Shown here piece by piece: positions 1 through 64,000 of a stretch of DNA of 64,000 bases (within the stretch, counting starts at the first letter, position 1; each line of letters starts with the position of its first letter). Under the pieces are notes generated by a model, which was not told where the DNA came from, searched no databases, and saw nothing but the letters and a program-made list of their open reading frames with translations. Made by a program: the position numbers and the translations under genes. Location of the stretch: the NCBI RefSeq assembly GCF_902506195.1, contig NZ_LR732817.1, positions 1,564,909-1,628,908 on the forward strand. The letters run 5' to 3'. This stretch comes from Citricoccus sp. K5 (GTDB lineage Bacteria > Actinomycetota > Actinomycetes > Actinomycetales > Micrococcaceae).

Positions 1-28
1 ACCGGAGTTCGATCGAGCCTCGTGGCGC

Positions 29-664
29 TCAACGGACCAGTCGTGCACGCCAGGCCCAGGCAGCGATCTCGACGCGGTTGCGCACTCCAAGTTTCACGCT
101 GATGCTTCGCGCGTGTGTCTTCACCGTCGACAGGGAGACGAACAGGTCGGCGGCGATCTCCACATTGGTCCGGCCACGGGCGATGGCGACGACGATCTCG
201 AGTTCGCGGTCGGACAGGTTGTGTCTGGTCCCGCCCGCCGACGGTCCGCCGGCGAGCTCTCCCAACAGACGTACGGTGATCGATGGTGATACCAGAGCGT
301 CACCATCTGCTGCAGCGCGGACTGCTTCGACGAGGAGGCGTGGGCCCGCATCTTTGAGAAGGAAGCCGGAGGCGCCGGCCTGGAGGGCGGAGCGCAGGTA
401 CTCGTCGGTGTCGAACGTCGTGACGACGACGACGCGCGGTGCGTCCGGCGTCGCCGTGATGAGGCGGGTGGCTTCCAGACCATTCATCCCTGGCATACGG
501 ATATCCATGAGCACCACGGCTGGGTTCAGCCGCTTCGCGGCGTTGACCGCGTCCTCGCCGTTGCCGGCGATCCCGATGACCGAGATATCCCCTTCGGCCT
601 CGAGGACCATCCGGAATCCGGCGCGCACCATCTCGTGGTCGTCGGCGATGACGACGCCGATCAT
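29..664 (-). CDS. NarL/LuxR-family response regulator
   Basis: This is the cytoplasmic DNA-binding partner of the histidine kinase encoded just upstream. The receiver domain (about residues 1-120) has the acidic pair DD at 8-9, the phospho-acceptor Asp54 in VLMDIRMPG, and the conserved Lys in FLLKDAG. A LuxR-type helix-turn-helix fills about residues 147-211 (LSDRELEIV, then STVKTHARSISVKLGV). At 211 aa it has the usual length of the family. Its ATG overlaps the kinase stop by 4 nt, so the two are translationally coupled. The likely target is the divergent ABC exporter; that is inferred from position only. Confidence 0.95.
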   Translation of the reverse strand: MIGVVIADDHEMVRAGFRMVLEAEGDISVIGIAGNGEDAVNAAKRLNPAVVLMDIRMPGMNGLEATRLITATPDAPRVVVVTTFDTDEYLRSALQAGASGFLLKDAGPRLLVEAVRAAADGDALVSPSITVRLLGELAGGPSAGGTRHNLSDRELEIVVAIARGRTNVEIAADLFVSLSTVKTHARSISVKLGVRNRVEIAAWAWRARLVR

Positions 665-1848
665 CGGGGCCCCAGGGGCAAGGTGACGCGGACATTCCAG
701 CTGTCTGCGCCGGCGGCCCCCGCTCGCATTTCCCCACCGAGAGCGGTGACCCGCTCCTCCATCCCCATGAGCCCGAATCCCCTCGAGCCCGGGGCGGCTG
801 GCCGCGCGCGAACGCCGTCATTGCTGATGTCCAGCACGAGCGCCACGTCGACCACACTCACGGACACCTGGGTATTGCCTTCGGGTGCATGGCGTCGCAC
901 ATTGGTGAGTGCCTCCCGGACCACGCGATACCCCGTCTCACCGACCCCCGGTGGCATGGGCGAGTGGCCATTCTCGAGCCGCAGTGTCGTGCGTTCGCGT
1001 CCCGGATCGAACCGGTCCACGAGGGTGGGGATGTCCGCGAGTCCGTAAGGAACAGTGAGCGGTTCACCTCGATCCGCCTCCTCACGAATCGCGCCGACCA
1101 TCCGTCGCATTCCGGTGAGCGCCTCGATCCCGGCTGATTCGATGGAGGATAACGACTCGCTGACCTGGTCCGGGTCGTTGCGGGCCACGATGATCGCTGC
1201 CTGGGCCTGCACCACGATGCCGCTGACCTGGTGTGCCACGACGTCGTGGAGCTCGCGAGCCAGCTCCATCCGTTCCGCGCGCCGATGATCATCCATCGCG
1301 CGCTCCCGCCTCTTCTGGACGTACCGTGCTGCGACACCACCGGTGATCGCGCAACCCCAGACGAGCAATCCGAGGAGAATGACCGTGATGTCCGCACCGA
1401 TACGCAGCAGCACCGCGGCGAGGGTGACGACTAGCGCCGACGCACCCACGATGACCGCGCCGCGCGCGGAGGATTCGCCGCGCACTCCGATCACCGTGAG
1501 AACGATGAGCGCCGCGGTCTCCGTCAGGGACAGCGTGAGGCTTCCGATCGATAGTGAGACCACGGACGCCGTCAGGGACAATGCGAACGCGCCCGCCACG
1601 CTCACGCGAACGGGTATCTGTCGACGCATGAGGGTCAGGACTGCCGCGACGAGTGCCACGAGCGCCGTCGCCATCGCACCGGCGATGTCGTCAGTACTGG
1701 GCGCGGTGGGCATCAGGCCGGTACCGAGCTCGAAGTCGACCATCAACAACAGTGCCAGGACGAGGAACTCGGCGGTCCTCAACGCGGCCCCCGTCAAGAC
1801 GGAGTGAGAGCGGCGCCGCCGATGCCCGCCCTCGTCTCCACTGGTCAC
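661..1848 (-). CDS. Two-component sensor histidine kinase (HisKA_3 type)
   Basis: This membrane sensor kinase should phosphorylate the coupled response regulator. The first ~150 residues are a run of hydrophobic membrane segments with almost no extracytoplasmic loop. A HisKA_3 dimerisation domain follows, with the phospho-accepting His in ELARELHDVVAHQ. The C-terminal HATPase domain shows EALTNVRRHA (N box), DISNDG, and GFGLMGMEERV (G box). The start is GTG, preceded at 6 nt by the hexamer TAGACT, so the transcript may be leaderless. The lack of a sizeable sensor domain suggests that it senses through the membrane or through the neighbouring transporter, as cell-envelope stress kinases do (inference). 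Confidence 0.93.
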   Translation of the reverse strand: MTSGDEGGHRRRRSHSVLTGAALRTAEFLVLALLLMVDFELGTGLMPTAPSTDDIAGAMATALVALVAAVLTLMRRQIPVRVSVAGAFALSLTASVVSLSIGSLTLSLTETAALIVLTVIGVRGESSARGAVIVGASALVVTLAAVLLRIGADITVILLGLLVWGCAITGGVAARYVQKRRERAMDDHRRAERMELARELHDVVAHQVSGIVVQAQAAIIVARNDPDQVSESLSSIESAGIEALTGMRRMVGAIREEADRGEPLTVPYGLADIPTLVDRFDPGRERTTLRLENGHSPMPPGVGETGYRVVREALTNVRRHAPEGNTQVSVSVVDVALVLDISNDGVRARPAAPGSRGFGLMGMEERVTALGGEMRAGAAGADSWNVRVTLPLGPR

Positions 1849-1854
1849 ATCCGT

Positions 1855-1860
1855 AGTCTA
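1855..1860 (-). promoter_or_regulatory. -10-like hexamer of the sensor kinase gene (leaderless arrangement)
   Basis: On the minus strand the hexamer TAGACT lies exactly 6 nt before the GTG start at 1848. That spacing would put the transcription start on the start codon. There is no good Shine-Dalgarno sequence. I see no convincing -35. Confidence 0.45.
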
Positions 1861-1982
1861 CGTATCGCCGGAGACCACGATCCCCCTCGAGCGGGCATTT
1901 TGTCCGAAGGAACGAGGGATCGCGGCGGAGATCGTTCGTAGGGTCGATGTGGGAACCACAGGCCGACCGCGAATCTTGACAT

Positions 1983-2774
1983 ATGACTCCTGTAGACGGC
2001 GCCCCTCGTCATCACCCGACCGGCACCTCCACACGACTAGCCGCCCGCGCCCTGGACATCGTCCGTGACTTCGGCTCGGGCGACAACCGAGTTCGTGCGC
2101 TGGACGGCCTGAGCATCGACCTGTTCGCCAGTCGGTTCACCGCCATCATGGGTGCCTCTGGGTCGGGCAAGTCGACGTTCCTGCACTGTCTGGCCGGTCT
2201 CGACCAGGCGACCTCCGGTCGGATCCTGCTCGGGGAGACCGATCTGGGGCGTCTTGGGGACAAGTCGTTGACCACGACTCGGCGAGACAGGATCGGGTTC
2301 GTGTTCCAGGACGGGAATCTGCTCCCGCACCTCACGGCGGCGGAGAACATCGACCTGGGTGCATCGCTTGCCGGGCGTCGGCCGGACCGAGCGTGGCGAT
2401 CCGAGCTGGTCGACCGTCTCGGGATCTCGGACCGGCTGCGGCATCTGCCGGCCCAACTCTCGGGTGGACAGCGTCAGCGCGTGGCCGTCGCCCGGGCCTT
2501 GCTCGGACGCCCCGAACTCATCGTCGCCGACGAGCCGACGGGCGCGCTCGACAGCGTCTCGAGCCAATCCCTTCTGGAGATACTCCGCGCGTGCGTCGAC
2601 GAGTATGGGCAGACCGTGGTGATGGTGACCCACGACCCGTCCGCAGCGGCCGTCACCGACGAAGTGATCCTGCTCAAGGACGGTCGGGCGGCGGGCGTCT
2701 TTCGCACGCCGACTCAAGAGAAGGTGCTCGAACGCGTCGGTGAACTCGCAGCACAGTCGGAGGAGACCTCGTGA
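1983..2774 (+). CDS. ABC transporter ATP-binding protein (MacB/LolD type)
   Basis: This is the cytoplasmic ATPase of an FtsX-type ABC system. Walker A is GASGSGKST, the Q loop lies in FVFQDGNLLPHLT, the signature is [16 protein letters not shown], and Walker B with catalytic Glu is LIVADEPTGALD. The H-loop His is in VMVTHDPSAA. At 263 aa it matches MacB/LolD/BceA-like ATPases. Its stop overlaps the start of the permease by 4 nt. No convincing ribosome binding site precedes the ATG, and TTGACA immediately before it is too close to serve as this gene's -35. The gene is divergent from the two-component system, a common arrangement for exporters of envelope-active compounds. Confidence 0.94.
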   Translation: MTPVDGAPRHHPTGTSTRLAARALDIVRDFGSGDNRVRALDGLSIDLFASRFTAIMGASGSGKSTFLHCLAGLDQATSGRILLGETDLGRLGDKSLTTTRRDRIGFVFQDGNLLPHLTAAENIDLGASLAGRRPDRAWRSELVDRLGISDRLRHLPAQLSGGQRQRVAVARALLGRPELIVADEPTGALDSVSSQSLLEILRACVDEYGQTVVMVTHDPSAAAVTDEVILLKDGRAAGVFRTPTQEKVLERVGELAAQSEETS

Positions 2775-4894
2775 TCGTGTTGCGGACCGCAATGCGCAGC
2801 GTTACACGTCGCCCGGGCCAAGCGCTGCTCATCGGCATCGCGGTCGTCGCCGCGGCAGCCTTTGCAGTTGCCGCGCTGCTCATCGCCCTCAACGCGCGGG
2901 CCGCACTTGTCGCGTTCGGGATGACTACGCCCGTGGCCGCCGAGGCCGTCGCCATCCCGGGTGGTGATCTCGATTCGGCCGCCGCCACCGGCATCGCGGA
3001 GAGGATCCGGGCGCTGCCCGGCACTGGCGAGGTCGCCGTCGAGTACCTCGGCGATGTCGAAGTGGAGATCGGTGGCACGACCTCCACCTGGAAGCTGAGC
3101 AGCGATCCTGGGTCCGGTCCGCTCAGCGCGGTCCCCGAACTGACATCCGGACGCCCCCCGGAGATCGGCGAGGTCGTCCTCGGCGCCGGGACGGCCGATC
3201 GAGTGGGCGCCACCGTCGGGGACACCTTGACCGCCGAAGGGCATGAGCTCACCGTTGCCGCAATCGGCTCGGTGCACGAGTTCGGGCAGGACACGGCCCT
3301 GATCCGTGAAGAGGATGCCGTAACACTGGCCGAGACGATGACGCCCGTACAGATCTTCGTCACCGGTGATGTGGACCTCGACTCCATCGAGTCCGTGGCG
3401 GGTGACAGCGTCGTCCTCAGCGGCGAGGATCGACGGTCGGAAGAAGCACGCACGGTCACCGACACCAGCACCGGCGTGTTCGGTGCCCTGGCGGTGTTCG
3501 TCGGTCTCGCCCTCGTCTCAGCTGTGGTGATCGTCAGCTCCACCTTTCGTATTCTGCTCTCCCGTCGGGCCACCGAGCTCGCCCTCCTTCGATGCGTCGG
3601 GGCCTCCCGGAAGCAAATCAGCCGCATGGTGATGCTCGAGGCAGCGTGCATCGGACTCTTCGGCGGCGTCGCAGGGACGGCCATCGGCCTGATGGTCTCG
3701 GCAGCACTGGTCTCGGCAGCCAGAGCCGCTGGGTTGGTGACCTCCCCGTTCATCTCCTCTCCCCTCGGCCTCGTCGCGTGTATCGGGATGGCCGTTCTCA
3801 GCACTCTCGTCGCCGCCCTGCCCGCCGCACGCGCCGCCAGTCGAGCCACCCCCGTCGAGGCACTCGGGGCATCACGCTCCTCGGAGGCGCGGCCCCTACG
3901 CCTCCGTGCACGGCTGGTCCTCGCCAGCTCGCTCGTCGCCATCGCCGTTGCCACCGGTGCAGCCGGACTGGCCGCCTCTAACACCGACGCCTTCCTCGGT
4001 CTCGCGTTAGCGGCGTTCAGCGGCACGCTGGTCTTCGGTGCACTCGTCGTCATCGGCCCCTTTCTCATCCGATGGTCCGCGACCGTGATGCGCCCCCTGG
4101 CCTCGGGTTCGGTGTCGATACGACTCGCGCTGTCCAACGCGCGCAGGGCATCCCGCCGGACCGCAGCGATGACCACTGTGCTCACCTTGGGCGTCGGCCT
4201 CACCGCCGCCCTCATCGTGGGGGTGGCAGGAGCCATCGAGGACGCGCGTGACGGTGTCGCACGGAACTTTCCCTCCACGGCGATCATCCCGGTCGATCTC
4301 GTTTCCGACTCTGAGGCCGTCGTCTCCGAGCTCGCGGCGCACCCGCAGGTCGAAGCACGCGTCGAGGGTCTCGACATCCTCATCGATCCGGCCTCCGGGT
4401 CGAGCGACGCCGATCTACGCTCCGCGGTGCTCGAGAGCACAGATCCAGGAACGCCCATCTTCTGGGCAGCAGACGTTCAGACGGGCATCGAACAGATGAT
4501 CCTCATCGGGCAGACAGTCGGCGCAACGATGATCGGTGTCACCATGCTCGTCGCGCTGATCGGCGTGATGGTCACCTTGGCGCTCTCGGTCACCGAACGC
4601 CGGCAGGAGATCGCCCTCCTGCGCGCCCTGGGCGTCAGCCGATCCGGCGCCCGACGCTCGATCGCCGCCGAAGCAACGCTCGCCTGCCTGGTGGGAGCGA
4701 CGGCCGGCGTCGCTCTCGGGAGCGTGTACGGGGTTCTCGCCCTGCACATTCTCGGCTTGTCCGTGGGGCCACCGCCGCTTGTCTCGCTGATCGCACTTGT
4801 CCTGGGCGTCACCGCTGCCGCGCTCGTCGCTTCCGCAGTGCCCATGTGGAACGCCGGTCGCGTGCAACCCGCCATCGGCCTGGCCGCGGGATGA
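2771..4894 (+). CDS. FtsX/MacB-family ABC transporter permease
   Basis: This membrane subunit pairs with the preceding ATPase and starts with a GTG overlapping the ATPase stop. Its 707 aa form two FtsX-type units. The first has an N-terminal membrane helix, an extracytoplasmic region of about 200 residues, and three helices beginning near 235. The second unit has a shorter outer region and again three helices. Each unit carries the family signature after its first core helix: LALLRCVGASRKQ in the first and IALLRALGVSRSG in the second. Such permeases are usually mechanotransmission or export systems for peptides, lipoproteins or antibiotics; the substrate cannot be read from the sequence. Confidence 0.92.
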   Translation: MIVLRTAMRSVTRRPGQALLIGIAVVAAAAFAVAALLIALNARAALVAFGMTTPVAAEAVAIPGGDLDSAAATGIAERIRALPGTGEVAVEYLGDVEVEIGGTTSTWKLSSDPGSGPLSAVPELTSGRPPEIGEVVLGAGTADRVGATVGDTLTAEGHELTVAAIGSVHEFGQDTALIREEDAVTLAETMTPVQIFVTGDVDLDSIESVAGDSVVLSGEDRRSEEARTVTDTSTGVFGALAVFVGLALVSAVVIVSSTFRILLSRRATELALLRCVGASRKQISRMVMLEAACIGLFGGVAGTAIGLMVSAALVSAARAAGLVTSPFISSPLGLVACIGMAVLSTLVAALPAARAASRATPVEALGASRSSEARPLRLRARLVLASSLVAIAVATGAAGLAASNTDAFLGLALAAFSGTLVFGALVVIGPFLIRWSATVMRPLASGSVSIRLALSNARRASRRTAAMTTVLTLGVGLTAALIVGVAGAIEDARDGVARNFPSTAIIPVDLVSDSEAVVSELAAHPQVEARVEGLDILIDPASGSSDADLRSAVLESTDPGTPIFWAADVQTGIEQMILIGQTVGATMIGVTMLVALIGVMVTLALSVTERRQEIALLRALGVSRSGARRSIAAEATLACLVGATAGVALGSVYGVLALHILGLSVGPPPLVSLIALVLGVTAAALVASAVPMWNAGRVQPAIGLAAG

Positions 4895-4995
4895 GCCGCC
4901 GGATGAAGTCCGTCAGCACCCGGCGCCCGTACATCCCGGGTCACGAATCCATCAATCCGTCCCCCGCACCCCTCACGAGAAATTGGTACAAGACC

Positions 4996-5418
4996 ATGAC
5001 ATCTCAACACCGCCCCCTCATCGCAGCCGCTGTAGGTCTCGCCGCGACCGTCACCCTGGTCGGTTGCACCGCCGTGCAAGACACGTTGCAGGTGGGACAG
5101 CGCGAGTTCACCTACGCTGATTCGACCGAAGCGGAGGAGTCCGGCGAATCCTTCCGTTTCCAAGGCTTTCTGCCCGATGACGCGACCGACGTGCGACTGA
5201 TCGCGCAGCTCGACGGTCGCGCCTCCGTGATGCGGTGGACCAGCCCGACGATCTTCACCTCGGAACACTGCACCAATGCATCCATCACGTCGCAGCCGGA
5301 GATCGAGGCCGAGTGGTTGCCAGATCCGGTGCCGACCTCCGGCGTCGTCTGCAGCGACTGGAGCATCGTCCGCAGCGGAGACACCCAAGTCGCCTGGAGG
5401 AATTCGCCGGACGACTGA
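4996..5418 (+). CDS. Small putative lipoprotein of the ABC exporter module
   Basis: I do not recognise a family. The 140-aa product has a short charged N-terminus, a hydrophobic stretch, and a lipobox LVGC with Cys24, so it should be lipid-anchored outside the membrane. The mature part is acidic and has a few Trp and Cys residues. I chose the ATG at 4996 because it gives a normal signal peptide. An in-frame ATG at 4891 overlaps the permease stop (ATGA) and would add 35 residues before the signal region; it may mark translational coupling but makes an unusually long leader. The gene follows the permease directly and probably serves the same system, perhaps as a substrate-binding or accessory protein (inference). 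Confidence 0.7.
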   Translation: MTSQHRPLIAAAVGLAATVTLVGCTAVQDTLQVGQREFTYADSTEAEESGESFRFQGFLPDDATDVRLIAQLDGRASVMRWTSPTIFTSEHCTNASITSQPEIEAEWLPDPVPTSGVVCSDWSIVRSGDTQVAWRNSPDD

Positions 5419-5458
5419 CCCACCGGTCCTGTCACGGGCCTACCTCCGAGTCCCGAGC

Positions 5459-6832
5459 TCAGCTCTCCAAGATCTGCGGCCGCAGGTCCTGCGCCGGAGG
5501 CACCCAGGTGGCGGGGTCGGCGTCGACCTGTTCGCCGGAGCGGATGTCCTTGACCTGATGCGCGGCCGTCCCGTCCTCCCCCACGGAGGTGAACCAGACG
5601 AACGGGATGCCGCGCTTGTCCGCGTACTTGATCTGCTTGCCGAACTTCTCGGCGGACACGGCCACCTCGGCGGGGATCCCCCGGGCACGCAGGGACTGCG
5701 CGGTGTCCTGCGCGGCCGACCAGTCGTCGTCGTGCGTCAGGGCGATGTAGACGGCCGTCGGCACCGAGCGGGAGGCGCGCGCCATGTCCTGGGAGAAGAT
5801 GCGCATCATCAGCCGGGTCACGCCGATCGAGAGCCCCACCCCCGGGAACGTGCGGTTTCCCTTGGACGCCAGGGCGTCATATCGGCCCCCGGAGCAGATG
5901 GACCCGAGCTGCTCATGGCCCACCAGCACCGTCTCGTAGACCGTCCCGGTGTAGTAGTCGAGGCCGCGGGCAATGGACAGGTCCGCCACGGCGCGCCCGG
6001 GGGCCCGGCGGTGCAATTCCCCGACGACGCCGGCCAGCTCCTCGAGCCCTTCCTCCAGCAGCTCGTGGGTCACCCCCAAGGCGCGGACCCGCTCCACGAA
6101 GGACGTGTCCTCGGTGCGGATGGCGGCCAGGGCCAAGGCCTGCGCGGCCTGATCCTCGGTGGCACCGAGCTCGGACTGGAGCAGGCGGGAGACCTCGTCC
6201 GCGCCGATCTTCTCCAGCTTGTCGATGTTGCGCAGCACGCCGGCGGTGTCCTCAAGGCCGAGCCCGCGGTAGAAGCCCTCGGCGAGCTTGCGGTTGTTGA
6301 TGCGGATGGTGAAGTCGCCGATCGGCAGGGCCCCCAGGGCCTCGGCCATCACCAGGGCAACGTCCACGTCCGAGCGGAACGGCAGTGTGCCATCCCCCAC
6401 CACGTCGATGTCCGCCTGGGTGAACTCGCGGGCGCGGCCCTCCTGCGGACGCTCACCACGCCAGACCTTCTGGATCTGGTATCGGCGGAACGGGAAGGAC
6501 AGGTGTCCGGCGTTCTCCACCACGTAGCGGGCAAAGGGCACCGTCAGGTCGAAGTGCAGGGCCAGACGGTTCGGGTCCTGGGCATCCTGGGACTGCTGAG
6601 CTTTCGCCGCCCCCTGCTCCGTGTCAGCCTGCAGGCGCGAGACGGCGTAGACCTCCTTGTCGATCTCGCCCTTGCGCAGCAGCTGCCCGAGGGTCTCCAC
6701 GGCGCGGGTCTCGATGGAGGAGAAGCCATGCAGCTCGAAGGTGTTCCGCAGGGTGTCCAGCACGTGCTGTTCCACGATCCGTTCGGCAGGAAGCCACTCG
6801 TGGAAACCGGACAGGGATGCCTTGCGGGACAT
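5459..6832 (-). CDS. hisS: Histidyl-tRNA synthetase
   Basis: This class II aminoacyl-tRNA synthetase charges tRNA-His in the cytoplasm. Motif 2 is recognisable in RYQIQKVWRGERPQEGR, the HisA-type histidine-binding motif is ARGLDYYTGTVYE, and motif 3 lies in GVGLSIGVTRLM. The C-terminal ~100 residues form the anticodon-binding domain. At 457 aa it is slightly longer than typical bacterial HisRS. The ATG at 6832 is preceded by an AAGG-type ribosome binding site. The gene is divergent from the DUF349 gene and convergent with the lipoprotein gene. I saw no T-box leader. Confidence 0.97.
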   Translation of the reverse strand: MSRKASLSGFHEWLPAERIVEQHVLDTLRNTFELHGFSSIETRAVETLGQLLRKGEIDKEVYAVSRLQADTEQGAAKAQQSQDAQDPNRLALHFDLTVPFARYVVENAGHLSFPFRRYQIQKVWRGERPQEGRAREFTQADIDVVGDGTLPFRSDVDVALVMAEALGALPIGDFTIRINNRKLAEGFYRGLGLEDTAGVLRNIDKLEKIGADEVSRLLQSELGATEDQAAQALALAAIRTEDTSFVERVRALGVTHELLEEGLEELAGVVGELHRRAPGRAVADLSIARGLDYYTGTVYETVLVGHEQLGSICSGGRYDALASKGNRTFPGVGLSIGVTRLMMRIFSQDMARASRSVPTAVYIALTHDDDWSAAQDTAQSLRARGIPAEVAVSAEKFGKQIKYADKRGIPFVWFTSVGEDGTAAHQVKDIRSGEQVDADPATWVPPAQDLRPQILES

Positions 6833-6876
6833 GGGCCACCTTCTGTTGGAACTGCTGGGGGGACATTCGGCTCCCC

Positions 6877-6882
6877 ATTCTA
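6877..6882 (-). promoter_or_regulatory. Putative -10 element of hisS (TAGAAT)
   Basis: TAGAAT on the minus strand lies about 45 nt upstream of the hisS ATG. The same hexamer appears upstream of relA, yebC and blaI in this window. No clear -35 is visible. Confidence 0.45.
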
Positions 6883-6883
6883 G

Positions 6884-6903
6884 GTCCAGCCGGTACGCTG
6901 GAC
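6884..6903. promoter_or_regulatory. Palindrome between the divergent hisS and DUF349 promoters
   Basis: GTCCAGC and GCTGGAC form perfect 7-bp inverted arms around the 6-nt centre CGGTAC. The element sits just upstream of the hisS -10 and overlaps the TACGCT hexamer assigned to the divergent gene. It is placed like an operator that could act on both promoters; no binding protein is known to me. Confidence 0.4.
6894..6899 (+). promoter_or_regulatory. Putative -10 element of the DUF349 gene
   Basis: TACGCT (TANNNT form) lies 69 nt upstream of the GTG at 6969, inside the palindrome at 6884-6903. It is the only such hexamer in a sensible position. Confidence 0.3.
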
Positions 6904-6968
6904 GTGACCGTATCCACTATTCCCTGCGGCCGCGCGCCGGTGCAGGGCACCAGCAGAGAGTTCTAGCG

Positions 6969-8732
6969 GTGACCACCAGTCAAGAATCCGACGATCAGCA
7001 GTCCACCCAGCAGACCTCCGGCGAGGCCCCCGTGGCGGCGTCCGAGCAGTCCGCCCCAGAGGTTCCGGAGCAGGAAGCCGAGCACGTAGCCGAGCAGGCG
7101 ACCGAACCCGCCGCCGAGCCCGCTGAGTCCGCCGTGCCAACGGAGGCCCCGGCCGAGGAACAGGCGTCCGCCGCGGAGGAGGAGACCGAGGCCGTTCTGG
7201 CCTCCGTCGAGGCGACCGAAGCGCCTTCGGTTGACCCCGCACCCAGTGAACAGGTGACCTCGGAAGCCCCCGCCCCGGCGCCGGCGTCGTCCATCGAAGC
7301 GGCCCCGGCCAGCGAGGCTCCCTCGGCTCAGCCCGCCGCACCGAAGCCCGGCATACCCAAGCCCGGAAACGCCCCGAAGCCCTCCAACCTGCCTCGGCCC
7401 GCCTCCCCGGCCGGCCAGGGGAAGGCGCCCTCGGCCACCGCCCCCGCATCGCCGATGCCGGCCCCGAGCTTCACCACCCCGCTCGAGGACGCCGCGAAGT
7501 TCGCCAAGGTCAGCGACGACGGCCACGTCATCCTGGTCGACGGCGCCGAGGAGCACCCAGTCGGCCAGTTCCCGGACGGGACCAAGGACGAGGCCCTCGC
7601 CTACTTCAGCCGTAAGTACGACGAGGTCGTCTCCCAGCTCATGCTCCTCGAGCAGCGCGTGGCCACGGGTGCACCGGCCGGCGAGATCCAGAAGACCCTG
7701 GGCCACCTGCGCCAGACCATCGGAGAACGCGGCATGGTGGGCGACATGCCCGCCCTGCGCGCCCGCGTCGAGGCCCTGCAGACCCGGTTGGACGATCTCA
7801 AGCTGGCCGAGAAGCTGGCCCTGGAGAAGGCCCAGGCCGAGCAGCTGGCCACCCGCGAGGCGATCGTGGCCGAAGCCGAGGAACTGGCCGCGAAGGACCC
7901 GCAGCAGGTGCAGTGGAAGCAGGCCAGTGCCCGCATGGCCGAGCTGTTCGAGAACTGGAAGGCCGCGCAGAAGGCCGGTCCCCGCCTCGGCAAGTCGGTC
8001 GAGGATGGCCTGTGGAAGCGATTCCGCACGGCCCGCACCACGCATGACAAGCACCGCCGTGCCTTCTTCTCCCAGCTGGACGCCACCAACTCCAAGGCCA
8101 AGTCCGCCAAGGAGAAGCTGATCGCCCGCGCCGAGGCCCTCTCCACGTCCACCGACTGGGGACCCACGGCCGGTGCGTACCGCGACCTCATGGACGAGTG
8201 GAAGGCCGCACCGCGCGCCTCACGCAAGGAGGACGACGCCCTCTGGGCCCGCTTCCGCGCCGCGCAGGACGTCTTCTTCAACGCCCGCAAGGCGACCAAC
8301 GACGAGATCGACAAGGAATACGGCGAGAACCTCAAGGTCAAGGAGCAGATCCTGGCCGAGGGCCAGAAGCTGTTGCCTGTGAAGGACGTCAAGGCCGCTC
8401 GCAAGGTCCTCAACGATCTCCGCGGCCGCTGGGAGGACGCCGGGCGGGTGCCCCGCAAGGACGTCACCCGCATGGAGTCCGCGTTCCGCAAGCTGGAGGA
8501 AGGCCTGAAGTCCGCCGAGGACGATCACTGGCGCAAGACCAACCCCGAGACCAAGGCCCGGACGAACTCCGCCCTGACCCAGCTCGAGGACAAGGTCGCC
8601 GAACTCGAGGACGACCTGGCCAAGGCCCAGTCCAAGGGGGACGCCAAGGCCATCGCCAAGGCGCAGGAAGCACTCGACGCCCGCAAGATGTGGCTCGAGA
8701 CCCTGCAGAAGTCGGCCCAGGGACTGCGCTGA
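6969..8732 (+). CDS. DUF349 domain-containing protein
   Basis: This is a 587-aa cytoplasmic protein of unknown biochemical role. The first ~165 residues are a low-complexity Ala/Pro/Glu-rich segment, probably disordered. After it come several DUF349 helical repeats, recognisable by the recurring Trp-containing pattern seen in LFENWKAAQKAG, LMDEWKAAPRAS and LRGRWEDAGRVP, with charged coiled-coil stretches between them and at the C-terminus. I placed the start at GTG 6969, preceded by a GAGAG-type site, because the upstream in-frame sequence runs back through the divergent hisS gene. The position between hisS and relA is conserved in Micrococcaceae. A role in translation or stress is only suggested by neighbours. 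Confidence 0.9.
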   Translation: MTTSQESDDQQSTQQTSGEAPVAASEQSAPEVPEQEAEHVAEQATEPAAEPAESAVPTEAPAEEQASAAEEETEAVLASVEATEAPSVDPAPSEQVTSEAPAPAPASSIEAAPASEAPSAQPAAPKPGIPKPGNAPKPSNLPRPASPAGQGKAPSATAPASPMPAPSFTTPLEDAAKFAKVSDDGHVILVDGAEEHPVGQFPDGTKDEALAYFSRKYDEVVSQLMLLEQRVATGAPAGEIQKTLGHLRQTIGERGMVGDMPALRARVEALQTRLDDLKLAEKLALEKAQAEQLATREAIVAEAEELAAKDPQQVQWKQASARMAELFENWKAAQKAGPRLGKSVEDGLWKRFRTARTTHDKHRRAFFSQLDATNSKAKSAKEKLIARAEALSTSTDWGPTAGAYRDLMDEWKAAPRASRKEDDALWARFRAAQDVFFNARKATNDEIDKEYGENLKVKEQILAEGQKLLPVKDVKAARKVLNDLRGRWEDAGRVPRKDVTRMESAFRKLEEGLKSAEDDHWRKTNPETKARTNSALTQLEDKVAELEDDLAKAQSKGDAKAIAKAQEALDARKMWLETLQKSAQGLR

Positions 8733-8799
8733 CCCGCTGAGCTTCCGTGGGCCCCGCGTGGATTCCTGTGTGAATCCCACGTTGAGTCCTGCGTTGTCC

Positions 8800-8836
8800 A
8801 CAGTTGTGGCCCGGCCCCGTGCCGGGCCACAGCTGT
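8800..8836. terminator. Hairpin terminator after the DUF349 gene
   Basis: Positions 8800-8815 and 8821-8836 form a 16-bp stem with a single G-T wobble around a 5-nt loop, followed by TTCT. It lies 67 nt after the DUF349 stop and just before the next gene, so it should end transcription from the DUF349 gene. Confidence 0.75.
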
Positions 8837-8854
8837 TTCTGCCACGCTGGGACG

Positions 8855-9535
8855 GTGACCCTGACCGCCGCACCCGGTGCTGAATCCCCTCCTGAATCCC
8901 CCGCTGCTTCCACAGCTCAGCCCACCGGCGGACCGTCCGTGGCGCACCCGGGTCTCGCGCCGCTGGACTTCCTGGTGCCCGGGCTGCCCTACGCCGGTCC
9001 GGAGCTCCGGGGCATGGAGCTCTCCGGACTGGTGGTCCACGTCATCGGGGACCTCTACGTGGAGTCCGACCAGGTCGGTTCGGGGGCATCGGGACTGAGG
9101 GTCCGTGCTGCGGCGGCGCTCCGGCTCGCCGCACCCGTCATCTCGGGACGGTGGGCGGCCATGGGCCTGACGGCGGCCTGGGTGCTCTCGGGCGGGCCGC
9201 CACCGGCGGTGCTGGAAGCCTCCGTGGAACGTTTCCACCGGATTCCGTCGCAGCCGCTGTCCGTCGGACTGCGGTTGGAGCAGTCTGACGCCGCCGGCCA
9301 GCCCTCCGACGTCGTGGAGGTCTTCGGGCTGCCGTGCACCAGTGTGGAGCGGACCATCGAGGATCTGCTGCGCCGAACCGGCGACTCTCGCTGGGCCGCG
9401 GCGGCGATGCCCGCGGCGACACGGCTGCTGCCGCTGACCGAGACGGGCATGCTCCGGGACCGGTTCGAGTCCCGCCGGAAGCGTCCCGGCATGGCACCGG
9501 CCCGGCGGGCGCTGGAGCGCCTGCTGCTGGCTTGA
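8855..9535 (+). CDS. Hypothetical protein (226 aa)
   Basis: I cannot assign a function. The predicted product is soluble, with a Pro/Ala-rich start (about 30 residues) and then a mixed globular region. The segment around residues 160-180, reading FGLPCTSVERTIEDLLRR, loosely resembles the C-terminal part of AbiEi-like antitoxin proteins, in which a short motif ending TS-ERT-DL recurs; this is weak. GTG 8855 was chosen because it lies immediately after the terminator hairpin. Upstream of it CACGCT sits 6 nt away, compatible with a leaderless start. The gene is convergent with relA and ends in a 16-bp tandem repeat. Confidence 0.7.
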   Translation: MTLTAAPGAESPPESPAASTAQPTGGPSVAHPGLAPLDFLVPGLPYAGPELRGMELSGLVVHVIGDLYVESDQVGSGASGLRVRAAAALRLAAPVISGRWAAMGLTAAWVLSGGPPPAVLEASVERFHRIPSQPLSVGLRLEQSDAAGQPSDVVEVFGLPCTSVERTIEDLLRRTGDSRWAAAAMPAATRLLPLTETGMLRDRFESRRKRPGMAPARRALERLLLA

Positions 9536-9565
9536 GGTCCAGTCGGCCCGAGGTCCAGTCGGCCC
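9534..9565. repeat. Two perfect tandem copies of a 16-bp unit
   Basis: GAGGTCCAGTCGGCCC occurs at 9534-9549 and again directly at 9550-9565. The first copy overlaps the stop codon of the hypothetical gene. It fills most of the short convergent spacer before relA. Confidence 0.85.
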
Positions 9566-9598
9566 GAATCCTCAGTCAGCCTGGGGACTCGGTCCGCC

Positions 9599-12139
9599 TC
9601 AGTCCTCTGCTGCGGGGCGGCTCTGGCCGGCGGTGCGGTAGACGTCGTAGACGCCGTCGATGCGCCGAACGGAGGACAGTACGTGGCTCAGGTACTTCGG
9701 ATCGCCCATCTCGAAGACGAACTTGCTGATGGCCACGCGGCTCCGGGAGGTGTTCACCGATGCCGAGAGGATGTTGACGTGATGTTCTGCGAGCATCCGG
9801 GTGACATCCGAGAGCAGGGACTTGCGGTCCAGCGCCTCGACCTGGATCTCCACCAGGAACACGGAGGACTGCGTGGGTGCCCAGGAGACCTCCACGATCC
9901 GGTCCGGCTCCTCCTTGAGGTGGTCGATGTTCTTGCAATCGGCGCGGTGCACGGACACGCCGGAACCGCGGGTGACGAAACCGATGATCTCGTCCGGCGG
10001 TACCGGCGTGCAGCAGCGGGCCAGCTTGGCCATCACGTCGCCGGATCCCTGGACCATGACCCCGGAGTCCGACTGCCGGGTCGGGGCCGCGATGCGGGTT
10101 ATCGGGATCGCCGAGGTGTCCAGGGACTCGTCGGTCTCCTCCACCACGGCATGCAGCTTCTGCAGGTGCTCGATCACGTTCTGCACGGAGACGTTGGCGT
10201 CCCCGATCGCCGCGTAGAGGGTGGCGATGTCCGGCAGGTTCAGCTGCCCCGCCACCTCGGTGAGCGAATCCGAACTCATCATCTGGTGCAGCGGCAGGTT
10301 CATCTTGCGCAGCTGGCGGGTGAGCTGCTCCTTGCCCTTCTCGATGGACTCCTCGCGGCGTTCCTTCGAGAACCAGTGGCGGATCTTGTTGCGGGCCCGC
10401 GGGCTGCGGACGAATCCGAGCCAGTCCTGGCTGGGCCCCGCACCCTCGGTCTTGGAGGTGAAGATCTCCACCCAGTCGCCGTGGTGCAGTTCGCTGTTCA
10501 GGGGCACCAGTTTGCCGTTGACGCGGGCGCCGATGGTGCGGTGACCGACCTCGGTGTGAACCGCGTAGGCGAAGTCCACGGGGGTCGAGCCGGCCGGCAG
10601 GGCCATCACCTCGCCCTTGGGCGTGAACACGAAGACCTCCGCTGCGTCGATCTCCGCGCGCAACGATTCCAGGAACTCGTTCGGGTCCGTGGTGTCCTTC
10701 TGCCAGTCCATGACGGAGCGCAGCCACCCGGGGGTCTGATCACCACTGGACGGGGCACCCTGGGACGCCTGGTCCTTGTACTTCCAGTGCGCCGCCACTC
10801 CGTACTCCGCCCGGCGGTGCATCTCGTGCGTGCGCAGCTGGATCTCCACGGGCTTGCCGCCCGGACCGATCACCGTGGTGTGCAGTGACTGGTACATGTT
10901 CAGCTTGGGCATGGCGATGTAGTCCTTGAAGCGGCCCGGCAGCGGGCTCCACTTCGCATGCAGGACACCGAGTGCGCCGTAGCAGTCCCGGACCGAGTCG
11001 ACCAGCACGCGAACGCCCGTGAGGTCGTGGATCTCGTCGAAGTCCTTCCCGCGGACGATCATCTTCTGGTAGATCGAGTAGAAATGCTTCGGCCGTCCCG
11101 TGACGGTCGCCCGCACCCGGGCCTCCTTGAGGTCCTTCTCGATCTGCCCGCGCAGCACGGCCAGGTTCTTCTCCCGCTCGGGGGTCCGCTCCCCCACCAG
11201 CCTCACGATCTCCGCGTACACCTTGGGGTAGAGGGCCGCGAAGGACAGGTCCTCCAGTTCCCACTTGATCGTGTTCATGCCGAGCCGGTGAGCCAGCGGG
11301 GCGTAGATCTCCAGGGTCTCCTTGGCCTTGCGCGCGCTCGAGGCCGGGGCCACGTAACGCCACGTGCGGGCGTTGTGCAGCCGGTCGGCGAGCTTGATGA
11401 CCAGGACCCGGACGTCCTCCGCCATGGCCAGCACCATCTTGCGGACGGTCTCGGCCTGAGCGGCGTCCCCGAACTTGACCTTGTCCAGCTTGGTGACCCC
11501 GTCCACCAGGACGGCCACCTCGTCACCGAAGTCCCGGCGCAGCTGCTCGAGGGAGTAGCTGGTGTCCTCCACCGTGTCATGCAGCAGTGCCCCGGCCAGA
11601 GTGGTGCCGGTCATGCCCAGCTCGGCGAGGATCGTGGCCACGGCCACGGGGTGGGTGATGTACGGGTCGCCGCTCTTGCGCTTCTGGCCCGCGTGGGCCT
11701 TCTCGGCCACCTCGAACGCCCGGATGATCAGGTCAAGATCTTCCTTGCCCTCCTTCGGCTGGCGGACCTTGAGGGTGCGGACCAGGGGCTCCAGGATCGG
11801 CGAATAGTCGTTGGCGACGCGGCCGGTCAGCCGTGCCAGCCGGCTGCGGGGCCGCCGCGAGACGATCGCGCCGACCGCCGGGCTACCAGCCGTCGACGCA
11901 TCGGACGGTCCGCCGGGCCGGGTATCGGGCGAGGTGCCGGGACCCGGGCCCACCACCGGGGCGGCGGGGGCACGCTCCGGTGCCGCGGACGCCTCAGGCC
12001 TGGTGGCCGACGTCGGCCCCTCCGTTTCCGCTTCCTGCTCCGGCCCGCTGGGCACGGCCGAGGAATAGGACTGGTTGGGCGTGGGGTGCGGGACGGCACC
12101 AAGGCCGGCCGAGCGCGGCCGTTCTGACTCTGAACCCAT
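9599..12139 (-). CDS. relA: Bifunctional (p)ppGpp synthase/hydrolase, RelA/SpoT family
   Basis: This is the stringent-response enzyme that makes and degrades (p)ppGpp. After ~105 Pro/Ala-rich, probably disordered residues comes the HD hydrolase domain with intact THPVAVA and LLHDTVEDT motifs. The synthetase domain follows, with RGKDFDEIHDLTGVR and the YQSLHTTV and EIQLRTHEMH motifs. TGS (VFTPKGEVMALP), helical/zinc-finger and C-terminal ACT domains complete it. With both catalytic halves intact it should be bifunctional. At 846 aa it is longer than typical Rsh proteins because of the N-terminal extension. It is downstream of secDF, separated by a spacer with its own TAGAAT promoter element. 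Confidence 0.96.
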   Translation of the reverse strand: MGSESERPRSAGLGAVPHPTPNQSYSSAVPSGPEQEAETEGPTSATRPEASAAPERAPAAPVVGPGPGTSPDTRPGGPSDASTAGSPAVGAIVSRRPRSRLARLTGRVANDYSPILEPLVRTLKVRQPKEGKEDLDLIIRAFEVAEKAHAGQKRKSGDPYITHPVAVATILAELGMTGTTLAGALLHDTVEDTSYSLEQLRRDFGDEVAVLVDGVTKLDKVKFGDAAQAETVRKMVLAMAEDVRVLVIKLADRLHNARTWRYVAPASSARKAKETLEIYAPLAHRLGMNTIKWELEDLSFAALYPKVYAEIVRLVGERTPEREKNLAVLRGQIEKDLKEARVRATVTGRPKHFYSIYQKMIVRGKDFDEIHDLTGVRVLVDSVRDCYGALGVLHAKWSPLPGRFKDYIAMPKLNMYQSLHTTVIGPGGKPVEIQLRTHEMHRRAEYGVAAHWKYKDQASQGAPSSGDQTPGWLRSVMDWQKDTTDPNEFLESLRAEIDAAEVFVFTPKGEVMALPAGSTPVDFAYAVHTEVGHRTIGARVNGKLVPLNSELHHGDWVEIFTSKTEGAGPSQDWLGFVRSPRARNKIRHWFSKERREESIEKGKEQLTRQLRKMNLPLHQMMSSDSLTEVAGQLNLPDIATLYAAIGDANVSVQNVIEHLQKLHAVVEETDESLDTSAIPITRIAAPTRQSDSGVMVQGSGDVMAKLARCCTPVPPDEIIGFVTRGSGVSVHRADCKNIDHLKEEPDRIVEVSWAPTQSSVFLVEIQVEALDRKSLLSDVTRMLAEHHVNILSASVNTSRSRVAISKFVFEMGDPKYLSHVLSSVRRIDGVYDVYRTAGQSRPAAED

Positions 12140-12215
12140 GGCTACCGTCCTTCCCGCAGTCAGCGCAGATCTTCCGCGCTACCGCTGTGCCCAACCCTCA
12201 ATCGGGTAGTGATCC

Positions 12216-12221
12216 ATTCTA
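12216..12221 (-). promoter_or_regulatory. Putative -10 element of relA (TAGAAT)
   Basis: TAGAAT on the minus strand, about 77 nt before the relA ATG, within the 150-nt secF-relA spacer. It suggests that relA can be transcribed independently of the sec genes. Confidence 0.45.
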
Positions 12222-12240
12222 GGGCCACCACCAGAAGTGA

Positions 12241-12266
12241 CCGGTACCCTGCAGTCAGAGTACCGG
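12241..12266. terminator. Weak hairpin between secF and relA
   Basis: CCGGTAC (12241-12247) and GTACCGG (12260-12266) are 7-bp inverted arms with a 12-nt loop, directly after the secF stop. No T-run follows, so this is a weak terminator candidate only. Confidence 0.3.
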
Positions 12267-12289
12267 CCACCGGAGATGATCAGCGCAGG

Positions 12290-13285
12290 TCAGGCTGCAG
12301 CCGACGTCTCCGCTTCGCGCCGTTCGAGGACCTTGGCGTCATTGGCCTGGATCTTCGGCTCGCCCTTGCGCATCAACGCGTACAGCGGCGCCTGGATGAA
12401 GATCGTGGCCAGCGTGCCCACCATGATGCCGACGAAGATGGCCAGCGAGATATCACGCAGCGTGCCCGCTCCGAGCAGGAATGCGCCGATGAACAGGATC
12501 GAGGCCACCGGGAGGATGGCCACCACGGAGGTGTTGATCGAGCGGACCAGCGTCTGGTTGATCGCCAGGTTGACATTCTCCCGGAAGGTCCGGGTGGTCT
12601 CCTCGAGGTTGTGCTCCGTGTTCTCCCGGATCTTGTCGAAGACCACCACCGTGTCATAGAGCGCGTAGCTCAGGATCGTCAGGAAGCCGATGATGGCACT
12701 CGGGGTGACCTCGAAGCCGGTGGCACCATAGATGCCCGCCGTCACCGCCACCACGTACAGCAGCCCGATCACCGCGGCCAGTGACATCTTCCAGGTGCGG
12801 AAGTAGACGGCCATCAGCAGCGCCACGAGGACGATGAAGACGACCAGGCCGAGCAGCGCCTGCTGCGTCACCCCCTGGCCCCAGGTGGGACCCACGAAGT
12901 TGGAGGTCACCTGGTCCTGCTCGACCCCGTAGGCCGCCTGCAGGTTCGCAGCGACCTCCAGCGTCTGATCGTCGTCCAGCAGGTCCGTCTGGATCCGCAT
13001 GGTGCCCGGCGCGATGTTGGTGACGGTGGCCTCGGCCTCCGGCACGGCATCCTGCACGGCGTCCTCACCGGGGGCCACGTCCGTGTTGGACACCGCGGAC
13101 ACCGTGAACTCCGAGCCGCCGCGGAAGTCGATTCCGAGGTTGAAGCCGCCGCGGGCCAGGGTCAGGCCCACCACCGCCACGAGGATGATCAGGGCGACGG
13201 AGAACCAGGTCTTCCACTTCGTGGTGAAGGGATAGGAACGCTTGCCGGTGTAGAGCTGGTTGCCCCAGGTGGCCAGTGCACTCAC
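12290..13285 (-). CDS. secF: Protein translocase subunit SecF
   Basis: This membrane protein works with SecD to pull translocating proteins across the membrane using the proton gradient. The 331-aa product has one N-terminal membrane helix followed by the conserved D1-type motif GIDFRGG. A periplasmic-side domain follows, then five membrane helices, including the SAIIGFLTILSYALYDTVVVFDKIRE signature region. The GTG start overlaps the secD stop by 4 nt (GTGA), so translation is coupled. The C-terminus is a short charged tail. Confidence 0.96.
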   Translation of the reverse strand: MSALATWGNQLYTGKRSYPFTTKWKTWFSVALIILVAVVGLTLARGGFNLGIDFRGGSEFTVSAVSNTDVAPGEDAVQDAVPEAEATVTNIAPGTMRIQTDLLDDDQTLEVAANLQAAYGVEQDQVTSNFVGPTWGQGVTQQALLGLVVFIVLVALLMAVYFRTWKMSLAAVIGLLYVVAVTAGIYGATGFEVTPSAIIGFLTILSYALYDTVVVFDKIRENTEHNLEETTRTFRENVNLAINQTLVRSINTSVVAILPVASILFIGAFLLGAGTLRDISLAIFVGIMVGTLATIFIQAPLYALMRKGEPKIQANDAKVLERREAETSAAA

Positions 13286-15075
13286 TTTTGCTCCTCCGTC
13301 CGATCGGTCGAGGTGGTACTGCCGTCGGCGGAGTCGGCTGCCGATTCGACTGCAGGGCCGGCGGCGCTGGAACCGCCGAGCGACGCGAGCTGCTCGGCCC
13401 GCCGGCGTTCGGCGATCGTCTGCCGCTTGGCCGCCTCCTTGGAGGACTTCTGACTCCGCTTCGGCGCCTTACCGGTCGCGGCCGGGACCGGCCTGAACTC
13501 GCGGACCTTCCCGGCACCCTGATACAGGGGTTCGCGGCCGAGCAGCGACGGGTCGAGTCCGGAGAACTTGTGCCCGCCCCCGAAGAACCTGGTGTTCGCC
13601 AGCATCTGCAGCACCGGGTGGGTGAACATGAAGACCACCACGAGGTCCGCGATGGCAGTCAGGCCGAGTGTGAAGGCAAACCCGCGCACGTTGCCCACGG
13701 CCACGAAGTACAGCACGACGGCGGCCAGGAGGTTGACGGCCTTGGATGCGACCACGGTGCGCTTGGCCCGGAGCCAGCCGTATTCCACGGCCTCCGCCAG
13801 GCTGCGTCCGTTCCGCAACTCGTCCTTGATGCGTTCGAAGTAGACGATGAACGAGTCCGCCGTCAGGCCGATCGCCACGATCAGACCAGCTATGCCGGCC
13901 AGGGACAACCGATAGTTGTCCGACCAGCCCAAGAGGACGATCGCCAGATAGGTCAACACCCCCGCCACCACGAGGGAGGCCATGGTGACCAGCCCCAGCA
14001 GGCGGTACTGGAAGAAGGAGTACACCGCCACTAGTGCCAGGCCGATGAGCCCGGCGATGAGGCCGAGGCGCAGCTGGTCGGCACCGAGGGTGGCCGAGAT
14101 CTGCTGTTCAGACTCGATGGTGAAGCTGATCGGCAGCGCGCCGTACTTCAGCTGCTCCGCCAGGGCCGCGGCGGACTCCTCGGTGAAGTTACCGGAGATC
14201 TGGGCCCGGCCGTCGGTGATGACGGCCTGGGACTGTGGCGCGGAGACGACCATGCCGTCCAGGACGATGGCGAACTGCTTGCGCGGATCGCCCTCCTGGA
14301 AGGGGGTCAGGCGCTGGGTGACCTCGCGGAAGGCATCCGCGCCGGCGTTGTTGAAGGTCAGGTTCACGGCCCACTGGTTGGTGGACACGCCGGTGGCCGT
14401 ATTGACCAGGCCGTAGTCGGCGTCGGCGATGTCGGTGCCCGGGACCTCCACCGGTCCGACGATGTACTTCACGCCCTGATTCGGATCGCAGACAATCGCA
14501 GCCTCGTCCGTGGGCAGGGGCTCCCGGTTCGGGTCCTCGAGCACGGCGGGACAGTCATAGGTCTCGAACTCGGCGGCCAGTTCCGGGGTGATCCAGTTCG
14601 GGTCCGAGCCGTTCTCGGGCTCGGCCGTGGGCTCCGGGAACTCCTCCACCGGGGTCCGCTGGTCCTCCGGCGTCGCGGTGAAGGAACCCATGGTGATGAC
14701 CGGACGGAACTCCATGTTGGCGGAGGCCTGGATCAGCTCACGGGTCTCCTGGTCCGGGACGCCGGGCAGGGACACCACCACATTGCGACCGCTCTGGGTG
14801 GTGATCTCCGCCTCGGAGACACCGGAGCCGTCCACACGCTGGCGGATGATCTCCACCGCCTGGTCGAGCTGCTCCCCGGACACCTCCTGGCCACCGGTGA
14901 CTTCCGGGGCGAGCACCATCTGAGTGCCGCCTTCCAGGTCGAGGGCGAGCTTGGGGGCCAACTGGGCCTGGCCGGTGGCCACGCCGACACCGAGGATCGC
15001 CGCCAGGGCGACTATCAGGCCGGCGAGCCACCAGAGGGTGCGCTTGGCGCGTCCCCGGGGGGTCTTATCTGACAT
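13282..15075 (-). CDS. secD: Protein translocase subunit SecD
   Basis: This is the larger SecDF subunit, 597 aa. It has an N-terminal membrane helix at about residues 12-33, then the LALDLEGGTQ motif and a large extracytoplasmic domain (about 40-330). The conserved membrane block with the IAGLIVAIGLTADSFIVYFE region follows. The last ~80 residues are a basic, Ser/Ala-rich cytoplasmic tail. It lies between yajC and secF in the usual export operon. ATG 15075 gives the normal start MSDKTPRGR. Confidence 0.96.
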   Translation of the reverse strand: MSDKTPRGRAKRTLWWLAGLIVALAAILGVGVATGQAQLAPKLALDLEGGTQMVLAPEVTGGQEVSGEQLDQAVEIIRQRVDGSGVSEAEITTQSGRNVVVSLPGVPDQETRELIQASANMEFRPVITMGSFTATPEDQRTPVEEFPEPTAEPENGSDPNWITPELAAEFETYDCPAVLEDPNREPLPTDEAAIVCDPNQGVKYIVGPVEVPGTDIADADYGLVNTATGVSTNQWAVNLTFNNAGADAFREVTQRLTPFQEGDPRKQFAIVLDGMVVSAPQSQAVITDGRAQISGNFTEESAAALAEQLKYGALPISFTIESEQQISATLGADQLRLGLIAGLIGLALVAVYSFFQYRLLGLVTMASLVVAGVLTYLAIVLLGWSDNYRLSLAGIAGLIVAIGLTADSFIVYFERIKDELRNGRSLAEAVEYGWLRAKRTVVASKAVNLLAAVVLYFVAVGNVRGFAFTLGLTAIADLVVVFMFTHPVLQMLANTRFFGGGHKFSGLDPSLLGREPLYQGAGKVREFRPVPAATGKAPKRSQKSSKEAAKRQTIAERRRAEQLASLGGSSAAGPAVESAADSADGSTTSTDRTEEQK

Positions 15076-15134
15076 GGAGGGCTACGGCTTTCGGTTCACG
15101 GGACGAGGGCGGGCGTCTGCTCGGTCCGACGGTG

Positions 15135-15623
15135 TCAGGCAGAGGGGCGGTCCGTGCCGGGACGCTGATCATCCGGGCCGTTGCCATCGGTCTCGTTGCG
15201 GTCGGTGCCGCCATTGGCCTCTTCCAGGCCGGCCGGGGAATCCGGGACGGTGGTCTCCGGCTCACCCACCACGGCGGCACCGGCGGCGGGGTCCACGGCC
15301 TTGCCGATGGCCTGCAGGTGCACGGTGGCCGTGTTACCCGGGGAGATCTCGATGACGGCCTTGTTCTCTTCCTTGTCCACGGACAGGATGGTGCCGAACA
15401 GGCCCATGGTCGTCATGACCTCCACGCCCGGGGCGAGCGACTGGTGGAGCTGCTGCTGCTGCTGCTGAGCCTTCTTGCTGCGGCGGAACATGCTGAAGAT
15501 CAGCAACGCGAAGATCGCGAGCATGATCAGCAGGAAGGGGTCGAACGGGAGGCCGCCACCGCCTTCCGGATTGGCGCCTTCGGCGACAAGCGGGACAGTT
15601 GGGGAGGCGATCAGCTGGGTCAC
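15135..15623 (-). CDS. yajC: Preprotein translocase subunit YajC
   Basis: A small membrane protein associated with SecDF. The 162-aa product has a short N-terminus, one membrane helix (FLLIMLAIFALLIFSMF), a basic RRSKK stop-transfer, and the typical YajC core with LAPGVEVMTTMGLFGTI. An acidic, Asp/Gly/Thr-rich tail of about 55 residues follows and is probably disordered. I used GTG 15623 because it gives a normal short lumenal N-terminus. A longer reading frame extends 33 codons upstream and is not needed by the family. Confidence 0.88.
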   Translation of the reverse strand: MTQLIASPTVPLVAEGANPEGGGGLPFDPFLLIMLAIFALLIFSMFRRSKKAQQQQQQLHQSLAPGVEVMTTMGLFGTILSVDKEENKAVIEISPGNTATVHLQAIGKAVDPAAGAAVVGEPETTVPDSPAGLEEANGGTDRNETDGNGPDDQRPGTDRPSA

Positions 15624-15796
15624 TTCGGGGACACCACATTCCAGAGTCGGGGCACAGGACAACCCGATTAGTCTACGGGTAGGTTCGCACCGTCCATTCA
15701 GCCGCGCCCTCCCGGGGCACATTGTTCACCGATTTCCCAGAAACGCCCCGAACCCGGGGACAGAAATCAGGACCGAGTTCAGGGATCAATCCGACT

Positions 15797-16912
15797 TCAG
15801 GGATCGAACAGCGTGTCGGCCTCGTCAGCACCGTCTGGCCGGCTGGAGTCCGCACCGGCATCACGTGCCGCCGGAACCGACCAGAACGCCGCACCCGGGG
15901 AATCGGGGGGCGGGGCCAGGCCCAGATGCTCCCAGGCGGCGGGCATGGCGATCCGGCCCCGCGGGGTCCGCCCCAGCAGCCCCTCGCGCACCAGGAAGGG
16001 CTCCGCCACGGTCTCCACCGTCTCGGTCTCCTCCCCCACGGCGATGGCCAGCGTGGACAGGCCCACCGGTCCCCCGGCGAACTTGCGGCATAGGGCCTCG
16101 AGCACAGAGCGATCGAGACGGTCCAGTCCCTTCTCATCCACTTCGTACATCTCCAAGGCGGCGGAGGCGGCGCGCGAGTCCACCTGGTCCAGTCCGCCGA
16201 CCAGGGCCCAGTCGCGCACCCGGCGCAGCAGCCGGTTGGCGATGCGCGGCGTTCCCCGGGACCGGCTGGCGATCTGGGTGAACCCCGCGGAGTTGACCTT
16301 CATGTCCAGCAACAGGGCGGAACGGCGCAGCACCAGTTCCAGTTCCTCGGTGCTGTAGAACTCGAGGTGGCCGGTGAAGCCGAAGCGATCGCGGAGCGGC
16401 CCGGGCAGCAGCCCGGCACGGGTGGTGGCCCCCACCAGCGTGAACGGCGGAATCTCCAGGGGGATGGAGGTGGCGCCGGCCCCCTTGCCGACCACGATGT
16501 CCACCCGGAAGTCCTCCATGGCCATGTACAGCATCTCCTCGGCCGGGCGGGACATCCGGTGGATCTCGTCCAGGAAGAGCACCTCCCCCTCCGTCAGGGA
16601 GGACAGGATGGCGGCCAGGTCGCCGGCGTGCTGGATCGCCGGTCCGGAGGAGATCCGCAGGGGCGCATTCATCTCCGCCGCGATGATCATGGCCAGGGTG
16701 GTCTTGCCCAGTCCGGGCGGTCCGGACATCAGCACGTGGTCGGCGGTGCGGCCGCGCAACCGGGCCGCCTCCAGGACGAGCGATAGCTGCCGGCGGACCC
16801 GCTGCTGGCCCACGAAGTCGTCGAGGTTCTTGGGACGCAGGGCGGTCTCGAGCTCCCGCTCCTCACCCTCAGCTGCCCCGGCCACGAGCCGGCCGTCTGG
16901 CTGTTCCGTCAT
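15797..16912 (-). CDS. ruvB: Holliday junction DNA helicase RuvB
   Basis: This AAA+ motor of the RuvABC complex drives branch migration during recombinational repair. Walker A is GPPGLGKTT, Walker B is [11 protein letters not shown], sensor 1 is in LVGATTRAG, and the arginine-finger region GPLRDRFGF is present. The C-terminal winged helix shows LLGRTPRGR. At 371 aa it is a little longer than E. coli RuvB, with an extra Pro/Asp-rich tail. It starts 10 nt after the ruvA stop. Confidence 0.97.
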
Positions 16913-16922
16913 GCGCTACCGC

Positions 16923-17561
16923 CTACCGGCCCGACCTGGCGGACTGTCCCTGGCCGAGATGGCGCAGCGTGGACTTGAGCACGCTGGCGACCGTGCCGGA
17001 CTCCTCGAGTTCGGGCTCATGCCGGATGGTGTCCCGGACGGCCTTCTCGGCGTCCTTCTCCGTCCAGCCCAGGCCGGTCAGTGCCTCCAGGACGCGGTCC
17101 ATCCATGGCATGGAGCCGGCCAGGGCCGGCTGGTCCTCGGTCCCGGGGCCGGTCGCCCCCGTGGGCACGAGCTTGTCCGTCAGTTCCAGGACGATGCGCC
17201 GCGCGCCCTTGGGTCCGATCCCTGGGACCTTGGTGAAGGCCTTGTCGTCCCCCGTGGACGCCGCCACCCGGACCGCCTCCGGAGCGTGGACCGCCAGCAC
17301 GGCCAGGGCCAGCCGGGGGCCGACGCCGGAGACCCCGAGCAGCACCTCGAAGACCTCCCTCTCGTCCTCCGTGGCGAAGCCGAACAGGGTCATGGAGTCC
17401 TCGCGCACCACCATGGAGGTCAGGACCCGTCCAGCCTCGCCCAGGTGGAGCCCGGCCAGCGTCTGCGGGGTGGCGGAGAACCGCATGCCGAAGCCGGACA
17501 CGGTGAGGACAGCGTGGTTCAACCCCACGGATTCCACGGTGCCGGTCAGGGACGAAATCAT
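16923..17561 (-). CDS. ruvA: Holliday junction DNA helicase RuvA
   Basis: This 212-aa junction-binding subunit begins MISSLTGTV, the standard RuvA start, using ATG 17561. A TTG two codons upstream is less likely. An N-terminal OB-fold is followed by the helix-hairpin-helix region (VSGVGPRLALAVL and VPGIGPKGARRIVLEL) and the small C-terminal RuvB-binding domain. It is immediately followed by ruvB. Confidence 0.96.
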   Translation of the reverse strand: MISSLTGTVESVGLNHAVLTVSGFGMRFSATPQTLAGLHLGEAGRVLTSMVVREDSMTLFGFATEDEREVFEVLLGVSGVGPRLALAVLAVHAPEAVRVAASTGDDKAFTKVPGIGPKGARRIVLELTDKLVPTGATGPGTEDQPALAGSMPWMDRVLEALTGLGWTEKDAEKAVRDTIRHEPELEESGTVASVLKSTLRHLGQGQSARSGR

Positions 17562-17678
17562 GCTCAACTCGCTCTTCTCGGAATAGCAATTTGGACAACA
17601 GCCGGACGACAGCGGGTCAGGTGCCGGACAGCGGCCCGGTTCGAACGTATCTACGAAGACCCTAACCCATCACGGGGT

Positions 17679-18380
17679 TCAGATCCGGGAACCGCCGTTC
17701 CAGCCCTTCGAGCCCCGGCTTCGCTGCTCGGCGGCGAGCCAGGCCTGCTGGGCCGGCGTCGATCCCCCGGTGCGGCGTCCGCCGGAGCCGCCGGCCGGCG
17801 TCGGGAACCGCGAGGCACGCTGGGGGCTGGTGAGGTTGCCCGTCTCCAGTCCGCTGCCCATCAGCCCGCCGCGCCAGGCATGGGTGATGGCCAGGGCGAG
17901 GGCATCGGCGGCATCGGCGGGCTTGGGCGGGGCGTCGAGGCGCAGGATCCTGGTGACCATGGCGGTGACCTGGTCCTTGTCCGCGGTGCCGCTGCCGGTG
18001 ACCGCGGCCTTCACCTCGGAGGGGGTGTGGAGCGCCACCGGGATGCCCCGCCGGGCGGCCGCGGCGATGACCACGCCGGAGGCCTGGGCGGTGCCCATCA
18101 CGGTCGGCGTGTTGTTCTGCGCGAACATGCGCTCCACGGCCACGTGGTCCGGGCTGTGGCGGTCGAGCCACTCGTTGATGGCCTCGTCGATGGCGAGCAG
18201 CCGCAGGTCGAGCGATTGTTCGGCCGGGGAGCCGACGACCGTCACGGCCACCAGGGTGGCGGTGCGGTTGGGCGCCACGTCCACCACCGCGATGCCGCAG
18301 CGGGTCAGGCCGGGATCGACACCGAGCACCCGCAGCGGACGCGGTGCCCGGCGTCCCGTGGCCCCGGGGCTGAGGGTCAA
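17679..18380 (-). CDS. ruvC: Holliday junction resolvase RuvC
   Basis: This endonuclease cleaves Holliday junctions. The acidic catalytic residues are in [11 protein letters not shown] (Asp), VAVERMF (Glu) and [11 protein letters not shown] (two Asp). I placed the start at TTG 18380, which has a GAGGA site upstream and lies just beyond the yebC stop. A TTG at 18410 inside yebC would add 10 residues, and a GTG nearer the first motif would shorten it. The C-terminal ~60 residues after the nuclease core are Gly/Ser/Arg-rich and absent from shorter homologues. Confidence 0.93.
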
Positions 18381-18387
18381 GGGCGGA

Positions 18388-19143
18388 TCAATCCTCGTCC
18401 AGCTGGGCAAGGACCTCCGGCGAGATGTCCACGTTGGAGTAGACGCTCTGCACGTCGTCCAGGTCCTCCAGGGCGTCCTCCAGGTTGAAGTACGTCTTGG
18501 CGCCCTTGGCGTCCAGGTCCACCTTCATGGTGGCCACGAACTCCATCTCGTCCGTGTCGTACTCGATCCCGGCCTCCTCCAGGGCGGTGGCCACGGCACG
18601 CAGGTCGGAGGGGTCGCACAGGATCTCGAAGGAGTCCCCGGACTGCATGACCTCCTCGGCGCCGGCGTCCAGCACGGCCATCAGGATGTCGTCCTCGGTG
18701 TGTCCCTCGGCCGGCAACCGGACCAGGCCGGTGCGGTTGAACAGGAAGGCCACGGACCCCGAGTCGGCCATGGTGCCGCCGTTGCGGGTCACCGCGGTGC
18801 GGACGTCCGCGGCAGCACGGTTCTTGTTGTCCGTCAGGCATTCGACCATGAGGGCGGATCCCTGGGGCCCGCGGACCTCGTAGATGATCTCCGTGTACTC
18901 GACGACCTCACCGGTCAGGCCGGCACCGCGCTTGATGGCGCGCTCGATGTTGTCATTCGGCACTGACTGCTTCTTGGCCTTGGTGACCGCCAGCTCGAGG
19001 GCGGGGTTTCCGACGAGGTCCGGCCCGCCGGCACGCGCCGCCACCTCGATGCCCTTGACGTACTTGGCGAAGGCCTTCGCGCGCCGCGAGTCGATGATGG
19101 CCTTCTTGTGCTTGGTGGTCGCCCACTTGGAATGCCCTGCCAC
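18388..19143 (-). CDS. yebC: YebC/PmpR-family regulatory protein
   Basis: A 251-aa cytoplasmic protein of the widespread YebC/TACO1 family, described variously as a transcriptional regulator or a translation factor that relieves stalling at proline stretches. The start [15 protein letters not shown] is the family hallmark. GTG 19143 has a strong GGAGAGGAG ribosome binding site. The conserved blocks [11 protein letters not shown] and [19 protein letters not shown] are present. It heads the yebC-ruvCAB block, as in many bacteria. Confidence 0.96.
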
Positions 19144-19271
19144 GTGCTCTCCTCTCCGAGCCGGCCATGCCGGAGCACGGCCCGCATCGGCTGTTGGTGA
19201 TGATCGGGTTCGTCCTGGCCCGGACGCCGCGGTGCCGGGCCCCTGCCGCTGCGGGCAGAAGTCTGGCTTCG

Positions 19272-19277
19272 ATTCTA
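19272..19277 (-). promoter_or_regulatory. Putative -10 element of the yebC-ruv block (TAGAAT)
   Basis: TAGAAT on the minus strand, about 129 nt upstream of the yebC start, in the region divergent from the peptidase gene. It implies a leader of roughly 120 nt. No clear -35 is visible. Confidence 0.4.
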
Positions 19278-19379
19278 CGGGAGGAGCCGCCGGTGCCCCT
19301 TCCGTGCGGGACACGGTGCGGTCCGTCCGACCCGTCGGCCCCTGTCCAGGGGACGCGAGATGTGAAACAGTTGCTGACT

Positions 19380-21428
19380 ATGACGACCGACACCTCCTCC
19401 GCCACGAGCACCAATCCCCTCCTGGCGCCGTCCCCGCTGCCCTATGGGCTCCCCGACTTCGCCGCCCTCGACGACGGGCACTTCCTGCCCGCCTACCGTG
19501 CCGGCATGGCCGAACACCGCGCCGAACTCGAGGCGATCACCGCGGATCCCGCCGAGCCGACGTTCGAGAACACGTTCCTCGCCTTCGAGCGTTCGGGGCA
19601 GCTGCTGCGCCGGGTGCACCAGGTCTTCTCCAACCTCGTGGCCGCCGACGGCACCGAGGCACGGCAGGAGATCGACGAGGAGATCAGCCCGGAGCTGTCC
19701 GCCCACTGGGACGCGATCCACCTCGACGCGGCCCTCTACAGCCGACTGGCGAGGGTGGACCTGGATGGCATCGGCGGGCCGGAGTCCGAGGACCGGCGGC
19801 TGGCCGAGGAGAGCCTCAAGACCTTCCGGCTGCTCGGCGCGGACCTCGACCATGAGGCGAAGGTGCGGCTGGCGGCCATCAACGAGCGGCTCGCCGTGCT
19901 GTCCTCCCAGTACGGGCGCCGCATGGTCGCGGAGAACACAGCCTCGGCCGTCTGGTTCGGCTCCGCCGGGGACGTGGCCGGGCTCTCCGAGCAGGACCTC
20001 GCCGCGGCCGCGGCCGCGGCCCGGAACGCCGGGCACGACGCCGGCTACCTCCTGACGCTGTCCATGTTCACCTCCCAGCCCTGGCTGGAGACCCTCGAGA
20101 ACCCGGAGTCGCGGCGGCGCGTCCACGAGGCCGCGTGGCAGCGCGGCACCACCCCGGGGGAGAACTTCGCCCTGGACCTGGCCGTGGAGCAGGCCGGCCT
20201 GCGCGCCGAGAAGGCCGGCCTGCTGGGCTTCTCCAGCTGGGCCGACTACGCGCTGCAGGACCGGACCGCCCCGAGCCTGGACGCCGTCCGCGACCTGCTG
20301 GCCCGGATCATCCCGGCCGCCACCGCGAACGCCCGCCGGGAGAGGGCCGAGATCGAGGCCGCGGCCGGCCACCCGGTGGAAGCCTGGGACTGGCCGTTCT
20401 ACGCGGCCCGTATCGAGCGGGAGAGGTACCGCGTGGACACTTCCGCGCTGCGCTCCTACTTCGAGCTGGACCGGGTTCTCACCGAGGGGGTGTTCGCCGC
20501 CGCGACGGCCCTGTACGGCATCACCTTCCGCGAGCGCCCCGACCTGCACGGGTACCAGCCGGATGTCCGTGTCTGGGAGGTGCGGGAGTCCGACGGCAAC
20601 GAGCTCGGCTTGTTCGTCGGGGATTTCTTCACCCGTCCCACGAAGTCCGGTGGAGCCTGGATGAACTCGTTCCGGGAGGCGTCCACGTTCTTCGGCGAGC
20701 GCCCGGTGGTGAGCAACAACCTGAACATCCCGAGGCCGGGAGCCGGTGAACCGGCGTTGCTGACGGTGGACCAGGTGAACACCCTGTTCCACGAGTTCGG
20801 CCACGCCCTGCATGGTCTGCTGTCCTCCGGCCGGTACGCCACGCTGGCCGGGACCGCCGTCCCCCGCGACTTCGTGGAGTTCCCCTCGCAGGTCAACGAG
20901 ATGTGGATGTACTGGCCGGAGATCGTCTCCGCCTACGCGCGCCACGTGGAGACCGGGGAGGGGATAGAGCCCGGGGTGCTGGCGGCCATCGAGGCCTCCT
21001 CGCTGTGGGGCGAGGGCTTCCGCACCACGGAGTACCTGGGGGCGACCATGCTGGACCTCGCGTGGCACTCCCTGGCACCGGGCGCCACGGTGGAGGATCC
21101 GCTCGCCTTCGAGGCCGATCAGTTGCGGGCGGCCGGCCTGGATCCGGACCTCGTGGCTCCCCGGTACCGCTCGAGCTACTTCAAGCACATCTTCGGCGGC
21201 GGGTACGCGGCCGGGTACTACTCCTACCTCTGGTCCGAGGTCCTGGACGCGGACACCGTGGAGTGGTTCCGTGCCCACGGCGGGCTGAGCCGGGAGAACG
21301 GCGAGCGCTTCCGTTCCGAGTTGCTCGCCCGCGGCAATACTCGCGACCCGATGGAGTCCTACCGCCGGTTCCGCGGCAGCGATGCGGACCCGGAGCACCT
21401 GTTGCGGCGCCGGGGGCTGCTCGGCTGA
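19380..21428 (+). CDS. M3-family zinc metallopeptidase (oligopeptidase)
   Basis: A cytoplasmic peptidase of the thimet oligopeptidase/Dcp family, 682 aa, expected to cut short peptides. The zinc site is LFHEFGHALHGL, with the downstream third-ligand Glu probably in EFPSQVNEMW. The N-terminal half is the typical all-helical cap. The start is uncertain: ATG 19380 begins MTTDTSSA, while a GTG at 19362 has a better AGGGGA site 8 nt upstream and would add six residues. The gene is divergent from yebC and convergent with the hydrolase gene. I found no signal peptide. Confidence 0.92.
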   Translation: MTTDTSSATSTNPLLAPSPLPYGLPDFAALDDGHFLPAYRAGMAEHRAELEAITADPAEPTFENTFLAFERSGQLLRRVHQVFSNLVAADGTEARQEIDEEISPELSAHWDAIHLDAALYSRLARVDLDGIGGPESEDRRLAEESLKTFRLLGADLDHEAKVRLAAINERLAVLSSQYGRRMVAENTASAVWFGSAGDVAGLSEQDLAAAAAAARNAGHDAGYLLTLSMFTSQPWLETLENPESRRRVHEAAWQRGTTPGENFALDLAVEQAGLRAEKAGLLGFSSWADYALQDRTAPSLDAVRDLLARIIPAATANARRERAEIEAAAGHPVEAWDWPFYAARIERERYRVDTSALRSYFELDRVLTEGVFAAATALYGITFRERPDLHGYQPDVRVWEVRESDGNELGLFVGDFFTRPTKSGGAWMNSFREASTFFGERPVVSNNLNIPRPGAGEPALLTVDQVNTLFHEFGHALHGLLSSGRYATLAGTAVPRDFVEFPSQVNEMWMYWPEIVSAYARHVETGEGIEPGVLAAIEASSLWGEGFRTTEYLGATMLDLAWHSLAPGATVEDPLAFEADQLRAAGLDPDLVAPRYRSSYFKHIFGGGYAAGYYSYLWSEVLDADTVEWFRAHGGLSRENGERFRSELLARGNTRDPMESYRRFRGSDADPEHLLRRRGLLG

Positions 21429-21458
21429 GCTCCGGTGCCGTCGCCTGCGCGGCTCAGC

Positions 21459-22784
21459 TCAGGTGGAGGAGGCCGTGAGCTGGGCCAGCCCGGGCCGGGG
21501 TGAGGTCAGCACGGCGTGCAGCCACAGGCGGCACGCGTGGTCCCACTTCTCCGGGTCCACATTCCACTCACGGGTATGGCGCGCCAGGTGGAACCGGACG
21601 AAGGTGACCAGCTGGGGGACCTTGGCGGCGAGTTCCATGGACGGGCCCACCGGGACGAAGTCGTCATCCTCCGAGTGGAGGATGAGGGTCGGCACCCGCA
21701 GGTGGTCCGCGCGGGAGAGCCAGTCCATCGCCTTGAGGTCCACGGGCGCGGCGAGGCCGGTGGCCCACCGTCCGGCCTTGTTGCTCATGAGCCACTGCCC
21801 CAGCCGCCCCACGGCGTCCGGCAGCCGGTTCAGCCGGGCCTGGTGCGCCAGCACGTCGATCCAGTTGATGACGGGCCCATCCAGGACCATGGCGGCAACC
21901 ATGGAGGACAGCTCGGAGCGGTCCGCCATCTGCAGGCACACGGCCCCGCCCATGGACCAGCCGAACAGGACCACCTCGCGGGCCCCCTGCTCGAGCGCAT
22001 AGGCGACGGCGGCCTCGACGTCCTTCCACTCGGTACTGCCCAGGCCGTAGCGCCCGTCCCCGGCAGCCGGGGCCTCCCCGTCGTTGCGGTAGGAGATCAG
22101 CAGTGAGGTCATCCCCAGGGCCCGGGCGGTGCCGATGGCCCTGATGCCTTCGGCGCGCTTGGAGCCGCGGCCGTGGACCATGATGGCCCACACCCCTTCG
22201 CCGGCGAGCCGAGGTGCAGCGTCGTCGACGGCCGGGGATGGTTCCGGGCGGACGAGCCAGGCAGGGGCGGTGCCGTTCTCAACCGGGATCCGCACGTCCT
22301 CGGTCTCGTAGCCCAGGGTGCGCGGCTCGGGGTAGACGAATCCGGTCCACCGGCCGCGGACGGCACGGTGCAGATCACCGCTGTAGACCTCCTCGACCTC
22401 CCGCTGGACTGTCCCGTCGCGGGGGTCGAACGAGGTCACCGCACCGATGCGGGCGATCCCCGCGCCGCCGTCGAACACCAGGGAGTAGGTCCCGGGGACG
22501 GTGGTCTCCGCGGTCACGGGCAGGATGATCTCCAGGCCAGACGCCCCTTGGACCACCGCGAGGACCTCGAGGTCCTCGGCCGGGGTCTTGACGGGGGTGA
22601 CCACGGTACGGGCGAAGAGGCCGGCCAGCCCGGACACGGTCCCGGCCGCCACCGAGCCGGCCACCACTCCGCCCACAGCAGCCAGGGAGGACCACCGCAT
22701 CACCGGCTCGGCCTGTCCGAGGGACTTCTGGATCTTGGAGCGGCGGCTCGCCGGGCGGGAGGAGCGGGAAGGGCGGGAGGTCAT
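21459..22784 (-). CDS. Alpha/beta hydrolase family protein, membrane anchored
   Basis: A 441-aa hydrolase of unknown substrate. An N-terminal basic stretch is followed by one hydrophobic segment (about residues 32-55), then ~160 residues without a recognised domain, then an alpha/beta hydrolase fold. The nucleophile elbow is GWSMGG; a downstream acid is plausible in HSEDDDFVP, with the His in HTREWN. The hydrophobic segment suggests membrane attachment with the catalytic domain either inside or outside. I chose ATG 22784; CAGAAT lies 5 nt upstream, so the message could be leaderless. It is divergent from msrB. Confidence 0.85.
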   Translation of the reverse strand: MTSRPSRSSRPASRRSKIQKSLGQAEPVMRWSSLAAVGGVVAGSVAAGTVSGLAGLFARTVVTPVKTPAEDLEVLAVVQGASGLEIILPVTAETTVPGTYSLVFDGGAGIARIGAVTSFDPRDGTVQREVEEVYSGDLHRAVRGRWTGFVYPEPRTLGYETEDVRIPVENGTAPAWLVRPEPSPAVDDAAPRLAGEGVWAIMVHGRGSKRAEGIRAIGTARALGMTSLLISYRNDGEAPAAGDGRYGLGSTEWKDVEAAVAYALEQGAREVVLFGWSMGGAVCLQMADRSELSSMVAAMVLDGPVINWIDVLAHQARLNRLPDAVGRLGQWLMSNKAGRWATGLAAPVDLKAMDWLSRADHLRVPTLILHSEDDDFVPVGPSMELAAKVPQLVTFVRFHLARHTREWNVDPEKWDHACRLWLHAVLTSPRPGLAQLTASST

Positions 22785-22914
22785 GCCCCATTCTGTCCAC
22801 GTCCGGCCCAGCATTGCCAGCCGGGCACCCGACGGGCTGCCGAGCGGACTGCCAGGAGGACCGCCGCTGAGGTGCGGCGGAAACAACGGGGCGGTTCGTG
22901 GTGTTATGGCTGTC

Positions 22915-23406
22915 ATGAGCGATACCCCTCTTTCCTCCTCCCCCGCCGACCAGCCGGATCAGCCGAGTCAGGCACAGAACGCCCCGAGTAGCCCGGATCC
23001 AACCGCCCGGAACCGTTCGGACGCCGAATGGCGTGAGCGGCTCAGCCCCGAGGAATTCCAGGTCCTCCGCCAGGCCGGCACCGAACGGCCCTTCACGGGT
23101 GAGTACTGGGACGCCCAGACCGAGGGTGTCTACGCGTGCCGTGCCTGCGGTACCGAACTGTTCCGCTCGGACACGAAGTTCGACGCGAATTGCGGTTGGC
23201 CCTCCTTCTTCGCCCCTCTGGCCGAGGACCGCGTCGAATACATCCGGGACACCGCCCTGGGCATGGAACGCATCGAGGTCCGCTGCGCCAACTGTGGCTC
23301 CCACATGGGCCACGTCTTCCAGGGTGAGGGCTTCGACACCCCCACGGACCTGCGCTACTGCATGAACTCCGTCTCCCTGACGCTCCAGCCGAAGGCCGAC
23401 GCGTGA
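22915..23406 (+). CDS. msrB: Peptide-methionine (R)-S-oxide reductase
   Basis: This enzyme repairs oxidised methionine residues (R epimer). Two zinc-binding CXXC pairs are visible (CRACG and CANCG). The catalytic Cys is in RYCMNSVSL, and GWPSFFAPL is the usual substrate-pocket motif. The 163-aa product has about 45 extra N-terminal residues, Ser/Pro-rich and probably unstructured. ATG 22906, three codons upstream, is an equally possible start. Its stop overlaps the GTG of the threonine aldolase gene by 4 nt, so the two are coupled. Confidence 0.94.
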   Translation: MSDTPLSSSPADQPDQPSQAQNAPSSPDPTARNRSDAEWRERLSPEEFQVLRQAGTERPFTGEYWDAQTEGVYACRACGTELFRSDTKFDANCGWPSFFAPLAEDRVEYIRDTALGMERIEVRCANCGSHMGHVFQGEGFDTPTDLRYCMNSVSLTLQPKADA

Positions 23407-24476
23407 GGGGGTTCGCCTCGGACAACTACGCGGGCGTCCACCCTGAGGTCCTGGCGGCCCTCGGTCAGGCCAATGTGGATCATGAGCCGGCGTACGGGGA
23501 CGATTCCTGGACCGCGCGGCTCCAGGGCCTGGTCCGCGCCGAGTTCGGCGAGAAGGCAGAGGCCTTCCCGGTGTTCAACGGCACGGGCGCCAACGTTCTG
23601 GCGCTGCAGGCGCTCCTCCCGCCGTGGGGAGCCGTGATCTGCGCCGAGTCGGCCCACATCCACCAGGACGAGGGCGGTGCTCCCGAGCGCATCGCCCACA
23701 CGAAGCTCTACACGGTTCCCACGGGGGACGGGAAGCTGTCCCCCGAGCTGATCGACCTCCAGGCCCACGGGGTCGGCTTCGTGCACCGGGCCCAGCCGGC
23801 CGTCGTCGAGATCGCCCAGGTCACGGAGCTGGGTACGGTCTACACGCCTGAGGAGGTCCGTGCCGTCACGGACCACGCCCACGCGCTGGGAATGCCTGTC
23901 TACATGGACGGCGCGCGGCTGGCGAACGCCGCGGCCGCCCTGGGGTCCTCCCTGCGGTCCTTCACTGTGGACGCCGGGGTGGACGTGGTCTCCTTCGGCG
24001 GCACCAAGAACGGCGCCCTGGGTGCCGAGATGGTGGTGGTCCTGAATCCCGACGCCGTCCTGTCCGGTCCCGGGGGGCGGCGCGACGAGGGCGCGGGGCA
24101 GGCGGTGGGCTACCTGCGCAAGGCCTCCATGCAGCTCGCCTCCAAGATGCGCTTCGTCTCCGCCCAGCTGGTCGCGCTGCTCACCGACGAGCTGTGGCTG
24201 CGCTCGGCCCGGCATGCGAACACCATGGCCGCCCGGCTCGCTGCCGGGGCCGGCGCACTGGACGGCGTCACCCTCACCCAGACGCCCCAGGCGAACCAGG
24301 TCCTGGCCGTCCTGGATCCCACGGTCGCGGCTGACGTGCGGGCCGCCTATCCCTTCTACGACTGGGATCTCCCGCGGAACGAGGTGCGCTGGATGACGTC
24401 CTGGGACACCACCGAGCAGGACGTCGACGGGTTCGTGTCCGCCCTGTCCGCGTCCCTCTCGGCGGGGCGCGTGTAG
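23403..24476 (+). CDS. ltaE: Low-specificity L-threonine aldolase
   Basis: A PLP-dependent enzyme that splits threonine or allo-threonine into glycine and acetaldehyde. The PLP lysine is Lys202 in SFGGTKNG. The conserved N-terminal pattern FASDNYAGVHPEV and the cofactor-stacking EVAHIHQDE-type region (here ESAHIHQDEGG) are present, with the cofactor Asp in YMDGARLANA. The length, 357 aa, is normal. GTG 23403 overlaps the msrB stop (GTGA). Confidence 0.92.
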   Translation: MRGFASDNYAGVHPEVLAALGQANVDHEPAYGDDSWTARLQGLVRAEFGEKAEAFPVFNGTGANVLALQALLPPWGAVICAESAHIHQDEGGAPERIAHTKLYTVPTGDGKLSPELIDLQAHGVGFVHRAQPAVVEIAQVTELGTVYTPEEVRAVTDHAHALGMPVYMDGARLANAAAALGSSLRSFTVDAGVDVVSFGGTKNGALGAEMVVVLNPDAVLSGPGGRRDEGAGQAVGYLRKASMQLASKMRFVSAQLVALLTDELWLRSARHANTMAARLAAGAGALDGVTLTQTPQANQVLAVLDPTVAADVRAAYPFYDWDLPRNEVRWMTSWDTTEQDVDGFVSALSASLSAGRV

Positions 24477-24518
24477 CGGGCCACGGCGCGCCGCCTCAGG
24501 ATCCAGCGGAAGCGGCTT

Positions 24519-24524
24519 TAACCT
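24519..24524 (+). promoter_or_regulatory. -10-like hexamer of the DUF3000 gene (leaderless arrangement)
   Basis: TAACCT ends 7 nt before the GTG at 24532, and there is no Shine-Dalgarno sequence. The spacing fits a leaderless message. Confidence 0.45.
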
Positions 24525-24531
24525 TGGTTGC

Positions 24532-25134
24532 GTGACTGCCCTTGGCCACCGCCCCGCAGAGATGCGACGCCTTCCCGGAGAGTTCCGTGAGGCGTTGTCC
24601 GGGTTGCGCCGTGCGCGGCACCGGCAGGAGATCACCCTGGATGAGATTCCCGCCCCGGGTCGCCTCGCCCCCTTCGCCGTGGCCCTGGCGGCTGAGGTCC
24701 ACGATCCGGCAGCGGAGGGCCGGCCCGAACTGGCCACCGGCCGGTTCGTCCTGTTGCACGATCCCGCCGGTTCCCCGGTATGGAAGGGCACGTTCCGGGT
24801 GGTGACCTACATCCGGGCCTCCCTGGAGTCAGATCTCGGCAACGACCCCATGGTCGGCGCCGTGGCCTGGACCTGGCTGGTGGAGGCCCTCGAGACCCAC
24901 CGGGCCAGGTACACGGAGGCGGGAGGGACCGCCACCCGGGTGCTGTCCGAGAGTTTCGGCGGCCTGGCCACCCGCCCGGACACCATCGACATCGAATTGC
25001 GGGCCTCCTGGACACCCGAGGGCCCGGACAGCACCGATCATCTGGAGGCCTGGGCGGACATGGTCTGTGCCTTCGCCGGGCTGCCGCCGGTCCCGGACGG
25101 TGTCACACCCTTGCCGCGCATCAGGAGGAACTGA
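24532..25134 (+). CDS. DUF3000 domain-containing protein
   Basis: A 200-aa actinobacterial protein of unknown function. It is recognised by its overall pattern: a basic N-terminal helix, then FRVVTYIRASLESDLGNDPM and AWTWLVEALE, and a C-terminal region with ELRASWTP. No catalytic motif, signal peptide or membrane helix is visible. It directly precedes the RNase D gene, a pairing conserved in actinobacteria (Mycobacterium has the same neighbours). The GTG start lacks a ribosome binding site and has TAACCT 7 nt upstream. Confidence 0.9.
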   Translation: MTALGHRPAEMRRLPGEFREALSGLRRARHRQEITLDEIPAPGRLAPFAVALAAEVHDPAAEGRPELATGRFVLLHDPAGSPVWKGTFRVVTYIRASLESDLGNDPMVGAVAWTWLVEALETHRARYTEAGGTATRVLSESFGGLATRPDTIDIELRASWTPEGPDSTDHLEAWADMVCAFAGLPPVPDGVTPLPRIRRN

Positions 25135-25135
25135 C

Positions 25136-26404
25136 ATCACTGCGGACACCAGCGCCACCCCGGAAGAGGACCTGACGGAGGCCACCGCCCCCGAACCGCC
25201 CCGGCTCCTCACTGAGCCGGCCGGCGGCATCCCCTTCGTCACGAACTCCCGGCAGGAACTGGAGCGGTGTGCTCGGCTCCTGAAGGCCGGTACCGGTCCC
25301 GTGGCCGTGGACGCCGAGCGGGCCTCCGGCTTCCGCTACGGCCAGCGGGCCTTCCTGGTCCAGATCAAGCGCGAGGGTGCCGGGATCTGGCTCATCGACC
25401 CCGAGGCCTTCGAAGACCTGAACATCATCCAGGACTCCCTGAGCGGGGTCGAGTGGATCCTGCACGCGGCCAGCCAGGACCTGCCCTGCCTCTCCGAGCT
25501 GGGAATGTGGCCGGATCGGTTGTTCGACACCGAGCTGGCCGGGCGTCTGCTCGGACTCCCCCGCGTGGGGCTCGCCTCCGTCCTGGAACAGCTCCTCGGT
25601 GTCACCCTGGCCAAGGAGCACTCTGCCGCGGACTGGTCCAAGCGGCCGCTGCCGGAGGACTGGATGCGGTACGCCGCCCTGGACGTGGAGCTGCTGGTCG
25701 AGCTGCGCGCCGCGATGATCATGATGCTGACCGAGGCCGGCAAGCTGGACTGGGCGAACCAGGAGTTCGAGGCGATCCGCAAGGCTCCGCTGCCCGGCCC
25801 GCGCAAGGATCCCTGGCGCCGTACCTCGGGCATGCACCGATTGCGCAAACCGGAACAGCTCGCCGTGGTGCGGGAGCTCTGGGAGACCCGGGAGGCCCTG
25901 GCCCAGAACCGGGATGTGGCACCCGGACGCCTGATCCCGGACGCGGCGATCGTGGCTGCCGCCGCCAGCCAGCCGACCACCGTGCCCGCCCTGCTGAAGA
26001 CGCAGGGCTTCCACGGCCGTGCCGCCGCCAAGGAGGGCCCCCGCTGGATCCGGGCCATCCAGGCCGGGCAGGCCGCCGCGCAGAGCAGGGCCGGGCTGCC
26101 CCCGCTGCACCTGCCGAATGACGGCCCGCCCCCACCGCGCGCCTGGCGGGATCGCAACCCCTTGGCCGACCGCCGGCTGAAGACCGCGAAGGCCTGGGTC
26201 GGCAACCGAGCCGACGAGCTGCAGCTGCCCACGGAGAATCTGCTGACGCCGGATACCCTGCGGCGGCTGTGCTGGACGCCTCCGGAGACGATCGACCTGG
26301 ACTCGGTCTCGGCCGCCCTGGCCGGACTCGGCGCCCGTCCGTGGCAGGTGACTGCCGTGGCACCGATCGTGACGGTGGCACTGCTGGATCCCGACCCAGC
26401 CTGA
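25136..26404 (+). CDS. rnd: Ribonuclease D / HRDC-domain 3'-5' exonuclease, apparently with an ATC start codon
   Basis: A DEDDy exoribonuclease. The acidic residues lie in VAVDAERASG, HAASQDLPCL and YAALDVELL (the last with the Tyr). An HRDC domain follows at about residues 235-310, then an extra C-terminal HRDC-like region. The start is unusual: the only well-placed codon after a perfect AGGAGG (25123-25128) is ATC at 25136, 7 nt away. No in-frame ATG, GTG or TTG occurs until the catalytic domain has begun. An in-frame GTG at 25067 would overlap DUF3000 by 68 nt and has no ribosome binding site. From ATC the protein is 422 aa and begins with an acidic linker. Confidence 0.88.
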   Translation: MTADTSATPEEDLTEATAPEPPRLLTEPAGGIPFVTNSRQELERCARLLKAGTGPVAVDAERASGFRYGQRAFLVQIKREGAGIWLIDPEAFEDLNIIQDSLSGVEWILHAASQDLPCLSELGMWPDRLFDTELAGRLLGLPRVGLASVLEQLLGVTLAKEHSAADWSKRPLPEDWMRYAALDVELLVELRAAMIMMLTEAGKLDWANQEFEAIRKAPLPGPRKDPWRRTSGMHRLRKPEQLAVVRELWETREALAQNRDVAPGRLIPDAAIVAAAASQPTTVPALLKTQGFHGRAAAKEGPRWIRAIQAGQAAAQSRAGLPPLHLPNDGPPPPRAWRDRNPLADRRLKTAKAWVGNRADELQLPTENLLTPDTLRRLCWTPPETIDLDSVSAALAGLGARPWQVTAVAPIVTVALLDPDPA

Positions 26405-26480
26405 AACTCAGTCCCCTATTCGCTGGTCATGAGTTCCGATACGATGGCGTCAACGCCCGTCCCTCCCACTCAGGAGCAGC

Positions 26481-28682
26481 ATGTCCGAGCCAGTCGTCCC
26501 GACGTCCACCACCGACGCGAACGGAGACCGGTTCGCGCCGTACCGCGGCCTCGCCGCACGATTCCCGGACGAAATCCTCACGCGGGCCACGGTGACGGAT
26601 GTCGCCCTCCCCGACGGCGCCGGGACCCTGGCGCTCCTGGTCCTGGACAATGACGCCGGCCCCCGGCGCCCCACGACCCTGGGCCCGAATTCCCTGATCG
26701 GGATCGGCCAGGTGCTCGAGGCCCAGGCCGAACGCGCACACCGCGGCGAGATCGCCGCCGTCGCCGTCACGGGCAAGGCCGGCTTCCTGGTCGCCGGTGC
26801 TGACCTGGGGGCCATCAACCGGCTCACCGACCCGCAGGACGGCGTCCTGCTGGGCCGGCTCGGGCACGAGGTCTACAACGGCCTGTCAGACTTCCCGGTG
26901 CCCTCCTTCGCGTTCATCAACGGCGTGGCGCTCGGTGGCGGTCTGGAGATCGCTCTGGCGGCCAATTACCGGACCGTCTCCTCCGCCGCAAAGGGCCTGG
27001 GCCTGCCGGAGGCCTTCATCGGCCTGGTACCCGGCTGGGGCGGCGTGTGGAAGACCCCGCGGCTCACCGGCCCGAAGGACGCCCTGACGGTGATGATCAA
27101 GAACCCGCTGGCGAACAACCGCAACATTGACGGCCGCACCGCCCACCGCATCGGCCTGGCGGACGTGATCTTCGATCCCGCCACCGATCCTGCCGACACG
27201 GCCGTGTTCATCGAGGCCTCGACGGCCTGGGCGGCCCGGATCCTGACCGGGGATGCCGCCACCGTGGCCGCGTTGGAGCAGCAGCGGGACCGCGACCACT
27301 CCGACCGGGCCTGGGACGAGGCCATCGCCGAGGGCCAGGCGATCGTGGCCGCCAAGACCGGCGGATACGTGCCGGCACCGGCGAAGGTCGTGGAGCTCTT
27401 CGCCGCCGGCCGTCACTGGACCCGGGACGAATCGGCCGCCGCCGAGGCCGACGCGCTGGGTGAGCTGATGCTGACCCCCGAGTTCGCCCACACCGTCTAC
27501 GCCTTCCTGGACGTGGTCCAGAAGCGCTCCAAGAAGCCGGCTGGCGCCCCCTCCCCCGAACTGGCCCGTCCGGTCCGGAAGGTCGGGGTGGTGGGGGCCG
27601 GTCTCATGGCCGGCCAACTGGCGCTGGTCTTCGCGCAGAGGCTGCAGGTCCCGGTGGTCATGACGGATGTCGACCAGGCTCGCGTGGACCGCGGACTCGG
27701 CCACGTGCACGGGCAGGTGGACGCGCTGGTGGCCAAGGGCAGGCTGCCCGCCGGCCACGGGGAGGCGCTGAAGTCCCTGGTGACCGGCTCCGTTGCCAAG
27801 GACGTCTACGCCGATGCCGACCTGGTGATCGAGGCCGTCTTCGAGGAGATGGGCGTCAAGAAGGCGGTGCTGGCCGAGGTCGAGGCCGTCGTCACCCCTG
27901 AATGCATCCTGGCCACCAACACCTCCTCCCTGTCCGTGACCGAGATGGCCTCCGGACTGGAGCATCCCGAGCGGCTGGTCGGCTTCCACTTCTTCAACCC
28001 CGTGGCCGTGATGCCCCTGGTGGAGATCGTCCGCGGGCCAGCCACCACTGACCCGGTACTGGCCACCGCCTTCGCCACCGCCCGGGGTCTGGGCAAGACC
28101 GCCGTGCTGGTGCAGGATGCCGCCGCCTTCGTGGTCAACCGCATCCTGCTGCGGATGATGGGCGAGGTCCAGCACTCCTTCGACCAGGGCACGGAGGCCA
28201 CTGTGGCGGACCACGCCCTGGATCCGATGGCCCTGCCGATGACGCCGTTCACCCTGCTCTCCATGGTGGGCATCCCGGTGGCCCAGCATGTCACTGAGTC
28301 CCTCAACTCCGCCTTCGGGGACGAGCGGTTCCCGGTGTCGAAGAACCTGCAGTCGCTCATCGATGCCGGCATCCCGTCCCTATGGGCGCGTCAGGGGGAA
28401 GACCAGGATCACGGCCAGGAGGTCATCCCCGCCGAGACCCGGGCGGTCCTGGAGTTCGGCGACTCCCCCGAGACCGCGGAGGAGCTGCTGGCCCGCGTCC
28501 AGGACGCGCTGGCCCAGGAGATCGGCCTCATGCTGGACGAGGGGGTCGTGGCGGATGCCGAGGATATCGACCTGTGCATGATCCTCGGCGCCGGCTGGCC
28601 CATGCACCTGGGCGGCATCACCCCGTACCTCGACCAGGTGGGGGCCTCGGAGCGGGTCAACGGACGGCGGTTCCACGCCTGA
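26481..28682 (+). CDS. fadB: FadB-type multifunctional fatty acid oxidation enzyme (enoyl-CoA hydratase / 3-hydroxyacyl-CoA dehydrogenase)
   Basis: A cytoplasmic beta-oxidation enzyme, 733 aa. The N-terminal crotonase domain has the oxyanion-hole segment FLVAGADLGAINR and both catalytic Glu contexts (ALGGGLEIAL and GLPEAFIGLVPGWGG). The dehydrogenase half has the NAD-binding VGVVGAGLMAGQLA, NTSSLSVTEM, and the catalytic His in VGFHFFNPV. The ATG has an AGGAGC site, and TACGAT lies about 40 nt upstream as a possible -10. No thiolase gene (fadA) lies beside it, although one is usually adjacent in relatives. Confidence 0.94.
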   Translation: MSEPVVPTSTTDANGDRFAPYRGLAARFPDEILTRATVTDVALPDGAGTLALLVLDNDAGPRRPTTLGPNSLIGIGQVLEAQAERAHRGEIAAVAVTGKAGFLVAGADLGAINRLTDPQDGVLLGRLGHEVYNGLSDFPVPSFAFINGVALGGGLEIALAANYRTVSSAAKGLGLPEAFIGLVPGWGGVWKTPRLTGPKDALTVMIKNPLANNRNIDGRTAHRIGLADVIFDPATDPADTAVFIEASTAWAARILTGDAATVAALEQQRDRDHSDRAWDEAIAEGQAIVAAKTGGYVPAPAKVVELFAAGRHWTRDESAAAEADALGELMLTPEFAHTVYAFLDVVQKRSKKPAGAPSPELARPVRKVGVVGAGLMAGQLALVFAQRLQVPVVMTDVDQARVDRGLGHVHGQVDALVAKGRLPAGHGEALKSLVTGSVAKDVYADADLVIEAVFEEMGVKKAVLAEVEAVVTPECILATNTSSLSVTEMASGLEHPERLVGFHFFNPVAVMPLVEIVRGPATTDPVLATAFATARGLGKTAVLVQDAAAFVVNRILLRMMGEVQHSFDQGTEATVADHALDPMALPMTPFTLLSMVGIPVAQHVTESLNSAFGDERFPVSKNLQSLIDAGIPSLWARQGEDQDHGQEVIPAETRAVLEFGDSPETAEELLARVQDALAQEIGLMLDEGVVADAEDIDLCMILGAGWPMHLGGITPYLDQVGASERVNGRRFHA

Positions 28683-28757
28683 CGAGCACTTCTCAGTGCC
28701 AGCACACAAGCGGACGACACCGACGCCGGGCTGCTCGCCGTCCGGCCGCTGCCGACG

Positions 28758-28763
28758 GATAAT
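28758..28763 (+). promoter_or_regulatory. -10-like hexamer of the Rieske gene (leaderless arrangement)
   Basis: GATAAT ends 6 nt before the ATG at 28770. GGAGGG directly touches the start codon, so it is too close to serve as a ribosome binding site. The layout fits transcription starting at the A of ATG. Confidence 0.5.
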
Positions 28764-28769
28764 GGAGGG

Positions 28770-29294
28770 ATGACTTCCGCTCCCCACTCCTCCACCGGAT
28801 CCACCGGACCGCAGGACCAGCACGACGCCGGCGCCCCCTGCGGCGGCTGCGGCCCCTCCCGCAGGTCCTTCCTGGAACGCGGCGCGCTGCTCGGCGCGGT
28901 GGGGATGGTCGGCACCGTCGGACTGACGGCGTGCACGGACGAGATCCGCGCCGAGGACAACGCTCCCTCTCACCACGTGGGCGGTTCCCCGACCCCGGCC
29001 ATCGACCTGGCGGACCTGCCCGTCGGCGGGATGACCAGCGTCATGGTCGAGGGCCGGACCCTGTTGATCAGCAGGCCGGCGGAGGACGAGGTGCATGCCT
29101 TCTCGGCCGTCTGCACGCACCAGGGCTGCACCGTGGCCCCCGCCACGGAGAACGGCGAGGAGGTGTTCGCCTGCCCGTGCCACGGTTCGCACTTCGACGT
29201 GGCCACCGGAGCCCCCTACGGCGGACCGGCACAGAAGCCGCTGACCGCATACACGGCCACCGTGGACGGTGACCAGGTCCTCGTGACGCTGTAG
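28770..29294 (+). CDS. Tat-exported Rieske [2Fe-2S] lipoprotein
   Basis: A 174-aa electron-transfer protein. The N-terminus carries a Cys/Gly cluster, a twin-arginine signal SRRSFLERG (Arg31-Arg32), a hydrophobic stretch, and a lipobox LTAC (Cys55), so it should be exported folded and lipid-anchored. The Rieske domain has both cluster motifs, CTHQGC and CPCHGSHFD. It stands alone: no cytochrome b, oxygenase or arsenite oxidase subunit is nearby. Its partner is unknown. It is convergent with the small membrane protein gene. Confidence 0.93.
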   Translation: MTSAPHSSTGSTGPQDQHDAGAPCGGCGPSRRSFLERGALLGAVGMVGTVGLTACTDEIRAEDNAPSHHVGGSPTPAIDLADLPVGGMTSVMVEGRTLLISRPAEDEVHAFSAVCTHQGCTVAPATENGEEVFACPCHGSHFDVATGAPYGGPAQKPLTAYTATVDGDQVLVTL

Positions 29295-29308
29295 GTGGCC
29301 CAGTCGGG

Positions 29309-29641
29309 CTAGTTCCCCGCGTTCGGACGCCGCGGTGGGTTGACGATGACCTCGCGGCTGTTGGGGTCCCAGGATGGCTGCTCGGCCTTGCGCCGCGGGT
29401 AGTAGTAGAACCGCCACCACAGCCACACCGCCGGTCCCAGCACGGGCAGCAGGAACATCAAGAAGGCCCACGGGATGCGCCGCCCCGGGTCCAGGGGAGA
29501 GTGGGACAGGGAGACCAGGGACCACACCAGCATCCCTACCACGGCGATGACCACGATCCAGAGCAGGATCTCCACGGCGTTGAGGCCGAGCGTCGACCCG
29601 GCGGCGCCTATGAGACCAGTTCTCAGGAGACCGGATAACAC
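29309..29641 (-). CDS. Small membrane protein with PLDc_N-type domain
   Basis: A 110-aa protein with two membrane helices, roughly residues 22-45 and 58-77. Between and after them is the typical PLDc_N (phospholipase D nuclease N-terminal) layout, including PWAFLMFLLPVLGPAVWLWW. It lacks a PLD catalytic domain. The GTG start shares one nucleotide with the aldo/keto reductase stop codon (TAGTG), suggesting co-translation. A GTG 21 codons later, just before the first helix, is an alternative start. The C-terminal tail is Pro/Asn/Arg-rich. Confidence 0.82.
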   Translation of the reverse strand: MLSGLLRTGLIGAAGSTLGLNAVEILLWIVVIAVVGMLVWSLVSLSHSPLDPGRRIPWAFLMFLLPVLGPAVWLWWRFYYYPRRKAEQPSWDPNSREVIVNPPRRPNAGN

Positions 29642-30615
29642 TAGAACAGGGCGATCTTCGCGGCGGCCGGGAAGATCTCATCCAGCTCGGCGCGCTCGGC
29701 GGCTGTGGGCACCCAGCGGATGGCCTCGGCGTTCTGGCGGACCTGCTCCGGCCGGGTGGCCCCGGCGATCACGGAGGTGACCGGCTCCTGGGCGGCCAGC
29801 CAGGAGAAGGCCAGGTCCACCTCGGAGAGGCCCCGTTCCCGGGCGAAGTCACCGTACCGCGCGAGCTGGTCCAGGTCCGCGTCCGCGACCAGTTGCTGGC
29901 GGCTGTGCGTCAGCCTCGAGCCCTCGGGCGCCCTGCCGGAGGAGTACTTGCCCGTGAGCAGTCCGTTGGCCAGCGGGAAGTACGGCAGCACCCCGAGCCC
30001 GAAGGCCCTCGCCGCGGGCAGGACCTCGAGCTCGGCCCGGCGGTCCAGCAGGTTGTAGTGGTTCTGGGCGGAGATGAACGTCTCGGTCCCGAGCTCGCGG
30101 GCCACGAACTCGGCCTCGGCGATCTGCCATCCGGCCCGGTTGGAATGACCGATGTACCGCACCTTGCCCGAGCGCACCAGGTCGTCCAGGGCGGAGAGGG
30201 TCTCCTCGATCGGCGTCGCGTCATCCGGGGTGTGGAACTGGTACAGGTCGATCCAGTCCGTGCCCAGCCGCCGCAGCGAGGCCTCCACGGCCTTGACGAT
30301 GTACCGGCGCGAGCCGCGGGCCCCGAAGTCGTTGCCGTTGACGCCACCCATGTCCATGCCGAACTTGGTGGCCAGGACGATCTCCTCACGCCGGGCGCCC
30401 AGGGCCCGGCCCAGCCGCTCCTCGCTCAAGCCGGGGCTCGCCCCGTAGGTGTCCGCCACGTCGAACAACGTCACCCCGGCGTCCAGGGCCGCGTGCACGA
30501 CCGCGTCCGTCCCCTCCTGGCCCTCCGTCACGGTGCCGGGGCGGCCGAGGTTGTTGCACCCCAGCCCGACGACGGAGACGGCCAGGCCGGAGCGCCCGAG
30601 ACGGCGGTGTTCCAT
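29641..30615 (-). CDS. Aldo/keto reductase
   Basis: An NADPH-dependent oxidoreductase of the AKR superfamily, 324 aa. The catalytic tetrad is visible as Asp and Tyr in FDVADTYG, Lys in VLATKFG, and His in LYQFHTPD. The cofactor end shows VTSVIAGATRPEQVRQN, typical of the YajO/potassium-channel beta-like group. ATG 30615 has a GAAGGA ribosome binding site. The substrate cannot be inferred. It is followed without a gap by the small membrane protein gene. Confidence 0.93.
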   Translation of the reverse strand: MEHRRLGRSGLAVSVVGLGCNNLGRPGTVTEGQEGTDAVVHAALDAGVTLFDVADTYGASPGLSEERLGRALGARREEIVLATKFGMDMGGVNGNDFGARGSRRYIVKAVEASLRRLGTDWIDLYQFHTPDDATPIEETLSALDDLVRSGKVRYIGHSNRAGWQIAEAEFVARELGTETFISAQNHYNLLDRRAELEVLPAARAFGLGVLPYFPLANGLLTGKYSSGRAPEGSRLTHSRQQLVADADLDQLARYGDFARERGLSEVDLAFSWLAAQEPVTSVIAGATRPEQVRQNAEAIRWVPTAAERAELDEIFPAAAKIALF

Positions 30616-30691
30616 GGGATTCAATCCTTCGAGTGGTGGGGTCGGCGGGCCACGGCCCGGGGGCCGCAGCAGCTCCGCTTCAAGGGCAGAT

Positions 30692-31189
30692 TCAGCGGGA
30701 GGTGGTGACGCGGGAGGGCTGGACGCCGGCGAACTTGGCGGCGGCCGGGATTTCGGCGGCCGCCTTGCGCGGGTGCGGCGTGGCCACGTCCAAGACAACT
30801 CGGCCGGACTCCGAGCGTTCTTCCACGACCTCACCCAGCCCGCGCCAGGCCAGCTGATTCGTGATCTCACCGCGCAGCTTGGCCACCAGGGCGGTCTCCA
30901 CCGACGTCGGCTCCGCGCCCTTCAGCCGGTAGGACACCTCGACGTGCTTCAGCTCCTCCTCCGGGAGAACGGCGAAGCCGTCCTCCGCGCACTGCGCGGC
31001 GAAGCCGGCGAGCAGCTCCTCACCGGTGGCGTCGTCCGCGACCTGCTCGGCCGACGTCGTGCCCGTGCTGCCGATCCGGCCGTGGTGGACCACCACCTCC
31101 CCGCTGCCGGGGGCGAACCACGCCTCGCGGTAGTCCAGACGTTGCTGGCCGTCCTGCTCGGACCGCCGGTAGGTACGCACAATGCTCAA
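30692..31189 (-). CDS. Uncharacterised small protein coupled to dxs (possible WGR-like N-terminus)
   Basis: A 165-aa soluble protein of unknown function. Around residues 18-45 the pattern [20 protein letters not shown] resembles the Trp-Gly-Arg strand region of WGR domains, though the canonical WGR triplet is replaced by HGR. The C-terminal half is basic and Ala-rich. It starts with TTG 31189, overlapping the dxs stop as TTGA, with GGAGGG 6 nt upstream. The coupling is therefore convincing even though the start codon is rare. Confidence 0.75.
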
Positions 31190-33222
31190 GAGTTGCCCTC
31201 CGTTGACGGGATCTGGCCCGTGTTGACATCCTTGCCGCCAGTGTCCCCGGCCGCCCGGACCTGACTCATCTGACCCGTCAGCGGCCGCGCAAACGGCACC
31301 TTCGTGCCGAGAACCTGGGCCACCGTGTCCTGGGCGATGCGCCGTGCCGTCAGGCCGGTGCGCTCAAGCACCTGGTCCCGGGAGGCGTGGGCCAGGAACT
31401 CCACCGGCAGTCCGACCTCGTTGAGCGCCGTGTCCACGCCGCGGGCGCGCATCTCCTGGCGGATCCGCGAGCCGACGCCCCCGGCCTTCACCCCGTCCTC
31501 GATGCAGACGACGATTCGGTGGCGGGAGGCCATCTCGATCACGGATTCCTGCACGGGAAGCACCCACCGTGGGTCGATGACGGTGGCGGAGATACCCTGG
31601 TCGGCCAACCGGGCGGCCACGTCCAAGCCCAGCTCGGCCATGGTCCCGACGGCGACGATCAGGACATCGCGTTCCGCCCCTGGCTCCTCGGAGGCGCCTC
31701 CGAGGCGGACCAGCAGGTCCACGCCGTCCGCGAGCCGTTCCAGCGCGGCGATCTCCGGCCCCACGGACCCCTTCGAGAACCGCACGACCGTGGGCGCATC
31801 CTCCACGGAGACGGCCTCCCGCAGTTCCTCCCGGAGCCGCTGGGCATCCCGGGGTGCGGCGATGCGCAGGGTGGGCACGGACTGCAGCAGGGCCAGGTCC
31901 CACATGCCGTGGTGGCTGGGCCCGTCCGGCCCGGTGACGCCGGCCCGGTCCAGGACGAACGTGACCCCGGCCCGGTGCAGGCCGACGTCCATCAGGACCT
32001 GGTCGAAGGCACGGTTGAGGAAGGTGGCGTACACGGCGACCACGGGATGCAGTCCGCCGAAGGCCATGCCGGCGGCCGAGGTGACAGCATGCTGCTCGGC
32101 GATCCCGACGTCGTAGACGCGCTGCGGATGCTTCTCGGCCATGAGCCCCAGACCGACGGGGATCTTCATGGCCGCGGTGATGGCCACGATGTCCTCGCGC
32201 TCGTCCGCGATCGCGCAGATCTCCTGGCCGAACACGGACGTCCACGAGGGGCCGGAGCTGGAGGCCACCGGCTCGCCCGTCTCCGGGTCGATCCTGCCGA
32301 TGGCGTGGAACTGGTCATCCTGGTGGGCCACCGCCGGGGCGTAGCCGTGCCCCTTCTCGGTCATGGCATGCACGATCACGGGGCCGGCGTAGTTCTTGGC
32401 GTCCGCCAGCGCCTCCTCGAGCTCTGCCTGGTCATGTCCGTTGATGGGGCCGATGTACTTCATCCCCAGGTCCTCGAACAGGCCCTGGGGAGCCCACCAG
32501 TCCTTGATGCCCTTCTTCGTGGCATGCAGGGACTTGTACACGAACCGCCCGGCCGTCCCGGAGGTCTGCAGCCGGGACTTCCAGAAGTCGAGGGTGTCCT
32601 CGTAGCTGCGGTGGGTGCGGAGCTTGTCCAGGAAGGCCCTGCGCAGCCCCGAGAGCTGGTTGGCGAGCCCGCCGACGGTCGGCGCGTAGGAGCGTCCGTT
32701 GTCATTGACCACGATCACGACGCGCCGGTTACGGTCCGCGGCGATGTTGTTGATGGCCTCCCAGGCCATGCCGCCCGTCAGGGCACCATCGCCGATCACG
32801 GCCACCACGGAGCGGTCCCCGTCCCCGCGCAGTGCCCAGGCGCGGGAGATCCCGTCCGCCCAGGACAGGGACGAGGAGGCGTGGGAAGACTCCACCACGT
32901 CATGCACGGACTCGCCGCGGTCCCCGTAGCCGGAGAGCCCGCCCTCCTGACGCAGCGTGGAGAAGTCCTGGCGACCGGTGACGAGCTTGTGCACGTAGGA
33001 CTGGTGCCCGGTGTCGAAGATGACGGCGTCCCGGGGCGAGTCGAAGACCCGGTGGATCGCCAGGGTCAGCTCGACCACACCGAGATTGGGGCCGAGGTGG
33101 CCGCCGGTGCGGGAGACGTTGGCGATGAGGAAGCTGCGGATCTCCTCGGCCAACTGCCGCAGCTGACCACCGGTGAGGCGGGTGAGGTCCTGCGGGGTAT
33201 GGATCGTTTCGAGAAGGCCCAC
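31186..33222 (-). CDS. dxs: 1-deoxy-D-xylulose-5-phosphate synthase
   Basis: A thiamine-diphosphate enzyme that condenses pyruvate and glyceraldehyde 3-phosphate, the first step of the MEP isoprenoid pathway. TPP binding is seen in [16 protein letters not shown], the catalytic Glu in [14 protein letters not shown], and early active-site His residues in [12 protein letters not shown] chose GTG 33222 ([13 protein letters not shown], the family's usual start), with AAAGGA upstream. A TTG at 33228 would add two residues. The length is 678 aa. The C-terminal ~45 residues extend past the usual end. The small uncharacterised gene follows by TTGA overlap. Confidence 0.95.
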
Positions 33223-33251
33223 GGGCAAGCGGTCCTTTCGGCCGGGGAGGG

Positions 33252-33257
33252 ATTATC
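33252..33257 (-). promoter_or_regulatory. Putative -10 element of dxs
   Basis: GATAAT on the minus strand, preceded by TGT (extended -10 style), lies 29 nt before the dxs GTG. With the acnA terminator just upstream, this gives dxs its own promoter. Confidence 0.45.
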
Positions 33258-33304
33258 ACAACAGCTCCCACCAGAATACCGCGCGGCGGGGCCCACCAGA
33301 GGAC

Positions 33305-33340
33305 GAAGGGCCGGACCCCCGTGTGGGGGTTCGGCCCTTC
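33305..33340. terminator. Strong hairpin terminator between acnA and dxs
   Basis: A 16-bp stem (33305-33320 with 33325-33340, one G-T wobble) closes a 4-nt GTGT loop, 46 nt past the acnA stop. There is no T-run, as is common in high-GC actinobacteria. Confidence 0.8.
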
Positions 33341-33386
33341 GGTCCTCTCTACCGCCGGTCCCCCGGTGCGGGGAGCCGGCTGACGA

Positions 33387-36086
<2,700 letters not shown>

Positions 36087-36374
36087 GGAGGACTCCTCTT
36101 CCCGCCCTGGGTCAGGGCGATTGGCCGGTCTTGAGTGCCATTGCCGTTCCACCGGGCCTTCCGGCACCGCGTGCGGGCGGTCCCGGACCGATGGTGGCGG
36201 CCACATGCCGATCCTGGGCCGGAGTCTGACGACTCCGTCACAGGGGGCTCGTTCACCATCCTATCCCGAGGGAAGGCAGGATCCCGCGCTTCACCCGCGC
36301 AGATGTCATGCGTGACGGGTTGATTTATGGCGTTCTTGACGGAGCAGCGTGCTTTCCTGACTCCGGCACCGTGC
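36087..36374. other. Gene-free spacer upstream of acnA
   Basis: These 288 nt between the acnA start and the RNA methyltransferase stop should hold the acnA promoter. A candidate -10, TAGGAT on the minus strand near 36260, is visible in an otherwise GC-rich stretch. I see no convincing small gene, RNA or strong hairpin. Confidence 0.5.
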
Positions 36375-37841
36375 TCAGGACTTCGTGAGCAGGGCCACGG
36401 ATTCCATGTGGTGGGTGTCCGGGTACAGGTCATAGACGTCGACCTTCGCCGCGGTCCAGCCGGCCTGGGACAACAGCCCCAGGTCGCGGGCGAAGGACGC
36501 GGGATCGCAGGAGACGTAGACGATCCTCTCCGGGTCCAGTCGGTGGATCCGTTCCACGGCAGTCTTGCCTGCGCCCGCCCGTGGCGGGTCGAGCACCACC
36601 GTGTCGACCGAGTGCCCACCCAGGCCGCAATCGGCGACCGGCTGGTCCGGCTTGGACAGCCAGCCGCCCAGTACCCGGTCGGTCATGCCGTTGAGCACGG
36701 CCGCCTGGGTGACCCCGTGGAGGTTGCGCCGGGCGTCCCGGCTGGCTCCCGGTGCGGCCTCCACGGACAGCACCAGCCCCTCGGTCCCGACCCGGTCGGC
36801 CAGGAACGCGGAGAACAGTCCGGCACCGGCGTACAGGTCGGCGATCACCTGTCCGGGCTGCGGGTCGGCCGCCGCGAGCACGGCGTCGACCAGCATGGAG
36901 GGAGCCGAACGGTGGACCTGCCAGAAGCCGTCCCCGGTGATCCGGAAGGCGTGTTCGGACCCGCGGACACTGGCCACTGTCTCCTGGGTCCAGGTCCGGC
37001 CGCGCAGGCGGTGTATCTCTGGCCGGTCGTTCGGGGTCTCGCCCGGCACGATCAGCGCCACGGAGGTGCCCTCCGGCAGCCGGCTGGTCTGCCGGTGCAT
37101 GCGGCCGCCCAGCTGGGACACGTCGGCACCGTCAGCGGGGGTGAGCAGCACCAGGGCCGACTCGCCGGAGGCGGGCGTGGCCACGTCCACCCGGGAGAGG
37201 CCGGTGAAGTCCAGTTCCCAGAGCTTGAGGGCGTCCAGGCCCGGCACGCCGAGGGGCATGTTCCGGACCGGTACCAACACGGTGGAGCGGTGCGCGTGCA
37301 TGGCCAGCCGGCCGGTAGGTGTCACGGCGAAGGCGTTGCGGGTGCGCCAGTGCAGGCCGGACGGATCGTCCCCCGGCGCCCCGGTGACGTGCACCTCGAG
37401 TTGGAGCCCGGCGATCCGGGCCACGGTGTCCCGGAACACCTGGGCCTTGAGGCGCCGCTGATGCGGCAGCACGATGTGCCCGTACTCGGCACCGCCCACG
37501 GGCAGCCGGCCTGCCGCGTGCGCGCGCAGGGAATCGGCCAGCTTCCACTGGTGGGTCCGGCGGAACTCGGAGCCGTGGAGCACCTCGACGGCGTCCGCAC
37601 GCCAGAACCTGGCCCCCTCCCCCGCCTCGGTGACGACGGCGCGGACCACCTCGCCGGGGATGGCGTGGCGGACGAACACCACGCGCCCCTCATGCCGGGC
37701 CACGCAGTGGCCTCCGTGGGCCATCGGCCCCGCCTCCAGTTCGAGGATCTGGGGCATCTCCGGCAACCCTGCCGTCCCGGATGCACCGTGCACCGGCTGG
37801 CGGGCTACGTCAACATTGCTGGTGTCGCGGATGGTGGTCAT
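36375..37841 (-). CDS. TRAM-domain class I RNA methyltransferase (RlmD/TrmA-like)
   Basis: A predicted 5-methyluridine RNA methyltransferase, 488 aa. A TRAM-type OB fold lies near residues 30-85. The SAM-binding start is VIADLYAGAGLFSAFLA, the motif IV is VVLDPPRAGAG, the nucleophilic Cys is in VYVSCDPASFARDL, and the general-base Glu is in HHMESVALL. The four N-terminal Cys that bind an Fe-S cluster in E. coli RlmD are absent; only three Cys occur in the protein. Whether it acts on rRNA or tRNA is unknown. It starts 21 nt after the KimA-like transporter and is probably co-transcribed. Confidence 0.9.
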   Translation of the reverse strand: MTTIRDTSNVDVARQPVHGASGTAGLPEMPQILELEAGPMAHGGHCVARHEGRVVFVRHAIPGEVVRAVVTEAGEGARFWRADAVEVLHGSEFRRTHQWKLADSLRAHAAGRLPVGGAEYGHIVLPHQRRLKAQVFRDTVARIAGLQLEVHVTGAPGDDPSGLHWRTRNAFAVTPTGRLAMHAHRSTVLVPVRNMPLGVPGLDALKLWELDFTGLSRVDVATPASGESALVLLTPADGADVSQLGGRMHRQTSRLPEGTSVALIVPGETPNDRPEIHRLRGRTWTQETVASVRGSEHAFRITGDGFWQVHRSAPSMLVDAVLAAADPQPGQVIADLYAGAGLFSAFLADRVGTEGLVLSVEAAPGASRDARRNLHGVTQAAVLNGMTDRVLGGWLSKPDQPVADCGLGGHSVDTVVLDPPRAGAGKTAVERIHRLDPERIVYVSCDPASFARDLGLLSQAGWTAAKVDVYDLYPDTHHMESVALLTKS

Positions 37842-37862
37842 CCTCGCCGTCCTCCTGAGCAG

Positions 37863-39929
37863 TCATGGGCGGTCGGCCTGATCGGCCGGGGATCCGTTGC
37901 CCTGTACCCCAGACTCTACTGGGCCGGTCCAGGGTCCGGTGGGCGGGGCGGGTGTGCCGGTCCGGGGCGACGTGCCCGCCCCACGCCGCGTCGTCGCCAA
38001 CTGCCACGGCACCGAGGCGACCATGACACCGGGCTCGTGGTGCAGGCGCGCCTTGATTCGCTTGGTGGTCCGGTTGTGCAGGAGGGCCTGCCAGCCACCG
38101 TTGACGACGTATTCGGGGATGTAGACGACCATCAGGTCCCGTGGCGAGGTGCGCCGCAGGGCCCGCAGGTGGCGGATCAGGGGCTCGGACATCTCCCGGT
38201 AGGGGGAGGCCAGCACCGTGATCGGCACCGGCAGGCCGAGCCGGTCCCAGGCCGTCACCAGCTTGCCGGTGGACTGCTTGTCCAGATCCACCACGACGGC
38301 CTCCAGGCTGGAGGGCCGTGAGGCGCGGGCATAGGCCAGAGCCCGCAGCGTGGGCCGCTGGACGGACATCACCAGGATGACGGCATGGACCCGGGAGGGC
38401 AGCGCCCGCGCATCCTCGGTCGAGGTCAGGTCGAGCTCAGAGGCGACCGCCTCGTAGTGACCCCGGATCCGGGACATCACGAACACCATCGCCGCGATCG
38501 CCAGCAGGGCCACCCAGGCCCCCTGGCCGAACCGCGTCACGAGGACCACCAGTGCCACCAGGGCGGTGACCACGAGTCCCACCAGGTTCACCAGCCGCCG
38601 CGTCCGGACGGCCTGGCGGGCTCGGACTCCGGGCGTGTGCGCGAGCTGACTGCTCCAGTGCCGCACCATGCCCAGTTGGCTGATGGTGAAGGACAGGAAG
38701 ACGCCGATGACGTAGAGCTGGACGAGCAGTGCGGTCTGGGCCTGAAAGGCGACCACGAGGGCCAGTGCGGCCAGGGCCAGCAGCACGACGCCGTTGGTGT
38801 ACCCCAGGCGGTCACCACGGGTGAGCAGCTGGCGGGGCAGGTAGCCGTCCGCCGCCAGCCGTGAGGCCAGCTCCGGGAACGACTTGAACGCCGAGTGGCC
38901 GGCCAGCACCAACAGCACCGCGACCATCAGGATCAGGGCGCCGGCCAGGAGCCCGCCGTGGCCCAGGATCGCGTTGGCCAGCTGGGCCAGCACGGGATTC
39001 TGCACATAGTCCCCGGGCACCGGGCCGCCGCCGACGGCCTGCAGTCCGGAGGGGTCCAGGACGAACACCACCCCGGTGCGGTCTGCCAGGTACATCACCC
39101 CGATCGTGGACGCGCCGGCCGTCAGGCCCATCGCCAGCATCACGGACCGGGCCAGGCGGACCCTCGGCTTGGCCATGGCGCCCACATTCGAGGCCGGAAC
39201 CTCCACACCGGTGGCGAGCGCCGAGCCGGAGGAGAACGCCCGCAGCACCAGGACCGCCAGCGCGAGGCCGCCCAGCCCCTCGGAGAAGGCGGAGTCGGGC
39301 ACGGGCTCGACTCCGGCCGACGTCGCCGGTCCGAGGGCGCCCGCCGCGTCCTGGACGAGGCCGGCCCCGATCATGCCGAACAGCAGGGCGAGGAAGACGA
39401 AGGCGAGGACGGCGGGGGTCACCCGTCCGCGTCCGGCACCGCGGATGCTCGCCATGGCCAGGACCACGACGCCGGCCACGGCCACCGCCGTCTCCGCGCC
39501 TCCCAGCGCGGGGACGGCCGCCACGAGGTAGTGCGCCATGGCAGCCATGGACACCGCCACCGTGAAGACGAAGTCGAGCATCATGGCGGCCCCCACGGTC
39601 AGGCCCGCCCACGGCCCGAGATTCGCCCGCGAGATCGCGTAGTCGCCGCCCTCGGGGTAGGCCCGGATGGCCACCCGGTAGGACACGACGATCAGCAGCA
39701 TCACCGCCACCACGGCCACGCCGATCTCGGGACCCAGGGCCAGGGCGGCCGTGCCGCCGAGTGCCAGGGTCAGCAGGATCTCGTCCGGGGCGTAGGCGAT
39801 GGAGGACCAGGCGTTCGCAGAGAACACGGGCAGGGCGGTGAACCGGCCCAGGGGCCGGCGGTTCAACCGCTCCGTGTCGTAGGGCCGGCCCACGAGGAGA
39901 CGGCGCATGCTGTCCAGGACCCTTGCCAC
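37863..39929 (-). CDS. APC-superfamily transporter, KimA-like
   Basis: A membrane protein of 688 aa. The N-terminus has the pattern of KimA-type potassium transporters (a Leu-Val-Gly-Arg-Pro segment, then ALPVFSANAWSSIAYAPDEIL). About 12 membrane helices follow to about residue 490, then a cytoplasmic domain of ~180 residues including YREMSEPLIRHLRAL and VVYIPEYVV. This architecture is that of KimA rather than of plain amino-acid permeases. GTG 39929 is preferred because TACCGT lies 7 nt upstream (leaderless arrangement); ATG 39908 is the alternative. It is divergent from two TrkA/RCK proteins, which supports a potassium role (inference). Confidence 0.85.
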   Translation of the reverse strand: MARVLDSMRRLLVGRPYDTERLNRRPLGRFTALPVFSANAWSSIAYAPDEILLTLALGGTAALALGPEIGVAVVAVMLLIVVSYRVAIRAYPEGGDYAISRANLGPWAGLTVGAAMMLDFVFTVAVSMAAMAHYLVAAVPALGGAETAVAVAGVVVLAMASIRGAGRGRVTPAVLAFVFLALLFGMIGAGLVQDAAGALGPATSAGVEPVPDSAFSEGLGGLALAVLVLRAFSSGSALATGVEVPASNVGAMAKPRVRLARSVMLAMGLTAGASTIGVMYLADRTGVVFVLDPSGLQAVGGGPVPGDYVQNPVLAQLANAILGHGGLLAGALILMVAVLLVLAGHSAFKSFPELASRLAADGYLPRQLLTRGDRLGYTNGVVLLALAALALVVAFQAQTALLVQLYVIGVFLSFTISQLGMVRHWSSQLAHTPGVRARQAVRTRRLVNLVGLVVTALVALVVLVTRFGQGAWVALLAIAAMVFVMSRIRGHYEAVASELDLTSTEDARALPSRVHAVILVMSVQRPTLRALAYARASRPSSLEAVVVDLDKQSTGKLVTAWDRLGLPVPITVLASPYREMSEPLIRHLRALRRTSPRDLMVVYIPEYVVNGGWQALLHNRTTKRIKARLHHEPGVMVASVPWQLATTRRGAGTSPRTGTPAPPTGPWTGPVESGVQGNGSPADQADRP

Positions 39930-39936
39930 GCGCACT

Positions 39937-39942
39937 ACGGTA
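39937..39942 (-). promoter_or_regulatory. -10-like hexamer of the KimA-like gene (leaderless arrangement)
   Basis: TACCGT on the minus strand ends 7 nt before GTG 39929, with no ribosome binding site in between. Confidence 0.45.
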
Positions 39943-40152
39943 CCGCGCCCACCGATCCGCTCCGCCCACGCGCAGGCCACACCATCGTCACGGCCGAGGA
40001 GCAGGCCGGCACGGCATGCCGAGGCCCGGGGGCGGTGCGCCCGTGGCACACTGGACTCGCTGGCGGCGCCAGCCGTTCGAAAGACCGCACAGCCGGGTCC
40101 GTGCCGCTCCATCAGGGCGAGGCCTCGGGCCGGTGAAACAGGAGGGAATCCG

Positions 40153-40872
40153 ATGGCCCACTTCGTGATCATGGGTTGCGGCCGCGTCGGTTCCTCCCTG
40201 GCCCTGACGTTGGAGCGGGGCGGCCACACCGTCGCCGTGGTGGACCAGGACGAGCGGGCCTTCCGGCGTCTGGGACGGCACTTCGGCGGACAGCGGGTCA
40301 CCGGCGTCGGGTTCGACCGGGACGCCCTGACCAAGGCCCGGATCCACGATGCCTATGCCTTCGCCGCCGTCTCCTCGGGGGACAACTCCAATATCATCGC
40401 CGCCCGCGTAGCTCGCGAGACGTTCGGTGTGGAGCACGTGGTGGCCCGGATCTACGACCCGGGCCGCGCAGAGGTCTACCAGCGGCTCGGCATCCCCACG
40501 GTGGCTGCCGTGCGATGGTCCACGGACCAGGTCCTGCGCCGGATCCTGCCGGACGCAGACCTGGCCGGAGACTTCAGGGACGCCTCGGGGCGGATCATCA
40601 TGACCGAGGTGCGGGTCTCCCCTGCCTGGATCGGGCGCCCCCTGGCCGAGCTGGAGGCCGAGGCCGGACTCCGCATCGCCTTCGTCACCCGTATGGGCGA
40701 GGGCATCGTCCCCACCGGCGGCACCCTCTACCAACAGGGAGACATCGTGCACGCCGTGATGGCCGTGTCCGGTCAATCCGAGGCCGAACGGGCCCTGGAG
40801 GCCGGACCACAGACCGGTGCCGACCTGCTGGAGGACCGCCCCGAGGACAGCGGAAAGGTGGACCCAGCATGA
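40153..40872 (+). CDS. TrkA/RCK-family potassium transport regulator (first of two)
   Basis: A 239-aa cytoplasmic nucleotide-binding protein. The N-terminal Rossmann (TrkA_N/RCK_N) domain begins with the GCGRVG dinucleotide motif and has an acidic strand end VDQDE. A TrkA_C domain covers about residues 140-220. ATG 40153 has a perfect AGGAGG site. The gene overlaps the next TrkA gene by ATGA, and the pair matches mycobacterial ceoB-ceoC. No TrkH/KtrB membrane subunit is in the window; the divergent KimA-like transporter is the nearest candidate partner. Confidence 0.92.
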   Translation: MAHFVIMGCGRVGSSLALTLERGGHTVAVVDQDERAFRRLGRHFGGQRVTGVGFDRDALTKARIHDAYAFAAVSSGDNSNIIAARVARETFGVEHVVARIYDPGRAEVYQRLGIPTVAAVRWSTDQVLRRILPDADLAGDFRDASGRIIMTEVRVSPAWIGRPLAELEAEAGLRIAFVTRMGEGIVPTGGTLYQQGDIVHAVMAVSGQSEAERALEAGPQTGADLLEDRPEDSGKVDPA

Positions 40873-41585
40873 AGGTCGTCATTGCCGGAGCCGGCGCCGT
40901 CGGTTCCTCGATCGCCCGCGAACTGCTGACCAACGGCCATGAGGTCCTGCTGGTGGACATCAAACCCGAGGTCGTCGCCCGCTCGGGGCTGCGAGGCGTC
41001 AAGTGGCTCATGGGGGATGCCTGCGAGCTCACGGTCCTGCAGGAAGCCCACCTGGAGACAGCCGAGGTACTGGTGGCCGCCACGGGCGATGACAAGGCCA
41101 ACCTCGTGGTCTCCCTGCTCGCCAAGTCCGAGTTCGGAGTGGGCCGGACCGTGGCCCGCGTGAACAACCCGAAGAACGACTGGCTCTTCGATGAGGCATG
41201 GGGTGTGGACGTGGCCGTCTCCACGCCGCGCATCATGACCGCCCTGGTGGAGGAGGCCGTGGAGACCGGTGACCTCGTGCGGCTGCTGACGCTGAAGTCT
41301 GGCCAGACCACGCTCGTGGAGTTCACGGTTCCTGCCGGACACTGGGCCGATGGCCGCCGGCTCGGCTCGGTGTCCTGGCCGGAGGACATCTCCGTGGTGT
41401 CCATCATCCGGGACACCCGCCCCATCACCCCCAGTGACGACGACGTCATGGAAGCGGGTGACGAACTGTTCTTCCTGGCCACCGAGGAGGCGGAGTCACG
41501 GCTGCGGGACGTCCTGGTACCCGAGGACGAGCGGCAGGCCCGTGGTCAGCGCGAATCACTGTCCCAGCGCGAGACGCGCGGATAG
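40869..41585 (+). CDS. TrkA/RCK-family potassium transport regulator (second of two)
   Basis: A 238-aa protein with the same architecture as its upstream neighbour: an RCK_N fold starting MKVVIAGAGAVGSS with acidic LVDIKPE, then a TrkA_C domain from about residue 135 (SGQTTLVEFTV). It is translationally coupled to the first by ATGA. The two probably form a hetero-oligomeric gating ring. It is convergent with the DUF3159 gene. The 81-nt spacer after it has an unusually purine-rich plus strand and no hairpin. Confidence 0.92.
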   Translation: MKVVIAGAGAVGSSIARELLTNGHEVLLVDIKPEVVARSGLRGVKWLMGDACELTVLQEAHLETAEVLVAATGDDKANLVVSLLAKSEFGVGRTVARVNNPKNDWLFDEAWGVDVAVSTPRIMTALVEEAVETGDLVRLLTLKSGQTTLVEFTVPAGHWADGRRLGSVSWPEDISVVSIIRDTRPITPSDDDVMEAGDELFFLATEEAESRLRDVLVPEDERQARGQRESLSQRETRG

Positions 41586-41666
41586 AGAGCCGCGGGAAAG
41601 CCGATAGCCGACAGAGACAGAGCAGGGGCAGAGAAGGGACGGATTGGGCAGGGAGGGCAGAGAGGT

Positions 41667-42446
41667 TCAGGCGCCGGGCTGGTCCGGACGGCCCTCGGAC
41701 GCCGGTTCCACGTCCTGCCGGGCGGAGACCAGCCAGCCGAACCACAGGGCCAGCGCATAGAGCGGCAGTCCCATCACGAGCCGTGCGGTGCCCAGGGCCG
41801 TCAGCAGGTCGGCGAAGTAGAGGGGGACCTGGACGGCCAGCCGCAGGGCGAGGGCGGCCACCAGGATCCAGGTGGCCAAGGCATAGCGCCGGCGCCGCTG
41901 CGGATCCTGGCGCCAGGCGATCCCCTCGTTGCGGACCAGTCCGAACACCAGCCCCAGCAACGGCCAGCCCACGAGGACGGAGACGGCCATCGCGGTGATA
42001 TAGGCCGCATTGGTGACGAATCCCCAGAGGTAGTAGTCCTTCGCCTCTCCTGTGTTCAGCGCCACCACCACACACAGCACGACGGCGGCCAGTCCTGCCA
42101 GGGCCTGGATCGGACTCTGACGCTGGAGAAGCCGGACCACGCTGAAGGCGGCGGCCACCACCACGGCGGCGATGCCAGCACCCCACAGGTTCTGGGTGCT
42201 GATGAAGGCGACGAGGAAGACAGCGGAGGGCAGAACCGATTCCAGCAGTCCACGCCACCCGCCGACCGTCGCCAGGACGTCGATCTCCCCGTTCTCCGTC
42301 ACGGCGGTGCCGGACCCGACCTTGCGCAGGGCCGCATCCAGCTGGCCGCGCGGGTCATCCCCCTCCGGCACGCCATCAGTGTGCGGTGCGGCGTTCGGAG
42401 TGTCCCGCGGCGTGGGTGCTCCCGAGGTCTCAGGATCGTGGGTCAT
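41667..42446 (-). CDS. DUF3159 family membrane protein
   Basis: A 259-aa membrane protein of unknown function. About 60 hydrophilic residues, some Pro/Asp-rich, precede six predicted membrane helices beginning LPSAVFLVAFISTQNL. A conserved-looking loop with QDPQRRRRYALATW sits between helices. ATG 42446 has a GCAGGAG site and overlaps the end of the OB-fold gene by 17 nt. It belongs to the actinobacterial group dut-DUF3710-OB-DUF3159-TrkA. Confidence 0.88.
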   Translation of the reverse strand: MTHDPETSGAPTPRDTPNAAPHTDGVPEGDDPRGQLDAALRKVGSGTAVTENGEIDVLATVGGWRGLLESVLPSAVFLVAFISTQNLWGAGIAAVVVAAAFSVVRLLQRQSPIQALAGLAAVVLCVVVALNTGEAKDYYLWGFVTNAAYITAMAVSVLVGWPLLGLVFGLVRNEGIAWRQDPQRRRRYALATWILVAALALRLAVQVPLYFADLLTALGTARLVMGLPLYALALWFGWLVSARQDVEPASEGRPDQPGA

Positions 42447-42798
42447 GCGGCGCTCCTGCCAGCAGTTCGTAACGGGGGTTGAAAACCGTGGGGAGGTCAT
42501 CGTGCACCGAGAGGAAACCTTCGATGCGTAGCCAGCGTCCGGCCTCGATGCCGGGGATCCGGCGCTGCCCGATCCATACCAGACGCAACCGCTCGCCGCC
42601 GGTGGACACCCGTCCGGGACGAGGAGCCTCGGTCACCAGGTCGACGGCGAAACGTACCGGTCCGGCCGCAGCCGTCAACCGTACGGCGGCCACCAGGCCC
42701 ACACGCTGCACGTGAGCCCCATGGGCTCCTCGGCGTGCGGCACCCCCCGTTCCCGACTGCGGGAGGGACGGGGGTGCGGACGCGGCGGAGGAGGACAT
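42430..42798 (-). CDS. OB-fold nucleic-acid-binding domain protein
   Basis: A 122-aa protein. After about 30 Ser/Ala/Pro/Gly residues comes one small beta-barrel-like region, with a strand pattern running from VGLVAAVRLTA to WLRIEGFLSV and a closing YELLAG, as in actinobacterial OB-fold proteins of this locus. Its role is unknown; nucleic-acid binding is implied by the fold name only. It starts 8 nt after the DUF3710 stop and overlaps the DUF3159 gene. Confidence 0.82.
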   Translation of the reverse strand: MSSSAASAPPSLPQSGTGGAARRGAHGAHVQRVGLVAAVRLTAAAGPVRFAVDLVTEAPRPGRVSTGGERLRLVWIGQRRIPGIEAGRWLRIEGFLSVHDDLPTVFNPRYELLAGAPHDPRS

Positions 42799-42806
42799 GG
42801 ACGGTG

Positions 42807-43619
42807 TCAGCGGACTTCCGTCACTTCCGGTCCGCGCTCCGGCGGCCGCTGGCGCGGGTCCACGATGGTCGGTGCCTCTGATCCGCCCGTCGGCTGCGGT
42901 GCACCGGCCGCCCCGGAAGACCCGGTCTCGACCGACTCACCGGACTGGCCAGTCTGACCGACCTGACCCGGCTGACGCACGGGGCGCATGTTCTCGGGTG
43001 GGGTGAGCGGCAACAGTTCCCGCGGCGGGTGGGGATCGTCTCCGCGCCGGACCACGATGCGGGAGAACAGCTCGTTGACAGGACCCACGGCCTCTGCCTT
43101 GAAGGCCGCCTCGCCGCCGATCACGCCGCGGAGGAACCACCGGGGTCCATCCACGCCGACGAAGCGGGCCACGCGCCAGCCGGGCGATCCATCGGGCATC
43201 TTGGCGGGAATCCGAGCGACGACCTCGGTGCCGAACTGCCCCTCCTGCTCCCCCACCTGGGCGCCTTCGGTGACGGTGACGGACTCGAGGATCTCGGCGC
43301 GGATCTCGTCCCAGATGCCGCCCGCCCGCGGGGCCGCGAACGCCTGCACCTGCAGTGAGGACTGGCCCAGCTGCAGGGTCACGCCGATCAGGCGCTTGGT
43401 GGTGTCCTCGAGGTCGAGGCGCACCTTCATGTCCTTCACCACCGGGATGCGCAGGGATCCCAGGTCAAGGTGGCCGTCCACCTCGGGGCGGTCGGCGATG
43501 TCGAAGGGGCCGGTGGCCTCGGCTTCGGGCTCGGTCGCCAGCTGGTCCCGGGGATCCTGGAGTTCCTCCGGGAGGACGACCGTCTCGGTCTTGACGTTCC
43601 GGTTACGGCCGAAGATCAT
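42807..43619 (-). CDS. DUF3710 domain-containing protein
   Basis: A 270-aa soluble protein of unknown function. The start MIFGRNRN, the acidic linker, and the central DUF3710 fold (from LDLGSLRIPVV through VGVDGPRWFLRGVIGG) are typical. The last ~65 residues are Pro/Gly/Glu-rich and probably disordered. I chose ATG 43619; a TTG at 43634 would add five residues. It heads the minus-strand group DUF3710-OB-DUF3159. DUF3710 genes sit beside dut in many actinobacteria. Confidence 0.9.
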   Translation of the reverse strand: MIFGRNRNVKTETVVLPEELQDPRDQLATEPEAEATGPFDIADRPEVDGHLDLGSLRIPVVKDMKVRLDLEDTTKRLIGVTLQLGQSSLQVQAFAAPRAGGIWDEIRAEILESVTVTEGAQVGEQEGQFGTEVVARIPAKMPDGSPGWRVARFVGVDGPRWFLRGVIGGEAAFKAEAVGPVNELFSRIVVRRGDDPHPPRELLPLTPPENMRPVRQPGQVGQTGQSGESVETGSSGAAGAPQPTGGSEAPTIVDPRQRPPERGPEVTEVR

Positions 43620-43769
43620 CTGCGTGCCTGCCAATCCGTGTCACGTGTAGAAGATGCTGGTTCTTGCCTGGCCAGTGCCACCGTCCGACCGACCGGGCTG
43701 GACCGGGCCGGCCTTCCGTGCTGGGAGGGCCAGTCCAGCTTAGGTCAGTAGGGCGGTGCCGCAGAACTG

Positions 43770-44288
43770 TCACGCCCCATGTACCGGGGCCTCCGCACCG
43801 AATCCGCCGGTGGATCCGAAACCCGCGGCGCCACGGTCCGAGGGCGGCAGTTCGTCCACGAGCACAAACTGTGCCTGGGCCACCCTCTGGATGACCAACT
43901 GGGCGATCCGGTCCCCGCGCCGGAGCCGGATCGCCTCGGTCCGGTCCGTGTTCAGCAGCGGCACCTTGATCTCTCCCCGGTATCCGGCGTCGATGGTCCC
44001 GGGAGCGTTGACGAGGCTGAGCCCCTGGCGCACGGCCAGTCCGGACCGCGGGTGCACGAAGCCCACGAAGCCCACGGGCAACGCCAGTGCGACGCCGGTC
44101 GGCACCAGGGCTCGTGCGCCTGGTTCCAGCACCACGTCCTCGGTGGTCCGCAGGTCCGCGCCGGCGTCACCCGGGAGGGCATACGCCGGGGGCTCGATGC
44201 CGTCGTCGAGCATGGTAAGGGCGATCGTGGGACGCTCCACGGCACCGCCAACGGAAGGCGTGTCAAGGGACTCTGCTGACTGATTCAC
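43770..44288 (-). CDS. dut: dUTP diphosphatase
   Basis: A trimeric dUTPase that keeps uracil out of DNA and supplies dUMP. All five motifs are present: [41 protein letters not shown], and the C-terminal flexible [10 protein letters not shown]. It has 172 aa, with about 25 extra N-terminal residues. The GTG start at 44288 is preceded at 6 nt by TACAGT, fitting a leaderless message. It is divergent from the DUF3093 gene. Confidence 0.96.
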
Positions 44289-44294
44289 GCGGCC

Positions 44295-44300
44295 ACTGTA
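44295..44300 (-). promoter_or_regulatory. -10-like hexamer of dut (leaderless arrangement)
   Basis: TACAGT on the minus strand ends 6 nt before GTG 44288. There is no ribosome binding site. Confidence 0.5.
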
Positions 44301-44379
44301 CCGGAGAGCGCCGGTCCAACCCTGCGGCGTCAACGGCGCCGATTCACCCTGCCACGCGAAACGTGGGATTCTTGAAGGC

Positions 44380-44904
44380 ATGCACGAATCCTCCTCGGTC
44401 CCTGCGGAACAGCCCGGTCGTCCACCCGCCCCAGAGGCGCCCGATCGGGTCCTCTACGAAGAGAAACTGCGTCCTTCCGTGTGGATCTGGTTGATGGCCC
44501 TGATGATCTCCGGCCTGTCCATTCTGGTCTTCGTGCCGATCGGACTGGAGATCGGCCTGGGAGCCGCCGTGGTGGTCTTCGCGATCATCGCGATCCTGCT
44601 GACGCTCTCCACTCCCAGGATCCAGGTCACTGAACGGTCCCTGCAGGTCGGCCGGGCCGGAATCGAGCGCCGCTACGTCGGCGCTGTGACCGGGTACCGC
44701 GGAGACGATGCGACGTACCAGCGCGGGCCGGCCCTGCACGGACTGGCCTTCATGTGCATCCGCGGCTGGATCGACCCGGTGGTCCGCATCCAGATCGAGG
44801 ACGAGCGGGACCGGACTCCGTACTGGCTGACCAGCACGCGGAACCCGGAGCAGCTCGTCGAGGTCCTGGGCGGCACCATGGCCCGCGACATCGAGTCCGA
44901 CTGA
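44380..44904 (+). CDS. DUF3093 family membrane protein
   Basis: A 174-aa protein with two adjacent membrane helices (about residues 34-78) and a C-terminal cytoplasmic domain containing [17 protein letters not shown], the typical DUF3093 ending. The function is unknown. It lies divergent from dut and upstream of a strong bidirectional terminator. The same dut/DUF3093/DUF4193 order occurs in mycobacteria. Confidence 0.9.
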
Positions 44905-44932
44905 AACCTACTGCAACCGACTGAACCCCCAG

Positions 44933-44978
44933 AACACCACAGGCCGGCCAGGAGTACCTGGCCGGCCTGTGTGGTGTT
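44933..44978. terminator. Bidirectional hairpin terminator
   Basis: About 20 bp of near-perfect inverted repeat (arms 44933-44952 and 44957-44978, 4-nt loop, one 2-nt bulge) lie between the convergent DUF3093 and DUF4193 genes. A long, GC-rich stem here would stop transcription from both sides. Confidence 0.85.
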
Positions 44979-45012
44979 CGGCTGGAACGCAGCCCGTGGG
45001 AGAGTCGCTGAC

Positions 45013-45312
45013 TCAGCCTTCGCAGTCCTTGCAGAACAACAGGCCGTCCTTCTCCTTGGCGACCTGGGACCGGTGGCGCACGAGGAAACAAGAGGCGCAG
45101 GTGAACTCGTCAGCCTGGGCGGGAAGCACCCGGACCATCAGTTCCTCGCCGGAGAGGTCGGCTCCGGGCAACTCGAAGCCTTCTGCGGCCTCAGCCTCGT
45201 CCTCGTCCACCACGGCGGACTGCGTGTCCGTGCGGCGGTTCTTCAGTTCTTCGATGGAGCTCTCGTTCAGCTCATCTTCGTTCTTGCGTGGCGCGTCGTA
45301 ATCGGTGGCCAT
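45013..45312 (-). CDS. DUF4193 family small protein
   Basis: A 99-aa acidic protein found across actinobacteria. It starts MATDYDAPRKNEDE and ends with a CXXC-type pair (CASCF) and a CKDCEG pair, together a likely four-Cys zinc site. The function is unknown. ATG 45312 gives the canonical N-terminus; in-frame sequence five codons upstream is not needed. It is divergent from sepH across a 325-nt spacer. Confidence 0.93.
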   Translation of the reverse strand: MATDYDAPRKNEDELNESSIEELKNRRTDTQSAVVDEDEAEAAEGFELPGADLSGEELMVRVLPAQADEFTCASCFLVRHRSQVAKEKDGLLFCKDCEG

Positions 45313-45637
45313 AAGGGGTGTATTCACGCTCCGCTGGTGTGGCCGGCGATGACCGACCGTGGGTGGGATGTTGCGACAAGGTCACCGGAACCCCCGGGGA
45401 TAGCTGGGGAAACCGGCCGCGAGAAACCGGGGCAGAAGGCCCACGGGGCCTTGGCTTCGGTCTGCGCGTCGTGGAGATTGTTCCCCACGTCCAAGGAAAA
45501 ACCAAATCGCTGAGAGCGGACACCTACCGGCTGCCTTCCACGGATCCGCGCCACACCGGACCGGCGTGGTGCATGCCCCGCCGAATCGTGGCAAAGTCGG
45601 TGGAAGAATGTGGGTAGACCGACCGTGGAGGACAAAC
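45313..45637. other. Gene-free divergent spacer between DUF4193 and sepH
   Basis: These 325 nt should carry promoters for both genes. I see no convincing protein gene: the open frames here have no ribosome binding site and no family features. No tRNA or clear riboswitch is present. GAATAC upstream of the DUF4193 ATG and GAATGT upstream of sepH are weak -10 candidates. Confidence 0.5.
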
Positions 45638-47077
45638 ATGCAGGAACTCCGTCTCGTTGGTGTCCAGGAGGATCGCGGGCACCTGCTGTTGAGCAACGAG
45701 GCCGGCGAGGAGTTCTCCCTGCCGGTGACCGAGGCCCTGCGCTCGGCAGCGACCCGCCCCATCGGCCGGCCCTCCGCCCGTGCCGCCGATGCCGCCGCCG
45801 GCGTGGTGACTCCGCGCGACATCCAGGCTCGCATCCGTGCCGGTGCCACCGCCGAAGAGGTTTCCGCCGAATCCGGTGTGGACCTCGAGCGGGTCCGGAA
45901 ATACGAGGGCCCGGTGCTGGCCGAACGCGACTGGATCGCCCACCTGGCCCGCCAGGTCGAGGTCACGGCCCCCCAGACCGGGCACGACCTGTACCGCAGC
46001 ACGTTCGGCGAGGAACCCGCCCTCCTGGGTGACATGGTCCGCCACCGCCTGACGGCCCTCGGCATGGACCCGGCCACGGCCCAGTGGGACGCCTGGCGCA
46101 ATCCCGAGGGCTCCTGGACCATCAGCCTCCACTTCTCGACTGACGGACACGACGGGTCTGCATCCGCGATCGGGGACCAGTCCCCCGCCCTGTGGACGTA
46201 TCGCCAGTCCAGCCAGCACCTCGACAACCAGAACCGCTGGGCTCAGGTCCTGTCCGAACTCGACCCCCTGGACGGGCCGTTCGGGGGTCGCCGGCTCTCC
46301 GCCGTCGGTGACCGGCCGTTCAATGTGGAGGAGGACGAGACCCCGGCTCCGACCCCCTCCACCGCGTCCGCCGGGCCCCGCCCTGCCGTCGACCAGGACT
46401 CGCAGGACGAGTTGCTGGACGTGTTGCGGGCCCGCCGCGGTCAACGCCTCGGCGTGGACGAGGACGGCGACGACGAGCTGGCCCTCATGCTCACCCGTGA
46501 CGAGCAGTCCTCCTCAGGGACCTCGCGGCCCCGCCTGACCGTGGCCTCCGCCCCGACCGGCCAGGATGACAACGCTGAAGTCACTGATGACGCAGATGAC
46601 GCTGTTGAGGATGCCGACGGAGACACCACGGACGAGACCAGCAACAGCCGCTGGGGTCGTCGGTTCGGCCGCACGGCGCCTACTGTCAGCTCTGCCAGCG
46701 CTGATCACGACGCCTGGGCGATCGCGGAAGACGACGCCGACCACGCCGTGGATGGTGGGCTCAGCGGCAGCGGCGCACGCGGCGATGACGCAGACGGCGG
46801 GGACAACGGGGACGACAGGTCTGCCGATGGAGCGACCGGCGAGCACCAGCGCGGTGATGAGCAGGCCCCCGAGGTGCATCCGGACCAGACCGCACTGGAC
46901 TTCAGTGCCGATGGCTCGCCGCGGCCCCGGAACGAAGAGGACGAGCCCGCCACGGTGGCCGGGGACAAGGGCCGGACGTCGGGGCGCAAGCCCGGGACCC
47001 GGAATGCGGGGACCAAGTCGAAGCGGCCCTCGGTGCCCAGCTGGGACGAGATCGTCTTCGGCCGCAAGGGCGACTGA
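45638..47077 (+). CDS. sepH: Septation protein SepH
   Basis: An actinobacterial cell-division protein (formerly DUF3071) known in Streptomyces to bind FtsZ and stimulate its assembly. The N-terminal ~180 residues contain the conserved domain: MQELRLVGVQEDRGHLLL, a helix-turn-helix-like ATAEEVSAESGVDLERVRKYEGPV, and DAWRNPEGSWTISLHF. The remainder (to 479 aa) is a long acidic Asp/Ala/Thr-rich disordered region ending in a short conserved SWDEIVFG segment. ATG 45638 has a GGAGGA site. Confidence 0.92.
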   Translation: MQELRLVGVQEDRGHLLLSNEAGEEFSLPVTEALRSAATRPIGRPSARAADAAAGVVTPRDIQARIRAGATAEEVSAESGVDLERVRKYEGPVLAERDWIAHLARQVEVTAPQTGHDLYRSTFGEEPALLGDMVRHRLTALGMDPATAQWDAWRNPEGSWTISLHFSTDGHDGSASAIGDQSPALWTYRQSSQHLDNQNRWAQVLSELDPLDGPFGGRRLSAVGDRPFNVEEDETPAPTPSTASAGPRPAVDQDSQDELLDVLRARRGQRLGVDEDGDDELALMLTRDEQSSSGTSRPRLTVASAPTGQDDNAEVTDDADDAVEDADGDTTDETSNSRWGRRFGRTAPTVSSASADHDAWAIAEDDADHAVDGGLSGSGARGDDADGGDNGDDRSADGATGEHQRGDEQAPEVHPDQTALDFSADGSPRPRNEEDEPATVAGDKGRTSGRKPGTRNAGTKSKRPSVPSWDEIVFGRKGD

Positions 47078-47100
47078 CCTCTCCCCTGCCGAAGCCGTCG

Positions 47101-48321
47101 TTAGCGCCGGGGGCGGTGCATCATCAGGAGCGGCACCTCCCGCTCCGCCCGCGTCGGGGCACCGTGGTGGCCCACCATCTCGAAGGCGGCCGGCGCCACC
47201 CTCCGGCCGTCATACAGGGCGACCGGCCCATGGGCGGCCACCAGGAGGTCGCCGATGCGCGGTGCCACCCGCGCGTCCACCGCGCCGAACCACCCGGCCC
47301 GGACGGCTTCCTCTCGTGTCAGGATCCACGCCTGGTCGGCGAAGGCCTCCTGCCACGCCGACGCCGTCGACTCGCGCACGGTCTCCGAGGCGTCCGGCTC
47401 GAAATGCACCTGGACGAAGCGGGGCTCCCCCGCCGTGTGCCGGACGCCATCCACCAGGGCCGGCAGTTCTGCGTAGTCGATCCTGCCGGACTCGGGCACG
47501 TCCACCATTCCGTGGTCTCCGGTGAGCATGAGCAGCGTATCCCGGGGCACGGCGGCGCTGAGGCGGCGGGCGGCGCCGTCGATCTCCTCGAGGGCGTAGA
47601 GCCACTGCTCCGAGCCGGTCCCGTGCTGATGACCGGCCTTGTCCAGTTCGTTGAGGTAGAGGTACAGCAACACCGGGCCGGTGGCCGCGTGCAGTTCCTC
47701 CTTGGCCTTCTGGAACCGGGCCTGCAGGGTCTTCGCCCCGACGAACCGTGAGCCCCGCAGGGACGCCTCCGTCAGGGCTGAATCCTCGAACGCCGGCAGG
47801 GAGACGGTCACCGCATCCACGCCGGGATCGTCGAAGGCCGAGGCCCTCCGGCAGGTGTCATCGACGGACATCGGCCGCGTGGCGGCGAGGCGTTCGAACA
47901 CCGTGGGATGCGGCTGCCAGGAGCGGGGATCGGTCAAAGGGTCCCAACCGCCGAGCTGATTGATGACCTTGTCCCGCTCCGGGTCGAGGACGTCGTAGCC
48001 GACCAGGCCGTGACGGCCCGGCTCCAGGCCGGTGCCGAGGCTCGAGAGGGAGGCGGCCGTCGTCGTGGGGAAGGCGACCTGCAGGGTGGCCGCATCCCGC
48101 TCCAGGACGGACCGGAGGAAGGGCGCGTGGCCGGCGTACCGTTTCAGCAGCGCCTTGCCGAGCCCGTCCACCATGACGACGACGGCGCGCCGGGTCCGCG
48201 GTAGCTGCAGGGAGTTGGTGAAGCCTTCGGCTCCGAGCGCCGCCGCGGCGGAGGTGAGGACCCCGGAGAGGGACCTGCCGGCAAAGGGAGGACCTGCGGG
48301 CAGCGGTGGTGCGGAGGTCAC
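47101..48321 (-). CDS. Alkaline phosphatase superfamily hydrolase (phosphodiesterase/nucleotide pyrophosphatase type)
   Basis: A 406-aa metal-dependent hydrolase. The metal-binding Asp is in VVMVDGLGKAL, the Thr nucleophile is likely in FPTTTAASLSSLGTG, and the second metal site residues are in LDKAGHQHG and TGDHGM. This is the layout of nucleotide pyrophosphatase/phosphodiesterases. There is no clear signal peptide, so it may be cytoplasmic. GTG 48321 overlaps the DUF5998 stop (GTGA), so the two are coupled. Confidence 0.92.
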   Translation of the reverse strand: MTSAPPLPAGPPFAGRSLSGVLTSAAAALGAEGFTNSLQLPRTRRAVVVMVDGLGKALLKRYAGHAPFLRSVLERDAATLQVAFPTTTAASLSSLGTGLEPGRHGLVGYDVLDPERDKVINQLGGWDPLTDPRSWQPHPTVFERLAATRPMSVDDTCRRASAFDDPGVDAVTVSLPAFEDSALTEASLRGSRFVGAKTLQARFQKAKEELHAATGPVLLYLYLNELDKAGHQHGTGSEQWLYALEEIDGAARRLSAAVPRDTLLMLTGDHGMVDVPESGRIDYAELPALVDGVRHTAGEPRFVQVHFEPDASETVRESTASAWQEAFADQAWILTREEAVRAGWFGAVDARVAPRIGDLLVAAHGPVALYDGRRVAPAAFEMVGHHGAPTRAEREVPLLMMHRPRR

Positions 48322-49043
48322 CGGACGGACCGGCCCCCGATGTCGTCCGTGGTGGCCCGGCGCAGTTCACGATAGAACACCAGCGCCTGGTCGACGGCCT
48401 GCTGGCCCTCGGCCTCCGCGGCGACCCGCAGGACGAGGTCTTCGCGCGTGGAGGTGCCGGTATACCCGTGGTCGGCCTCGCACTCGGGATCGCCGCAGGC
48501 GGCAGGTGCCAGGTCGAGCCGCTGGCCGCCGGCCCAGGTCACGGACAGGGTGACCTCGGCGATCGGGTCTCCGCGGCGGAAGTTCTGCGGCTGCGGGTGC
48601 ATGGTGGTGGCCACCACGGAGTTGATCCGGCGTACGGGGACCACCTCGGTGGAGACCTGGGCCATGATCTCCCGGCCCGCGTCGTCCATCGCGTGGTCGT
48701 CCAGGTGCAGGGCCGCCACGATGTCCTCGGCGAGCGCCAGCACGGTGATGTGGCGGTGGATCTCGTCATAGTCGAAGTGCGTGTCCACATGCACCAGATG
48801 GCTCGAGACCTCCCGTCCGTCCAGGACGGAGTCCAGGACGTCCGCCACGAGCTCCGGGTAGAACCCGGCACGCTCGATGTCCGCCCCGAGGCTGGGCATC
48901 GAGGCCCCCGGGCTGCCGGCCGGCGGTGCCGGGCGGTGCTGCGGAGCGTTCGAATCGGCCCCGGACCCGGTGTTGGCGTTCCCCGAGGAGTGGTGCCCGG
49001 AGGGTTGCTGGCCCGATCCCGGGTTCCTGCGCAGTGGAGTCAT
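48318..49043 (-). CDS. DUF5998 family protein
   Basis: A 241-aa actinobacterial protein of unknown function. About 50 hydrophilic residues precede a domain recognisable by DIERAGFYPELVADVLDSVL, SHLVHVDTHFDYDEIHRH and, near the end, CGDPECEADHGYTGT, with two Cys and a His that could bind a metal. I chose ATG 49043 because TAGCAT ends 7 nt upstream, a leaderless layout. ATG 49052 lies inside that hexamer. The gene is coupled to the downstream phosphatase-family gene. Confidence 0.88.
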   Translation of the reverse strand: MTPLRRNPGSGQQPSGHHSSGNANTGSGADSNAPQHRPAPPAGSPGASMPSLGADIERAGFYPELVADVLDSVLDGREVSSHLVHVDTHFDYDEIHRHITVLALAEDIVAALHLDDHAMDDAGREIMAQVSTEVVPVRRINSVVATTMHPQPQNFRRGDPIAEVTLSVTWAGGQRLDLAPAACGDPECEADHGYTGTSTREDLVLRVAAEAEGQQAVDQALVFYRELRRATTDDIGGRSVR

Positions 49044-49050
49044 GGTGTCC

Positions 49051-49056
49051 ATGCTA
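49051..49056 (-). promoter_or_regulatory. -10-like hexamer of the DUF5998 gene (leaderless arrangement)
   Basis: TAGCAT on the minus strand ends 7 nt before ATG 49043. It overlaps the alternative ATG at 49052, which argues against that start. Confidence 0.45.
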
Positions 49057-49105
49057 TCGGCAGGCACCCCCGCCGGTGGGCCGGGGCGGCAGTTCCCTGG
49101 CTCCG

Positions 49106-49124
49106 TGGCCGGGGCAACCGGCCA
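49106..49124. terminator. Small hairpin after the acetyltransferase fusion gene
   Basis: TGGCCGG and CCGGCCA form a 7-bp stem with a 5-nt loop, 22 nt past the stop of the minus-strand acetyltransferase gene. Confidence 0.4.
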
Positions 49125-49146
49125 GTTGTCTGACGCGGGCGGTCGG

Positions 49147-51867
49147 TCAGTCCCGCATGGCCCGGCGTGCGGAGTCCGTCCGCTGGGCGGCGTTGGCCAC
49201 GTCGATGTCCGCGGAGAGGACCGTGACCCCTCGGTCAGAGGCCAGCACCGGGTTGAATCGGATCCGGGCCACCTGCGGATGGTCGTCCTTCAGTGCGGCG
49301 ACCCGGGCCAGCAGGTCCTGCAGGGCATCCGTGTCCACGGCGGGCAGTCCCCCATAGCCGAAGAGCTTGGCGGCGGCCCGCGGGGCGCGGATCATCCGGT
49401 CCAGGTCCTGATTCGTCAGCGGTGGCACCCGGTGGACCCAGTCGTCCAGCAGGTCCACGGCATCCCCGGCGATGCCGAAGGAGACCACCGGTCCCAGGAG
49501 GGGGTCTTCGAGGGCGGTGATGGTGCAGGCCTGTCCGGAGGGGGCCATGGACTGCACCTCGAGGCCGGGGCTGCCGAAGGGCTCGAGGACCTGGCGCATC
49601 TGGGCCACGTTGCGCCGCAGCGATTCGGCGTCCACGATGTTGAGCCGCACCCCGCCAAGGTCCAGACGGTGGCGCAGGTAGGAGTCCACGGCCTTGACGG
49701 CCACGGGCCACCCCAGGCGGTCGGCCGCCCGGACAGCCTCGTCCTCGGTGGTGAAGCGGGCCGAGGGCAGCACCCGGATGCCATAGCAGCCGAGCAGCTC
49801 TCCGGCCTCGTCGGCCGTGAGGCGGACCAGGTCGGTGCCGTGGGCCCGCGAGGCCCAGCCTTCGATCAGGCCTTCGGCGCGATCGCGGTCGACTCCCTCG
49901 GGTTCCAAGGGCACCCCGGCCTCGGCCTCCCGCCAGGCGCTGTACCAGACGAGGCGGGACAGGACGCGTGCGGCCTGTTCGGGCGAGGAGAACACGGGGA
50001 CCCCGCGCTGCAGCCCGTCCTGGGTGGACGGCCCGGAACCGCGCAGGCTGGCCGAACGGTAGGTGAGGTCCAGGACGCCGGTGAGCGAGGCCAGCACCGT
50101 GACGGACGTTCCGCGAGTGACCTCCTCGACCGCGGCGGCCAGCCGGTCGGCGTCGCCCACCTCCTGGTGCATGCCCGCCTGGGTGACCACCAGGAGGGCG
50201 TCCACCTCGCCGGTCGCGATGGTCTCGGACACGGCGCGGCCCACCGCACGCACCGCCTCGTCCACCACGTGCGCGGCGTCCAGGTCGGGGACGAGGACGG
50301 TGCTCGCCACGGTCAGCCCGTGGTGTTCCACGGCGTCCATGACCACCCGGTTCAGGGCCAGTGAGTTGCCGACCACGCCCACGCGGGGACCCGCCGGCAG
50401 GGGCTGGCTGGCCACGGTCTGCATCAGGTCCATCAGGTCATCGTGGTTCTCCACCTGGATGACACCGGTCTGCTCCAGCATGGAGTCGACAGCCCCGGTG
50501 GGCGCCTGCGTGGTGCGGGTCTCATGGCCGGGGGGCAGGCGCCGGCCCATCACGTCGGAGCGTGCCACCACCACGGGCTTGGACCTGGACAGGCGCCGGG
50601 CGATGCGGGAGAACTTGCGGGGATTGCCGAAGGACTCGAGGTAGACGCCCACGGCATCGGTGGCCGGATCATCCTCGAAGTACTGCATGGCGTCGTTGCC
50701 GGAGACATCCGCGCGGTTGCCCGCCGAGAGCACGGAGGACAGGCCGATGCCCCGGCGGTGGGCCGCGGCGAAGAGAGTGACACCGATGACCGCGGACTGG
50801 GAGAACAGCCCCACGGGCCCGCGCACAGGCAGGAACGGGGATACGGACGCGTTCAGGGAGACTTCGGGCGCGGTGTTGATCAGGCCGGCGGAGGCCGGGC
50901 CGATGACGCGCATGCCGTTGGCCCGGGCCTGGCGGACCAGGGCGCGCTGGCGCACCAGACCCTCCTGGCCGGCGTCGGCGTAGCCGGTGGTGACCACGAG
51001 CAGTCCCTTGACGCCGTGGCGGGCGCAGTCCTGGACCACGCCGGGGACCTCGGACTCCGGGACGGCGATGACGGCGAGGTCCACGGGCCCGGGGACCTCC
51101 GCCAGGGTGGCGCGGGAGATCATCCCGGCCACCTCCAGCGCCTCGGGATTGATGCCGTAGACCGGCCCCGTGTACCCGCCCTCGATGATGTTCTGCAGCA
51201 GGGCGAAGCCCACGGAACCCCACTGGCGGCTGGCACCGATCACGGCCACGGCCTCGGGCGCGAGCAGCTCCGCCACGGACCGGGCCTCGGCGCGGTGCTC
51301 ACGGGACTCCATGACCGCGCGCGACTGGGCGGTCGGGTCGATCGAGAAGGCGACGGCGACCACGCCGTCGTCGAAGTGCCGGGAGACCTCGAACCCGGTG
51401 TCCTGGAAGACGGAGAGCATCTTGCGGTTCTCCGGCAGCACCTCGGCGGTGAACCGGCGGATGCCGTTCTCGCGGGCGGCCACGGCCAGGTGCTCCATCA
51501 GGATCGAGCCGATGCCCTTGCCCTGGGAGGCGTCTGAGATGTTGAAGGCCACCTCGGCCTCGAGGGGGTCATCCAGCCGGTCGTAGCGGCCGATCCCCAG
51601 GATCTCCTCGCCGCGCAGCACCACGAACGCGACCCGGTCCCGGTAGTCCACGTGGGTGAATCGCTCCAGCTCCTTGCGGGACAGGGAGGACTTGAAGGTG
51701 AAGAAGCGCAGGTAGATGGAGCTCTGTGACTGCCCCTCGTGCATCCGGGCCAGCCCCGAGGCATCCTCGGGCCGCACCGGGCGCAGATGTGCCGTGGTGC
51801 CGTCCCGCAAGACGACATCGGCTTCCCAGTAGGCCGGATATTCGGGGGTTTTCGGCTTCTCACCCAT
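49147..51867 (-). CDS. GNAT acetyltransferase fused to NDP-forming acyl-CoA synthetase-like domains (Pat-type protein lysine acetyltransferase)
   Basis: A 906-aa fusion. An N-terminal GNAT domain (about residues 25-190) has the acetyl-CoA loop SQGKGIGS. Next come a CoA-binding Rossmann domain (VAVIGASRQWGSVGFALLQ), succinyl-CoA-ligase-like domains, and a C-terminal ATP-grasp domain (from about residue 685, with VAVKAVDSYLRHRLDLGGV). This order, GNAT first, is that of Streptomyces PatA; enterobacterial Pat has GNAT last. Homologues acetylate and switch off acyl-CoA synthetases. TACTGT lies 6 nt before ATG 51867, so the message may be leaderless. Confidence 0.92.
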   Translation of the reverse strand: MGEKPKTPEYPAYWEADVVLRDGTTAHLRPVRPEDASGLARMHEGQSQSSIYLRFFTFKSSLSRKELERFTHVDYRDRVAFVVLRGEEILGIGRYDRLDDPLEAEVAFNISDASQGKGIGSILMEHLAVAARENGIRRFTAEVLPENRKMLSVFQDTGFEVSRHFDDGVVAVAFSIDPTAQSRAVMESREHRAEARSVAELLAPEAVAVIGASRQWGSVGFALLQNIIEGGYTGPVYGINPEALEVAGMISRATLAEVPGPVDLAVIAVPESEVPGVVQDCARHGVKGLLVVTTGYADAGQEGLVRQRALVRQARANGMRVIGPASAGLINTAPEVSLNASVSPFLPVRGPVGLFSQSAVIGVTLFAAAHRRGIGLSSVLSAGNRADVSGNDAMQYFEDDPATDAVGVYLESFGNPRKFSRIARRLSRSKPVVVARSDVMGRRLPPGHETRTTQAPTGAVDSMLEQTGVIQVENHDDLMDLMQTVASQPLPAGPRVGVVGNSLALNRVVMDAVEHHGLTVASTVLVPDLDAAHVVDEAVRAVGRAVSETIATGEVDALLVVTQAGMHQEVGDADRLAAAVEEVTRGTSVTVLASLTGVLDLTYRSASLRGSGPSTQDGLQRGVPVFSSPEQAARVLSRLVWYSAWREAEAGVPLEPEGVDRDRAEGLIEGWASRAHGTDLVRLTADEAGELLGCYGIRVLPSARFTTEDEAVRAADRLGWPVAVKAVDSYLRHRLDLGGVRLNIVDAESLRRNVAQMRQVLEPFGSPGLEVQSMAPSGQACTITALEDPLLGPVVSFGIAGDAVDLLDDWVHRVPPLTNQDLDRMIRAPRAAAKLFGYGGLPAVDTDALQDLLARVAALKDDHPQVARIRFNPVLASDRGVTVLSADIDVANAAQRTDSARRAMRD

Positions 51868-51873
51868 AGGATC

Positions 51874-51879
51874 ACAGTA
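51874..51879 (-). promoter_or_regulatory. -10-like hexamer of the Pat-type gene (leaderless arrangement)
   Basis: TACTGT on the minus strand ends 6 nt before ATG 51867. There is no ribosome binding site. Confidence 0.5.
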
Positions 51880-51962
51880 GACAATTCCCGCCCCTCGCGC
51901 TGGCGCGTTCTCGTGGCAGGCCCGCGACCGACCGGCGATCGACAAGGACTTCAGAGCACCCC

Positions 51963-54731
51963 ATGGCCCGTACCCCCAAGAAAAACTCCGCCCCGGCCGC
52001 CCAGGCGATCCCGCTGGAGCAGGAGAACATCGTGGACATCGACGTCTCCTCGGAGATGGAGACCTCGTTCCTCGAGTACGCGTATTCGGTGATCTACTCC
52101 CGCGCCCTGCCGGACGCCCGGGACGGCATGAAGCCGGTGCAGCGGCGGATCCTGTACATGATGAGCCAGATGGGACTGCGCCCGGACAAGGGCCATGTGA
52201 AGTCCGCCCGCGTGGTCGGCGAGGTCATGGGCAAACTGCACCCGCACGGGGACACGGCGATCTACGACGCCATGGTGCGCCTGGCCCAGCCGTTCTCCCA
52301 GCGCCTGCCGTTGGTGGACGGACACGGCAACTTCGGCTCCCTCGACGACGGCCCCGCCGCCCCGCGCTACACGGAGGCCCGGCTCGCTCCGGCCGCCCTG
52401 GCCATGACGACCTCGCTGGACGAGGACGTGGTGGACTTCGTGCCGAACTACGACAACCAGTTCCTGCAGCCCGCCGTGCTGCCGGCCGCCTTCCCGAACC
52501 TGCTCGTCAACGGCGCTTCTGGTATCGCGGTCGGCATGGCCACCAACATGGCCCCGCACAACCTGCGCGAGGTGATCGCCGCGGCCCGCCACCTGCTCGC
52601 CCACCCCGACGCGACCCTGGCGGACCTCATGGAGCACGTCCCCGGGCCCGACCTGCCCTCGGGCGGCCGCATCGTCGGCCTGGACGGGGTGCGGGACGCC
52701 TATGAGACCGGACGCGGCTCCTTCAAGACACGCGCCAAGGTCGCCGTGGAGCAGGTGACGGCCCGCAAGACGGGGCTCGTGGTCACCGAGCTGCCCTACG
52801 GCGTGGGCCCGGAGAAGGTGATCGAGAAGATCAAGGACGCCGTCAACGCCAAGAAGCTCACGGGCATCGCGGACGTGAACGACCTGACGGACCGCCACCA
52901 CGGACTCCAACTCGTCATCGAGCTCAAAAGCGGATTCAACCCGCAGGGCGTGCTCGCCCAGCTGTACAAGACGACGCCGCTGGAGGAGTCCTTCGGCATC
53001 AACAACGTGGCGCTCGTGGACGGCCAGCCCCGTACCCTCGGCCTGCGGGAACTGCTGCAGGTGTACGTGCGCCACCGGATCGACGTGGTCCGGCGGCGCA
53101 GCGCCTACCGGTTGGGCAAGAAGCAGGATCGCCTGCACCTGGTCGAGGGTCTGCTGCTGGCCCTGGTGGACATCGACGAGGTCATCCAGATCATCCGCAC
53201 CTCGGATGACACGGCGGCAGCCCGGACCCGGCTGATGGGTGTCTTCGACCTGACCGAGATCCAGGCCAACCACATCCTCGAGCTGCGCCTGCGCCAGCTG
53301 ACGAAATACTCCCGGCTCGACCTCGAAGCCGAGCAGGACGACCTGCAGAAGGCGATCGCCGAGCTCGAGGCCATCCTCGCCTCGGAGCAGCGGCTGCGCG
53401 ACCTCGTCTCCGGTGAACTGGCGGACATGGCCGAGGAGCACGGCGACGACCGCCGCACGGTGCTGCTGGAGTCCGAGAACCTCGCGCCCGTCAGCGCCGG
53501 CGGCACCGGTCAACTCGGGGCCACCCCGGCGGCCGGTGCGGGTGCCACTTCCCGGGCCGCCCTGCCGGGTGGCGGCGCGGACGGGCTCATGGTCCCTGAC
53601 ACCCCGTGCTGGGTGGTGCTCAGCACGGCGGGCCAGCTGGCCCGTACCGCCGATGACACCCCGCTGGCCACGGGCGGCCGCCGCCAGCGCCATGACGCCT
53701 ACCGCTCGGTGGTCCCGGCGACGGCGCGGGGCGAGATCGGCGCCCTCACCTCCTCGGGGCGCCTCCAGCGCGTGCAGGTCGTGGACATCCCGGCCCTGAC
53801 CGAGTCCTCCCCCACGCCAAACCTCACCGCGGGGGTGAATGTCAAGGACTTCCTCACCCTGCAGCGCGGCGAATCGCTCGTGGCCTTGGTTCCGCTGAAC
53901 ACCGTGCTGGCGCTGGGCACGCGGAACGGCATCGTCAAGCGCGTCAACCCCGAGTGGCCGCTGAACCGTGACGACTTCGACGCCATCGCGCTCAAGGGCA
54001 ACGACGTGGTCGTCGGCGCCGGCACAGCCCGTGATGAGGACCAGCTGGTCTTCATCACCCGCAAGGGCCAGCTGCTACGGTACGCCGCATCGCTGGTGCG
54101 GCCGCAGGGCCGTACCGCCGGGGGCATGGCCGGCATCAAGGTGGCCGCGGACGATGCCGTGATCGCCTTCTCCGCCGTCCCGGCCGACACCATCGGTGAG
54201 GATGCGGAGGAGGGCCACCGGGCCGTCGTCGTGACCGTGGCGACGGGTGAGGACACGCTGCCCGGTACCGTCCCGGGGTCCGTGAAGAGGACTCCGCTGG
54301 ACGAGTACCCGGCGAAGGGCCGCGCCACCGGCGGTGTCCGCGCCCACCGGTTGCTCAAGGGCGAGACCCTGCTGTCCCTGGCGTGGGCCGGGGCCGAGCC
54401 CGCGCTTGGGGCCTCCGCCCAGGGTGTGGCCCGCGCCCTGCCGGCCGAGTTCGGCCCCCGGGACGGCTCCGGGCTGGCCATGGACCAGCTCGTCGAGGCC
54501 CTCGGTGCAGGGGCCTCTCCGCTCGCGTCCGCCCCGGTTGCCGGGGCCGTCGCCGGCAGCGCGTCCGCCGCCGCTCAGCCCGAGGGCGGCGCCGATGCGG
54601 ACAGCGCGGAACAGGCCCTCTTCGGAGAGACGCTGTTCGGCGAGACCGAGGGCCGCCGTGGCCTGGCCGAGGCACCGACGGACACCGACCCCTTCGCGGC
54701 CGGCTCCGATGCGGTGATCACCGGGGACTGA
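51963..54731 (+). CDS. parC: DNA topoisomerase IV subunit A
   Basis: The DNA-cleaving subunit of a type IIA topoisomerase. The catalytic Tyr136 is in APRYTEARL. The quinolone-determining stretch reads [12 protein letters not shown] (residues 93-104), with Thr98 and Asp102 at the positions of E. coli ParC Ser80 and Glu84. The C-terminal beta-propeller repeats are present from about residue 490, but I do not see the GyrA box, which favours ParC over GyrA. A 100-residue Ala/Gly-rich tail follows. At 922 aa it is longer than E. coli ParC. Its stop overlaps the 3' end of the convergent cydDC gene by 14 nt. Confidence 0.92.
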
Positions 54732-57700
54732 CCCCTCCGGCTCCGTCCAGTTCCAGGTGCACCTGGCCGGAGCCGGCGAACCGACGGTCATGGGTCACCA
54801 TCACCGCCGTGCGGTCCGCCAGGGCGGCGCGCAGGTCCGCCACCAGGTCGGCAGCCTCGTCGGCACCCAGGTGGGCGGTCGGTTCGTCCAGTAGCACGAC
54901 GTCGGCCCGGGCCAGCAGCGCTCGGGCGACGGCCACCCGCTGACGCTGGCCACCGGAGAGGAAGTGCCCGGAGGGGCCGACCCTCGTGTCCAGGCCGTCC
55001 AGGCCGTCCGGGGCGGCGTCCAGCCAGTCCCCCAGGCCCACGAGCTCCAGGACAGAGATGAGCTCACCGTCCGAGGGACGGTCCTCCGGATCCCGGGCCA
55101 AGTTCAGGTTGGAGCGGAGCGTGGAGTCGAACAGGTAGGCGTCCTGCGGGCACCAGGCCACGGCGCTCAGGGCGGCGTCTGACGAGTCCACCGGGCCACC
55201 GGTGGACTCCAGGACGTACCGGCCCTGCCGTGGCCCGAGGAAGCCGAGCAGGACCGCCAACAGGGTCGACTTCCCGGAGCCCGAGGGCCCGGTGACGACC
55301 GCGAGCTGGCCACGGCGGACCGACAGGTCCAGGTCCCGGAAGACGTCCGTCGCCGTCCCGGGGTAGCGTACTGCGGCCGCCGAGAGCTCGATCCCGGTGA
55401 CGGAAACCAGGTCCGCACCTGCGTCTGCCTCAGGTTCGGTGGCGTTGTCCCGGGCAGAGTCCGGCGCGGGGTCCGAGGCGGAACCCGAGTCGTTCTCCGC
55501 GGTGAGCAGCGGCGCGGTCTTGGCCAGCTGCCGGGACAGGATCGCCGCCTCCTGGCAGGCTGTGCTGTACAGGCCCAGGGGCTCGGCCAGGGCCAGCAGC
55601 AGGAACACGACCATGGCGGTGACGGGTGCGGTCACGCCGTTCTGGACGCAGAGCACCAAGGTCTGCACCGCCGCCCAGCCGGAGAGCAGGGACGCGAGGG
55701 CCTGTCCGAAGCCGGTGGCCGCCGCATTGCGCCTCAGGGGACGGTCCGCGGCGCGGTCGGCGGCCCCGAACCGGTCCGCGGCGAGTGCCGCCGCGCCGTT
55801 GCCGGCCAGATCCGGGGTCGCCGCGAACAGGGCGGTGGTGCGCTGCAGCAGCCCGGTGCGGTGGTCCGTCAGGGCGCGGGTGGTCTGCCGGTCGGCCAGC
55901 CCCACCACGAGCGGCACCAGCACGAGGCCGGCCAGCCCGGCGACCACCGCCGGCCACCAGGCCGCCGGGGCCATCAGGGCCACGATGAGGACGGTGATCA
56001 GCCAACTGATGACGGCGGCCGGGACCGGGACGATCACGCGTGGCAAAGCATCGCGCAGCTCGTCCACGTCCGCCACCAGCACGGACAGTGCGCCACCGGA
56101 ACGGGTCAGCCGTCCCCACTGGGCCGCCTGCGAGCCGAGGGCGTCCCATAGCCGCAGCCGGATCCGATTCGCCCACGCGAGCACGGCGTCATGGGTGTCC
56201 AGGCGTTCGAGGTAGCGGAACAGGGCGCGTCCGATGCCGAAGAACCGCACCAGGACGATCACCGAGAGCAGGTAGAGCACGGGAGGCTGATAGGCCGCCT
56301 GCACGATCAGCCAGCCGGAGAGGGCGGACAGCAGCGCCGCGGCCAGCGTGGCCGCCGTGGCCCAGGCCACGCCGGCGATGAACGTCCGATCCGTCAGCGG
56401 CAAGAGCCGGAGCCAGCCGCGCCAGCGCCGCCAGCGCGGCCATCGTTTCGAGAGGCTGGTCCCGGTCCGCGGGTCGGCACCCGTCGCGCTCGGCGTCTCA
56501 ACTGCGGTCGGCGTCTCGGCCGCTGCGGCCGTGACGGCGGAGCCGTCGTGGTCCGGGACCGGCGTCCCGCTCGAGTATGTGACGTCCGGCTGCTGCGTCA
56601 GCTGCGGCTCCGGCGAGGCAGGGAGCCTCTGCGGAACGCCCTTCGGCGCCCCGATGACCCTGTCCGCGAGCGCCTGCAGGTCGCGGTCATGCGAGGCCAC
56701 CAGCAGGATGGCCTCCACGGCACGGCCACCCGGGAGGTGCCCGGAGCGCAGTGCGGCCAGGACGGCGCGGATCCGCTGGGCGTTCTCGGCATCGAGGTGG
56801 GCCGTCGGCTCGTCCAGCACGATCAGCCAGGCGGCGGAGTCCACGGGACCCGCCATCAGGCGGACCAGCACGCGGGCCAGGCCGAGCCGGCGTCGTTCCC
56901 CGGGGCTGAGCTCGTCGGGGTGGCGCGGTGCGAAGCCGTCGAGACCGCAGGCGGCGAGCGCGTCGGCCACCAGGAGGCCGTCCCGGCCGGGAGCGCCGTC
57001 CGGGCCCGCGGACGCCACTGCGTACAGCGCCAGCTCGGCGCCGACCGTCGGCTCGCTGAACGCGGGGTGCTGGCCGAGCCAGACCACGCGCCGGCCGGCC
57101 AGCCCAGCGGCCGTGCCGGTGAACTCGGCCTCGCCGCACCGCAGCACCCCGGTGAGGGCGGACAGGACCGTCGTCTTGCCCGTCCCGCTGGGACCGCCGA
57201 GGACGGTCAGTTCGCCGGGGGCGAGGTCCAGGTCCAGGTGCCCGACGACGGCCGGGAACGTCCCGCCGTCGGGGTCCCGGTAGGCGATGCCCAGACCTCG
57301 GAGGACCAGCCGGTCCTCCCGCGCGTGGGCAGACGGGTGTGTACCCGGGCCCGCATCCTGGCCGGTGGCTGCTTGGGCGACCGGTGCCACGGCTGGCTCT
57401 CCATCCGCCGCCACGTCCGTGCCGAGGACGTCCGAGAGCGAGGCCGGGACGGGACGGTCCAGGCCGGCGCGGGCGCGGCGCAGGGCCTCCACCCCGTCCT
57501 CGGAGGCGTGGTGGGCGGAGCCGATGTCCCGAAACGGCAGGTAGACCTCGGGGGCGAGGGTGAGCACGAGCAGCCCGGTGTAGAGGTCGAGCTCCCCGTA
57601 GACCAGCCGCACGCCGATGAAGACGGCGACCACGGCCACGGACAGGGTGCTGATCAGCTCGAGGGCGAAGCCGGACATGAAGGCCGTCTTCAGGGTGGTC

Positions 57701-58476
57701 ATGGTGGTGGCCCGGTAGCGGTCCGAGACCCCCGCCAGCGCCTGACGCTGCGTGCCCGCCCTCCGCAGGCCGACCAGGACGGGTAGCCCCCGGGCCAGTT
57801 CCAGCACGTGGTGCGAGAGTCGGTCCAGTCCCTCGGCGGCCTGCTGGACTCGATCCTCGGTGTACTGCCCGATCAGGACCATGAACACGGGGATGAGTGG
57901 GATCGTCAACACCAGCACCAGGGCGGAGACCCAGTCGTGGGTGAGGATCCACACCCCGAGCATGAGCGGCATGACCGCGGCGGTCAGCAGGGCGGGCAGG
58001 TACTGGGTGAAGTACTTGTCGAGCCCGTCCAGGCCGGAGGAGGCGAGCACGGAGTCCTCCCCCGCCCGGTCCGCACCGGCCCCGGCAGAGGCCAGGCGGT
58101 GGGCGACCATCCGGTGGCGCAGCTCCTCCTTGGCGCCCAGGGCTGCGCGCCGGGAGAACACCTGCTGTCCCCAGGTGGCGGCGGCCCGGGCGAGGACACC
58201 GGCCAGGCCGAGGGCCACGACCTGGGCGAGGGTGGTTCCGGCCGCGTCCGAGAGCAGCCCGTGGGCGAGCGGATCGTAGGACGCCGGGTCCGGTGCGAAG
58301 AGCAGGCCGAGGAGATCGCTGCTCTCTGGAGCCGGGAGGCGCTCGGCCAGCCAGGTGATGCCCCGGGCCAGGGCGGTGGCGAGCAGGATCCAGCCGGCGG
58401 CCTTGACCCCGGCGAGCAGAGCCAGCAGGGCCAGGGCGGCCCGGCCGGAACGGGAGGTGGGCAGTTCGGGTCTCAC
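54718..58476 (-). CDS. cydDC: CydD-CydC fusion: thiol reductant ABC exporter
   Basis: A single 1252-aa polypeptide carrying both halves of the heterodimeric exporter needed to assemble cytochrome bd. Half one has six membrane helices and an ATPase with GPSGTGKTT, the degenerate signature LSPGERRR and Walker [13 protein letters not shown]. Half two starts near residue 700 with further helices, then [25 protein letters not shown] and [12 protein letters not shown]. In many bacteria these are separate genes. GTG 58476 overlaps the cydB stop by GTGA. Confidence 0.94.
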
Positions 58477-59501
58477 ACCGGTGTCACCACGTGTGACTCC
58501 GGGATGTGCGTCTCATGCAACCGCTTCCGGAAGACCCAGTACACGAAGGCCGAGTAGGCCAGGATGATCGGCACCATGATCACGGCGACCCAGGCCATGA
58601 AGTTCAGCGTGTACTCCGAGGAGGAGGCATTCATGGCCGTCAAGTTGAAGGCCGGATCGATGGTGGAGGGCAGCACCACGGGGAACACCGCCAGGAAGAT
58701 GCCGGCGGCGCCGGCCAGCAGGGAGGCCCCCAGGGCGATGAAGGTCCAGCCCTCGCGGCGGAGCTGGGCCGCCATCAGCGCTCCCAGGGCGGCTGCGAGG
58801 GCCACGGCCAACAGGATCCACGGGACAAGGCTGGCCTGGCGTGAGACCACCACGACGCCCCACGCGCCCATGGGCAGCAGGTAGAGGGCCAGCCAGCGGG
58901 TGAGGTGGCGGTGCGCCGCCTCCCGCGGGGCGCCGTCGGTCTTCAGGCCGAGGTAGGCCCAGCCCATGGCCAGCGAGAACCCGACGACGGCCAGGCCGCC
59001 GAGCACGCCCTCCCAGGACAGCCAGGCGAACGGACCGCCCACGCGGTCGCCGTTGGCGTTCAGCGGCAGGCCCGTGGTGGACACGGCCAGCATCAGGCCG
59101 ATGCTGAAGGCGGCCACGGCAGAGCCACCGGCCATGCACCAGTCCCAGCGGTCCCGGGTCCGGGCGGTCAGGGCCTTGCCCCGGTACTCGATGGAGACGG
59201 CCCGGAGGATCAGGGCCAGCAGGGTGATCGTCAACGGGATGTAGAGGCCGGCGAACAGAGCCGCGTACCAGAGCGGGAAGGCGGCGAACATGGCCCCCGC
59301 AGCGGTGACCAGCCAGACCTCGTTGCCGTCCCAGACGGGGCCGATGGTGTTGAGGATGACCCGGCGCTGGCTCTCATTGCGGGCCCAGCCCCTCATCAGC
59401 ATGCCGACGCCGAGGTCGAAGCCGTCGAGGAAGAGGTAGCCCACCCAGAGCACGGCCACCAGGACGAACCAGAAGGTGGGAAGGAACTCGATCGATTCCA
59501 T
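58473..59501 (-). CDS. cydB: Cytochrome bd ubiquinol/menaquinol oxidase subunit II
   Basis: A 342-aa membrane subunit with about eight or nine helices. The signatures FLPTFWFVLVAVLWVGYLFLDGFDLG at the N-terminus and GPVWDGNEVWLVTAAGAMFAAFPLWYA are diagnostic. It follows cydA by 88 nt and is coupled to cydDC. Together with CydA it reduces oxygen with high affinity without pumping protons. Confidence 0.97.
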   Translation of the reverse strand: MESIEFLPTFWFVLVAVLWVGYLFLDGFDLGVGMLMRGWARNESQRRVILNTIGPVWDGNEVWLVTAAGAMFAAFPLWYAALFAGLYIPLTITLLALILRAVSIEYRGKALTARTRDRWDWCMAGGSAVAAFSIGLMLAVSTTGLPLNANGDRVGGPFAWLSWEGVLGGLAVVGFSLAMGWAYLGLKTDGAPREAAHRHLTRWLALYLLPMGAWGVVVVSRQASLVPWILLAVALAAALGALMAAQLRREGWTFIALGASLLAGAAGIFLAVFPVVLPSTIDPAFNLTAMNASSSEYTLNFMAWVAVIMVPIILAYSAFVYWVFRKRLHETHIPESHVVTPV

Positions 59502-59589
59502 GACGGTCTACCTCTCGGGGGTCTCGGGAGCCTCGGGCGTCCGGGTGGACTGGGCGGTGGGAGCGGCCTCGGTGACCGCAGTGACCGGG

Positions 59590-61185
59590 TCAGTACGCGA
59601 AGGCCAGGACATCGGAGTCAACGGTGCCGTCCTTCCCCGCGCCACCGGCGTCGTCATCGTGCTCGTCCTGGGTGAGTTCGGGCATGCCGGCCGGCACCCC
59701 TCCCTTGACGTAGCGGGTGAGCAGGACGACCTCCACGACCAGGAGCACCGCGTAGATGGTGGTGAGGAGGATGAGCGAGAACAACAGCTCGCCCGCGCCC
59801 ACCCCCGGGGACACGGCCGCGGCCGTGTACATCCAGACCTGGTCGATTCCGGTGGGATCGGGGTTCGGGGCCACGACGAACGGCTGCCGTCCCATCTCGG
59901 TGAAGATCCATCCGGCCGCATTGGCGCCGAACGGCGCCAGGATGCCGGCCACGGCCAACCGCATCAGCGGCTTGGACGCCGGCACGGTGCCCTTCCGCGT
60001 CAGCCAGAGCGCGATCGCCGCCGCCAGGGCCGCGAGACCACCGAAGGTGATCATGATGCGGAAGCCCCAGTAGGTGACCTCCATGACCGGCAGGTAGTCG
60101 ATCTCCTGGCCGGCGCGCTCGCCGTACATCGGATCGTCCGGCAGATGGGTGCCGTAGTCCTCCTGGTACTGCGGGATCAGGGTGTTCACACCGGCCACGT
60201 CGGTGGTGAAGTTGTTGTGGGCCAGGAAGGACAGCAGCCCGGGGATCTCGAAGACGCCCACGACATCGTCGCAGTCGGTGGCTCCGTCGCTGCGCAGGTC
60301 CGCCACCGAGAGCACGGAGAACGCCGTCCCGTCATGGCAGGCCGCCTCGGCGGCCGCCATCTTCAGCGGTTGCTGCTGGATCATCAGCTGTGCCTGGGCA
60401 TGGCCGCTGAAGGCGGTGCCCAGGAAGGCCACGAGCGCGATCCAGGCTCCCCACCGCAAGGAGGAGTACCAGACCCGGTAGTCCGTTTCGTCCCGTCCCT
60501 TGGAGCCGGTGGTACCCACCACCACGGTCCCGTCCGCGGCCACGGTGTCGATGCCGTCCCGGCGCCGCTTCCACAGGTGGAACCACGCGATGCCGAGCAG
60601 GAAACCGCCGGCCACGGAGAGGGCACCGGCCAGGGTGTGCGGGAAGTGCACCAGCAGGGTGCTGTTGGTCAGCACGGCCCAGATGTCATTCATCACGGGA
60701 CGGCCGTCCACCATCTCGACCCCGACCGGGTGCTGCATCCACGCATTGGCGGCCAGGATGAAATAGGCGGAGAACACGGTGCCGATGACGGCGCACCAGA
60801 TCGAGGCGAGGTGCACCCGCTTCGGCAAGCGCTGCCAGCCGAAGATCCAGAGACCGAGGAACACGGACTCCAGGAAGAACGCCATGAGCGCCTCCAGCGC
60901 CAACGGAGCCCCGAACACGTCCCCCACGAAGCGGGAGTACTCGGACCAGGCCATCCCGAACTGGAACTCCTGCACCAGTCCGGTGGCCACGCCCATGATG
61001 AAGTTGATGAGGAAGAGCTTCCCCCAGAACTTCGTCATCCGCAGGTAGTGCTCCCGGCCGGTGCGGTGCCACATGGTCTGCAGGGTGGCCACCACCAGGC
61101 CCAGCCCGATGGTCAGCGGGACCATCATGAAGTGATACACGGTGGTGATGCCGAACTGCCACCGGGCAATGTCCAGGGGATCCAT
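59590..61185 (-). CDS. cydA: Cytochrome bd oxidase subunit I
   Basis: The haem-bearing catalytic subunit, 531 aa. The N-terminal WQFGITTVYHFMMVPLTIG carries the haem-ligand His. The conserved Glu pair is in LEALMAFFLESVFLG, and the second haem His is in the VHFPHTLAGA region. The quinol (Q) loop is short, as in other actinobacteria. ATG 61185 has a GAGGGAAGG ribosome binding site. Upstream lies a TAGAAG -10-like element inside the first BlaI-type dyad, so repression is likely. Confidence 0.97.
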   Translation of the reverse strand: MDPLDIARWQFGITTVYHFMMVPLTIGLGLVVATLQTMWHRTGREHYLRMTKFWGKLFLINFIMGVATGLVQEFQFGMAWSEYSRFVGDVFGAPLALEALMAFFLESVFLGLWIFGWQRLPKRVHLASIWCAVIGTVFSAYFILAANAWMQHPVGVEMVDGRPVMNDIWAVLTNSTLLVHFPHTLAGALSVAGGFLLGIAWFHLWKRRRDGIDTVAADGTVVVGTTGSKGRDETDYRVWYSSLRWGAWIALVAFLGTAFSGHAQAQLMIQQQPLKMAAAEAACHDGTAFSVLSVADLRSDGATDCDDVVGVFEIPGLLSFLAHNNFTTDVAGVNTLIPQYQEDYGTHLPDDPMYGERAGQEIDYLPVMEVTYWGFRIMITFGGLAALAAAIALWLTRKGTVPASKPLMRLAVAGILAPFGANAAGWIFTEMGRQPFVVAPNPDPTGIDQVWMYTAAAVSPGVGAGELLFSLILLTTIYAVLLVVEVVLLTRYVKGGVPAGMPELTQDEHDDDAGGAGKDGTVDSDVLAFAY

Positions 61186-61276
61186 GGGTACACCCTTCCC
61201 TCGGTGCAGCGTGGGGTCCGCACCGGTCCGGACCGAACGCCGTCTCGTGTGGGCGAGGCGGGCGTCCGGCACTCGA

Positions 61277-61282
61277 CTTCTA
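61277..61282 (-). promoter_or_regulatory. Putative -10 element of the cyd operon
   Basis: TAGAAG on the minus strand, overlapping the right half-site (read on that strand) of the dyad at 61278-61294. It would give cydA a leader of about 85 nt. Confidence 0.45.
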
Positions 61283-61294
61283 CAGCTTGTAGAA
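61278..61294. promoter_or_regulatory. Operator-like dyad 1 (cyd side)
   Basis: TTCTACAGCTTGTAGAA: perfect 7-bp arms around GCT. The inner TACA/TGTA half-sites are those of BlaI/MecI/CopY operators. It covers the putative cydA -10 and lies 60 nt from the start of the BlaI-type gene. Confidence 0.75.
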
Positions 61295-61311
61295 ACCAGG
61301 ATAGCGCCAAG

Positions 61312-61328
61312 TTCTACGTCCTGTAGAA
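61312..61328. promoter_or_regulatory. Operator-like dyad 2 (blaI side)
   Basis: TTCTACGTCCTGTAGAA: the same 17-bp format with 6 of 7 arm positions paired. Its centre is 34 bp from that of dyad 1, about three helical turns. It covers the TAGAAT -10 of the BlaI-type gene, as expected for autoregulation. Confidence 0.75.
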
Positions 61329-61329
61329 T
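61324..61329 (+). promoter_or_regulatory. Putative -10 element of the BlaI-type gene (TAGAAT)
   Basis: TAGAAT lies 24 nt before GTG 61354, inside the right arm of dyad 2. Confidence 0.5.
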
Positions 61330-61353
61330 AAAGTCGAGTCCGGAAGGACACCT

Positions 61354-61725
61354 GTGGTGGAGATCATTGCTTTGAGGGAGGCGCCCGTGGCACTGGGAGA
61401 TTTGGAACGGTCCGTGATGGACCTGCTGTGGGACCGGCCGGGAGCCCATACGGCCAATGACGTGCGTGATGCCCTGGCGGGAGACCTCGCCGTCACGACC
61501 GTGCTCACCGTGCTGTCACGCCTGGAGAAGAAGGGCCTGGTCCACCGCGACGGCGGACGCCGGCCCCATCGCTATGCCGCCGCCTCGTCCCGTGAGGACC
61601 ACACCGTCGGCCTGCTCAACGAGGTACTCGGCTCCGTGCCGGACCGCGAGGCCGTCCTGGCCCGCTTCATCGGCGAGATCGGCCCCGATGAGGCCGCTGC
61701 CGTACGTCGTCTGCTGGAATCCTGA
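61354..61725 (+). CDS. blaI: BlaI/MecI/CopY-family transcriptional repressor
   Basis: A 123-aa winged-helix repressor. The pattern LGDLERSVMDLLWDRPGAHTANDV, then TTVLTVLSRLEKKGLVHR and a GRRPHRYAA wing, is characteristic of the family. The C-terminal dimerisation region follows. The start is GTG 61354, with AAGGA upstream; GTG 61357 is also possible. It is divergent from cydABDC and followed by an M56 peptidase, the classic partner that inactivates such repressors. The two dyads upstream are its likely binding sites. Confidence 0.93.
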   Translation: MVEIIALREAPVALGDLERSVMDLLWDRPGAHTANDVRDALAGDLAVTTVLTVLSRLEKKGLVHRDGGRRPHRYAAASSREDHTVGLLNEVLGSVPDREAVLARFIGEIGPDEAAAVRRLLES

Positions 61726-61751
61726 TCCGGCCCACGATCCCGACCCGTGAT

Positions 61752-61819
61752 CCCGGCTTTGAGTCGGCTCGGGGTGGGTCTGACGCCGAGACGCCCACCC
61801 CGAGTCGGCTGAAAGCGGG
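61752..61819. terminator. Long imperfect hairpin between the BlaI-type and M56 genes
   Basis: Arms at 61752-61778 and 61794-61819 pair almost throughout, with an 11-bp perfect inner stem and a 15-nt loop. It follows the repressor gene and precedes a promoter-like hexamer of the peptidase gene, so it probably terminates most of the repressor transcripts. Confidence 0.65.
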
Positions 61820-61832
61820 AGGCCCCGCCCTC

Positions 61833-61838
61833 TAGACT
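61833..61838 (+). promoter_or_regulatory. -10-like hexamer of the M56 peptidase gene (leaderless arrangement)
   Basis: TAGACT ends 7 nt before GTG 61846. It is identical to the hexamer upstream of the sensor kinase gene. There is no ribosome binding site. Confidence 0.5.
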
Positions 61839-61845
61839 CTCCCTC

Positions 61846-62826
61846 GTGTCCGTCATGCTGCTCGCCGCGCTGGCCGTGATCCTGGCCTGGCCGGTCCCGG
61901 TCCTGCTCGGCCGCGCGCGCTGGGTCCGCCGGGCTCCCGCCGCCGCCATGGCGCTCTGGCAGTCCGTCGCCCTCGCCGGCGGCCTCTCCCTGATCGGCTT
62001 CCCCCTCCTGTGGGGGCTCACCCCCTTCGGGGACACCGTGGTCGAGGCGGCCCCCGCCTTCGTCCGGGCCCTCGTGGAGGGTTCCTGGATCCCCCTGCTC
62101 GAGCATGACCCGTGGCTGCCTACGCGCATCGCCGCCGCCACCCTGGCCCTGCTGCTCTTCGCCCACCTCGTGCTCACCCTGGCCGTCACCGCAGTGAAGA
62201 CCGTGGCCAACCGGCGCCGTCACCGCCAGATGGTCGAACTCCTGGCAGCACCTCCGTCCGAACGCAGTCGACTGGCGGAGGACATCGCCGGGACTCCCAC
62301 GCGGGTGCTGCCCCACGATGTCCCGCTGGCCTACTGCCTTCCCGGCCTGACCGGTTCCCTGACCGTCCTGTCCCGCGGCCTGCTGGACCAATTGTCCGAA
62401 CCGGAGGTGGCCGCCGTCGTGGCTCACGAGCGAGCCCACCTGCGCCAACGGCACGACCTGCTCCGGCTGGCCTTCGAGGCCTGGCATCGGGCGGTGGCCT
62501 GGTTGCCCACCACGGCGATGGCCCAACGGGCTGTGGCCGGACTCACCGAGATGATGGCGGACGACGCCGCGCTGGCCGTCCACGACCGCCGAGACCTGGT
62601 GCGGGCCATCGTGCTCACCGGTGAAGCCGGGTCACCGACGGCACCGGCGTCCCCGGCCCCGCGACCACCACGGGCGGAGAACGTCCAGAGGGACGAATCC
62701 GTCCCCCTGACCCTGCGCCTGTACCGCCTGCTGTCCCCCGCCGACCCCCTGCCGGTGGCGGTGCGCCTCCTGGTCGTCGTGGCGGCGTTGTGCCTGGCCG
62801 CCTTCCCGCTGGTGCTGTTGCTGTAG
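61846..62826 (+). CDS. M56-family (BlaR1-like) membrane metallopeptidase
   Basis: A 326-aa integral membrane protease. Membrane helices lie near residues 3-20, 30-55, 85-115 and at the C-terminus (about 300-326). The zinc motif HERAH is in VVAHERAHLRQRHD, with a probable third ligand Glu in LTEMMADDAAL. Unlike BlaR1 it has no C-terminal penicillin-binding sensor domain, so its signal is not a beta-lactam bound outside the cell. It should cleave or release the adjacent repressor (inference from BlaR1/BlaI). ATG 61855 is the alternative start. Confidence 0.9.
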   Translation: MSVMLLAALAVILAWPVPVLLGRARWVRRAPAAAMALWQSVALAGGLSLIGFPLLWGLTPFGDTVVEAAPAFVRALVEGSWIPLLEHDPWLPTRIAAATLALLLFAHLVLTLAVTAVKTVANRRRHRQMVELLAAPPSERSRLAEDIAGTPTRVLPHDVPLAYCLPGLTGSLTVLSRGLLDQLSEPEVAAVVAHERAHLRQRHDLLRLAFEAWHRAVAWLPTTAMAQRAVAGLTEMMADDAALAVHDRRDLVRAIVLTGEAGSPTAPASPAPRPPRAENVQRDESVPLTLRLYRLLSPADPLPVAVRLLVVVAALCLAAFPLVLLL

Positions 62827-62934
62827 ACACTGCTGTAGCCATGGTCACCGTCCCTGGGCAGCCACCCTGCGCTTCCGGGGCGTCATTCAGCAGCCTCCCA
62901 GCCGACTCCCGGCTTTCCATCGGTCGGGGTTCGC

Positions 62935-62940
62935 TAGGCT
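62935..62940 (+). promoter_or_regulatory. Possible -10 element of oleA
   Basis: TAGGCT (TANNNT form) lies about 77 nt before the oleA GTG in the 190-nt spacer after the M56 gene. No -35 is recognisable. Confidence 0.25.
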
Positions 62941-63016
62941 GGTGCTTCGGTGGCGTCGACCGCCACCTCCCCACCACCCAACCCCTTTGACCCCCACGAA
63001 CGGACCAGGCCCCATA

Positions 63017-64000
63017 GTGCAAGGCAACGCGACATTCCGTCACTCCAATGCTTCACTCCTCTCCGTGACGGAAGTACTGGCCCCTGTCACCGTGACCAGT
63101 GCACAGCTCGACGAGGAGTTGGCTGATGTCCTGAAGGGGCTGCGGCTCCCCAAGGGCCTGCTGCCGCGCGTCGCGGGCGTCAACGCACGCCGCAATTGGG
63201 AGCACCCCGGTCACTTCCAGTTGGGCGCCGCTGAAGCCGGCCGCCAGGCCATGACCAAGGCCGGCGTCCGGCCGGACCAGATCGGGCTCATGGTCAATAC
63301 CTCCGTCACGCGCGAGACCCTCGAACCGTCCGTGGCCGTCCGCATCCACCACGAGATGGACCTGCCCACCTCCGCCACGAACTTCGACATCACCAACGCG
63401 TGCCTGGGCTTCGTCAACGGAATCACCCTGGCAGCCTCCATGATCGACTCCGGTCAGGTCGACTACGCCGTCGTCGTGGCCGGCGAGGACTCCGTCAAGG
63501 TCCAGCAGGCCACCCTGGAGAACCTGAAGCAGGAGGGCGTGGACCGCAGCAACTTCATGGAGCAATTCGCCTCCCTGACCCTGGGCTCCGGGGCCGCCGC
63601 AGCCGTCATCGGGCGCACCGACCAGCACCCCGAGGGCCACCGGATCGTCCGCGGCATCACCCGCGCCGGCACTGACCACCATGACCTCTGCGTGGGCGAC
63701 CACAAGGGCATGTTCACGGATTCCACCGCTCTGCTCAAGGACGGACTCGAGCTCGTCATGGACGCCTGGAACGACGTCCCGGCAGACTGGGGCTGGTCGG
63801 ACATGGACCGCTACGTCACCCACCAGGTCTCCCGGCTCCACACCGATTCGATCACGGAGGCGACCGGCCTGGACCCGGCCCGGTTCCCGGTCACCTTCCC
63901 CGAGCTCGGCAACGTCGGGCCGGCGTCCCTGCCGATCACCCTGGCCCGGGAGGTGGACCAGTTGTCGGCCGGCGACAAGGTGCTCTGCATGGGAGTCGGT
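63017..64000 (+). CDS. oleA: OleA: thiolase-superfamily acyl-CoA condensing enzyme (partial, runs off the window)
   Basis: The first 328 codons have no stop, so only about 10-25 residues should be missing. It belongs to the 3-oxoacyl-ACP synthase III fold. Catalytic Cys129 is in ITNACLGF, Glu103 in RETLEPS, His269 in THQVS, and Asn299 in GNVGPAS. The Cys-Glu (26) and His-Asn (30) spacings equal those of Xanthomonas OleA (Glu117, Cys143, His285, Asn315). OleA joins two acyl-CoAs head to head to start long-chain olefin synthesis, as in Micrococcus. The GTG at 63017 gives the N-terminus MQGNATFRHSNASLLSV; the ribosome binding site is weak. Confidence 0.9.
   Translation, partial: MQGNATFRHSNASLLSVTEVLAPVTVTSAQLDEELADVLKGLRLPKGLLPRVAGVNARRNWEHPGHFQLGAAEAGRQAMTKAGVRPDQIGLMVNTSVTRETLEPSVAVRIHHEMDLPTSATNFDITNACLGFVNGITLAASMIDSGQVDYAVVVAGEDSVKVQQATLENLKQEGVDRSNFMEQFASLTLGSGAAAAVIGRTDQHPEGHRIVRGITRAGTDHHDLCVGDHKGMFTDSTALLKDGLELVMDAWNDVPADWGWSDMDRYVTHQVSRLHTDSITEATGLDPARFPVTFPELGNVGPASLPITLAREVDQLSAGDKVLCMGVG

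Follow-up and report, generated by a model that had tools for sequence, protein, structure and literature searches.

What does a BlaI-type repressor control when it lies, together with a membrane protease, divergently from the genes of cytochrome bd? The BlaI family is known for beta-lactamase control; its dimers bind dyads of the TACA/TGTA type and repress, and an M56 protease lifts the repression. In the window (the whole stretch of DNA that was analysed, 64,000 nucleotides of a 3.88-Mb Citricoccus-type genome, G000), the minus strand carries cydA (59590..61185, cytochrome bd subunit I, Pfam 1.4e-148), cydB (58473..59501, subunit II, Pfam 3.7e-91), and cydDC (54718..58476, a fused ABC transporter of 1252 aa, Pfam ABC_tran and ABC_membrane). 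The plus strand carries blaI (61387..61725), encoding a BlaI/MecI-type repressor of 112 aa, and the gene for an M56-like membrane zinc protease of 326 aa (61846..62826) with HExxH and AYCLPG motifs and no sensor domain. A sequence-only reading of this DNA had placed cydABDC divergent from blaI; the order is as claimed, but cydD and cydC form one fused gene. The Penicillinase_R winged-helix domain is present in BlaI above the family cut-off (PF03965, E 2.2e-20), and among named relatives Citricoccus zhacaiensis has the best-matching blaI locus (96% BlaI identity). The GTG at 61387 is preferred as the blaI start over the GTG at 61354 because the BlaI proteins of relatives align only from there, their alignment to the 123-aa reading beginning at about residue 7-13. 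Downstream of the protease gene, positions 62942-64000 hold a ketoacyl-synthase III-like gene and, after it, a long fused gene; we take the pair to resemble oleA-oleBC of olefin biosynthesis.

The spacer between cydA and blaI contains two putative operators of the format TTCTACA-N3-TGTAGAA, neither assigned to a strand. Dyad 1, on the cydA side (TTCTACAGCTTGTAGAA, 61278..61294), has no mismatch to this format, and dyad 2, on the blaI side (TTCTACGTCCTGTAGAA, 61312..61328), has one, a G at position 7. Two 17-bp dyads of the same format had been read from the letters, and both are confirmed in place, with centres at 61286 and 61320, 34 bp apart. At up to three mismatches the format occurs 3 times in the window versus 0.09 times in dinucleotide shuffles, and the only matches with 0-1 mismatch are dyads 1 and 2. 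The pair keeps a spacing of 34-35 bp in seven of the eight species of the genus while the rest of the spacer drifts; dyad 1 is found with 0-1 mismatch in 7/8 genus members and dyad 2 is retained in 8/8, the deepest-branching member (G006) having dyad 2 only. An inverted repeat, ACTCGACTT / AAGTCGAGT (61271-61279 and 61331-61339), flanks the pair; it is present in the close species G001 and G007 and absent in G002 and G005.

Both dyads had also been read as covering -10 elements, which holds better for blaI than for cydA. The candidate -10 of blaI (TAGAAT, 61324..61329, plus strand) appears, by its sequence, to be a fair element and lies within dyad 2. The -10 proposed for cydA (TAGAAG, 61277..61282, minus strand), within dyad 1, is weak and not TANNNT, and it has a rival in TATCCT (61298..61303, minus strand), which lies between dyads 1 and 2 at a position where TANNNT is preserved in the close relatives G001 and G007. 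A sigma-70 scan found no two-hexamer promoter in the spacer, so all three -10 elements are candidates, and the overlap of dyad 1 with a cydA-side -10 is uncertain.

Dyads of this kind could be palindromes that arose by chance, or a structural element that regulates nothing. A comparison of the spacer across Micrococcaceae, as the sequence-only reading had proposed, finds 1-3 dyads in all 69 divergent cydA-blaI spacers of named loci (three in 55, two in 13, one in 1). These spacers, 21.3 kb in all, hold 192 dyads, and the 556 kb of flanks none; the 69 loci come from related genomes and are not independent. Over the 80 named Micrococcaceae loci the operator consensus is TTCTAC-N5-GTAGAA, with positions 7-11 free to vary, and TACA/TGTA-type dyads lie upstream of blaI in 80/80, with or without linked cyd. 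Such conservation and enrichment contradict an origin by chance or structure, whose probability is close to nil.

The dyads follow blaI even where cyd does not. Eleven of the 80 loci, mostly from Nesterenkonia, have no cydA beside blaI, and a dyad precedes blaI in all eleven. In Nesterenkonia G047, in G145 (with two cydA copies), and in G010, cydA lies apart from blaI, yet two dyads stand upstream of each; the displaced cydA of G047 is only 42% identical. The parC-like gene, blaI, and the M56 gene adjoin without cyd between them in G047 (L361, G047:C1:148100-153500, noted together with L278), the parC-like neighbour being as in the window. A cydAB of only about 40% identity is on another contig, preceded by two dyads, as if a foreign cyd had been placed under the same regulator. 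In Arthrobacter sp. AL12 (L241), the cydA-blaI spacer measures 3.8 kb, a length that an insertion could explain, and still has dyads at its cydA end and at its blaI end.

A BlaI homologue is found in 125/149 family genomes and 30/32 genera. On average, a genome with BlaI has 4.36 sites at up to one mismatch and a genome that lacks it 0.48 (Mann-Whitney p 4e-12); with the reversed pattern as control, the means are 0.55 and 0.17. The true contrast is, if anything, larger, since the group without BlaI includes G090, an assembly only 85% complete in which four sites occur. The blaI gene is retained in seven genomes of the family that have no cydA, and some of these have many sites (15 in G018). 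Each comparative test supports the dyads as operators: their position is conserved, they accompany cydA in trans, and they co-occur with BlaI. The same observations bear on the proposal that another respiration regulator, of the haem, redox, or CRP type, binds the dyads and merely happens to adjoin blaI. The content of the regulon described below resembles that of HrrSA in Corynebacterium (PMC7337898), as this proposal would have it, but the dyads precede blaI even with cyd elsewhere, site number follows BlaI presence, and the outer half-site bases shift with BlaI divergence (TTCTAC to TACKAC) while the 6-N5-6 layout is kept; a bystander blaI is thus highly improbable.

Putative BlaI operators can be sought across the genome. 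The 3.88-Mb genome has 8 exact TTCTAC-N5-GTAGAA cores, where a first-order Markov model predicts about 0.002 and the reversed control pattern has 1 match. Four relatives have 13, 15, 11, and 10 exact core sites, with 0, 0, 1, and 0 control matches. At up to three mismatches there is no genome-wide enrichment (82 sites versus 97 for the control), and only sites with 0-1 mismatch are informative. The genome-wide search for the dyad and its downstream genes, also suggested beforehand, finds respiratory genes behind 8/8 exact sites: cyd/blaI (two sites), tlpA-resB-ccsA (two copies), hemQ, a copC-copD/ctaG operon, a copC on contig C2 with ctaG as neighbour, and an ABC-ctaA operon. Contig C2 (L022) spans 16 kb with an operator, copC, copD/ctaG, ctaG, and metal-transport genes, and these regulon members may lie on a mobile element.

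In relatives, further operator-bearing genes include ctaB, ctaC, ctaE-qcrC, SURF1, sdhC, hemE, atpB, and hmp, and the cytochrome-c maturation genes tlpA-(ccdA)-resB-ccsA are among the targets. The core site of the atp operon has one mismatch here (TTCGAC-N5-GTAGAA), one in G008, and none in G014. Across the five genomes, by our own reading, respiratory genes follow about 47/57 exact sites, two or three of these assignments being debatable (copper/thiol clusters). About 10/57 have no clear respiratory target; they include recurrent membrane-protein targets without a Pfam name and a pyridoxamine-oxidase-like gene. Some weaker sites that fall within ordinary genes or next to them (alcohol dehydrogenase, L029; isocitrate lyase, L162) were treated as chance.

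Several other genes recur beside dyads. In at least three genera a dyad lies repeatedly upstream of the gene for a small membrane protein that matches no Pfam family (L030, L161, L269, L289), and another small membrane protein has an upstream operator in two different families (L155, L356). An adjacent pair of membrane proteins without Pfam match recurs near a dyad (L028, L284, L288, L301) and adjoins a MATE transporter in some genomes. The flavohaemoglobin gene hmp has a dyad in several genera (L105, L110, L157, L168, L170), with an Rrf2-type regulator gene as its neighbour in L110 and L168; in this genome, no hmp is preceded by a site with 0-1 mismatch.

Since the operator is common to both oxidase branches, succinate dehydrogenase, ATP synthase, and the supply of cofactors, the response probably concerns the capacity of the respiratory chain and its assembly, not the selection of cyd in preference to aa3. 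The sequence-only reading had proposed a BlaI-M56 switch for the terminal oxidase; its linkage and operators at cydABDC stand, but the proposal is too narrow for sites that extend across the respiratory chain. A switch confined to cyd, or one answering cell-wall or beta-lactam stress, would fit the repute of the BlaI family in beta-lactamase control, and cyd is the operon physically linked to blaI. BlaI control of blaC in M. tuberculosis (PMC5473688) also agrees with it. Against such a switch, most respiratory operons are preceded by sites, blaI persists in the seven cydA-less family genomes noted above, and the M56 protein lacks a sensor domain. Judged from gene context, no beta-lactamase or PBP gene stands at the 8 exact sites here or at the annotated exact sites of the four relatives. 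A narrow switch is accordingly quite improbable, and the best reading of the comparative data is that BlaI-M56 regulates the respiratory chain and not a beta-lactam response.

The second protein of the pair is best called M56-like, given that Pfam scores it at 27.1 for M56, short of the cut-off of 31, while M48 is above cut-off; with this score, its pairing with the repressor rests on synteny, fold, and analogy. The HExxH and ExxAD motifs are invariant across 40 M56 homologues. The AlphaFold2 model (mean pLDDT 90.4) has no added domain: the 326-aa chain ends one helix past the protease domain, and no transpeptidase-like Pfam match, hence no penicillin-binding sensor domain, was found. Model and Pfam thus agree with the earlier statement that a beta-lactam sensor domain is lacking. 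The closest solved structures are S. aureus BlaR1 chains, at a Foldseek probability of up to 0.99 and E of about 0.05, a match that is supportive rather than proof. VIA gives Z 8.0 against S. aureus BlaR1 over 193 residues (rmsd 5.7), a modest Z for a helical protein, with Ste24p-type proteases next at Z 6.6. The strand that precedes the catalytic helix bears a cysteine, in the motif AYC[L/V/I]PG, that is found in >90% of these M56-like proteins and in 19/20 class-level ones; it is missing in the genome's second paralogue (L042) and in the class-level exception L323. As a hypothesis from this conservation, the cysteine may act in sensing. The second BlaI of the genome, adjacent to that paralogue (L042, G000:C1:3657489), is 38% identical and has no dyads nearby.

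These features of the protease are also where the most serious competing account finds its footing. BlaI might bind the operators and escape cleavage by M56, with BlaI or its level answering a ligand (haem, metal, or redox) and M56 having another role. The M56 score under the Pfam cut-off and the missing sensor domain suit this account, as does the M. tuberculosis system, where the BlaR signal is an open question and WhiB4 has been proposed to act on blaR expression (PMC5473688). Set against it are the adjacent and co-directional placement of blaI and M56 in nearly all loci retrieved, including cyd-less ones, the invariant HExxH and ExxAD motifs, and a BlaI in which comparison of homologues found no conserved cysteine. 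This account, a ligand-responsive BlaI together with a separate role for M56, is unlikely, at perhaps a minor share of the probability.

Inactivation of BlaI by the M56-like protein remains the preferred reading, and the pair is found well beyond the family. Among 20 order-level loci, taken from the best BlaI matches, cyd genes lie beside blaI-M56 in 19, sometimes co-directional after cydDC; at class level this is so in 7/20. The 6-N5-6 layout is retained, with outer half-sites shifted to TACTAC or TACGAC. In three genomes with BlaI 87-88% identical to 2g9w, TACKAC-N5-GTMGTA precedes blaI (3/3), cydA (2/3), and the atp operon (3/3). This looser mycobacterial pattern is weakly enriched and not above control in every genome, so only its matches at blaI, cyd, and atp were used. 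According to two papers (PMC5473688, citing Sala 2009; PMC12565901), M. tuberculosis BlaI is found at cyd and atp promoters and represses Rv1303-atp; the mycobacterial operators match these targets and serve as a positive control. M. tuberculosis BlaI (2g9w) is the sole PDB match of the window's BlaI, and the two are taken as orthologs (Rv1846c) on the basis of best match and the shared targets, namely their own operon, cyd, and atp.

The M. tuberculosis pair BlaI-BlaR (Rv1846c-Rv1845c) resembles that of the window in an M56 protein without sensor domain (PMC5473688) and, in mycobacteria, in equivalent operators before blaI, cyd, and atp; it also controls blaC (PMC5473688). In the mycobacteria examined, cyd does not adjoin blaI, whereas in most Micrococcaceae it does, and here the operator is TTCTAC-N5-GTAGAA and the targets extend to oxidase, haem, copper, and cytochrome-c assembly genes. 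The BlaI-BlaR1 and MecI-MecR1 systems of S. aureus share a winged-helix repressor, TACA/TGTA-type dyads, and a membrane zinc protease of similar fold; the window differs in having no penicillin-binding sensor domain and respiratory targets in place of beta-lactamase or PBP2a. By its targets, the closest functional analogue is HrrSA of C. glutamicum, which acts on ctaE-qcrCAB, ctaC, ctaB, ctaA, sdhCD, hemE, and cydABDC (PMC7337898). Its proteins are unrelated to BlaI-M56: HrrSA consists of a histidine kinase and a response regulator, is haem-responsive, and is mainly activating.

As a whole, the explanation that most probably applies is one of BlaI-bound dyads, a respiratory-chain regulon, and an M56-like protease that probably inactivates BlaI. 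Operator sequence, regulon, and linkage to BlaI emerge from comparison of genomes; from these we infer repression, BlaI cleavage, and the signal. A BlaI dimer would bind each TTCTAC-N5-GTAGAA site in the blaI/cydA spacer, repressing its own operon (blaI-M56) and repressing or tuning cydABDC. Through operators before ctaA, copC/copD-ctaG, tlpA-(ccdA)-resB-ccsA, and hemQ, and in relatives also before ctaB, ctaC, ctaE-qcrC, SURF1, sdhC, atp, and hmp, BlaI would govern the capacity and assembly of the aerobic respiratory chain. Upon a fault in the membrane or respiratory state, the M56-like protease would probably inactivate BlaI, possibly sensing that state through its transmembrane region or the conserved cysteine of its catalytic domain. 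A bolder extension, tentative at about one chance in a few, makes BlaI-M56 an ancestral, class-wide actinobacterial regulator of the entire aerobic respiratory chain, whose protease would detect respiratory fault directly by means of the M56 cysteine, a switch gated by redox state, NO, or metal; the control of beta-lactamases in staphylococci and mycobacteria would, equally tentatively, be a distinct or subsequent use of this device.

That BlaI controls cyd and atp is already known from M. tuberculosis, where part of the regulon's breadth may be known as well. A literature search mostly of papers outside subscription found no account of respiratory genes under BlaI-M56 in Micrococcaceae; that breadth, the conserved blaI-M56/cyd synteny, and the clade-specific cysteine appear to be new. 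If true, a pair annotated as antibiotic-resistance regulators is recast as control of energy metabolism. The finding offers a hypothesis for what the mycobacterial BlaR, devoid of a sensor domain, senses, namely the condition of the respiratory chain. In mycobacteria, where the core targets are the same, both cytochrome bd and ATP synthase are relevant for drugs. In many Actinobacteria, what passes for an antibiotic-resistance switch is thus probably a regulator of energy metabolism in general.
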